A stretch of 43,232 bases of DNA, taken from assembly GCA_030647415.1 (NCBI GenBank), contig JAUSKB010000012.1:1-43232 (forward strand), read 5' to 3'. Each line of letters begins with the position of its first letter. Within the stretch, counting starts at the first letter, position 1. The stretch comes from a bacterium. Its GTDB lineage: Bacteria > Patescibacteriota > Minisyncoccia > UBA6257 > GWB1-50-10. The notes beneath the pieces were generated by a model. The model had not been told where the DNA came from, did no database searches, and saw only the letters and a list, made by a program, of their open reading frames with translations. This document shows positions 1 to 43,232 of this stretch, piece by piece. The position numbers and the translations under genes are program-made.

Positions 1-18
1 GTGGGCGAATTCCCTTTT

Positions 19-1084
19 GAATTAGGACACTCGCTGCTCGAAAATCTGCGAGAATATGAGCATGAGAAAAAAACCAGACCTGGCGGCAACTCACAAAGAA
101 AGACCGGGAAGAGATCGGCTGGTACCTTGAGAAGGGATACAGCGAGCGGCACATCGCGGAGCTTCTCGAGAGGAGCCCGAACACCATCTCCGTCGAAATT
201 GGGCGCAACAGCGTGGGAGAGGTGTACAATCCCCCGAAAGCCGACCACAAGGCATACGTCCGGAGGAAATATTCGAAATACCAGGGCAAGAAGATCGTGG
301 GCGACCCCGCCCTGAAACGGGAGGTTGACTCTCGACTCCTCGATGATCAGTCGCCGCAGGCGATTGCCCGGCGGATCACCCGCCGCGAGCGCCACCTCCC
401 CTCGATCTCGAAGAACGCTATCTACCGCTACATCGCCTCGGTATACGGGCGGCGGATCGAGACGCACCGGAAGCACAGGAAGCGCCGGAGGTACCGACGC
501 CGGGGACGCGCGAAGTCGCTCTCCGGGCGCACCTTCATCGACAAACGACCACAGTACATCAATAGAAAATGCAGGATCGGGGACACGGAGGGAGACTTCA
601 TTCTGTCGGGGAGAAGCGGGCATGGGATCCTCCTCACCGTCGTGGATCGCCGGAGCCGCGAGGCGTTCATCGAGCGGATTCCTCGCGTGACGATCAAACA
701 CGTCCACCAGGCGTTCCTTCGGATCAAAAAGAGGTTCCCCGAGCTACGCACCATGACGACCGACAATGACCTGCTGTTCGAGCGGCACAAGGAGCTCGAG
801 CGACTACTGCGCATCAAGATATACTTCTGCCACTCGTACCATTCGTGGGAGAAGGGCGCGATCGAGCACGTGAACGGGGTGATCCGTCGGGACGTCCCCA
901 AGGGGAGCGACATCTCCCGCTATACGAGAGGATTCTTCATGCGGCTTGAGCAGAAGCTCAACCGCCGACCGATGGAGGTGTTGCAAGACCGGACCCCGCA
1001 GGAGGTTTTAGATACCTACCGGAAACGGGTGCGAGAAAACAAAAAACACCGCGGTGTGCGGGTTCGGTGAGGGTGTCCTAATTC
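19..1084 (+). mobile_element. IS30-family insertion sequence with short terminal inverted repeats
   Basis: 12-bp inverted repeats GAATTAGGACAC (19-30) and GTGTCCTAATTC (1073-1084) bracket an IS30-like transposase ORF. Confidence 0.8.
66..1070 (+). CDS. IS30-family transposase (N-terminal HTH plus DDE domain); initiation region may be frameshifted
   Basis: Frame 3 reads NQTWRQLTKKDREEIGWYLEKGYSERHIAELLERSPNTISVEIGRNS... continuous with ORF 213..1070 (DTEGDFI, TTDND, HSWEKGAIEHVNGVIRR). The only upstream ATG (62) is one nucleotide out of frame across an A7 run. Confidence 0.8.
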   Translation, partial: EKNQTWRQLTKKDREEIGWYLEKGYSERHIAELLERSPNTISVEIGRNSVGEVYNPPKADHKAYVRRKYSKYQGKKIVGDPALKREVDSRLLDDQSPQAIARRITRRERHLPSISKNAIYRYIASVYGRRIETHRKHRKRRRYRRRGRAKSLSGRTFIDKRPQYINRKCRIGDTEGDFILSGRSGHGILLTVVDRRSREAFIERIPRVTIKHVHQAFLRIKKRFPELRTMTTDNDLLFERHKELERLLRIKIYFCHSYHSWEKGAIEHVNGVIRRDVPKGSDISRYTRGFFMRLEQKLNRRPMEVLQDRTPQEVLDTYRKRVRENKKHRGVRVR

Positions 1085-1163
1085 GGGGGGTATGGCGGGG
1101 TGAAAATTCTGTTGCAATCATAACATACTAATTGCTGTTTTGTCAATAGTAGTTGAAAATGCA

Positions 1164-1192
1164 AACCCCGCGAGCATTGATGCTGCGGGGTT
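1164..1192 (-). terminator. Hairpin downstream of the 1216..2556 gene
   Basis: AACCCCGC...GCGGGGTT stem with inner AGCAT/ATGCT. Confidence 0.5.
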
Positions 1193-1215
1193 CACTGATT
1201 GCTCACACGGGCGGG

Positions 1216-2556
1216 CTAGACAAGCCCCGCCTTCCTCATCGCTTCGGTCATGGCGTCACTGCCGCCATCAGCCAGGGTTTCGGAAGTGACAACCTCCGCG
1301 TCGCGGAAATGCACGTCCGCGACATACCCCTTCACCGCGTTCGGATCGGCGCCGCAGAAGAAATCGGGATCGCCCGAGACTTCCAGAAGATGCGACTGTA
1401 CCCGCCCCCGGCCGCACACGCAGATCGTGTGCTCGTCGAGCTGGTCCTTCGAGAGCGCCGCGACCTTCCGCATGAATTCTTCAATGCGCCCCCGGTTTCC
1501 CGAGAAGGCAAGAATGAGGGATTCTGGAAGGTCTTCTTTCCCCCCGAACTTCTTCGCGCCGGGCTTGTACGCGATTGCGGGCATGTGGTAATCCCGCTGG
1601 TCCACGAACTGCCCGGCAATGTTCTCCGCCCAGCCGATCGGGGCGAAGATGAGCGTGTAGGTGTCGCTCCCGCTCCCCTTGCCGCGCGAAACTGACTCAA
1701 TCTTCTCCACCGGACCAGCATTTTGCCAGTCGATGTAGAAGCTGGGGTAACGTTTTGCGCCGCTTCCGGGCGAGTACTCGTGTACCAGAACCACACAGCG
1801 GTCCGGGCTCGCACTCTCGCCTTCCTTTATCGGCGCGATCACGAGCTCTTCGTGCATGTCTCGCCCAAACCGAACGGTGGTAAGTTCGACGTTCCCTTCT
1901 ACAGGAACGCCGAGCCCATATGCGAGCCGCCCGTTGCTACCCCACACCTCGCGGTGAAGACGGCCACACTCGAGCGTTACGCCCTCTGATACACGATCCC
2001 CGGAGACCTGGAGAATTTGGAAGTTGCCGGGAATCCAGGTGACGTTCTCCTCGGAGCGCGGTGGGTCATTTCGACGATCCCACGCCCGCTTGGACCACGT
2101 CTTGGACTCGATCGCGACGCCGTTCCAGGTGTACACATCAACCTGGTTCTCGTTGCGGCCAGTCTTATGAAACGCGACGGACTGACTGATGTCGAGAATC
2201 GCGGCGACCTCGATGCCAGAGTCACACGCATTCCCCGCCGAGCAAACCTTTAAAACCTTGCCCGTCGTCGCCTCATCGAAAATCGAGACGTCGCCGCGGA
2301 ATCCGCCGGTAGAACCTACGAACAGCAGACAACGAGGGGTGGTGTCCTCTCCGGCGACGATGAGAATCGCGTCTTCTTTGGTCTTCACGACCTTGAAAAT
2401 ATTTTCCGGAAGCACGCCGTCGGCGCTGGGAACCGCTCCGTTCACGCCGATGAACTCGCGGTCGTTTTGATTGTGACCATAGCTCATCGAGGATCGGAAT
2501 GCGGGAAATGGGTCGGTCCCGAAGGACCATCCTTGCGAAAGCATTATGTGTTTCAT
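1216..2556 (-). CDS. Protein of unknown function, paralog of the adjacent upstream gene
   Basis: 446 aa; N-terminal half aligns with 2553..3224 (MKH[IV]MLS..W..G..PFPA[FY]R..., C.LF.G..GGFRG.V.I, CSAGN.C.S.IEV.A.L...QSVAFH..GR..N.V.V.TWNG). Coupled to the upstream gene by an overlapping stop/start. Confidence 0.7.
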   Translation of the reverse strand: MKHIMLSQGWSFGTDPFPAFRSSMSYGHNQNDREFIGVNGAVPSADGVLPENIFKVVKTKEDAILIVAGEDTTPRCLLFVGSTGGFRGDVSIFDEATTGKVLKVCSAGNACDSGIEVAAILDISQSVAFHKTGRNENQVDVYTWNGVAIESKTWSKRAWDRRNDPPRSEENVTWIPGNFQILQVSGDRVSEGVTLECGRLHREVWGSNGRLAYGLGVPVEGNVELTTVRFGRDMHEELVIAPIKEGESASPDRCVVLVHEYSPGSGAKRYPSFYIDWQNAGPVEKIESVSRGKGSGSDTYTLIFAPIGWAENIAGQFVDQRDYHMPAIAYKPGAKKFGGKEDLPESLILAFSGNRGRIEEFMRKVAALSKDQLDEHTICVCGRGRVQSHLLEVSGDPDFFCGADPNAVKGYVADVHFRDAEVVTSETLADGGSDAMTEAMRKAGLV

Positions 2557-3224
2557 AACACCTCCGCATCATCAAGTGATGGAGCCGCGACTGCATTTCG
2601 CGTGTTCCACTCCTCGGTCGAGTAGTGTTTCGTCTCGACCACGGTGCCGTTCCATGTGTGGACGTACACCTCGTTGGTGCGGCGTCCGGACGTGTGGAAT
2701 GCGACCGACTGACCGACTTCCAACACTGCGATAACTTCGATGCTGCTCTCGCAGTTGTTGCCCGCAGAGCACTGCTTCAAGATCGTGCCGGTGGTGCCAC
2801 TTTCAACAATGCCGACACCGCCCCGAAAACCGCCCGCGCATCCGGCGAACAACAAACACTTGTTCGTCTTGTCTTCGCCGGGAACCACGAGGATCGTCCC
2901 TTTCTCCTTCGTTTTAATGACGAGGAACTTCCCCTCGGGGAGCGCGGGCAGGCTAACTTTGAGGTTCGCCCGGTTCCACGACTTTGCTGATTCCTGCTCC
3001 GCGTCATACGCGGCTTTCGCGGCTTCCGCCGCACGCTGCTCCGTTCCTGTATATAGGAGCGCGTTCATATTTCCCGTCACCGTGTAGTACGTCACAGGTG
3101 TGACGCCCTGCACGGGCAGAAATTCTCGGTCGCGCTTGTTGCGACCGTACACAAGGTTGCAGCGGTATGCAGGGAACGGCTCAATCCCGTATTCCCATGC
3201 GCTGGACAACATGACATGCTTCAT
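2553..3224 (-). CDS. Protein of unknown function, paralog of 1216..2556
   Basis: 223-aa ORF with obvious similarity to its neighbour. Confidence 0.7.
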   Translation of the reverse strand: MKHVMLSSAWEYGIEPFPAYRCNLVYGRNKRDREFLPVQGVTPVTYYTVTGNMNALLYTGTEQRAAEAAKAAYDAEQESAKSWNRANLKVSLPALPEGKFLVIKTKEKGTILVVPGEDKTNKCLLFAGCAGGFRGGVGIVESGTTGTILKQCSAGNNCESSIEVIAVLEVGQSVAFHTSGRRTNEVYVHTWNGTVVETKHYSTEEWNTRNAVAAPSLDDAEVL

Positions 3225-3350
3225 TTTTTACTCTCATTTTCTTGCTCGCGAGATTGTCCCGAAGGACTGCCTCCTGAGCGTGAAATGCCGACTGTTTCTG
3301 GCCGTCGGCGACGCCATTCACATGATTCAATTGCTAAGTTTCGTGTCTGT

Positions 3351-3380
3351 ATTATAGCATATTTACTATCGTTTTGTCAA
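3351..3380 (-). promoter_or_regulatory. Sigma70-type promoter for the paralog pair
   Basis: Minus strand reads TTGACA-N18-TATAAT (revcomp of 3351-3380), ~120 nt upstream of the start at 3224. Confidence 0.7.
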
Positions 3381-3554
3381 ACACCTGTAGGGTAGATTCA
3401 ACCCTGAAGTGCACCGTCAGTCCTGATTCTATTCATACTCGGCACTATACCCCAGCCGTCACCTCGGCCACACCGCCCTTTCCTACCAACCGCCCAAATT
3501 CCAGCCATTTCCCTAGCTCTTGGCACAACGGGTTCCAACTCTGCACCACGTGGG

Positions 3555-3623
3555 GCACAAAATGGAATCCCGCCGCTGGCGGGATGAGCGAGACGCCTGC
3601 GCGTCTCGCGTCCCATTTTGTGC
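3555..3623. repeat. Nested inverted repeat enclosing two smaller hairpins
   Basis: GCACAAAATGG (3555-3565)/CCATTTTGTGC (3613-3623), enclosing ATCCCGCCGCTGGCGGGAT and GAGACGCCTGCGCGTCTC. Confidence 0.8.
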
Positions 3624-3791
3624 GGCGGAGCATGTCCCGACCAGCAGGTCGGGACGCGAGCCGGTGCCTAGACCAAGAGGGCGCGACGGCGCACTCTTGA
3701 GTCGAAGGCAAGGATACATCGTAGGTCGAAACCGCAAGCGCAGTCCCGCTGTGGCGGGATGAGCAGTGAGACTCCTGGTGAGGGCACAAAA

Positions 3792-3813
3792 AAGACGCGG
3801 TTTGTCGCGTCTT
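3792..3813 (-). terminator. Terminator of 3831..4232
   Basis: AAGACGCG/CGCGTCTT hairpin with a T-run on the minus strand. Confidence 0.7.
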
Positions 3814-3830
3814 CTTGTTAATTCCGTCCG

Positions 3831-4232
3831 TCAATCGCCCGGGTCCGCACTCGAGAGCTCGACGTGCGACATCACCAGGCGATTCCCCTTCTGCTGCAGG
3901 AGGAAACTGAATGAGTCCTTCCCGATCCTGCTCACGCGAATTCCATCGGGATGCGCGCCGAGGTATCCGTAAAAGCGAGCAAATGCAATTTCGGGGCTCG
4001 GGCCGCCTATATCTCCCACTCCAACGCTCAGCGATCCCCCTGCACAGCACACTATGTAACTTCCGTGCTCCGTATACTCAAGCGAGAAGCATAGGGGACT
4101 GCTCCGAGAGAAGAAGGAGTTGATGTTACAAAGCTTATACAGCTTCCGCATTTCCTCGCTTGCATTTTTCACTATGTCTGGGACACGCCAATCCGAGACG
4201 CGCTCTCCTTTCACACTCCTAAACTGCGTCAT
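3831..4232 (-). CDS. Hypothetical protein
   Basis: 133-aa ORF; perfect AGGAGG ribosome-binding site just upstream on the minus strand; terminator hairpin downstream. Confidence 0.6.
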   Translation of the reverse strand: MTQFRSVKGERVSDWRVPDIVKNASEEMRKLYKLCNINSFFSRSSPLCFSLEYTEHGSYIVCCAGGSLSVGVGDIGGPSPEIAFARFYGYLGAHPDGIRVSRIGKDSFSFLLQQKGNRLVMSHVELSSADPGD

Positions 4233-4294
4233 AATTCCTCCTTATGTTTGTTTTTGATTGTAGCTGAAGTCTGTATACACCGACATGCTAGTCG

Positions 4295-5404
4295 ATGTCA
4301 ATAAAAACCAGACGCGCCTCGGACGAGGCGTTGGTCTATAATAAACCTATCGTGAAACTGAACATTAGCCGCAAAGCGATTTACTACGGGCTTGGGGGCG
4401 GGCTCGTCGTCGTCCTCGCCGCGGTCGCGTTCAAGCTCTTCACCCCCGCCGCGCCCCCAGTCCAGGTCGCCCCAAACCAGTTCGTAAACGTGTCCGCAAT
4501 CGAGCGGGGCGTCCAGGATTGCGCGACGTACGTCCGCGTGAGCGAAGGAATCGGTCCATCCGCCTACCTCTGCATCAAGGAGAACCGGGACCTTGTGGTC
4601 CGGTGGCAAGACTTCCCCCGTGAAACCGCAACGACTGTCACCATCTACCGTGCCGAGGCGGGGTCGGAGACGCTCGAGGTGTGGCAGACGCTCACGGTGA
4701 CCGGCGCGAGCGGCGAAACGGTGCTTCAGACAAACCTCTCGCCGGATGATATCGGTCCGCTAGCTGGCGGAGGCGGCGGCATCGGCGGCATCACCTTTTA
4801 CATCGAGGCCACCTCCCCCACCGGAACGCTCATATTCGCCTCGGCTCCGCCGGCTGGCGGATCGACCGCCACATCAACGTCGACATCCACACAGCCCACG
4901 GCAACTTCGACCACAACATCCACACCAACATCGACACCCGTCGTGATACCACCACCAATTGTGACACCACCACCCGCACCCATACCAACCTCTACACCCA
5001 CCTCGACGGTGCCAACCACTACCTCAACAGCAACCAGCACGGGCACATCAACGAGCACCCCACCGGGCGTCATCGTATACTACTATTCCCCCTCCGGTGC
5101 AGTAACCGGTCAAGCAACCATCACCGAACCGCAGTCGAACTTCTGGGTCCAGCACGTGAACCAGAAAATTGAGCTCGGGTGGTATAGTTTACCGCCGGAA
5201 ACGACCAAGATGACCGTCTCCCGGTCGGCAACCACAAACGGCCCGTGGCTCGCCCTCCTTACGCAGGGGAACCCGGTCACCACTTACTATCAGCTGTATC
5301 TTGTGGACAGCACTGTGGGAACGACCCACTACTACAAGCTCGAGACGTACAACGGCGAGACGAAGACCGCGACCTACGGTCCGGTGGAGCTCGCGCCGGA
5401 GTAA
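4295..5404 (+). CDS. Membrane-anchored surface protein with Thr/Ser/Pro-rich linker and fibronectin/Ig-like regions (start may be GTG 4351)
   Basis: N-terminal TM segment (AIYYGLGGGLVVVLAAVAFKLF), low-complexity TSTSTPTSTP linker, then a beta-rich C-terminus; hairpin after the stop. Confidence 0.65.
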   Translation: MSIKTRRASDEALVYNKPIVKLNISRKAIYYGLGGGLVVVLAAVAFKLFTPAAPPVQVAPNQFVNVSAIERGVQDCATYVRVSEGIGPSAYLCIKENRDLVVRWQDFPRETATTVTIYRAEAGSETLEVWQTLTVTGASGETVLQTNLSPDDIGPLAGGGGGIGGITFYIEATSPTGTLIFASAPPAGGSTATSTSTSTQPTATSTTTSTPTSTPVVIPPPIVTPPPAPIPTSTPTSTVPTTTSTATSTGTSTSTPPGVIVYYYSPSGAVTGQATITEPQSNFWVQHVNQKIELGWYSLPPETTKMTVSRSATTNGPWLALLTQGNPVTTYYQLYLVDSTVGTTHYYKLETYNGETKTATYGPVELAPE

Positions 5405-5424
5405 AGCGTTTAAACAATGAAAAA

Positions 5425-5445
5425 GACCACCGATTTTTGGTGGTC
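5425..5445 (+). terminator. Terminator of the 4295..5404 gene
   Basis: GACCACCgatttttGGTGGTC hairpin shortly after the stop codon. Confidence 0.5.
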
Positions 5446-5457
5446 AATCCGCGCCGA

Positions 5458-5838
5458 GACTATAAAAAGTTTCCCCCGACGCGTGTTGGTCGGGGGCACA
5501 CTCTGTTAGAGGGACAGACTTTCGCGATGGTTGGGATCGCTAGCTGTTTCATCCGGATGAAACAGCAATCCTCCCTAATGGCCCCGAATCGGAGCCAGAC
5601 TTCTACATGGGGCGGCGAAGTCAACCGATCTGGATTTCATCTATTCAGGCCCAACACCCGAACGACTGCGTAAGCGCCAGAATCTCCCAAAATGACGAGT
5701 ATCATAGGCTCGTCTCCCCCACCCGATTCGCATGGACGCGCATTGGCATGCCGGTGCGTCCGCTAGGCCGATTCAGAAGCTCTCTTACCGCAAGCTTCCA
5801 GAGGCCGGGGGTGGTTCGGTCATCTCTGCAATGATCTA
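5458..5838 (-). ncRNA. Candidate orphan structured ncRNA (~375 nt)
   Basis: Minus strand has a promoter (TTGACT 5871-5866, 16-bp spacer, TACAAT 5849-5844) and ends at a CCCCCGAC/GTCGGGGG hairpin followed by AAACTTTTT. At least six internal stems are visible, including a perfect 24-bp palindrome GCTGTTTCATCCGGATGAAACAGC (5543-5566). No convincing ORF. Confidence 0.55.
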
Positions 5839-5843
5839 GTGGT

Positions 5844-5871
5844 ATTGTAGCATACTGTAGAAAAAAGTCAA
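5844..5871 (-). promoter_or_regulatory. Promoter of the candidate ncRNA, divergent from recG
   Basis: TTGACT-N16-TACAAT on the minus strand. Confidence 0.6.
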
Positions 5872-5897
5872 TAGTAGAAAAAGCACCATAAATACTG

Positions 5898-5903
5898 TAT
5901 AAT
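5898..5903 (+). promoter_or_regulatory. -10 box of recG; probable leaderless or near-leaderless start
   Basis: TATAAT 9 nt before the recG ATG at 5912. Confidence 0.45.
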
Positions 5904-5911
5904 ATGGCGCA

Positions 5912-8182
5912 ATGCCCTCCCTCGCGACGAAGCTCACCGAGGTCCACGGGGTACCGCCGCGATTCATCCCGAAGCTGAAACGCCTCGGTCTCGAGACCGT
6001 CCGCGACCTCCTGTGGCACTTCCCCGTCCGGTATGAGGACTTCTCGAAGGTGTACCCCATCGCGGACCTCATCCCGAACCAGGAGGCGACGGTGACGGCG
6101 CGGGTCACGAAAATAATGGGACGGCGCACCTGGCACCGCACCTTCCACATGGTGGAAGCGACGCTCGCGGACGACACCGGCGAGATCCGCGCGACCTGGT
6201 TCAATCAGCCTTACATTCAGAATGTGCTCCAACTAGGCCGCCTAGCAAACTTCTCCGGCAAGGTGACGGTCTCAAAAAAGACCGGCGACATCTACCTCTC
6301 GAATCCGACATATGAATTACTAACAACCGACAACCTACAACAAACAACGAAACACACCGCGAGAATCGTCCCGATTTACCGAGAAACAAAGGGGCTTACC
6401 TCGAAGGGCATCCGCTATCTCATGGAGCCCATCCTGCGAAACCTGCCCGCCGTTCCCGACATCCTGCCGCCCGAAACGCTCCGAAAACACCTACTCCCGG
6501 ACATCCACACAGCCCTCCGCACCGTCCACTTCCCCGACACGCTCGACGAGGCGCTCGCCGCAAAACGACGCTTCGCCTTCGAGGATCTCTTCCTCCTCCA
6601 GCTTGTGAACCTGCGCGCCCGCGCGGCGCGAGGCGGCGAACGCGCCGTCGCCATTCCACCGGAGCCGGAGCGAATGAAAACTCGGCTCGCTACCCTCCCC
6701 TTCACACTCACCGCCTCACAGAAGCGGTCGCTCTGGGAGATACTGCAGGACCTCGAATGCCCGCACCCCATGAATCGGCTTCTCCAAGGGGACGTGGGAT
6801 CCGGGAAGACCATCGTCGTGGGGCTCGCCGCCATCCACGCGGCAGAGAGCGGCGTGCAGGTAGCCATCATGGCACCGACGGAGCTCCTCGCCCGCCAGCA
6901 CTATCGGACGCTCACCAAGGTATTCCACGGATTCGAGTTGGGCATCGCCCTCCGGACCGCGAGCGAGTCCCGCGCCTGGTACGGCCACGGCATGGAGTCC
7001 GAGCCCGCGAAGGCGGCGCTCCACCGCGACATCGCGCGGGGCTCCATCGCCATCGTCATCGGGACGCAGGCACTGATAACCAACAACAAACAACAAACAA
7101 CAAACAACGGGAAGCAGGGACAAACGACAAACGGACAAATTCAGTTCAAGAACCTCGGGCTCGTCATTGTGGACGAACAGCACCGGTTCGGGGTGGAGCA
7201 GCGGGCAGCGTTGCTCATCAATAACAAACAACAAACGATAAATGGTTCGACAGGCTCACCATCCCGAGCGCAGTCGAGGGACGACAAACAAATACCGCAT
7301 TTCTTGAGCATGTCCGCAACACCCATTCCCCGCACCCTCTCGCTCACTATCTTCGGCGACCTCGACGTCTCGCTCATCACCGAGCTCCCGAAGGACCGGA
7401 AGCCCATCGTCACGAAGGCGGTGGGGGTCGCGGAGCGTTCAGATATGTACGCGTTTATGAAACGGGAAATCGCGGCTGGGCGGCAGGCATTCGTCGTCTG
7501 TCCGCGCATTGACCCACCCGGCGAGGACCCCGAACCGCTCACCTGGGAGGAGCGGGTGAAACTCGAGGTGAAGTCGGCGACCGCGGAGTATGAGAAGCTC
7601 AAAACGAAGGTGTTCCCGAAACTCGCAATCGGCATGCTCCACGGCCGATTGAAAGCGGCGGAGAAGGAGCGGGTGATGTCCGCCTTCGCATCTCCGCTAT
7701 CGCTACGAGCTTCGGCGGACAAGCGAATTGATATTCTTGTCACGACATCGGTGGTCGAAGTGGGCGTCGACGTGCCGAACGCCACCGTCATGTTGATCGA
7801 GGGGGCGGAGCGGTTCGGCCTCGCCCAGCTCTACCAGTTCCGCGGGCGGGTGGGGCGTGGCGAGCACCAGTCCTACTGTTTTCTCGTCTCCGACTCGACG
7901 TCTTCCATAGCCCGCGCGCGCCTCAAGGCCGTCGTCACGGCGAAAAACGGCTTCGAGCTCGCCGAGCACGATTTGAAGCTCCGCGGTCCCGGCGAGTTCC
8001 TTGGGTCCGGCCAGTCCGGCTTCCCCGACCTTGCCATGCAGGCAATTCAGAACCCCGACCTCGTAAAGGCGGCGCGGGAGGCGGCGCAGAGTGTCCTACG
8101 GGATGGGATGGCGCCCCCCTCCCGGTACGGCGCGCTCCGGGAACGCCTCGTGGAGTTTGAGCGGAAGGTGCACTGGGAGTGA
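5912..8182 (+). CDS. recG: ATP-dependent DNA helicase RecG
   Basis: GDVGSGKTIV, APTELLARQH, DEQHRFGVEQR, MSATPIPRTL, QFRGRVGRGEHQSYC, GPGEFLGSGQSG motifs. Confidence 0.97.
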   Translation: MPSLATKLTEVHGVPPRFIPKLKRLGLETVRDLLWHFPVRYEDFSKVYPIADLIPNQEATVTARVTKIMGRRTWHRTFHMVEATLADDTGEIRATWFNQPYIQNVLQLGRLANFSGKVTVSKKTGDIYLSNPTYELLTTDNLQQTTKHTARIVPIYRETKGLTSKGIRYLMEPILRNLPAVPDILPPETLRKHLLPDIHTALRTVHFPDTLDEALAAKRRFAFEDLFLLQLVNLRARAARGGERAVAIPPEPERMKTRLATLPFTLTASQKRSLWEILQDLECPHPMNRLLQGDVGSGKTIVVGLAAIHAAESGVQVAIMAPTELLARQHYRTLTKVFHGFELGIALRTASESRAWYGHGMESEPAKAALHRDIARGSIAIVIGTQALITNNKQQTTNNGKQGQTTNGQIQFKNLGLVIVDEQHRFGVEQRAALLINNKQQTINGSTGSPSRAQSRDDKQIPHFLSMSATPIPRTLSLTIFGDLDVSLITELPKDRKPIVTKAVGVAERSDMYAFMKREIAAGRQAFVVCPRIDPPGEDPEPLTWEERVKLEVKSATAEYEKLKTKVFPKLAIGMLHGRLKAAEKERVMSAFASPLSLRASADKRIDILVTTSVVEVGVDVPNATVMLIEGAERFGLAQLYQFRGRVGRGEHQSYCFLVSDSTSSIARARLKAVVTAKNGFELAEHDLKLRGPGEFLGSGQSGFPDLAMQAIQNPDLVKAAREAAQSVLRDGMAPPSRYGALRERLVEFERKVHWE

Positions 8183-8200
8183 GGCAAGTTGGTAAGTTTA

Positions 8201-8228
8201 TCCGCCGAAGGCGGATCCGCCTCCGGCG
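8201..8228. repeat. GC-rich palindromic element
   Basis: TCCGCCGAAGGCGGATCCGCCTCCGGCG; a close copy lies at 43160-43189. Confidence 0.7.
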
Positions 8229-8430
8229 TATAAGTTTGTTAGTTGGTAAGTTCGTAAGTTACATATCGCACACGTCCACAGAAATTCCATTACCTCACAA
8301 TCGTGAGGTAATGGAATTTTTACTCGATGCAGGGATTGAGAAAAATCGGAAGTTATCGTATAGGACGGCCGTCCTATACGAGAAAACTTAGTATTTTGTA
8401 CCTCTTTTTTTCTTTTTTCTTCCCGTTCCC

Positions 8431-9522
8431 CTACCGCACCTGCACCGCAGCCAACACCACCGCGTGGTTGAGGGCAAGGAAGCTCACGACAACGAGGAGG
8501 GCGAGTGTGGCTCCCGCGAGCGCGTGGGGGAGGTGGACGTGCTCCATGGTCGCCGTGGCCATAAGGAGCGCCGCCCCGAGCGCAGTCATGAGCACGAGGA
8601 GCAAAACGTTCGCGGTCGCGCGGGGGCTCGCGAGGAGCTGGCCCACCACCGTGGATTCGCGCCCCGATGAAGTCTCGACGACCGCCGGAACGACCGGGGC
8701 GGTTTCTGGCGTACCCGGAACGGCGACAAACGAGGTGTCAACCGCTTGTGCCGGCGCGGACGGCGCCACCAACGCCGGTGGGGGCACGGCCTTCACCCGA
8801 GCAGGTTTCGGTTTTGACATCTCGGTCTGCGCGGCGGCGACTTCCGGCGCAAGCGCCGGAACCACGACAATCGGGGTTGGAGTCGGTGCTGGTGCTGGAA
8901 CTGAAGCTGGCGGTGTTATCGCGGCGGGCTTCCCTGCCTTCGCTAAAGCTACGGCGGGCAAGCCGAAGAACTGCACAACGTAGACGGCGCGCTGACCCTG
9001 GTACTCCCCCTCCGCGACACCGATGCCGATTTCCGAGTAGTGCCCGTTCATGATGTTCGCGCGGTGCGACGGGCTCCGCATCCATGCATCCACCACATCC
9101 TTCGAGTCCATGAAGTTCACCGCCAAATTCTCACCGGCGTACGCGTAGGCGTACCCCGCCTGCTTGAACCATGCCCACGGCGCGGTGCCATCCGGCGCCG
9201 TGTGCGCAAAGTACCCCTTGGCCGCCATGTCATCCGCCTTCTTCTGCGCCGCCCCTTGGAGTAGCGGATTCACCGCGAGCGTGCCGAATACCTCGTTCCC
9301 CCGCTCCGCATTCGTCGCGTCCACGATGACGCCGGGGAGAATTGCCGCGAAGAACTTCGCGGGAATGATGAAAAACACCTGCGCGAGGAAAACAAGCTCG
9401 ATGAAAAGCGCCACGGTGAGCGCCGCGATGGGTAGCTCCCAGCGACCGACGTGCTGGCGTCCGTAATGATTGTTCGTGGGTTCCTCCATACGTTCAGTAT
9501 ACCAAACAAACTTATACCACAT
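8431..9522 (-). CDS. CAP/SCP-domain (YkwD-like) membrane-anchored secreted protein
   Basis: NAERGN..., YFAHTAPDGT, YAGENLAVNF, AWMRSPSHRANIMN, EIGIGVAEG motifs; N- and C-terminal TM segments. Confidence 0.88.
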   Translation of the reverse strand: MWYKFVWYTERMEEPTNNHYGRQHVGRWELPIAALTVALFIELVFLAQVFFIIPAKFFAAILPGVIVDATNAERGNEVFGTLAVNPLLQGAAQKKADDMAAKGYFAHTAPDGTAPWAWFKQAGYAYAYAGENLAVNFMDSKDVVDAWMRSPSHRANIMNGHYSEIGIGVAEGEYQGQRAVYVVQFFGLPAVALAKAGKPAAITPPASVPAPAPTPTPIVVVPALAPEVAAAQTEMSKPKPARVKAVPPPALVAPSAPAQAVDTSFVAVPGTPETAPVVPAVVETSSGRESTVVGQLLASPRATANVLLLVLMTALGAALLMATATMEHVHLPHALAGATLALLVVVSFLALNHAVVLAAVQVR

Positions 9523-9653
9523 CTACAGAAATAGAGCAATAGCGCACGGTCCGTGGGGAGCGGGGGCGACCGATACTATCACAACCAGAATTAATACTTG
9601 GGAAGTCGGACTTCCAACGAGGAGGTCCGACTTCCAAAAATCGGGAACCACAG

Positions 9654-11738
9654 CTACCGGACGGTGGCTCTGAAGTCCTGCGCGAGAACGCGGGCGATTT
9701 CCTCAACCAGCCGGTCCACCTCGGAGGAGGTGAGCGTCCGGTCTGGCGCCTGGAAGACGAACCGAAGCGTGATGCTCTGTTCCCCCTTCCATGCGGGGTC
9801 AATGTACTCGTCCACGAGGTCCACATCCTCCATGATATCCGCCCCGGCCGCCTGCGCCGCGCGCATGACCTCCCCGATGCGAACTGAAATAGGAACACGG
9901 AGCGAGAGGTCGCGGATGACCGAGGGGAAGAGCGAGAGCGGCGCGAAGGCGACATTCCCCGAAGCAAGCGCGGCGATCGCTTCAAGGTCAAGCTCGGCGA
10001 GCGATACCCGCCAGTCCCGCGGAGCTCGCGGCGAGGCGCCAATGTACCCCACCGGCTTTCCCTCCGCCATGACGGTTACGGTATGCACACCGTCCGTGGC
10101 GTTCGCGGCCATGTGGGTGATGAGTGCCGTACCAACATTCGTGGGCTTCACCGCAAAGGTGATATCCCGGATACCAAACCCCTCGAGGAGGCGCAGAAGC
10201 GCGCCCTTGAGCTCGAAGAATGTCTCGCGCTTCTTCGCCGCGAGCGCGCACCCTACCATGAGCCGTTCTGTGATGCCGACGCCGCGACCGCCTGCCCACT
10301 GGAAGACCTTCCCCACCTCGAACACCCGACAGGCATCAAAGAATCGGGCGTTCGTTTTGACCGCACCGACGAGGTTTCCGGCAAGCGACGGGCGGAGCGC
10401 CTCAAAGAGGTCACTCGAGGGGTTTTCCAGGTACACGACTGCGCCCCCGGGCGCAAATGCCTTCGCATCCTCGTGACCGATGAACGAGTGTGTGTACACC
10501 TCATCGAATCCGAGGCCCACGAGCACATTTCGGACGTGGGATTTGGCAGCCACCGCAGGGTCATCGGCCGGCGGCGCAAGCGCCACGCGCGGTGCAGCGG
10601 ACGGCAAAGCCCCGTATCCCAGAAATCGAACCACCTCCTCCGCAACATCATTAAATGTCTCGATATCCATGCGTTCCGGCGGCACCTGCCAACGATTATC
10701 CTTGAGCGGCACGAATCCGAGCGCCGTGAGGATGGATATGACGCGGCGGGGCGCGACCGGCGCACCAATCAGCCGCTCGTACTTCTCACTGTCGAACCGG
10801 ACAATATGCGGCGTCGGCGCCTGCGGATGGGAATCAAATGAGTCGCCCCGCGTCGCATGTGTAGTATCCTCGAGAAGCTCCGCCGCACGGGCGAGCGCAT
10901 GGGCCGGGAGCGAGGTTGGCATCCCCCGCGCAAACCGTTGTGATGCATCGGTCGAGATGTTCACAGTGCGAGAAGTGCGGTAGATTGCGCTCGGTTCGAA
11001 GGTCGCCGCTTCGACAAGGATGCGGGTCGTCCCCGCCGTCACCTCCGCCTCCTTCCCGCCTTTCACGCCGGCGATTGCCTGCGGCCGTTTCGCGTCCGCG
11101 ATGACAAGGGTACTGGTTGGCAATGCTACGTCCGTACCGTCCCCGCCAGAGGCGGGTCCGCCTCCGGCGGAGATAGTTGTGATACGCTCCCCCGCCCGCG
11201 AAGGGCGGATAACGAGCGCATGCCCGTCCAGCCGGTCGAGATCAAACGCGTGGAGCGGCTGACCAGTTTCGAGCATCACATAGTTCATGATGTCCACCAC
11301 GTTCGAGATGGGTCGGAGACCGCACTCGACGAGAGTCTTCGCGAGCCAGGCGGGTGATGGAGCAACGCGGACGTTGTCAAACGCGCACGCGGTGTATCGA
11401 GGGCACCGGTCAGTATCCTTCACCGTCACTGAAAAGGTGCGTGGTGCGCGGGCAGAGCCGACCGGCCGGGGTGGTGTGGGGAACTTCAGCGCCACACCGA
11501 GCGCCGCGGCAAGCTCGCGGGCGATACCGATATGTCCCGAGCAATCCGCGTACCGGTTCGGCGGCAGTTTCACCTCAATTGCGTTTCCGCCCGCCTCCGC
11601 GGGGCCGGAGCCCGCTACGGCGGGGCGAAGGCCCGCGTCCTCCGCCTCGAATGAGTGGAGGGTGAGTGTGTCGATCGCCTGCTGCTTATTTTTGAGCGCA
11701 GGGACGAACTTTTTGAGGAGGGGGTAGGAGAACTTCAT
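9654..11738 (-). CDS. pheT: Phenylalanyl-tRNA synthetase beta subunit
   Basis: KFSYPLLKKFVP start, LPPNRYADCSGHIGIARELAA, SNVVDIMNYVMLETGQPLHAFD, FDxCRVFEVG, C-terminal anticodon-binding fold SITLRFVFQAPDRTLTSSEVD. Confidence 0.97.
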   Translation of the reverse strand: MKFSYPLLKKFVPALKNKQQAIDTLTLHSFEAEDAGLRPAVAGSGPAEAGGNAIEVKLPPNRYADCSGHIGIARELAAALGVALKFPTPPRPVGSARAPRTFSVTVKDTDRCPRYTACAFDNVRVAPSPAWLAKTLVECGLRPISNVVDIMNYVMLETGQPLHAFDLDRLDGHALVIRPSRAGERITTISAGGGPASGGDGTDVALPTSTLVIADAKRPQAIAGVKGGKEAEVTAGTTRILVEAATFEPSAIYRTSRTVNISTDASQRFARGMPTSLPAHALARAAELLEDTTHATRGDSFDSHPQAPTPHIVRFDSEKYERLIGAPVAPRRVISILTALGFVPLKDNRWQVPPERMDIETFNDVAEEVVRFLGYGALPSAAPRVALAPPADDPAVAAKSHVRNVLVGLGFDEVYTHSFIGHEDAKAFAPGGAVVYLENPSSDLFEALRPSLAGNLVGAVKTNARFFDACRVFEVGKVFQWAGGRGVGITERLMVGCALAAKKRETFFELKGALLRLLEGFGIRDITFAVKPTNVGTALITHMAANATDGVHTVTVMAEGKPVGYIGASPRAPRDWRVSLAELDLEAIAALASGNVAFAPLSLFPSVIRDLSLRVPISVRIGEVMRAAQAAGADIMEDVDLVDEYIDPAWKGEQSITLRFVFQAPDRTLTSSEVDRLVEEIARVLAQDFRATVR

Positions 11739-11747
11739 GTTGAGTAT

Positions 11748-11844
11748 GATACCAATATACGAATGGTACGAATGATGCTAATCATACGAATGGGGATTTA
11801 TTAGCATTATTCGTATCATTCGAATGAATTAGCATATTGGTATC
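11748..11844. repeat. Family A palindrome, copy A1 (between pheS and pheT)
   Basis: GATACCAATATACGAATGGTACGAATG...CATTCGAATGAATTAGCATATTGGTATC. Confidence 0.9.
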
Positions 11845-11847
11845 GCA

Positions 11848-12954
11848 CTAAAACTGCCTCACGAACCGCAAATCGGCGCCGTAGAACAAACGGATGTCCG
11901 GGATTCCATACTTGATCATCGCGAGCCGGTCGAGGCCGACGCCGAAGGCGAAGCCCTGAATCTCATCGGGATTGTACCGCACGGCATCAAAAACCCGGCG
12001 GTGCACCATCCCTGCCCCCATCACCTCAAGCCATGTTTCCTTTTGTTGGTTGTTCGTTGTCCCTCGGCTCCGCTCGGGATGGTGAGCGTGTCGAACCATT
12101 GGTTGTCGGTTGTTGGTTACTTTGATATCCACCTCGAGGCCCGGCTCCACGAACGGGAAGTAGCTCGGGCGGAAACGAAACGTAACTGCTTGTCCCCTGA
12201 AGAACTCCGTAAAGAAGCGCTCGACGACATACTTGAAGTTCGCAAGCGAGATGTCCGGCCCCACCATGAGCCCCTCCACCTGGTAGAAGTTGATCTCGTG
12301 GGAGGCGTCTGTCGCCTCGTACCGGAAGGTTCGACCGGGCACGATGATCTGGAAGGGCGGGTTGTGCGCCTCCATGTACCGGACCTGCATCGGCGAGGTA
12401 TGCGTCCGCATGAGTAACTTACGACCGACGACCGACGACCGACGACGGGCCTTGTTGTTTGTTGTTTGTTGTTTGTTGTCGGTTATCCAGAACGTGTCCC
12501 ACATCTCCCGTGCGGGGTGGTTCGCGGGGATGTTCAGCGCGTCAAAGTTGTACCGCTCCGTCTCCACCTCCGGACCCTCCACTACCGTGAAGTTCATGCC
12601 GGTGAAGATGCGGCGCACGTCGGCGTCCACGAGCGTGAGCGGGTGGAGGTGCCCCCGATGGAGCTTCGCGCCCGGCTTCGTGGGATCGAACTGCCGCGCG
12701 ACGGCCGCAGTCTCCTTCGCGAGTGCGGCGGCGCGAACCTTGAGCTGCAATTCGAATTCGTCGCGGAAGGCGTTCGCCGCACTCCCGAGTGATTTTCGCT
12801 CGGCGATGGGGCGCTTCGCAAGCGACCGCAAAATCTCGGTCAGCTTTCCCTTCCGCCCCACGTAGGCCACGCGCACGGCCTCGAGCTCGCCCGCGTCCGC
12901 CGAAGCGTCAAGGTCGCGGAAGGCATCAGTACGAAGCCGGTCAAGTTCGTCCAT
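11848..12954 (-). CDS. pheS: Phenylalanyl-tRNA synthetase alpha subunit
   Basis: GKLTEILRSL, HPLT, ANHPAREMWDTF, LMRTHTSPMQVRYME, GRTFRYEATDASH.xxFxQVEGL, RFRPSYFPFVEPGLEVDI, GFAFGVGLDRLAMIKYGIPDIR. Confidence 0.97.
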   Translation of the reverse strand: MDELDRLRTDAFRDLDASADAGELEAVRVAYVGRKGKLTEILRSLAKRPIAERKSLGSAANAFRDEFELQLKVRAAALAKETAAVARQFDPTKPGAKLHRGHLHPLTLVDADVRRIFTGMNFTVVEGPEVETERYNFDALNIPANHPAREMWDTFWITDNKQQTTNNKARRRSSVVGRKLLMRTHTSPMQVRYMEAHNPPFQIIVPGRTFRYEATDASHEINFYQVEGLMVGPDISLANFKYVVERFFTEFFRGQAVTFRFRPSYFPFVEPGLEVDIKVTNNRQPMVRHAHHPERSRGTTNNQQKETWLEVMGAGMVHRRVFDAVRYNPDEIQGFAFGVGLDRLAMIKYGIPDIRLFYGADLRFVRQF

Positions 12955-12969
12955 ATGATATTCAGTTTA

Positions 12970-13068
12970 CCCTGTTAGAGATTTGCATACAATTTCTATA
13001 TTCCGCACCGGTTAATGCCAACACATTCACGTGAGTTACAGTCAGTGTGCGCGCAAATCTCTAACAGG
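12970..13068. repeat. Family B element, copy B1
   Basis: CCCTGTTAGAGATTTGC.../...GCAAATCTCTAACAGG. Confidence 0.85.
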
Positions 13069-13169
13069 TCATTCGACTCTGAGAGTCTCAGACTCGAAGA
13101 GGTGAACCCCGTTCCGAAATACGTGCATAGATGCTTGCTGATACGACCAAACCGGCGTACACTTTTCCG

Positions 13170-13241
13170 TGCGGGGAGGAGCTCCGGATGCTCGTGAGGC
13201 TCATAACCTCATCGTAGTTGGTTCGATTCCAATCCCCGCAA
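13170..13241 (+). tRNA. tRNA-Met (CAT)
   Basis: Acceptor TGCGGGG/CCCCGCA; D-arm GAGC/GCTC; anticodon arm TGAGG-CTCATAA-CCTCA; T-arm GTTGGTTCGATTCCAAT. Confidence 0.85.
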
Positions 13242-13246
13242 CCCTT

Positions 13247-13312
13247 ACGAAACCCCCGACCCCCCAATCTGGGAAACCCTCGGTTTCCCATGTTTCCAAC
13301 ACGGGGGTTTCG
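13247..13312 (+). terminator. Nested hairpin downstream of tRNA-Met
   Basis: GAAACCCCCG...CGGGGGTTTC enclosing GGGAAACCctcGGTTTCCC. Confidence 0.5.
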
Positions 13313-13347
13313 CGTTGCGGAGCGCAGAATCGAACGGGAAATCGCGA

Positions 13348-13863
13348 CTAGAGCTTATCTTCGAAGATTAGCTCCATCTGCGACTGGTCATAGTATTTTC
13401 CCTCGACTCTCATCTCCTTCTCTGCGAGTCCGATCCGATGGAACCCGAGCTTCTCATACATATTTCTCGCGGCGACCTGAAGCTCATTCACACTCAACCG
13501 AACCTTTATGATCTTTGGGTTCGAGTGAAGGTCTTCTAGTATTCGGCTCATGAGCCTATACCCGATCCCCTTCCCTCTGAATGCGGGATTCACGAAGACG
13601 CTCACAATCGTCGCCATATGCTCCACGTGTCGCAACGACTCGAAGCGGACTCCCGCAATACCGACGAGTTGATCTAAGATCTTTGCTGCGTATGTGATGC
13701 GTTTCTGGTCCTCGAGTTTTCGTCGCCACTCATCATCGGGTAGATTTATTTCTTCCTCAAAAGAGCTGCCGAAGGCGGTTGGATCAGTTTTCAGGGCACG
13801 AAGTCGGAGTTCCTTGAAATCCCGCCAGTCTTCCTGGTTTAGCACTGCAATCTCCGATTCCAT
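13348..13863 (-). CDS. GNAT-family N-acetyltransferase
   Basis: VSVFVNPAFRGKGIGYRLMSRIL, VRLSVNELQVAARNMYEKLGF motifs. Confidence 0.88.
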   Translation of the reverse strand: MESEIAVLNQEDWRDFKELRLRALKTDPTAFGSSFEEEINLPDDEWRRKLEDQKRITYAAKILDQLVGIAGVRFESLRHVEHMATIVSVFVNPAFRGKGIGYRLMSRILEDLHSNPKIIKVRLSVNELQVAARNMYEKLGFHRIGLAEKEMRVEGKYYDQSQMELIFEDKL

Positions 13864-13986
13864 TCTTCAATGCTATCACAGATAGCGCGGTAGAACATTT
13901 GTAGTACACGCGCTATACTACCCTCCATAACAGACATATCAAGCACGGTCGGTTCGAAGCAGGGTCATCCGGAGGGGTGCCGGTGC

Positions 13987-14277
13987 ATGGCGTGCAAGGG
14001 CGGCGCGTGGTGCGGCGCAGGCCGCGGCTCTTGCCACGGCGGCTGGTGGATGGTGGTCCGCATCGTCATCATGCTCGCAATCGTCGCCGGGGCATTCGCG
14101 GCGGGCGTGAAGGCGGGCGAGTTCCGCGCCTGGTTCGGCGGCGGGTACGGGTCGTCGTACGGCCCCCGCATGATGCAGGGGTACAGCAATCGCGGATACG
14201 GGATGATGGGTCGCTGGTACGACAACATGGTACCGACGGCACCCACGACCCCGCCCGGCGACCAGCCCGCGCAGTAG
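13987..14277 (+). CDS. Small membrane protein with Gly/Tyr/Met-rich C-terminus
   Basis: 96-aa ORF with TM VVRIVIMLAIVAGAFAAGVKAG; followed by terminator hairpin. Confidence 0.55.
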   Translation: MACKGGAWCGAGRGSCHGGWWMVVRIVIMLAIVAGAFAAGVKAGEFRAWFGGGYGSSYGPRMMQGYSNRGYGMMGRWYDNMVPTAPTTPPGDQPAQ

Positions 14278-14296
14278 CCACGCTTTTGATTCAAAA

Positions 14297-14325
14297 CTAC
14301 AACCAGCGGCTCCACGCCGCTGGTT
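14297..14325 (+). terminator. Terminator after the 13987 ORF
   Basis: ACCAGCGGC-tccac-GCCGCTGGT followed by TTTGGTTTTG. Confidence 0.65.
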
Positions 14326-14785
14326 TTGGTTTTGCTCCCCGGGTGGCCTGCCCGTAACGCTTCACGTAGCGATGCGGGCGGGGACGAAGTTGGAACTTTT
14401 GTAGCCTCTGAAAACGAGAAAGGTGCCACACGTTGACCGTGTAGCGCCTTGTTTCTCTGAATCTTATCTCTCAGACTTGACCACTTTCTTCCCCACACAT
14501 CGAGTGGCTGCTACCCTGCCAAGAATGAGGTGTGTTTCTCGATTCGTTTCTTTGGAGACAGTATCCGTTTGGGGAAACATTCTAAGAGCTTCCCCACTAT
14601 CAATCGCATGTGCAATAAATGCGAAGGCGGACATTCCTTCGATTTGTCTTCTGCTTTTTTCCATTGAAAAATTCCTTTTGGTGATTAATACTATTTATCT
14701 TAAAAATTGAACGAACTAAAAAATATTATAGTATGTTGATATACTACATGTCAATCACTTCCCAGGTGGCTTCCCCGCCTGGGAT

Positions 14786-14810
14786 AAAAAGGGTGTCAGG
14801 AACCCTTTTT
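14786..14810. repeat. REP-like hairpin at the 3' end of the RAYT gene
   Basis: AAAAAGGGT-gtcagga-ACCCTTTTT. Confidence 0.85.
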
Positions 14811-15470
14811 CGGACGCCATGGATCCCGGATGGCGCATTGCAAATTGAATTTCTTGACGCTCCGTTCGACCCATGCCTTCGACCCGTACGGCCTGCTTCG
14901 TTTGATTGCGTCGCGAATTCGCTCTGTTTCTTCTTCCGATTCGCATTGATTGACCCACACGCGGTAGTTCTCCGGCTCCGCGACCGGCCACGCGCTCAAG
15001 ATCCTCCGCCGCGCTTCGCTCCCCTGCGTACGCGCATACAGGCTTGACCACTTCCAATCCTCCGCGCGACGCACGAGCCCCGCGCGCTTCGCGTTTGCCT
15101 CGACATATCGCACCAATGACGTGAAATACGCGTCCGTCTCGACTGGCATCGAATGGTATCGCCCTTGGTACACATGTCCGTATCCGACCGTGTTCGTCGT
15201 CGCGTGGTAACGTTGAGTGTGCGTCAGTGTGACCCAGTGCATGAACGCGGAAAGGTCGCCGTCGTTCCTCGGATGGAGCACCAGATGCCAATGGTTCGGC
15301 ATAAGGCAATATGCGAGAATGCGCATCGGCGTCAATTCCATTGCCTCTTCCATGATTCCGAGGAATTTTTGATAGTGCGCGTTCTTCGAAAACAACTTGA
15401 AACGAAAATTCGCGCGGTTCAGCACGTGATACACGATATCACCGACCTCCACACGAGATGCTCTGCCCAT
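14796..15470 (-). CDS. REP-associated tyrosine transposase (Y1/HUH, RAYT-type)
   Basis: YHVLNRANFRFKLF, ILAYCLMPNHWHLVLHP (HUH-like HWH), YQGRYHSMPVETDAYFTSLVRYVEANAKRAGLV, WKWSSL. Confidence 0.93.
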   Translation of the reverse strand: MGRASRVEVGDIVYHVLNRANFRFKLFSKNAHYQKFLGIMEEAMELTPMRILAYCLMPNHWHLVLHPRNDGDLSAFMHWVTLTHTQRYHATTNTVGYGHVYQGRYHSMPVETDAYFTSLVRYVEANAKRAGLVRRAEDWKWSSLYARTQGSEARRRILSAWPVAEPENYRVWVNQCESEEETERIRDAIKRSRPYGSKAWVERSVKKFNLQCAIRDPWRPKKGS

Positions 15471-15499
15471 GATAATAGCAACATTATACCACGACCTTG

Positions 15500-15523
15500 A
15501 AAAGGGTTCCTGACACCCTTTTT
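15500..15523. repeat. REP-like hairpin at the 5' end of the RAYT gene (inverted copy)
   Basis: AAAAGGGT-tcctgac-ACCCTTTTT; loop is the reverse complement of the 14786 copy. Confidence 0.85.
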
Positions 15524-18476
15524 AATTGCGGATAGTGAGGGTGACGCCCGCGCTCCGGGCGACATTCCCCGCCGCATCCCGCGCGACGGCCTGAAGCGTG
15601 TGGTTCCCGTTGTCGGTTTTTGTGGTATCCCAGACGACGGAGAAGGGCGCACTCACGTCCTCCGCCCCGAGGTTCGTGCCGTCGAGCTTCCACTGGACGC
15701 CCGCGATGGCGACATTGTCGGTGCCGGTCGCGGACACCATGAGCGTGCCGGTCGCGGCAAGCGGGAGTGGGAGAATGCGGATGGTAGGCGCCGAGGTGTC
15801 GGGCACCGTGAGCACATTCAAAACCGAGATTGAAACTGGATTCGAGGTTGCCCTATTTCCGCCTGCGTCGCGAATGAGGGCCGTGATGCGGTGGATGCCG
15901 TTCGTGGTCACCCGGGTGTCCCAGACAAGAGAAAATGGCGGCTTCGTGACCTCGTTCATGAAATCCGTTCCGTCGAGGCGGAATTGAACACCGAGAACCC
16001 CGCGGTCGTCATTTACCACAACGACGAGCGTCGTCGTGCCCGTAAGCGCATCACCTGCCGAAGGTGCTGTGAGGAAGATGGTCGGCGGCGCAAGGTCCGG
16101 CGGGAGCGGCACATTTTGCACCGGTACGGTAATTGGAACGGTACGCGCAACATTTCCTGCCGCGTCACGGGCAACCGCGATGATGGCGTGCCCACCATTC
16201 TCCGTCATTCGGGTGTCCCAGACGACCTCATAGGGCGCGCTCATATCTTCCGCGCCGAAATTCGTGCCGTCGAGTTTGAACTGAATGCTGACAACGCCGA
16301 TAGTATCAGTCGCGGTCGCGCGAAACGTCGTTGTTGCTATAAGCATTACTCCCGCCCTCGGCGCGATGAGCGCCACCTGGGGCGGCGTACGGTCAGTCGA
16401 GGTAGCGGTCTGTACACTCGCCGCATTCCGCACCGACGCGGTTACGATACCGGACCGTCCCACATTCCCCGCCGCATCCCGCGCAACAGCCTGGAGCGTG
16501 TGGTTCCCGTTGTTGGTCTTCAGGGTATCCCAGACGACGGAGAAGGGCGCGCCAGTGTCTTCCGCGCCGATACTCGTGCCGTCGAGCTTCCACTGGACGC
16601 CTGCGATGGCCACATTGTCGGTGCCGGTGGCGGACACTATGAGCGTGCCGGTCGCGAAGAGCGGGAGGGGGAGGATGCGGATTGAGGGGGCCGAGGTGTC
16701 GGGCACCGCCGTGACATGCTCCACACGGACCGTGATGGCGGCCGAGGTAAAAACGTTCCCCGCCTTGTCCCGCGCAACCGCCTGAAGCGTATGCGAACCG
16801 TTGTCGGTCTTCCGGGCATCCCATTGAACGCCCCACGGAGCGCTCGTGTGCTCGCTCCCGATGTTCGTGCCGTCGAGCTTGAATTGGACGCCGACCACCG
16901 CGATATTGTCCGTCGCTGTCGCGGTCACGATCGTCGCCGTCGCGATGGGCGAAAACGTTTTCGGCCCCGTGATCGCCGCGAAGGGCCGGACCGTGTCAGG
17001 CACGGGAACGGTGTTGCCGACCGAGACGGGCACCCCCGCGCTTCGCGCGACATTCCCCGCCGCATCCCGCGCAACCGCCTGGAGCGTGTGGTTCCCGTTG
17101 TCGGTCTTCAGCGTCTCCCAGGACACCGAGAATGGTGCACTGGTGTCTTCCGAACCCAGATTCGTGCCGTCGAGCTTCCACTGAACGCCTGCGATGGCCA
17201 CATTGTCGGTGCCGGTCGCGGACACTATGAGCGTGCCGGTCGCGAAGAGCGGGAGGGGGAGGATGCGGATTGAGGGGGGTACGATATCGCGCGAAACAAA
17301 GATAGTAACCGGCGTTGACGTCGCGCTGTTCCCCGCGCGGTCGGTCGCGCGCGCGAAGAGCGTGGAGGTGCCGGAAACGCCGCTCGTACTCCAAACAAAC
17401 TCGTAGGGCGGCTCCGTTTTCGAGCCGAACGAACGGTTGTTCGCGTACACCTCAACTCGGGCGACACCTCCGCCGACCGGTCCGCCGGCTGGCGGATCGG
17501 TCGCAATCACGCGGACGGTCGTTAATCCTAGCACCGTGGACCCGGTCTGGGGCGAGGCGATAGAAACCGATGGCGGTGTGCGGTCCGCTACCGTGGTGGT
17601 CGCCACGCGGTTCTCCACGAACACCGAGACGTCCTGGCTTAAGGTCCGATTCCCGCTCCGATCCTGTGCAACGGCGGTGAGGGTATGCCGCCCATTCGAC
17701 GAGCTCGCCATATTCCACCGTACCGAAAACGGCGATGTGGTGGCTTCGCGCCCGAGGTTTGTACCGTCCAGTTTGAACTGGACGCCAGCCACCGCGATGT
17801 TGTCCGTTGCCGCCGCCGTGACGGCAACGGTGCCGGTAACCGTCGTCCCGCCACGGGGGGCGGTAATGAAAACGGTCGGCGGTACGGTATCGAGCGTGGT
17901 CGATCCGCCGGCTATCGGCGGTGGCCCGATGACCGGCTCGCCCACAAATCGCACCTCATCAAGTTGCCAGGTATGCGTGCCATCACCGCCGCTCACAAAG
18001 ATTTTGGTCGCGGCGAATGTCGCAGGTAAACCGAACTCGGGAATCGAGACGGCGACCGCGGTCCATACGTCGGGCGGAACAGTTCGACGAACGAGCGGCG
18101 AGACACCCTGCGAGCCCTGGAGGACGACGGCAACGGTCATGCTCCCGCCCGAAGGACGGACGGCGAACTCGAGCGCTCGGTACCGATCCACACGGACCGG
18201 CGCAAGCGTGGTGAAACCGACCGCGCCCCACGGGTCGGTCGTCGCCCGAATCGAGCGGGTCCCCCGGTAGGGGGATGTACTGTACGAGACATCGAACGCG
18301 CCGCCGAACGCCGTGTTGAACCAGCCTGCCGCGATGGTGTCGCTGTAGAGCGGGAGCAGTACCGGCGGTGGCGGCGTGAGCGCCATAGTCGTCGGGAGCG
18401 CCGAAAGCGCCACTAGGAGCGCGACGACGAGTGTCGTACCCGCGACGCCCATGTATTGTCCATACCGCGATTCCAT
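15522..18476 (-). CDS. Large secreted protein with repeated bacterial Ig-like (Big_7-type) domains
   Basis: About eight ~90-aa repeats of the form DTxxPxIxIxxP...GTxxVxAxATDNIAVAGVQxKLDGTNxGxExTxxPFSVxWDTxxTxNGxHTLxAVARDAAGN. Likely start MESRYGQYMGVAGTT... at 18476. Confidence 0.88.
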   Translation of the reverse strand: MESRYGQYMGVAGTTLVVALLVALSALPTTMALTPPPPVLLPLYSDTIAAGWFNTAFGGAFDVSYSTSPYRGTRSIRATTDPWGAVGFTTLAPVRVDRYRALEFAVRPSGGSMTVAVVLQGSQGVSPLVRRTVPPDVWTAVAVSIPEFGLPATFAATKIFVSGGDGTHTWQLDEVRFVGEPVIGPPPIAGGSTTLDTVPPTVFITAPRGGTTVTGTVAVTAAATDNIAVAGVQFKLDGTNLGREATTSPFSVRWNMASSSNGRHTLTAVAQDRSGNRTLSQDVSVFVENRVATTTVADRTPPSVSIASPQTGSTVLGLTTVRVIATDPPAGGPVGGGVARVEVYANNRSFGSKTEPPYEFVWSTSGVSGTSTLFARATDRAGNSATSTPVTIFVSRDIVPPSIRILPLPLFATGTLIVSATGTDNVAIAGVQWKLDGTNLGSEDTSAPFSVSWETLKTDNGNHTLQAVARDAAGNVARSAGVPVSVGNTVPVPDTVRPFAAITGPKTFSPIATATIVTATATDNIAVVGVQFKLDGTNIGSEHTSAPWGVQWDARKTDNGSHTLQAVARDKAGNVFTSAAITVRVEHVTAVPDTSAPSIRILPLPLFATGTLIVSATGTDNVAIAGVQWKLDGTSIGAEDTGAPFSVVWDTLKTNNGNHTLQAVARDAAGNVGRSGIVTASVRNAASVQTATSTDRTPPQVALIAPRAGVMLIATTTFRATATDTIGVVSIQFKLDGTNFGAEDMSAPYEVVWDTRMTENGGHAIIAVARDAAGNVARTVPITVPVQNVPLPPDLAPPTIFLTAPSAGDALTGTTTLVVVVNDDRGVLGVQFRLDGTDFMNEVTKPPFSLVWDTRVTTNGIHRITALIRDAGGNRATSNPVSISVLNVLTVPDTSAPTIRILPLPLAATGTLMVSATGTDNVAIAGVQWKLDGTNLGAEDVSAPFSVVWDTTKTDNGNHTLQAVARDAAGNVARSAGVTLTIRN

Positions 18477-18525
18477 CACGTGTTCAGTATACCTCGCGGC
18501 AACATCGGGAACACGTCGAGCCCTG

Positions 18526-21500
18526 CTACTGCGGGTTCGCAACAAAGTACGGGTCGAGCGGCCAGGGCAATGCTCTACTCAATTGGGGTGTTGGCGTACC
18601 GCACCCACCAGGTAAGCCAATCCAATAATCTAGATAATTGAATTGACAATCTGCTACATTAATACCTTTTAAAAGTATCCAGCTATACCCCGAATTTTCA
18701 TATCTTTGAGCTGCGGAGATGTATCCGCTGGCGGTGCCCTCGGGATTGGCTCGACACTCGGCATCAGTTGCGTTGCACTCTTGCGCCTCGGTCATGAATA
18801 TCGGCCTCGCCTGTCGAAGTCCCGACACGAGCCCAAACTGCGTGCCATAGATGTGGAACCCGGCGCTGGCGTTGGAATAATCGATGCCACCGGTATTTAT
18901 CATCTGATCGCGGTTAGGGGAATTCAGGTCTGGAACGCTCCACAGAATAATATGGGTGTTCGGCGCAAGCCCCCTGATGAGCGCGTACATGCGTTGCTCG
19001 TACGCGGGGAGGCGCGGGTGCGCATATCCGGTTCCGGTCGGCTCGTTGGTGATTTCATAGATGACGTGCGGTTCGTTCTTGTACCGTGCGGCCACTACCG
19101 TCCACCAGGCAATTGGGTCCGCTTCTGTTTCGTCCCATCCACCCAATGGGTGATAATCAATGATGGCGTAGAGGCCGGTTGCTTTTGCGTTTGCCACCGC
19201 GGTATCAAGCAGGGGCAGTACCTCATTCAAGGTGACACACCGATTCGTACATCCGCCGGAAACATTCATTGGTGGACGGTAGGCCAGCAAGCGAACTGCG
19301 TTAAAGCGGTACTTCCGCGACATATTCTTATACCAATTAATGTCGTTGATGCGTCCAGTATTCCATGATGTCATGAGCAGGTGGTCGCCGCGGAGTAAAG
19401 AGCCATTGTCCGCCACCACGGTGTTGTTCACAATTCGCACGCGCCCGCGTACTCCTGAAGCCACCACACCCACCGTCAAGGTTGCGGCGTTGCTCACTAC
19501 GGTTGGTCCTGGAGTGTTGGTGACCCTCACCCGGTACTGCACACCGTTATCACCCTGAACAATGGGTGGCGTGGTGTACGTGGTACCTGTGGCACCGAAT
19601 ATATCCCCGCCATTCTTCTGCCACTGGTAGGCGAGGGGCATGCGGCCTGTGGCGGTTACCGAAAAAGTGGCGGTCAAGCCGACCGGCGCCGTCTGGTTCA
19701 CCGGATGGGTCGTAATAGCTGGGGCACCGGAAGAGACAGTGAGCGACGCCGGGTTCGAGGTAATACTGCCGCCGCCGTTCGAGACGGTTACCGTGTAGGA
19801 GCCGGCGTTCGTTGCCTGGGCGTTCGTGATGGTGAGTGTGTTCGAGTTCGTGCCGACGTTTCCGCTGTCCTTCTTCCACTGGTACGAAGGCGCCGGGGTC
19901 CCCTGGGCCGTCACCGAGAACGTCACCGTGTCTCCCACGTAGGCGCTCTGGCTCTGCGGCTGGGTCGTGATCATCGGCGGCTCCGGCGCGTTCGGGTCGC
20001 GGAGTCGAATCCAGTTTAGGTTGCCGACCCAACCCGTCGAGCCGTTCGAGTCCATGGCGACCCGCACGATGTGCTGGCCCGCCGTGAGCGTGACGCCCGG
20101 CCTCGACAGGGTCTGCCACGACTGCCACCCGCCCGTGCTTGGTATCGTGATGGCGCCGGTCTTGTCCATGCCGTCCACCTCGACGTGGAAGTTGCCGCCC
20201 GGACCGTTCGAGGCGACGCGGGCCTCAAGTGTGTACGTGCCAGCGGTGGTGACGTTCACGGCATACTCGAGCCATTCTCCCGCGCTTATCCAACCCACGG
20301 TGTATCCGCCGCCAGTGTCAGAGGTTGATTCAATGTCGACACCCGTCGTCCGGAACTGTCCACCCTGGTTCGACGTATTCACGTCATGGTACGCGACGCC
20401 CTCTCCGCCCTCGTCGAAGTTCTCGGCCTGGATGGTTCCGGGGATCGGCGCCGGCGTGCCGCCATACGGTGTCTGGGTGCCGCCCCCCGCCGGGTTCACC
20501 GTCAAGGTCGCCGCGTTCGAGGTGATACTGCCGGCGGCGTTCGAAACGGTTACCGTGTAGGAGCCGGCGTCCGTTGCCTGGGCGTTTGTGATGGAGAGGG
20601 TGTTCGAGTTCGTGCCGACGGTCACGCCGTCCTTCTTCCACTGGTACGAGAGGGGCGCGGTGCCTGTCGCAATCACAGAGAAGGCGGCGGTCTGGCTAGC
20701 CGAGACAATCTGGGGCTGGGGATGAACCGTAATGGTGGGAGCAGATTGAGTCACTGCACTAACTGTGAGCGTCGCGGCAGACGATGTGGCAATCCCAAGG
20801 CTATTCCGAACAACGAGACGGAATTGCGTGCCACTGTCCGCAAGGGTTGTGGGGGGAGTCGTATATACAGGTTGATTCCCGTAACTCAGTATGTTCATGA
20901 AACCGGTTGGCGTTCCCTTCTGCCACTGGTATGCCAGTGGCGTGACGCCCTGCACAACCGTGGAAAAGGTGGCTGTCTGGCCTGCTTGAACGGATTGATT
21001 CTGGGGATTTTGGACGATGCTGGGGTAGGTGGATGTGGCGGGAATGACAGTCAGCGTGGCGATGACTGAAACGGCAAACCCGTTGAAATTCGAGGCGGTG
21101 CAGCGGAACCGAGCCCCGTGATCGCTCGAGGACGCGCTCAAGAGCGAGTATTCCTGGTATGTCTGCCCCGGGAGATCTCGGAACTCGCCGCTCGCGTTAG
21201 AACGCTGCCACTGTCGGAGCGGCTGCGGACTGCCCACCGCGTAGCAATCGAAGCTGGCCATCTGTCCCAACGCGACCGTGAGGTCGAGTGGTGGACTCAT
21301 GAAACCCGGAGCGATGGTTCCCGAGTTCTGGCGAATGAACAGTCTTGATGAGTTCGAGGGGACGGAACCTTTGTTGTTCCGAACGACGACGCGAAGAATT
21401 TTCTTGTCGTCTTGCTGGGTCGAACTTGAGATTGTATATACCGAGGCGGTCGCTCCGGGAATGTCCGCATAGAATCCTCCCACACCAAGCACTTGCCACT

Positions 21501-22710
21501 GGTACGCGAGCCCTCCCCCACCAGCAGAAACCATGAAGGTCGCGGGTTGGTTTTCATCTATTATCTGATTCTGAGGATGGGCAGTTATGAAGGGAATGGT
21601 CGATGTCGACGCCCCCGATGTCACCGTGAGCGTCGCCTGGTCCGAAGTTGCGCTCCCCCGGCTGTTCGTGGCCACACAGCGGAACTGGGCACCGGAGTCG
21701 GCGATCGTCGTGGCCGGCGTCGTGTACGAGGCCGAGACGGCGCCGGCGATGTTCACGCTCCCCTTCTGCCACTGGTACGTCGGGGTCGGGTTTCCGGAGG
21801 CGGCACAGGTGAAGGCGGCGGGCTCTCCGACCGCGACCGTCTGGTTCGCGGGCTGGGTAGTAATGACGGGGGTGACGGTCGGCACAGCACCAACTGCCAC
21901 CAGATACTCGCCTGCCGACCAGCCGTCGGGCGCCGCGACGTAGTCGACGCGCCACCAGGTGTACCCGTCGGCGGCCGTGGGACCGCCCACGACCACGCCG
22001 TGGTTGCCGGCCGACTGCCTGCCGAGCAAGGGACTCGAGAGCGACGGCGAGGAGCGTACGCCGAGGTTCACGGTGGTCTTCACCTGGCTACCGACGCCAA
22101 TCACCCCGCCCCCGCCTGCCGGATTCATCGTCAAGGTCGCCGGGTTCGAGGTCACGCTTCCCTCAACATTCGAGATGGTCACGGTATACGTGCCGGCATC
22201 CGATTGCTGGGCGTTCGAGATCGTGAGGGTCGCGCCATTCGTCCCCACGTTCACGCTCCCCTTCTGCCACTGGTACGAGAGGGGTTGTGTGCCCTGGGCG
22301 GAGACGGAAAAGGCGGCGGTCTGGCCGGCGGTGACGGTCTGGGATTGGGGCTGGACGGTGATGGTGGGCGCGGTGGAGATCGGGCCTCCCGAGACGAGCA
22401 CGAGGTACGCCCCCGCTGACCAGCCGTCGGGCGCCGCGACGTAGTCGACGCGCCACCAGGTGTACCCGTTCGCAGACACCGGGCCTTCGAGAATGGTACC
22501 CTGCCGCCCCGTCGCCTGGCGGCCGAGGAGAGGGCTCGAGAGGAATGGGGTTGCACGCACGCCGAGGTTCGCGGTGGTCTTCACCTGGCTACCGACGCCA
22601 ATCACCTGGGCGTCGGCAGTCTGGTTCAAAACTCCGACCGTGAGTGCTCCGAGGAGTAGGGCCACTGCGAGGAAAACAGGCAGGACCCACGAACGCGAGA
22701 CTGGTTTCAT
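18526..22710 (-). CDS. Giant secreted protein: SH3-like repeats, Ig-like domains, CBM6-like module, C-terminal GH5-like glycoside hydrolase
   Basis: Two NLGVRATP/SSP..GYTWWRVDYVAAPDGWSAGEYL SH3-like units; repeated TITVQPQSQTVTAGQTAAFSV...; AENFDEGGEGVAYHD...GEWLEYAVNV (CBM6-like); YRFNAVRLLAYRPP..., IIDYHPLGGW, VIYEITNEP (GH5-like). Start MKPVSRSWVLPVFLAVALLLGALT at 22710; upstream ORF extension is antisense to a tRNA. Confidence 0.85.
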   Translation of the reverse strand: MKPVSRSWVLPVFLAVALLLGALTVGVLNQTADAQVIGVGSQVKTTANLGVRATPFLSSPLLGRQATGRQGTILEGPVSANGYTWWRVDYVAAPDGWSAGAYLVLVSGGPISTAPTITVQPQSQTVTAGQTAAFSVSAQGTQPLSYQWQKGSVNVGTNGATLTISNAQQSDAGTYTVTISNVEGSVTSNPATLTMNPAGGGGVIGVGSQVKTTVNLGVRSSPSLSSPLLGRQSAGNHGVVVGGPTAADGYTWWRVDYVAAPDGWSAGEYLVAVGAVPTVTPVITTQPANQTVAVGEPAAFTCAASGNPTPTYQWQKGSVNIAGAVSASYTTPATTIADSGAQFRCVATNSRGSATSDQATLTVTSGASTSTIPFITAHPQNQIIDENQPATFMVSAGGGGLAYQWQVLGVGGFYADIPGATASVYTISSSTQQDDKKILRVVVRNNKGSVPSNSSRLFIRQNSGTIAPGFMSPPLDLTVALGQMASFDCYAVGSPQPLRQWQRSNASGEFRDLPGQTYQEYSLLSASSSDHGARFRCTASNFNGFAVSVIATLTVIPATSTYPSIVQNPQNQSVQAGQTATFSTVVQGVTPLAYQWQKGTPTGFMNILSYGNQPVYTTPPTTLADSGTQFRLVVRNSLGIATSSAATLTVSAVTQSAPTITVHPQPQIVSASQTAAFSVIATGTAPLSYQWKKDGVTVGTNSNTLSITNAQATDAGSYTVTVSNAAGSITSNAATLTVNPAGGGTQTPYGGTPAPIPGTIQAENFDEGGEGVAYHDVNTSNQGGQFRTTGVDIESTSDTGGGYTVGWISAGEWLEYAVNVTTAGTYTLEARVASNGPGGNFHVEVDGMDKTGAITIPSTGGWQSWQTLSRPGVTLTAGQHIVRVAMDSNGSTGWVGNLNWIRLRDPNAPEPPMITTQPQSQSAYVGDTVTFSVTAQGTPAPSYQWKKDSGNVGTNSNTLTITNAQATNAGSYTVTVSNGGGSITSNPASLTVSSGAPAITTHPVNQTAPVGLTATFSVTATGRMPLAYQWQKNGGDIFGATGTTYTTPPIVQGDNGVQYRVRVTNTPGPTVVSNAATLTVGVVASGVRGRVRIVNNTVVADNGSLLRGDHLLMTSWNTGRINDINWYKNMSRKYRFNAVRLLAYRPPMNVSGGCTNRCVTLNEVLPLLDTAVANAKATGLYAIIDYHPLGGWDETEADPIAWWTVVAARYKNEPHVIYEITNEPTGTGYAHPRLPAYEQRMYALIRGLAPNTHIILWSVPDLNSPNRDQMINTGGIDYSNASAGFHIYGTQFGLVSGLRQARPIFMTEAQECNATDAECRANPEGTASGYISAAQRYENSGYSWILLKGINVADCQFNYLDYWIGLPGGCGTPTPQLSRALPWPLDPYFVANPQ

Positions 22711-22824
22711 TGCTTCTATAATACCATAATATCCCCTCAAAAATTTATACACGCGGGGGCTACCTTGCCTGTGCCCGCACCGAGCCCTTTTCACCCGCCC
22801 GCCGTTGGGGTATGTTAGAAATGC

Positions 22825-22896
22825 GCCAGGGTAGCTCAATGGTGGAGCAGGGCTTTCATAAGGCCAAGGATGTGGGTTCGAATCCCGCCCCTGGTA
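22825..22896 (+). tRNA. tRNA with CAT anticodon (Met or lysidine-modified Ile2)
   Basis: GCCAGGG/CCCTGGT acceptor; GCTC...GAGC D-arm; TTCATAA anticodon loop; GTGGGTTCGAATCCCGC T-arm. Confidence 0.8.
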
Positions 22897-23193
22897 CAAA
22901 ATAGCCCCGCCTTGGCGGGGTGCCGTTTTGTGACTAGGGGGAGCGAGGCAAGTAACCCCTAGGTTGTAGGTTCGAATGTACCATTACTGACGGCCGTGGC
23001 TAATGGTACATCTTCCCTGTTTGTCCAAGAGCGAAGCGATTGGTGGACAAACAGCCCCGTAAACGGAATTGCGTTTTGTGACCACGAGGTGCGTTCTCGT
23101 AAATAAAACGGGAACAATCTCGCAGTAAGGCGGGATCACCCCTGGTACCAGTAGCAGAACTGTATACCGTACTAGGTGCGCCGTTCTGGTAGT

Positions 23194-23655
23194 ATGATTT
23201 CAATGACCACCGACCAGCAACGGAAAATTGTTTCGATCGCCCGGTCATTCATCGGCGTCCCGTACAAGTACGGAGCGACGCCGGAGGAGGCGCCTCGCAC
23301 GTTCGACTGCTCCTCGTTCACCCAATACTGCATGAAGCAGGTCGGTATTAACATTCCGCGCTCGAGCATCCTTCAGGGTGCAGACGCGGGCGGCGTCGAA
23401 ATCGAGTTGGCTCAAAATTACTCAAACTTAGAACCCGGCGACCTTGTCTTCTTCCGCGGCCAGCGCGGGTACTACCATGATTCGCTTTTCCCCGGCAGAG
23501 AGCTAACGTACATCGGGCACGTCGGTATCTACGCGGGCAACGGAAACATCGTTCATTGCCACCATATCCATAAAGACTCTGGCGTGCACGAGGAATCAAT
23601 TGAGCGACTCTCGCGTGATCCCCGGTATTGTCCGGCGCTCGTGCGACGCTTTTAA
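23194..23655 (+). CDS. NlpC/P60-family cysteine peptidase
   Basis: ARSFIGVPYKYGATPEEAPRTFDCSSFTQYCMKQVGINIPRSS, GDLVFFRG, HVGIYAGNGNIVHCHH. Confidence 0.9.
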   Translation: MISMTTDQQRKIVSIARSFIGVPYKYGATPEEAPRTFDCSSFTQYCMKQVGINIPRSSILQGADAGGVEIELAQNYSNLEPGDLVFFRGQRGYYHDSLFPGRELTYIGHVGIYAGNGNIVHCHHIHKDSGVHEESIERLSRDPRYCPALVRRF

Positions 23656-24228
23656 ATGAACCACAAACGAGCGGCGAGCTCGCTCCCCCGCTATTCGCAA
23701 TTTCTCGACGTCCGCGAACCGCCGTGGCGCCGCCGCGCCTGCGGCGTCGTCGCGCTCATGACCGTCATAGACGGCTATCAACCGCTCCCCGCTCGGTCCG
23801 CGGCCGCGCGCGCGAGCGTGCTCATCCGTACGGGAGTGCAGATAGGCGCCTACGACCCAGAGCACGGCTGGCGACACGCGGGACTTGTTCGACTCGCCCG
23901 CGCCCGCGGATTCCGCGCGCGGCGGTTCGACTGGACGGAATATTCGCCGGCACAGGCGATGCGGCTCCTCGGCGAGCTGCTTAAGACCGGACCGATCATC
24001 GCTTCCCTGTACCGTAACCTACTGCCGGGGACGCCCGGCCACCTCGTCGTGGTGACACATATGAACGCCCGCACGGTGCGGTACCACGACCCGGACTCCA
24101 AGAGTCGGGAACGGGTGAAACGCACAGCGTCGCTCGCTCGGTTTCGAAACGGATGGAAGCAACGTGGCATCGTGGTGCGCCCCGTTCGGCGCGCATTGCG
24201 CACCAGGGCGCAGCTTGATACACTCTAA
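23656..24228 (+). CDS. C39-like cysteine peptidase family protein
   Basis: RRRACGVVALMTVIDGY (catalytic Cys context), PGHLVVVTHMNARTVRYHDPD (His/Asp region); immediately follows the NlpC/P60 gene. Confidence 0.75.
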   Translation: MNHKRAASSLPRYSQFLDVREPPWRRRACGVVALMTVIDGYQPLPARSAAARASVLIRTGVQIGAYDPEHGWRHAGLVRLARARGFRARRFDWTEYSPAQAMRLLGELLKTGPIIASLYRNLLPGTPGHLVVVTHMNARTVRYHDPDSKSRERVKRTASLARFRNGWKQRGIVVRPVRRALRTRAQLDTL

Positions 24229-24235
24229 AAGCGTT

Positions 24236-24313
24236 GCGGGCGTAGCTCAGCCTGGTTAGAGTGTCCCCCTGTCACGGGGAAGGTCGTGGGTTCAAATCCC
24301 ATCGCCCGCGCCA
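24236..24313 (+). tRNA. tRNA-Asp (GTC)
   Basis: GCGGGCG/CGCCCGC acceptor, CCCC-CTGTCAC-GGGG anticodon arm, GTGGGTTCAAATCCCAT T-arm, encoded CCA. Confidence 0.95.
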
Positions 24314-24368
24314 CCGAGCAGAAACCGGTCGCCTGAGGCGACCGGTTTCTTGTTCCCTATTTACTACT

Positions 24369-25049
24369 ATGCAAGGCGTCATACTCGCCGCCGGCCGCGG
24401 GACCCGTATGGGTCCGTTGACCGACACCACTCCCAAACCGCTCCTCACGGTCCGCGGCAAGCCGCTCCTGTACCACCTCGTCGCCTCGCTTCCCCGGAAA
24501 ATCGATGAGCTTATTATCGTGACCGGATACCTCGGCGACCAAATCCGGGAGTACTGCGGCCCCCGGTTCCACGGCCGGCCGATTACCTACGTGACGCAAA
24601 AGGAGCATTTGGGCACCTACCACGCGCTCGAGCTCGCGCGCGCGCATATCGGACACGCGCCGTTCGCGCTCTTTTTCGGCGACGACATATTCGACCTCGC
24701 GACGATTCGAAAACTCATCGAGTACCCGCTCGGAGTCGTCACCGCTCGCGCGGCGCACCCGGAGAAATTCGGTGTCGTGCACCTCGCGCCGGGAGGGTAT
24801 GTTGCCTCCATCGAGGAGAAGCCGGAGCACCCCACCTCGAACCTCGTCCTCACGAGCGCCTACGTGCTCACCCGTGACATCTTTCACTTTCCGCCAGAGC
24901 GGAACCCCGTAAACGGCGAGTACTACCTCTCCACGGCGCTCTCGAAGATGGCCGAGAAACATCCGGTAAAGGCGGTGGAGGCGAACTTTTGGTTCCCTAT
25001 CGGCACCCCGGACGACCTCGCGCACGCAGAACATACCTCTTTTGTATAA
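24369..25049 (+). CDS. Sugar-1-phosphate nucleotidyltransferase (NTP_transferase family)
   Basis: MQGVILAAGRGTRMGPLTDTTPKPLLTVRGKPLL, FFGDDIF, EEKPEHPTSNLVLTSAYVL. ORF upstream of 24369 overlaps tRNA-Asp and is not coding. Confidence 0.93.
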   Translation: MQGVILAAGRGTRMGPLTDTTPKPLLTVRGKPLLYHLVASLPRKIDELIIVTGYLGDQIREYCGPRFHGRPITYVTQKEHLGTYHALELARAHIGHAPFALFFGDDIFDLATIRKLIEYPLGVVTARAAHPEKFGVVHLAPGGYVASIEEKPEHPTSNLVLTSAYVLTRDIFHFPPERNPVNGEYYLSTALSKMAEKHPVKAVEANFWFPIGTPDDLAHAEHTSFV

Positions 25050-25237
25050 GATAAAGGACAAAAGATTATCCTTTAAAAAGGAAAGGGAGTTCTTTCGTGG
25101 TTCTGCCCTCCAAGTATTCGGGCAGTGTGGCGGGGCTTCGTTCAAGCGATGTGAGTATTCATGTTTTTTCTATGTTGCCTTCTTGTCGATTTTGGAAAAT
25201 GAAAAATGTGATATAATTTAAGGAAAGCGTTGACACA

Positions 25238-25296
25238 GGACTGTTGTTATGTTAGATATAGATTGGCGTTACTTCGTGTTGGAGTAACAACGGTCC
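25238..25296 (+). promoter_or_regulatory. Structured leader upstream of the NUDIX gene
   Basis: GGACTGTTGTTA/TAACAACGGTCC stem (one G-U-type mismatch) with inner GTTACT/AGTAAC; upstream TATAAT at 25212-25217. Confidence 0.45.
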
Positions 25297-25323
25297 TTTA
25301 ACAGCACAAAAGAAAGGCGAGAT

Positions 25324-25785
25324 ATGATTACATTATTACTATCCATCGTGCAGATAGTCAGACGATTCTACTGGTGGCTTGTTCGCCCGACCACGAGAGG
25401 CGTGCGAGCAATCGTAGTGAATCAAGTAGGAGAGGTTCTTCTTGTACGGCATACGTACCAAGAGGGATGGTTTCTGCCTGGCGGAAAAAATCGCAAACAC
25501 GAAAATGATGAGGATGCCTTATGTCGTGAATTACGCGAGGAACTTGGTATAGGCGTTACTTCCACCCCCAAGAAATTGGGTGAATACATAAACACCTACG
25601 AATACAAAAAAGATACCATTGTGGTGTTTGTGGTAGACGCATTTACCCAGAAGAACATCAAACATTTCGAGGTTGAGAAGCACAACTTCTTTAAGCCAGG
25701 GGTGTTACCAGAGAGGACATCCCCGGGCACTCAGAGACGTATCGAAGAGTGGATCGGGAAAAGAACGATTAACAACAAATGGTGA
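25324..25785 (+). CDS. NUDIX hydrolase
   Basis: GGKNRKHENDEDALCRELREELGI matches the Nudix box GX5EX7REUXEEXGU with an N in place of the first E. Confidence 0.85.
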   Translation: MITLLLSIVQIVRRFYWWLVRPTTRGVRAIVVNQVGEVLLVRHTYQEGWFLPGGKNRKHENDEDALCRELREELGIGVTSTPKKLGEYINTYEYKKDTIVVFVVDAFTQKNIKHFEVEKHNFFKPGVLPERTSPGTQRRIEEWIGKRTINNKW

Positions 25786-25899
25786 AAGGAGGTCTGAAAT
25801 GAAAGAAATCTTTCGGTGGGAAAAGGTACGCCAATCATCTTTATCTCTCCAAACTTGGGATGCTCGCCTTACCCTTTCGCTTGTAACTTAACTAACCAA

Positions 25900-25933
25900 C
25901 GGACCTGGCGCACCTAGATGTGTCGGGTCCTTT
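25900..25933 (+). terminator. Terminator downstream of NUDIX
   Basis: GGACCtggcgcacc...GGGTCCTTTT hairpin. Confidence 0.55.
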
Positions 25934-26036
25934 TCAATAGTACGCGCATCGGTTGAACGAAGCCCCGCCACCTGCCCAGAAACTTCTATGGCAGAACCCC
26001 AAAAGAAAACGCCCCTTCTTTTATCTTTTTCTTTTA

Positions 26037-26139
26037 CCCTGTTAGAAGTTTACACACACTCATAGTGTGCGGATTATGTGTATTTCTTGAAACAGTACTG
26101 TGTTTATGGATACCGTGTGCGCGTAAACTTCTAACAGGG
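26037..26139. repeat. Family B element, copy B2 (supplies the gatA stop codon)
   Basis: CCCTGTTAGAAGTTTAC.../...GTAAACTTCTAACAGGG. Confidence 0.85.
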
Positions 26140-27603
26140 TGAATCCTCATAAAGGGTCCCAAGCCCGAAGAGGTCTTGCTCCCGGAACTTCCGACCGATG
26201 AGCTGGAATCCGACGGGAAGCTCGCCAGAACCAACGGCATATTTTTTGACCGGAACGGTGAGCGACGGCAGACCGGCAAGGTTCACCTGGGTCGTAAAAA
26301 TGTCCGAGAGATACATGGCGAGCGGGTCCGCCGTCTTCTCGCCGAATCGGAATGCCGGCGTAGGGGTCACCGGGGCAAAAATAACGTCCACTCCTCCGCC
26401 GGCGGGGTCGAACGCGCGCGCGAAGTCGTCCGCGATGAGCCGCCGCACCTTCTCGGCCTTCGCGTAGTAGGCGTCGTAGTACCCCGAGGAAAGCACGAAC
26501 GTGCCGAGGAGTATCCGGCGGCGCACTTCGGGGCCGAAGCCAATACCTCGGGTCTTCAGGTATAGGTCATGAAGGTTGTCGGTTGTCGGTTGTCGGTTGT
26601 CGGTTATGCCCCCATACCTGACCCCATCAAACCGTGCGAGGTTTGCGGAAACCTCCGCGGGCATGAGCACGTAATAGACGGCGAGCGCGTGCTGCACGTG
26701 CGGCAGAGAGATCTCCGTGAATCGGACACCGAGCCGCTCAAAGCGTTTCCGAGCGGCGGCGAGCCCCTGGATGACCGCCGGGTCCATGCCGGGAACATTG
26801 AATTCCCGCGGCACACCAACCACGAGACCAACGAGCTCCTCCGGGGTTCGTTCCGAAAGCTCCTCCAATCCGTACTCGACGCTCGTCGCATCCGATGGGT
26901 CCGCACCGCGGATGACCCGGAACACCGCCGCGGCATCCCCAACCGTGCCCGCAATCGGTCCGATTTGGTCGAGCGACGATGCCATCGCAATGAGCCCGAA
27001 GCGAGACACTGCGCCATAGGTCGGCCGAAGGCCGACCACGCCGCAGAACGCCGAGGGCAACGAGATCGAACCGCTGGTATCGGAACCTAAGGCGACCGGC
27101 GCAAAATGCGCTGCGACCGCGGCGGTGGAACCCCCCGAGGACCCGCCCGGAACCCGCGTCGTATCATGCGGGTTCTTCGTCACCCCGAGTGCGGAATGTT
27201 CCGTGGAGGAACCCATGGCGAACTCGTCGAGGTTCGTCTTCCCCAAAATGACGGCGCCGGCATCCTTGAGTTTCTTCACCACCGTCGCGTCATAGCTCCC
27301 CACATAGTGTTCAAGTATGCGCGAACCCGCGGTCACGCGCTCCCCACTCATAACTATGTTGTCCTTCACGGCGACAGGGACCCCCGCGAGCGGTCCAACA
27401 TCGCTGCCCGCACCGATGCGCCGGTCGATACCGTCTGCCTCCGCTCGCGCGGCACCGTCGCGGACCGCAAGGAAGGCGCCAATCTCACCGTCCATGGCAC
27501 GGATGCGCCCGAGAAATGCCTCGGTCACTTCACGTGCGGAAAAAGAGCGTTCGCAGACGCCGCGGGCTATCTCCTCCGCAGTGAGATTTATGAGGTCACG
27601 CAT
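26131..27603 (-). CDS. gatA: Asp-tRNA(Asn)/Glu-tRNA(Gln) amidotransferase subunit A
   Basis: GPLAGVPVAVKDNI, GKTNLDEFAMGSSTEHSALGVTKNPHDTTRVPGGSSGGS, GSDTSGSISLPSAFCGVVGLRPTYGAVSRFGLIAMASSLDQIGPI. Confidence 0.97.
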   Translation of the reverse strand: MRDLINLTAEEIARGVCERSFSAREVTEAFLGRIRAMDGEIGAFLAVRDGAARAEADGIDRRIGAGSDVGPLAGVPVAVKDNIVMSGERVTAGSRILEHYVGSYDATVVKKLKDAGAVILGKTNLDEFAMGSSTEHSALGVTKNPHDTTRVPGGSSGGSTAAVAAHFAPVALGSDTSGSISLPSAFCGVVGLRPTYGAVSRFGLIAMASSLDQIGPIAGTVGDAAAVFRVIRGADPSDATSVEYGLEELSERTPEELVGLVVGVPREFNVPGMDPAVIQGLAAARKRFERLGVRFTEISLPHVQHALAVYYVLMPAEVSANLARFDGVRYGGITDNRQPTTDNLHDLYLKTRGIGFGPEVRRRILLGTFVLSSGYYDAYYAKAEKVRRLIADDFARAFDPAGGGVDVIFAPVTPTPAFRFGEKTADPLAMYLSDIFTTQVNLAGLPSLTVPVKKYAVGSGELPVGFQLIGRKFREQDLFGLGTLYEDSPC

Positions 27604-27607
27604 TGGC

Positions 27608-27910
27608 TTAGTTAGAAAACACCTCAGGCACCTCGCAGTACCCGTCGCGGGACGCTGGAAATGCGGACCGCGCGTCCGCCACCGGCAATGCCGTCTCGCG
27701 CGACTGGTCGTCCCGGGAACTCCGAGAGCCAGCGGAGCGGTTCAGCGACCCTCCGGCGAACGGCTCGACCTCATCGGTCGGCACGGCGGAGAGCTCCGAG
27801 ACGTACTCAAGAATGCGGTCCAGGTCCGCACGGAGCGACTCCGTCTCTACCGGGGTGATATCAATGCGCGCGAGCGCCGCGAGATGTTTGATGTCGTCGG
27901 AGGAGATCAT
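27608..27910 (-). CDS. gatC: Asp/Glu-tRNA amidotransferase subunit C
   Basis: ISSDDIKHLAALARIDITPVETESLRADLDRILEYVSEL, DGYCEVPEVF; directly upstream of gatA. Confidence 0.9.
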   Translation of the reverse strand: MISSDDIKHLAALARIDITPVETESLRADLDRILEYVSELSAVPTDEVEPFAGGSLNRSAGSRSSRDDQSRETALPVADARSAFPASRDGYCEVPEVFSN

Positions 27911-28509
27911 GGCCCTAGAAATTCTCTCTTGTCAGTAATGGTATCAGGAAGCCCTGAGGCCTTCTGAACAAGCTGGATGATGAGTGTCTCGTTGGGGACC
28001 CGCAACGCATTGGCAATTTCTTGTGGTGTCCGCCGTTCCACCACATCCTTATATTGCTCGTTGGCTAGTTGCTGCACAAATGAGTGAACGGTCCGTTTTG
28101 CATACCGTAATGCCACCTGTTCAAGCAAAAAATCTCCTTTTTGAGAGTCGGGGACTTTTGCAACCGATTTACCAGCAATACTAAGAGCTGCCTGGAGGTT
28201 CACCATACCACCTCGTAGCCCATGTGACGGAAGCTTAACAAGCAACTCCTCCTCTTGAGAGGGTGGTTTCGGCATAGCGGTTTCCACCATCCTATCAAGC
28301 GCCCAGTTCGCATACCGGAACGCACTTATCTTCGCGGCGGCAATTCCGTCTTCTACGGCGGCGCGACGATTGGGATCCACGACTTCTGCAGCAACAGCGT
28401 CGGCACTCTCAAATATGCGCTCATCAACCGGAATGGGAGTGTCTCCAGCTCTTTCAGCGGGGACAACTTTAGTGACGTCGGGAATAATTGGTTCGTGCTC
28501 CATAGCCAC
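27907..28509 (-). CDS. Hypothetical protein
   Basis: 200-aa ORF filling the ligA-gatC interval, overlapping the gatC start. Confidence 0.6.
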   Translation of the reverse strand: MAMEHEPIIPDVTKVVPAERAGDTPIPVDERIFESADAVAAEVVDPNRRAAVEDGIAAAKISAFRYANWALDRMVETAMPKPPSQEEELLVKLPSHGLRGGMVNLQAALSIAGKSVAKVPDSQKGDFLLEQVALRYAKRTVHSFVQQLANEQYKDVVERRTPQEIANALRVPNETLIIQLVQKASGLPDTITDKREFLGP

Positions 28510-28534
28510 ATGATAGGGAGCATGCGGACGACCG

Positions 28535-30598
28535 TCAATGAATCAGCTTCCGAAACTCGTTTTCGCTAAGAATTTTGATCTTGAGCTTTTTCGCCTTTTC
28601 GAGCTTCGAGCCAGGGTCCGCGCCGTACACGACGTAGTCGGTCGCCTTCGACACCGACTCCGTCACCGTGCCGCCGTTCGCCCGCGCAAGCACCTTTGCC
28701 TCGTCCCGCGAGAGCGATTCGAGCGTTCCGGTGAAAACAAATGTCTTTCCCGACAGGGTGCCTTTTGAGATTTGAGATTTGAGATTTGAGATTTGCACAC
28801 CGTTCCGCTCCAACTTCTCGAGGAACCTCCGGTTCCGCGCTTCCTTGAACCAGTCAAAAATACTCCCTGCCACCACCGGCCCAATGTCGGGAATTTCTTG
28901 TAGATTTTCGAGCGAGAGCTTTTGGACGACTTTCTGCATTTCAGTCGGTTTGGTAATTGGTGATTGATTATTGGTTATTTCACGTGCTAACGCACGTGAT
29001 GTCGCCTCCCCCACATGGAGGATTCCAAGCGCGAGGAGGAAGCGGTCGAGTGCGACCGACTGACGCGACCGGATGCGCTCGATAATCTTTTTCGCCGACA
29101 CCTCGCCGAACCGCGGGAGGGCGGCGAGGTCCCCTGCTTCGAGCCCGAAGAGATCCGCGGCGTCCGTGATGAGCCCCTCGTCGAGGAGCCGGTCTATAAT
29201 CTTCGGTCCCACGCCGTCCATGCTGAACACTCCCCGCGAGACAAAGTGGGAGAGTTGCTCGCGGTGGCGTGCGCCGCACTGCGGGTTCGAGCATCGGTGA
29301 ATGGCGCCAATCTTCACGACCAGCGAGTCGTCCACCGGGCACCGGGCGGGCATTTGAAACACCCGTGCCCGCGTCGGCCGGAGCTCCGGAAGCACGCGGA
29401 TAATCTGGGGAATGACGTCGCCCGCCCGCGAAATGATGACCGTATCCCCGAGCCGGACGTCGAGGCGGGCGACCTCGTCCGCATTGTGGAGCGAGGCGTG
29501 GGTGATGGTGATGCCGCCAACCTGCGCCGGGTCCATGACCGCGACGGGCGTGAGGGCGCCGGTCCGCCCCACCTGCACCTCGATAGCGCGGACCACGGTC
29601 GTCGCTTCGCGCGCGGGAAACTTGTATGCAATGGCGCCCCGCGGCTTCTTGCCGACCACGCCGGCGCGGTCGGCACACACGGTATCATTCACGATGATGA
29701 CGGTGCCGTCAATCTCATACGGCAGCCGCTCGCGCGCCCTCTCCCATCGCTCGCGGAAGGCGATTACATCATCAAGCGAGGCGACCGCCCGGTTCTCGGG
29801 GTTCACGGTGAACCCCCAGGAGGCAAGGCGGCGGTGCTTCTCCTCATGCGTCGGGATGGCGTCCCCCGCCGACCCCACGATGTCATACAGGAAGGAACGG
29901 AGCGGCCGCGATGCGGCGATTCTTGGGTCGAGTTGGCGGATGGACCCGGCGGCGAGGTTCCGTGGATTGGCGTAGGGTTCACCCCCCCGGGCGACCTGCT
30001 CGCGGTTCACGCGCCGGAGTCCCTCGGTGGTGATGAAAATCTCGCCGCGCACCGTGAGCCGCGGCGGCACGGGCCACCGGCCCAGCGCCTCGATATCGTG
30101 CGGAATCTCCTTAATTGTCCGGATGTTCTCCGTCACATCCTCGCCGGTCCGCCCATCCCCGCGCGTCGACGCTCCGGCGAGCTTTCCATCCTCATAGGTG
30201 AGCTCAATAGCCAGACCGTCAATCTTCAATTCGCAGTAGAACCGCGGTGCAGGAAGACCGGCGAGCTTCGTCCCGGTGAACGCCTCGAACCGCTCCGCCC
30301 ATGCGCGGACCTCTTCGGCCGTGAACGCGTCAGTCAAGGATGGCATCGGGATCTCCCGCGCCACCTTCCGGAACGCCACGAGTGGCTTGCCGCCGACCGT
30401 CTCTGTCGGGGAATCCGACCTCGCATAATCTGGAAATGCCCGCTCGAGTCCCTCGAGCTCGCGCCGCAATGCGTCGAACGCGGCGTCGGATATCTCGGGA
30501 GCGTCGAAGGTGTGGTAGAGCGTCCGGTGGTACTCGAGGAGCTTCCGGAGCCTCCGGAGGCGGTTCACTGCGGCGCGGTTCTGGTTTTGGTGTGACAT
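28535..30598 (-). CDS. ligA: NAD-dependent DNA ligase
   Basis: CELKIDGLAIELTYEDGKLAGASTRGDGRTGEDVTENIRTI, RGEIF, EIDGTVIIVND, Zn-finger CPVDDSLVVKIGAIHRCSNPQC, C-terminal BRCT LSGKTFVFTGTLESLSRDEA. Start MSHQNQN at 30598. Confidence 0.97.
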   Translation of the reverse strand: MSHQNQNRAAVNRLRRLRKLLEYHRTLYHTFDAPEISDAAFDALRRELEGLERAFPDYARSDSPTETVGGKPLVAFRKVAREIPMPSLTDAFTAEEVRAWAERFEAFTGTKLAGLPAPRFYCELKIDGLAIELTYEDGKLAGASTRGDGRTGEDVTENIRTIKEIPHDIEALGRWPVPPRLTVRGEIFITTEGLRRVNREQVARGGEPYANPRNLAAGSIRQLDPRIAASRPLRSFLYDIVGSAGDAIPTHEEKHRRLASWGFTVNPENRAVASLDDVIAFRERWERARERLPYEIDGTVIIVNDTVCADRAGVVGKKPRGAIAYKFPAREATTVVRAIEVQVGRTGALTPVAVMDPAQVGGITITHASLHNADEVARLDVRLGDTVIISRAGDVIPQIIRVLPELRPTRARVFQMPARCPVDDSLVVKIGAIHRCSNPQCGARHREQLSHFVSRGVFSMDGVGPKIIDRLLDEGLITDAADLFGLEAGDLAALPRFGEVSAKKIIERIRSRQSVALDRFLLALGILHVGEATSRALAREITNNQSPITKPTEMQKVVQKLSLENLQEIPDIGPVVAGSIFDWFKEARNRRFLEKLERNGVQISNLKSQISKGTLSGKTFVFTGTLESLSRDEAKVLARANGGTVTESVSKATDYVVYGADPGSKLEKAKKLKIKILSENEFRKLIH

Positions 30599-30621
30599 GG
30601 CGCATGCCGCTACGGCCCTGG

Positions 30622-31044
30622 TCAGCAGTTTTGGAAGATAACCTGGAGCGTGCGAATTGTACGCCTGCTCCGGTCGCGCCCCGTCGCCGTTATCGTTCTC
30701 TCCTCGCATGATGTTCCGGCGCGAATGAAGATAGATCCCTCGTAGGTCGCGCCGTTCTCGAGCCGACCGGCGAGGACGCTGAAATCATACGTTGCGCCCG
30801 GCGGCTCCGGGGTCTCTGAGGTACACACCTGCCTGCATTGGTCCGGGTCGCCGGTGAACTCGTGGTACCAGAACCGGAGGGTGCGCTCAAGCCCCGCGTC
30901 GGCGGCGAGGATCGCAATCGTCGACCGCTGGGCATCACCCGACTGTTGGACCTGGTAGAACATGAGAAGGCCTGCGACAGCGGTCACCACCATGAAGATG
31001 CCGCCGATGATGACGGTGATGAGAATCAACGATTGCCCCCGCCG
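30622..31044 (-). CDS. PilX-like type IV pilus assembly protein
   Basis: MRRGQSLILITVIIGGIFMVVTAVAGLLMFYQVQQSGDAQRSTIAILAADAGLERTL; position in minor-pilin cluster. Confidence 0.65.
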   Translation of the reverse strand, partial: RRGQSLILITVIIGGIFMVVTAVAGLLMFYQVQQSGDAQRSTIAILAADAGLERTLRFWYHEFTGDPDQCRQVCTSETPEPPGATYDFSVLAGRLENGATYEGSIFIRAGTSCEERTITATGRDRSRRTIRTLQVIFQNC

Positions 31045-31099
31045 CATCCTAGAGAAGCGGCAGTGAACATCACCAAGATTGGATTGATGGAGCATACGG

Positions 31100-31732
31100 T
31101 TAGTCGTCGAGCTGGCAGTTATCGAGCACCCACTGTCCTGCGGTCGGCACCTCAACAGGGAGTGTCCTCGCAGTCACAGTCGTTTGGAGAACCACCGTGC
31201 GGTCCGCGAGCGCCGGGTCGCGCGGCCGGGCGGTGAGCGCAATGGTAACGCGCCACGGAAAGCACGCGGAGGCGGTCGCGCCAACGGTTTGCGTCACAGC
31301 AAACCGCGCCGCGGTGATATCAACATCCTCACCCGTAAGCCGGTAGGTAACGCTTGAATTCGTGCGGTAGATCCCACCGGTGGTGCCGCCCCCCCCCGGC
31401 CGCCATTCGATGGTCGTCGGCCGGCCGGCGTAGTTCGTGAAAGAGACCGAGTCGCCCGTTTCGTTGCATGGGTTGGGGGGGGTAGAACCGGGACAGAACT
31501 CATACCCCGTCCGCACCTCGCGGATAACCTGCTCGAGTACGGTTGAGGCGCCCTAATTCACTGCCATAAGCGCGGTGAGGTACCGCTGGGACTTCAGTGC
31601 CTGCACGAACACGCCAACCGCGATCGTGGTGAGCATGATGAAGATGGATGCCGCGACGAGCGTCTCGACGAGGGTGAATCCCCGCCGGTGGTGCCGTTGT
31701 AGGTTGTTGGTTGTGGGTTGTGGGTTGTCCAT
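31100..31732 (-). pseudogene. PilW/PulJ-like pseudopilin with internal in-frame TAG
   Basis: Reading from ATG 31732: MDNPQPTTNNLQRHHRRGFTLVETLVAASIFIMLTTIAVGVFVQALKSQRYLTALMAVN-TAG-GASTVLEQVIREVRTGYEFCPG..., same frame as ORF 31100..31516. Confidence 0.75.
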
Positions 31733-31735
31733 ACG

Positions 31736-32332
31736 TTACTTTCCCCGCCAGTGGTACACGACACCCTCGACAATAAGCTCTTGGGAGTTCCCGCGCGTTT
31801 CCCACCGGACAATAGACGAGATGCTTGAGGACACGCTCTCACCAAGCGAGTTGACCGGTGCCCATGTAACCCGAACGATACGCCTAAAAACTGTGGAGAT
31901 GCCGGCATCATACCCATACGCTGGAGTGTCAGCGTCAACACGGAGCGATGGACGCGACGACGGGCTCGGCTCACTAGACCAGTGGGGACTGTCAGGCACG
32001 TCCGACTGCGCCCACGACACTTCGTAGAACCCGTCTGGGAGGTGCGAGGGAATGTCCCGCCAAAGGATATTCTCCCCACTATTGTAGCTGTTTCTCGAAA
32101 CCATCCAGTCAACGTAGCTACGGACGATCTCGACCCCCTCCTCCGCGAGCCGCGCCGCAATGAGCCGGTCCACGGCAACGGTGTTCGCCTGGAACGAGCG
32201 CGCCGTGAGCTGAAGGATGCCGGTGAGACCGACGATCGCGACTGAAACCGCGACGACCGCTTCGAGAATCGTGCTCCCCGCCCGCCCGGCAGAGGGGTCA
32301 CGGGTGACTTTTTGAGAATGGTGGTTCATCAT
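31736..32332 (-). CDS. PilV-like type IV pilus pseudopilin
   Basis: GSTILEAVVAVSVAIVGLTGILQLTARSFQANTVAVDRLIAARLAEEGVEIVRSYVD. Confidence 0.8.
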   Translation of the reverse strand: MMNHHSQKVTRDPSAGRAGSTILEAVVAVSVAIVGLTGILQLTARSFQANTVAVDRLIAARLAEEGVEIVRSYVDWMVSRNSYNSGENILWRDIPSHLPDGFYEVSWAQSDVPDSPHWSSEPSPSSRPSLRVDADTPAYGYDAGISTVFRRIVRVTWAPVNSLGESVSSSISSIVRWETRGNSQELIVEGVVYHWRGK

Positions 32333-32874
32333 CGCGCGGTAATCTCCCCGCCCGGCCCCACGGTAACACTCAACGCGTCTCCCCCCTCCACCGTTTCTAG
32401 ATTGTAGGTCACCTGCACCGACGCCGGGGAACCATCTACGTAGACGGAGAGGTAGGGGCCATCGAACACAAGGTCGAGCGGGGTGCTGTCTATAATTATG
32501 ATGCGCCGGTCAAACTCAACGGTCTCCACCCCCTCGCCGTCAGCGTAGGTGCGCCCATAGGTTGGGGTGCCGTCCGGGCCATAGCAACCCTCGTCTGCAT
32601 TGGCGGGGAGGTTCTGGAAGAGCACGACGCTCAAGGGGGGGCCGGGCGCGAAGTGCACGCCGAAGGCGCAGGCGTTCGCGCCGCCGTTCGCGCCCGCGAA
32701 CTTCTCGAGTGTGTGTGCCTTTGCTCGGGTAAGAACTCCGACGAGGCGCGCCTGCGACACGGAGAGCGCCAACTGCCGTTCGCTGGAACGATTGTACGCA
32801 AGCAAGACACCCGCCATCATGATGGTGATGCCGATAGTCACCAGCATTTCAATAAGCGTAAATCCCTTTTTCAT
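32329..32874 (-). CDS. GspH/FimT-like pseudopilin
   Basis: MKKGFTLIEMLVTIGITIMMAGVLLAYNRSSERQLALSVSQARL. Confidence 0.85.
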   Translation of the reverse strand: MKKGFTLIEMLVTIGITIMMAGVLLAYNRSSERQLALSVSQARLVGVLTRAKAHTLEKFAGANGGANACAFGVHFAPGPPLSVVLFQNLPANADEGCYGPDGTPTYGRTYADGEGVETVEFDRRIIIIDSTPLDLVFDGPYLSVYVDGSPASVQVTYNLETVEGGDALSVTVGPGGEITAR

Positions 32875-32886
32875 CTACCCTATTAT

Positions 32887-32984
32887 GATACCAATATGCG
32901 AATTGTACGAATGATGCGAATCATGCGAATGGGGGCTGATTCGTATCCATTCGTATCATTCGAATGCATTCGTATATTGGTATC
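32887..32984. repeat. Family A palindrome, copy A2
   Basis: GATACCAATATGCGAATTGTACGAATG...CATTCGAATGCATTCGTATATTGGTATC. Confidence 0.9.
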
Positions 32985-32989
32985 TCATC

Positions 32990-33883
32990 CTATGTCCCGG
33001 GAAAAATGCCGAAGTACCACGCAAGAAACTGCCGTCCAAACACGACTGTAAGGAGCGCGCCGACCACGAAGAACGGCCCGAAGGGAATGCGGTCCCCCAT
33101 CGAACGCCGGTTGGTGGCGAGGAGGGCGGCACCCCACACCCCGCCCACGATGAACGAACAGGCGACCGCGAGCGCGATGTCCGGCCACCCGAGGAGCAAT
33201 CCGGATGCGGCGGCGAGCTTCACGTCGCCGAATCCCATGGCGCGCCCGCGCGAGAGCGCCCAGAGCAACCAGAAAACGAGACCGCCGGCCGCGGCTCCGA
33301 GTATGTGCCCCGCGAACACGTTCGCGGGAATACCGGCAATGAGCGCGTAGGAGCCGAGGAATGATGTTTGGAACGAGGGGAGTGCCGCCCCGGCGAGCAC
33401 AACCGTAACCCCGCCGCCGAGAACGGCGAGTGCGACACTCGCGCCGTTCGGGATTATGGAATGCCGGAGGTCGACGATACCGATTGCGACCCAGACGAAC
33501 GCCGCGACAATCCAAAGCGCGGAAAGCGCGTAGTACCATGCGGGGGCGGCAAGCGCCTCGACGGCACCCCAGGAGACGCTGTAGGTCGCGGCGATGAGAC
33601 GGGGAGCGCCTGCGAGAATCGCGGCACCGAGAAGCTCCACAAGCGGGTACTGGAACGAGAGCCGGACGCCGCACGAGCGGCACCGGCCAAGCTGGAAAAC
33701 AAAGGAAAAAAGCGGAACGAGCTCATACCACCGGAGCTCGCGGCCGCAGGCGAGACAGTGCGACCGCCCGGCGGCGTCATGGAACGAGAATAGGCGACGC
33801 TCCGGCCGATACCGGAGCGTGACGACATTCAGCCAGCTCCCGAGCGCGAGACCAAAGAGTACGAGGAGGAGTGATGCCATCAT
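32990..33883 (-). CDS. pilD: Prepilin peptidase / N-methyltransferase
   Basis: GSWLNVVTLR, CLACGRELRWYELVPLFSFVFQLGRCRSCG, GIVDLRHSIIPN, AMGFGDVKLAAASGLLLGW. Confidence 0.94.
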   Translation of the reverse strand: MMASLLLVLFGLALGSWLNVVTLRYRPERRLFSFHDAAGRSHCLACGRELRWYELVPLFSFVFQLGRCRSCGVRLSFQYPLVELLGAAILAGAPRLIAATYSVSWGAVEALAAPAWYYALSALWIVAAFVWVAIGIVDLRHSIIPNGASVALAVLGGGVTVVLAGAALPSFQTSFLGSYALIAGIPANVFAGHILGAAAGGLVFWLLWALSRGRAMGFGDVKLAAASGLLLGWPDIALAVACSFIVGGVWGAALLATNRRSMGDRIPFGPFFVVGALLTVVFGRQFLAWYFGIFPGT

Positions 33884-33907
33884 GCGAACGCGGTCCGGAG
33901 CGGCGGA

Positions 33908-34420
33908 TTAGAACGACAGCGGGCATCGCACGCTCTCCGGGTCCGCCGGGTCGCCGGTCAGGCGATCCGGCAATCCGGTGAAGAAGCCGACTCGCCCAAT
34001 CGAATCAACGCAGTAGTAGTTCGTCTCCACGTTCGGCGGCGTACCGGCCTGGATGTTCAACTTCGAGTAGATGAGGTAGGCGCGGAAGTAGGGGGCGCCG
34101 GACTTAATGATGTGAAGGTCGCCGCCCTGCCCGTAGATATCAATGGCGAGCGCCGCCAGCTCGGGGTAGCTCTCCTTGAACGTATCATCAACGTCGCTGA
34201 AACTATCAATGACGGGGAGCGCCGCGAACCCGCTATTATCGAGTGTTGCCGCGATTGAGCGGGCCTGGTTCACCTCGGTCATGATGCGGGAATCCCGCGC
34301 TTTGTCGCGGGCGGGCCCAAGGCCGGTCAAGAGTACGGACGACAGAATCCCGATGACCGCCACAACGACGAGCATTTCGATCAGTGTAAACCCCGTTCTT
34401 GTATTGGTTGTGGTGATCAT
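33908..34420 (-). CDS. Type IV pilin-like protein
   Basis: MITTTNTRTGFTLIEMLVVVAVIGILSSVLLTGLGPARDKARDSRIMTEVNQARSIA. Confidence 0.85.
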   Translation of the reverse strand: MITTTNTRTGFTLIEMLVVVAVIGILSSVLLTGLGPARDKARDSRIMTEVNQARSIAATLDNSGFAALPVIDSFSDVDDTFKESYPELAALAIDIYGQGGDLHIIKSGAPYFRAYLIYSKLNIQAGTPPNVETNYYCVDSIGRVGFFTGLPDRLTGDPADPESVRCPLSF

Positions 34421-34480
34421 GGAGACGGTTCGTCTAAATATATCATCTGGACATGCAGTGAGCACTAAAAACGCATTTCG

Positions 34481-34924
34481 TTAGATATTTCCAGAAAAGC
34501 CTTTCGTGTTGACACAAAAATCGGTAGTGCCTGCGGACACCATGTTAGAACAAATCGTCACAAAATTACTACCAAGTCCTGTCGGGACAAGCGCTCCTCC
34601 TGCATCGTCTATATTTTTTATGATTGCCTTCCACTCCTCTGTATCCGTAATGCCCAATGGATAAATATTTAGTGTCGCGTCGTACTGCGTTTCCAGAAGA
34701 ATCCGCGCCTGCTCGAGCCCTGAAATGATGCGCGCGTCCTTCGCCTTGTCCCGCGATGGCCCAAGCGAGACCAGAACCGCCGCCGAGAGAATGCCGATAA
34801 TGGCAATGACGACGAGCATCTCGATGAGGGTGAATCCCATTAGAGACCGCGCCCGCGCTTCGCGCCCCGAAGGGGCCTGGGGGCGGCCTGTCTCTAACGG
34901 GATGAAACCTTTTCGATTGAACAT
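34481..34924 (-). CDS. Type IV pilin-like protein with palindromic insertion in the leader region
   Basis: MFNRKGF-IPLETGRPQAPSGREARARSLMG-FTLIEMLVVIAIIGILSAAVLVSLGPSRDKAKDARI. Confidence 0.85.
   Translation of the reverse strand: MFNRKGFIPLETGRPQAPSGREARARSLMGFTLIEMLVVIAIIGILSAAVLVSLGPSRDKAKDARIISGLEQARILLETQYDATLNIYPLGITDTEEWKAIIKNIDDAGGALVPTGLGSNFVTICSNMVSAGTTDFCVNTKGFSGNI
34834..34903. repeat. Palindromic element inside a prepilin leader
   Basis: ATCCCATTAGAGAC (34834-34847)/GTCTCTAACGGGAT (34890-34903), 13/14 paired. Confidence 0.8.
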
Positions 34925-34990
34925 ATGTTTTTTAGTAGTTTTCCTCGTATGTTCGACCTTTCAGAACAGTGAATTCAGTATACCAAATAT

Positions 34991-35083
34991 GATACCAATA
35001 TACGAATGGTACGAATGATACGAATAAATGCGAATCCATTCGTATTTATTCGTATCATTCGAATGAATTCGTATATTAGTATC
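34991..35083. repeat. Family A palindrome, copy A3
   Basis: Near-complete ~45-bp stem; GATACCAATATACGAATGGTACGAATG...CATTCGAATGAATTCGTATATTAGTATC. Confidence 0.92.
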
Positions 35084-35087
35084 TCAT

Positions 35088-36296
35088 TCAGAAGGTCTGT
35101 GTAATGCTGTAGAGCGGCAGGAGAATTGAGGCGAAAAGCCCCGCGATGACGACGCCGATGACGACGAGAAGGATGGGCTGGATGAGCTCCACGAGGTTCG
35201 CTACCGCATCCTCGACCTGCCGGCCGTAGAACTGGGATATTTTCAAGAGGAGCTGTTCCAGCCGGCCGGTTGCCTCGCCGACGGCGATGAGCTGGCAGAC
35301 CAAGGGCGGAATGTACTCGTTGCCCCGGAGCGCCTGCGAGAGCAGCTGCCCCTTCCGGATGGACTGCGCCGCCCCGTGCAAGATCTCCCCGTAGACCGTG
35401 TTCCCGATGGTGTGCGAGGAGATTTCGATGGCCTGCGGGATAGTGAGGCCGCCCTGAATGAGCACACGGGCGGATTCGGCGAACCGCGCGATATAGAGCT
35501 TCCGGAACAGCTTCCCCACGATGGGGATGCGGAGCGAGAGCTCGTGGAACACTACCTTACCCTCTTTCGTCCGCGAGTAGTCCGCGAGGAGCAGGAAACC
35601 GCCGATTGCGAGGATAAGGAGCCCCCACCACCATCGCGAAAGGAACGTGCCGCTGAAAATGAGTATTTGAGTGATTGCGGGCAGGGCAACCTTCGTCTCC
35701 GTGAAAATCGGCGTGATTTGCGGAATGACCATCGTGAGCATCACGAACACGACGCCGATGAAGAGCACGATGATGAATGCGGGGTAGACAAGCGCGTTCC
35801 GGATCTTGCCGACAAGGATGGACTGCTTCTCGAGGTAGTCCGCGAGGAAATCCAAAACCTCGGAGAGGCGGCCGGTCACCTCCGCCGCCTTCACCATGTT
35901 CACATAGAACTCGGAAAACACCCCCGGGTGCCGACCAAGCGCCTGCGAGAGCGAGAAGCCGGATTCGATGTCTGCGGACACCTCGGTCACGACCTCGCGG
36001 AACACCGGCTTGTCAATTTGCTCTGAGAGCGTCCGTAGGCTGTCCCCGAGCGGCACCTGCGAGGCGAGGAGCGTGGCAAACTGCCGCGTGAAGATCATGA
36101 GGTCCGTCGCGCGCACCCGCTCGAAGAAGTCGGTCAGCCGATTCAGCGGATTCGACTCCTTGACCGGCTCGATGGAGAGCACAAAGAGCCCGTGCGCCAC
36201 AAGCACGGAGAGCCCCGCGTCGCGCGATGCGGCATCCACGTTCCCCACCTGGAGCTCCCCGCTTGCGGACCGTGCTTTGTAGTTGAACTTTGGCAT
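35088..36296 (-). CDS. pilC: Type IV pilus inner-membrane platform protein
   Basis: MPKFNYKARSASGELQVG, FTRQFATLLASQVPLGDSLRTL, HPGVFSEFYVNMVKAAEVTGRLSEVLDFLADYLEKQ, ESARVLIQGGLTIPQAIEI, QLIAVGEATGRLEQLL. Confidence 0.93.
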   Translation of the reverse strand: MPKFNYKARSASGELQVGNVDAASRDAGLSVLVAHGLFVLSIEPVKESNPLNRLTDFFERVRATDLMIFTRQFATLLASQVPLGDSLRTLSEQIDKPVFREVVTEVSADIESGFSLSQALGRHPGVFSEFYVNMVKAAEVTGRLSEVLDFLADYLEKQSILVGKIRNALVYPAFIIVLFIGVVFVMLTMVIPQITPIFTETKVALPAITQILIFSGTFLSRWWWGLLILAIGGFLLLADYSRTKEGKVVFHELSLRIPIVGKLFRKLYIARFAESARVLIQGGLTIPQAIEISSHTIGNTVYGEILHGAAQSIRKGQLLSQALRGNEYIPPLVCQLIAVGEATGRLEQLLLKISQFYGRQVEDAVANLVELIQPILLVVIGVVIAGLFASILLPLYSITQTF

Positions 36297-36305
36297 TGTA
36301 GTTAT

Positions 36306-36350
36306 GATACCAATATACGAATTGTACGAATGATGCAAATCATACGAATC
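36306..36350. repeat. Family A palindrome, copy A4 left arm (split by GxxExxY gene)
   Basis: GATACCAATATACGAATTGTACGAATGATGCAAATCATACGAAT. Confidence 0.9.
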
Positions 36351-36771
36351 TCTTTTTGGATGGTGTATTGATTTTAACAATTCGTATCGGTTTGAGATAC
36401 TTGTCTCGAAAATTCACCAGCAGACCAAGTGGTAGATTCAATATCTGCAAGTAACGCTGAATCTGAAAATAATCCTCTTTCGTGATTATGCGTTTTGCCT
36501 TTATTTCCAAAACAATCTTTTCATCAATAAGAAAATCAACCACGTTACCCGTACCGAGAACCCCCAATTCCCGCCGGTAAAGCATATGGGCTTCTTTCAA
36601 TTTTCTCTCAAGGGCATCTGCATACTGTCGTTCCCGGGAATAACGTCCTTCCTCGTTGTGTACGCTAAAACAAATTCCGACGATGGTGTACGAAAGTTCC
36701 GGGTAAATCAGCGCATGCGAGTCATTCGTATTCATTGGTATCATTCGAATGCATTCGCATATTGGTATCAC
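36340..36771 (-). CDS. GxxExxY-family (PDDEXK_3-like) protein
   Basis: LIYPELSYTIVGICFSVHNEEGRYSRERQYADALERKL..., NVVDFLIDEKIVLEIKAKRIITKEDYFQIQRYLQILNLPLGLLVNFRDKYLKPIRIVKI. Confidence 0.88.
   Translation of the reverse strand: MIPICECIRMIPMNTNDSHALIYPELSYTIVGICFSVHNEEGRYSRERQYADALERKLKEAHMLYRRELGVLGTGNVVDFLIDEKIVLEIKAKRIITKEDYFQIQRYLQILNLPLGLLVNFRDKYLKPIRIVKINTPSKKRFV
36721..36769. repeat. Family A palindrome, copy A4 right arm
   Basis: GTCATTCGTATTCATTGGTATCATTCGAATGCATTCGCATATTGGTATC. Confidence 0.9.
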
Positions 36772-36772
36772 A

Positions 36773-37846
36773 TTAACTCCTCTCCAAGAGGATTCGCAGC
36801 TCCGCGGGATTGAGCGAGAACCCTTCCGCCTGCTCGAGCGATACCTCCTTGCGGCGGACGAGGTTCACGAGCGACCGGTTCAGGGACACCATCCCCTCCT
36901 GGACCGAGGTCTCGATGACAAGGTCAATTTGGTAGATTTTCTTCTCGCGGATGAGGTTCCGGATGGCGGAGTTCGTGAGCATGATCTCGACGGCAGGGAT
37001 GCGACCGCCGCCCTGCCGGGGCACGAGGCGCTCCGAGATAATCGCAACGAGCGTCGAGGCGAGCTGGGAAATGACCTGCCCCTGCTGCTCGGGCGGGAAG
37101 CTGTCAATGATGCGGTCGACGGTCTGCGAGGCGGAGTTGGTGTGGAGCGTGGAAAAAACGAGGTGCCCGGTCTCCGCCGCGGTCATTGCGGTCGCAATCG
37201 TCTCCGGGTCCCGCATCTCGCCGATCATGATGACGTCGGGGTCCTGCCGGAGGATGGCGCGGAGCGCCTCGTGGAACGAGGTGGCGTCCTGGCCGACCTC
37301 GCGCTGGGAGATGATGGACCGGTCCTGGGCGAACAGGTACTCGATGGGGTCCTCGATGGTAATGATGTGGTCGGTTCGCTTATGATTTATCTCATCGAGG
37401 ACCGCCGCGAGCGTCGTTGATTTTCCATGCCCCGCGGGGCCGACGAGCAGGATGAACCCCTGGTTCAGCTTCGCAAAATCGTGGAGGATGGGCGGGAGGT
37501 TCAGCTCCTCAATCGTCTTGATCTGCGCGGGGATGAGCCGGAGCGCGGCCGCCATAAACCCGCGTTGGAAGTACACGTCCACGCGGAAGCGGGCCTTATC
37601 CTCGTAGTTGAAGGAGAAATCAAGTTGCCGGAGCTTCAGGAACCGGTCCTTCTGGTCCGGGGTGAGGAGTGCGAGCACCAGCCCTTCGGCATCCTCTCGC
37701 GTCAGGATCTGCTCCTTCGCGAGCGGCAAAAGCACGCTGTCAATCCGGATGGTCGGGCGCCGCCCGACGGCGATGTGGAGGTCCGAGGCGCCTTGGCGCG
37801 CGGTCGTGAGGAGCAATTCGTTCAGCTTGGTGGAGTAGTTGGTCAT
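36773..37846 (-). CDS. pilT: Type IV pilus retraction ATPase PilT
   Basis: GPAGHGKSTTLAAVLDEIN, HIITIEDPIEYLF, QREVGQDATSFHEALRAILRQDPDVIMIGEMRDPETI, TAAETGHLVFSTLHT. Confidence 0.95.
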   Translation of the reverse strand: MTNYSTKLNELLLTTARQGASDLHIAVGRRPTIRIDSVLLPLAKEQILTREDAEGLVLALLTPDQKDRFLKLRQLDFSFNYEDKARFRVDVYFQRGFMAAALRLIPAQIKTIEELNLPPILHDFAKLNQGFILLVGPAGHGKSTTLAAVLDEINHKRTDHIITIEDPIEYLFAQDRSIISQREVGQDATSFHEALRAILRQDPDVIMIGEMRDPETIATAMTAAETGHLVFSTLHTNSASQTVDRIIDSFPPEQQGQVISQLASTLVAIISERLVPRQGGGRIPAVEIMLTNSAIRNLIREKKIYQIDLVIETSVQEGMVSLNRSLVNLVRRKEVSLEQAEGFSLNPAELRILLERS

Positions 37847-37855
37847 GCAGGGATT

Positions 37856-37952
37856 GATACTAATATACCAATGGTACTAATGATACGAATAATACGAATA
37901 AATTTCCATTCGTATTATTCGTATCATTCGAATGTATTCGTATATTAGTATC
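37856..37952. repeat. Family A palindrome, copy A5
   Basis: GATACTAATATACCAATGGTACTAATG...CATTCGAATGTATTCGTATATTAGTATC. Confidence 0.9.
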
Positions 37953-37955
37953 TCA

Positions 37956-39683
37956 TTAGGTGGTTTCCCGTAGCACCTCTTCAATCGCCACCTCGCCCGC
38001 AAGCGCCTTCAGAATCCCGTCCTGCCGGAGCGTCACGATGCCCTGCGCGCGCGCAAGGTCCCAAATCTTCCCCTCCGTTGCACGCCCGTTCACCAGGTCG
38101 GCAAGCTCGCGCGTCATCGTGAGCAACTCGAAGAGCGCGACGCGCCCCGCGGTCCCCTTGCCCCCGCAGGTCGCGCACGTCGCCTTCGGTTCAGCGCGAT
38201 ACACCGAAAACGGGCTTCGGTACGGAGCCGCCTCCGCCTGTGCCGCCGGTGGCAGCGACTGGAGCGCGTCGGCGATGATCTCCGTGAGAGCGGCCGGCAC
38301 AGGCACGGGAACGCGGCACGAGGGGCACAGCCGGAGCACCAGGCGTTGCGCGAACATGAGCGACAGCGCAGAAGAAAGCAGAAACGGTTGCACGCCAAGG
38401 TCAATGAGGCGTGGGATGACCCCCACCACATTGTTGGTGTGAATCGTGGAAAGCATGATGTGGCCCGTGAGTGCGGCGTTCACCGCGAGTCCCGCCGTCT
38501 CGCCGTCGCGGATCTCACCAACCATGATAATGTCGGGGTCCTGCCGGAGAATTTGCCGGAGACCGGAGCTGAAGTCATACCCGATTTCCGGTTTCACCTG
38601 CGACTGGTTCACCCCTTCCACGAAGTACTCGACGGGATCCTCCAAGGAGAGGATGTTCACGGCGGGGCGATTGAGCTTTTGGAGAATGGCGTAGAGCGTG
38701 GTGGTCTTCCCGGACCCCGTCGGCCCCGAGATGAGAATCATGCCGTACGGGCGTTCGAGCGCCGCCATGAGGAGCCCAGAGCTCACGGTGGAGAGTCCGA
38801 GCTGGGTGAAGCTCCGCAGACCGGTCGTCGGGTCGAGCACCCGGATCGCTACCTTCTCCCCGAGCGGCGTCGGGAACGTCGCGACCCGGTAGTCGATGTC
38901 CCGACCCATGACGACGGTCCGGAACCGCCCGTCTTGCGGCACGCGGTTCTCGTCGAGCTTCAGACGCGCGAGGACCTTCACGCGGGAGATAACCGGCTGG
39001 GCAAGATTGGTCGGCAACGAGGCAACCTCCGACAATCTCCCGTCCACGCGGAACCGAATCCGAACGCGGCTGCGCTGCGGTTCGATATGAACGTCGGAGG
39101 CGCCGATCTCGACAGCCTGCCGGAGCGTCGAGGCGACAATCTTGATGATAGGCGCCTCCTCCACCGACCCGCCCTCCTCGAGCGCCACGCGGTCGTCCAT
39201 CGCCCCCAGCGCGCCGACCTCCTTCACCGCCGCCTCGATCTCGGAAATATAGGGCGCGTAGAGCCGCCAAATAGCGTTCAGGTCGGAGGGCGTCAAGAGG
39301 TACACGCCCACCGAGACGCCGTGCTGTTTCGCCACGAACCGCAATGCCTCCTGTGCGGCGGCGTCGTCGGGCCGCAACATGCCGACCACGAGCATCTGGC
39401 GCGTGAGCTCAAGCGGGGCAAGCCGGTACGACACCGCCGTTTCCCTCGGAATGAGCCTCAAGACGCTTGCATCGAAATGCGCGAAGTCGATTGTGCGAAC
39501 GGGCGCGCCCGTGAGCGTGCTCTTCACCCGCGCGACCGCGGCCTCGTCGCCAAGGCGACGCTCGTAGAGCAGGTCTTCGGCGGGGCGTCCGCTCATCGCG
39601 GCATCCTCAAGGATGCGAGAAGCGACGGCGGCATCAATAATGCCGTCGGTTTGCAGTGCTTGGAAGAGTTCCTGGTCAGTCAT
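37956..39683 (-). CDS. pilB: Type IV pilus assembly ATPase (GspE/PilB)
   Basis: SDVHIEPQRSRVRIRFRVDG, ISGPTGSGKTTTLYAILQKLN, SLEDPVEYFVEGVNQSQVKPEIGYDFSSGLRQILRQDPDIIMVGEIRDGETA, C-x2-C zinc motifs. Confidence 0.96.
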   Translation of the reverse strand: MTDQELFQALQTDGIIDAAVASRILEDAAMSGRPAEDLLYERRLGDEAAVARVKSTLTGAPVRTIDFAHFDASVLRLIPRETAVSYRLAPLELTRQMLVVGMLRPDDAAAQEALRFVAKQHGVSVGVYLLTPSDLNAIWRLYAPYISEIEAAVKEVGALGAMDDRVALEEGGSVEEAPIIKIVASTLRQAVEIGASDVHIEPQRSRVRIRFRVDGRLSEVASLPTNLAQPVISRVKVLARLKLDENRVPQDGRFRTVVMGRDIDYRVATFPTPLGEKVAIRVLDPTTGLRSFTQLGLSTVSSGLLMAALERPYGMILISGPTGSGKTTTLYAILQKLNRPAVNILSLEDPVEYFVEGVNQSQVKPEIGYDFSSGLRQILRQDPDIIMVGEIRDGETAGLAVNAALTGHIMLSTIHTNNVVGVIPRLIDLGVQPFLLSSALSLMFAQRLVLRLCPSCRVPVPVPAALTEIIADALQSLPPAAQAEAAPYRSPFSVYRAEPKATCATCGGKGTAGRVALFELLTMTRELADLVNGRATEGKIWDLARAQGIVTLRQDGILKALAGEVAIEEVLRETT

Positions 39684-39693
39684 TTATGACTAT

Positions 39694-39791
39694 GATACCA
39701 ATATACGAATTGTACTAATAATACGAATCATACGAATGAATTCCCATTCGTAGTAATTCGTATCATTCGCATGCATTTGTATATTAGTATC
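39694..39791. repeat. Family A palindrome, copy A6 (extra right-arm fragment at 39803-39820)
   Basis: GATACCAATATACGAATTGTACTAAT...CATTCGCATGCATTTGTATATTAGTATC; then ATTCGCATATTGGTATC. Confidence 0.88.
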
Positions 39792-39821
39792 TCATAACGC
39801 GCCATTCGCATATTGGTATCA

Positions 39822-40112
39822 TTACGGCGCAAATGGATTCGCCCGCCCCTTCACGGGCTCCGGCAGTGGCGAGGTGTAATCGCGGAGCGCGCGGAAGTTT
39901 GATGAGTTGATTACGGCCTGCGGGTCTATCGGCGGCACCTTTGAAATCGTCTCAATTTGCTGGAGCGGCCCCGGCGCCACCACCTCAATAAGCTGGGGCT
40001 TCTTGAAAAAGAGGTAGTAGCCGCCAAAAAGGAGGACGAGCGCGGCGGCGATGCCCGCGATGATGCCGAACCAGTTCACGGGCTTCTTTTCTTCTTCGAG
40101 GATGATGGCCAT
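39822..40112 (-). CDS. Small membrane protein in pilus operon (possible PilP-like role)
   Basis: 96 aa, one TM (WFGIIAGIAAALVLLFGGYYLFF), located between pilB and pilO. Confidence 0.6.
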   Translation of the reverse strand: MAIILEEEKKPVNWFGIIAGIAAALVLLFGGYYLFFKKPQLIEVVAPGPLQQIETISKVPPIDPQAVINSSNFRALRDYTSPLPEPVKGRANPFAP

Positions 40113-40123
40113 GGGATTTATGA

Positions 40124-40221
40124 GATACTAATATACGAATACATGCGGATGATGCGAATCATGCTAATCCATTCCCATTCGTATTTATTGGTATCATTCG
40201 TACCATTAGTATATTGGTATC
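40124..40221. repeat. Family A palindrome, copy A7 (inverted orientation)
   Basis: The distinguishing internal asymmetry is on the opposite side compared with A1-A6. Confidence 0.88.
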
Positions 40222-40224
40222 GTT

Positions 40225-40800
40225 TTATTCTTGGTAGTACATATCCGCCGTGAGCGTGAGCTTTGCCGGCGCCTCCGCGCTGGCACTCGGAACGAACTTC
40301 AGCTGGCTCACGTTCGCCACGCGGGCGCTCGTCTCAAGCTGGCCGACAAATCGCTTCAGGTCCGCGTACGAGCCGACCACGCTCATCGTCACCTTGAGAT
40401 TGCCGAGCTTTTTTAGGAGGTCGGTGGCATCGGATTGCTGTTTCGTGGTCAGGCGGACCAGTGATGCCTTGAAGTCAACGGCGGTCAAGAGCACATTGGA
40501 GGCGCGGGAAATCGCCTCCACCTGGCGGAGCGCGCCGATGCTCTCCACGCCGTTCGGCATCGCGAGCGAAATGGTCGATTTGAGCTGTCCGACGTTCTGG
40601 AACCGCTCAATGAGGTTCTGCACCTGGTTCACGATTTGCTGCTGATTTTTGAGAAGCGCCTGCTGGGATGCCACCCGTGATCGGACCTCGGTAATGGCGT
40701 CAGCCTGCTCTCGGATGAGGCTCAGGTACACCATAAGCGCGCCGAGGAAGAACAGGAGCGCGGCGCCGATGGAGAGAATTCGCTTTGTGGATACGCGCAT
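40225..40800 (-). CDS. pilO: PilO-like type IV pilus protein
   Basis: N-terminal TM, coiled coil, ferredoxin-like fold ending; syntenic between PilN and PilP-like genes. Confidence 0.75.
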   Translation of the reverse strand: MRVSTKRILSIGAALLFFLGALMVYLSLIREQADAITEVRSRVASQQALLKNQQQIVNQVQNLIERFQNVGQLKSTISLAMPNGVESIGALRQVEAISRASNVLLTAVDFKASLVRLTTKQQSDATDLLKKLGNLKVTMSVVGSYADLKRFVGQLETSARVANVSQLKFVPSASAEAPAKLTLTADMYYQE

Positions 40801-40803
40801 TTA

Positions 40804-40904
40804 CCCTGTTAGAGTTTTACACGCACTCGACAGTGGTGCGTTGGTGCCGTTTCGTAGTGATGTAATAGCCATGAACGTGGTGTGTCAGTAAAACTCTAAC
40901 GGGG
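40804..40904. repeat. Family B element, copy B3
   Basis: CCCTGTTAGAGTTTTAC.../...GTAAAACTCTAACGGGG. Confidence 0.85.
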
Positions 40905-40909
40905 TGAAT

Positions 40910-41479
40910 CTAAAACGCGATTGGCCGCGCGAGCGAGCTCGACTTAAAGGCGAGGGAAATCGAGAAGTTCGCACCAGTGCCGGAGATGCTCACCTTGTCC
41001 ACCGTGACGGTTTCCACCTCGGGAGTCTTGCCGAATTCCGCCACCTGCACCGCGAGCCCCTCGAGACTCGCGGCGGTGCCGTCGAGCCGGAGCTTCCTGG
41101 TCGCCGCATCGAAGTCGGCACTGGTGAACACCACGCCGGAAACCACCTCGCGTTCGAGGGGCGGGAAGATATTCGCCGCAAACCGGTGCTGGTCGAGCAC
41201 TGTCTTCAGGTTCACAATCTGGGAGTAAAGCGTAACGAACTGCTCCTGGTCCTCGCTCGAAACTTGCGCCGCGAGCCCCTCGATGCTCGCCGTGAGACGC
41301 TCCTCCTGCTTTTCAAGGTACGTTCGGTAGCCGAACCGGAGACCGGCATATATGAACAGGGAGAGGGCAAAGAGCACTACCGCGGCGAGCGAGAGGCGCC
41401 ACGGAAGCCCGGCGGATGGAGCGGTAGGGGCGAACTGATCCCGAAAGTCAGGTGGTTGCTGTATGCCGGTGGTTTCCAT
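40910..41479 (-). CDS. pilN: PilN-like type IV pilus protein
   Basis: Single TM near N-terminus and position between pilM and pilO. Confidence 0.75.
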   Translation of the reverse strand: METTGIQQPPDFRDQFAPTAPSAGLPWRLSLAAVVLFALSLFIYAGLRFGYRTYLEKQEERLTASIEGLAAQVSSEDQEQFVTLYSQIVNLKTVLDQHRFAANIFPPLEREVVSGVVFTSADFDAATRKLRLDGTAASLEGLAVQVAEFGKTPEVETVTVDKVSISGTGANFSISLAFKSSSLARPIAF

Positions 41480-41490
41480 GGTAGTTATGA

Positions 41491-41569
41491 GATACTAATA
41501 TACGAATGCATGCGAATGATACGAATAATACTAATGCACTCCCATTCGTACAATTCGTATATTGGTATC
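41491..41569. repeat. Family A palindrome, copy A8 (shorter, inverted orientation)
   Basis: GATACTAATATACGAATGCATGCGAATG...CATTCGTACAATTCGTATATTGGTATC. Confidence 0.88.
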
Positions 41570-41587
41570 ATTCCATAATTCTCACAT

Positions 41588-42694
41588 TCATGGGGTTGGG
41601 GTAAGGAGCTTCAGGCCCAATCCAATCGAGAGCGCAAGCTCGTTCATGAGCGATTTTGCGATTGGTTCAAGTGTGGGTGGGTACTGAATGGTACCGAAGG
41701 GGCGGGGGAATGTGACCGGTAGTCCGAGCTGCGCCTCGACGTACTCCCGAATGCCCGGCAAATTCGCGCCGCCGCCGACCAGCATGACCCCGCTCGTCGT
41801 CACATGGTGCGCATCCTCGAACGCGCCCCGCACACGCATGCACTCCTGTAGTATAACATCCAAAAACGGCGTGAGCGATACCGCGAGGTCATACTCCCCC
41901 GCCACCGACAGGAGCCCGCGCCGACGCTTCAGCTCCTCTGCACGAATGGCGGAAACCCCCAAACTCCTGGCGAGCGCCTGGGTGAGCGCGGCGCCGCCAT
42001 AATCCGTCTGGCCCGTCTGACGCACGGCGCCATGGTCCATGATCGCAATCGCGGTCGATTCGGCGCCGATATCGATAACGAGCACCGGTAATGCGGCGGG
42101 GTCGGCAATGGCCCGGGTGAGCGCCTGATACTCCAATTCCAAGCCGACCAGCTTCAGCCCCGCGGCGCGGCAAATTCGCTGGTACACCCCGATTGTGGCG
42201 ATGGGAACAGCAGTCACCATGAGCCGCTGGTAGCGCGTGCCGCGCTGGTTGTCAAACTCCTCAACCTTCATCCATTCCAGGTTGACCTCGCTAAGCGGCA
42301 ATGGGATGAACTGCTTCGCCTGAAAGGAAACAAGCCGTGCGGTCTCATCGGGGGGGACAAGTGGAATCTCAAGAGGCGCGGTAAACACCGCGAACGACGG
42401 GAGGGATGCAACGACGTCGGCCCCCGAGATACCGGCTTCGCGCACTAAAACCGCGAGGTGCGCCGCTGTTCCTCGCTCGGTGAGCTTCAGCGAGCTCGTC
42501 TGGAGCGCGGCGTTCCCCCGTTCGAGGTACTGGGTCGTCTCGAGTATCCCGTAGTTCACGAGTTCCGGAACCGTGGTCCCGCGAGCGAGCTGGACGAACT
42601 TGATGGCCGACGTGCCGATGTCCAAACCCACCAGCTCTTTGAACGCAAAAAAGCGGTGAAGGTCTTGGAAGAATCCAGTGAAGGGAAGTTTCAT
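41588..42694 (-). CDS. pilM: Type IV pilus assembly ATPase-like protein PilM
   Basis: LVGLDIGTSAIKFVQL, VLVIDIGAESTAIAIMDHGAVRQTGQTDYGGAALTQALA, VMLVGGGANLPGIREYVEAQLGLPV. Confidence 0.93.
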   Translation of the reverse strand: MKLPFTGFFQDLHRFFAFKELVGLDIGTSAIKFVQLARGTTVPELVNYGILETTQYLERGNAALQTSSLKLTERGTAAHLAVLVREAGISGADVVASLPSFAVFTAPLEIPLVPPDETARLVSFQAKQFIPLPLSEVNLEWMKVEEFDNQRGTRYQRLMVTAVPIATIGVYQRICRAAGLKLVGLELEYQALTRAIADPAALPVLVIDIGAESTAIAIMDHGAVRQTGQTDYGGAALTQALARSLGVSAIRAEELKRRRGLLSVAGEYDLAVSLTPFLDVILQECMRVRGAFEDAHHVTTSGVMLVGGGANLPGIREYVEAQLGLPVTFPRPFGTIQYPPTLEPIAKSLMNELALSIGLGLKLLTPTP

Positions 42695-42794
42695 CCTGTT
42701 AGAGTTTTACCCGCAATTCTCTTACTGGCAAAAAATGGTTGTTGTGTACACAAAATTTCATATGATATTCATTTGTCTGTAAAACTCTAACAGG
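42695..42794. repeat. Family B element, copy B4
   Basis: ATCCTGTTAGAGTTTTAC.../...GTAAAACTCTAACAGGAT. Confidence 0.85.
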
Positions 42795-42820
42795 ATAAAT
42801 CCTGTCTTGATATCAGTTTA

Positions 42821-42923
42821 CCCTGTTAGAAGTTTACAAACAAATGCCACCGCTCCACAATTTTATTTTGCACAATAATACTGTTTTTCATGTAAATACG
42901 CTGTCTGTAAACTTCTAACAGGG
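42821..42923. repeat. Family B element, copy B5
   Basis: CCCTGTTAGAAGTTTAC.../...GTAAACTTCTAACAGGG. Confidence 0.85.
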
Positions 42924-42945
42924 TAAACCCCGTAAGCGATTCCCC

Positions 42946-42986
42946 GAGGCGAGACCTCAAGATGCAGAATCCCGAGGTCTCGCCTC
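42946..42986. repeat. Family C hairpin, copy 1
   Basis: GAGGCGAGACCTC...GAATCCC-GAGGTCTCGCCTC, 13-bp perfect stem. Confidence 0.85.
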
Positions 42987-43021
42987 TCCCGAGGTTTCGC
43001 CCAAAAGAAAATGGCGTGCGT

Positions 43022-43061
43022 GTAAATCTCTAACAGGGTGAACCCTGTTAGAGTTTCACAT
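43022..43061. repeat. Family B end-to-end junction (right arm of one copy abutting left arm of the next)
   Basis: GTAAATCTCTAACAGGG-TGAA-CCCTGTTAGAGTTTCAC. Confidence 0.75.
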
Positions 43062-43087
43062 ACAATTTTTGCCCGTTGAGCAGTTCC

Positions 43088-43132
43088 CCGAGGCGAGACC
43101 TCAAAAGTCAGAATCCCGAGGTCTCGCCTCGG
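43088..43132. repeat. Family C hairpin, copy 2
   Basis: CCGAGGCGAGACCTC...GAATCCC-GAGGTCTCGCCTCGG, 15-bp perfect stem. Confidence 0.85.
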
Positions 43133-43159
43133 CGAATTCGTTGCTCCTTTTTCTCTTTT

Positions 43160-43189
43160 TCCGCCGGAGGCGGATCCGCCTTTGGCGGA
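43160..43189. repeat. GC-rich palindromic element
   Basis: TCCGCCGGAGGCGGATCCGCCTTTGGCGGA; cf. 8201-8228. Confidence 0.7.
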
Positions 43190-43232
43190 CTGTTGTCCTT
43201 TATCTTGCTCTTGGTGCGTTTTGGATTTGGTG

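Follow-up and report, generated by a model that had tools for sequence, protein, structure and literature searches.

A unit of about 370 nucleotides next to the DNA-repair gene recG, predicted to be transcribed away from it, has its own promoter and intrinsic terminator and shows no protein-coding signal. The preferred reading is an orphan small RNA of ordinary kind and recent origin, or else a small gene that has worn out, rather than a new class of structured RNA. The window analyzed, 43,232 nucleotides in length, is contig C38 of a genome of 0.96 Mb (59% G+C, 38 contigs, 99.65% complete). Judging by its size, gene content and divergence, it probably belongs to a bacterium of the candidate phyla radiation (Patescibacteria-like). 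This genome alone represents its genus; the family is covered by 43 genomes (42 others) and the order by 246 (245 others). The unit occupies a 507-nt gap between a forward-strand gene at 4295-5404, encoding a 369-residue protein with no Pfam match, and its divergent neighbor recG (5912-8182, forward strand), identified by the Pfam domains RecG_wedge, DEAD, Helicase_C and RecG_dom3_C. Many relatives have a gene of similar size to that at 4295-5404, on the same strand, ending directly before recG. Elsewhere in the window, two adjacent minus-strand genes (1216-3224) with similar starts, MKHIMLSQGWSFGTDPFPAFR and MKHVMLSSAWEYGIEPFPAYR, match nothing in Pfam or PADLOC, and are candidate tandem paralogs beside a transposase of the IS30 type (213-1070) that carries an rve domain.

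The minus strand carries the TTGACT-N16-TACAAT of the earlier note, at 5871-5844; this sigma-70-type promoter also has a TG ahead of its -10 element, and the predicted start lies near 5837. The final hairpin with its run of U's was likewise found, at 5496-5473, where a G+C-rich stem of the form CCCCCGAC-N8-GTCGGGGG is followed by AAACTTTTTA. Together with the non-coding frames between them, these elements delimit a predicted non-coding transcript of about 370 nt (5464-5837, minus strand). A second intrinsic terminator on the same strand, GACCACC/GGTGGTC followed by TTTTT (5425-5445), separates the unit from the 3' terminus of the gene at 4295-5404. A scan of 399 kb of the same genome for promoters scoring at least 10/12, paired at a spacing of 100-500 nt with terminators of at least seven G-C pairs, returned five promoter-to-strong-terminator pairs, against 0.25 in dinucleotide shuffles. 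The promoter-terminator unit as such is beyond chance, transcription of an RNA of about 370 nt is therefore plausible, and the claim of a stand-alone minus-strand unit holds. From these signals we infer that the unit is transcribed; any function is speculative.

A promoter-like site for recG, TAGAAA-N17-TATAAT (5875-5903, forward strand), stands back to back with the minus-strand promoter, the two -35 boxes being 3 nt apart. Only 8 nt separate the end of its -10 element from the ATG of recG, so that the message would be leaderless. TATAAT-like -10 elements this close to the start codon of recG, at distances of about 8-20 nt, occur in the window (5875-5911) and in four loci from relatives (L064, L069, L072 and L080), a pattern that suggests leaderless recG transcripts here and in several relatives.

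In none of its six frames does the unit have a codon score above about 0, compared with about +0.3 for recG, and a Pfam search of its frames, with X at stops, found no match. The view that it contains no credible open reading frame is borne out, save for a possible peptide of less than about 25 residues. A 22-residue frame on the minus strand, MILVILGDSGAYAVVRVLGLNR, has an SD-like GGGGGAG 7-8 nt upstream, and two consecutive ATGA stop/start overlaps join it to a 15-residue frame before and a 21-residue frame after. The transcript might be a messenger for this very short peptide, possibly coupled to its two neighbors, as the overlaps and the SD-like sequence would suggest; with no codon bias and no relatives, and with ATGA overlaps not rare by chance, we consider that improbable.

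The unit had been thought to belong to no familiar RNA class, and an Rfam search agrees: nothing reached the gathering threshold, and from 5300 to 6000 even a limit of E = 10 admitted only two meaningless sub-threshold fragments. A tmRNA (RF00023) is similar in length; the unit lacks tRNA-like ends, and neither the tRNA-like domain, nor a tag reading frame, nor a covariance-model match was found. ARAGORN reports no tmRNA in the window, and the genuine gene, scoring 70 bits, above the cut-off, is on contig C19. Class A RNase P RNA (RF00010) was considered on account of the loop of the unit's first hairpin, GCGGUAAGA, that has 11 nt (UGCGGUAAGAG) in common with conserved region II of that RNA. 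Both are G+C-rich and alike in length, and the GCGGUAAGAG hairpin loop resembles conserved region II, but the unit lacks CR-I and CR-V (AGUCCGG / ACAGAAUCCGGCUU), and with them the P4 core, and has no covariance-model match. A complete RNase P RNA gene is present on contig C8 (10523-10906, minus strand), and the 11-nt match is therefore a curiosity. In that gene, CR-I reads AGUCCGGA / GAGGAAAGUCCGGACACUC and CR-V reads ACAGAAUCCGGCUU / GACAGAAUCCGGCUUAC. It is complete by eye, but a long insertion that follows CR-I lowers its score to 35 bits against an Rfam cut-off of 100, and annotation pipelines would overlook it.

Signal recognition particle RNA was rejected as well. Models RF00169 and RF01854 have no match in the window, the unit has no apical domain IV motif, and a core RNA common to the family should turn up in more genomes than the single one that has this unit. 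The small bacterial model, RF00169, found no match at E <= 0.01 in any of the 43 family genomes, nor did the large SRP RNA model find one in this genome; the SRP RNA of the family may be very divergent or lost. A literature search found nothing on non-coding RNAs of this bacterial group.

The stems listed in the earlier note are all in the sequence, and nearly all recur in the predicted fold. The 5' domain (5693-5820, minus strand) comprises a CCACCC/GGGUGG closing stem enclosing arms GGCC/GGCC-GAAGCUU/GAGCUUC and GGACGC/GCGUCC, and then a GACGAG/CUCGUC hairpin. The characterization of the unit as a structured RNA, in contrast, is not supported. The predicted transcript has a minimum free energy of -142 kcal/mol (z = -1.8), and six of 100 shuffles fold equally well or better; without the terminator, z is -0.85. 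Over 40 randomly placed 340-nt windows of the contig, z averages -1.1, with a standard deviation of 2.7, so the stability of the fold does not exceed that of the genomic background; nor was any homolog found on which to measure covariation. RNase P RNA and tmRNA from the same genome give z = -6.6 and z = -2.45, respectively. The 99-nt 5' domain reaches z = -1.65, a value matched by 12.7% of random 99-nt windows of the genome, and the middle part (5693-5600), at z = +1.2, is less stable than its shuffles. Hairpins spotted by eye in G+C-rich DNA are a weak sign of structure.

The "rod" of the earlier description has at its core a 24-nt perfect palindrome, GCTGTTTCATCCGGATGAAACAGC (5542-5565), the best element of the predicted fold. 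Seventeen spacer-less palindromes of 24-50 nt, mostly intergenic, occur in 408 kb of this genome (overlapping stretches counted twice), where base-pairing probability alone would predict a few hundredths. The rod is therefore a genome-wide feature and not a hallmark of this RNA. Other examples are found in the window at 8355-8380 and in loci L100 (5853), L107 (18542) and L114 (10203); the cores CCCCGCCATGGCGGGG, GGACGGCCGTCC and CACATTCTGCAGAATGTG recur, and palindromes appear in loci of relatives too. Perfect inverted repeats 3' of stop codons are general among bacteria (PMC13155455).

Conservation, which the earlier note had proposed to check by blastn, and whose absence, together with that of a transcript, it had named as a refutation of its reading, was not found. 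The 391-nt unit matched only itself among the 43 family genomes, and is single-copy in its own; among the 246 order genomes there was no credible match, the best being 24-42 nt long at E of about 0.002-0.01, taken as chance. A single-sequence covariance model of the 5' domain, run on the same 246 genomes, recovered only the domain itself. Phages and plasmids yielded no homolog, exact patterns searched in viral contigs revealed no relative of the unit, and a search with recG against genome contigs found no close relative. A positive control with the genome's own RNase P RNA, by the same kind of blastn search, hit 30 of 30 relatives at E <= 1e-3. The unit, lacking relatives where the control succeeds, is therefore not a conserved core RNA; this distribution points to a unit that arose recently, came in by horizontal transfer from a source not yet sampled, or is under no constraint. 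Base-pairing targets sought in 0.4 Mb of the same genome amounted to chance-level matches of 12-18 nt.

The same genome contains a second orphan unit, on contig C19 (18329-18682, forward strand; locus L096), with a perfect TTGACA-N17-TATAAT promoter, a length of about 350 nt and a strong terminator. It has no reading frame longer than 43 residues, an AAAGGAG followed by a three-codon frame (ATG TTC TGG TAG), no Rfam match above cut-off and no homolog in the 246 order genomes. With a folding z of -6.1, it is by stability a better structured-RNA candidate than the unit beside recG.

Translations read by eye show the slot before recG to be often closed in relatives and otherwise to hold divergent units of varied content: small proteins in L067, L081 and L083, tRNA genes in L064, L072 and L084. 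Such small-gene units (for example L067 and L081) share with the unit studied here their slot, orientation, sigma-70-like promoter and terminator, but read as protein genes, where ours does not. In a third kind of locus, L063 (genome G039), promoter and terminator enclose a remnant, broken by a frameshift, that resembles the beginning of a phosphatase of the HAD type (IIFDFDGTLT). The unit may accordingly be what is left of a small accessory gene, its promoter and terminator intact, its reading frame destroyed, and its transcript without function. That relatives refill this slot with promoter-gene-terminator units of changing content is in keeping with such decay, as is a coding unit of similar kind within the window, at 14724-14421 on the minus strand, where a perfect promoter and a terminator bracket a gene for a 66-residue protein (MEKSRRQIEGMSAFAFIAHAIDSGEALRMF). 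Yet no frame retains any codon bias, none matches Pfam, tblastn of one frame against plasmids found no match, and the loci of relatives give only chance-level matches. We consider a decayed gene unlikely on balance; it nevertheless ranks close behind a small RNA, since relatives visibly exchange one small gene for another at this site, and one of these genes is broken.

A lineage-specific orphan small RNA, a stand-alone intergenic unit of about 370 nt without a protein in a variable slot before recG, has in our estimation an even chance of being the correct reading. Like stand-alone intergenic small RNAs in general, the unit has its own promoter, an intrinsic terminator, no open reading frame, no consistent neighbor and poor conservation; unlike them, it is rather long, is predicted only, and has no target found. 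Against a small RNA stand the lack of conservation, hence of any sign of selection on the RNA, and a fold not above background. A new ribozyme-like or scaffold-like RNA of defined architecture, confined so far to one species, would account for the nested multi-helix 5' domain, its GCGGUAAGA loop and the missing Rfam match, but fold energy at background level, a covariance model without a homolog and the presence of the true RNase P RNA elsewhere make it very unlikely. Slightly less likely still is an RNA whose multi-helix 5' domain and T-loop-like hairpin form a defined tertiary architecture confined to an unsampled genus, which would for that reason be invisible to comparative searches.

Were the unit a small RNA, RNA polymerase would start near 5837 at the near-consensus promoter, back to back with that of recG, and stop at the 5496-5473 hairpin, with the second terminator shielding the convergent gene at 4295-5404. 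The hairpins of the RNA would be ordinary and G+C-rich, and any action it has would most likely go through the unpaired middle part, by pairing with other RNA or DNA bases or by binding protein; alternatively, the effect could be mere competition between the two overlapping promoters. In this family, the stretch ahead of recG is a slot where small transcription units vary, and this one, if transcribed and functional, would be a regulatory RNA standing on its own in the small genome of an uncultivated bacterium.
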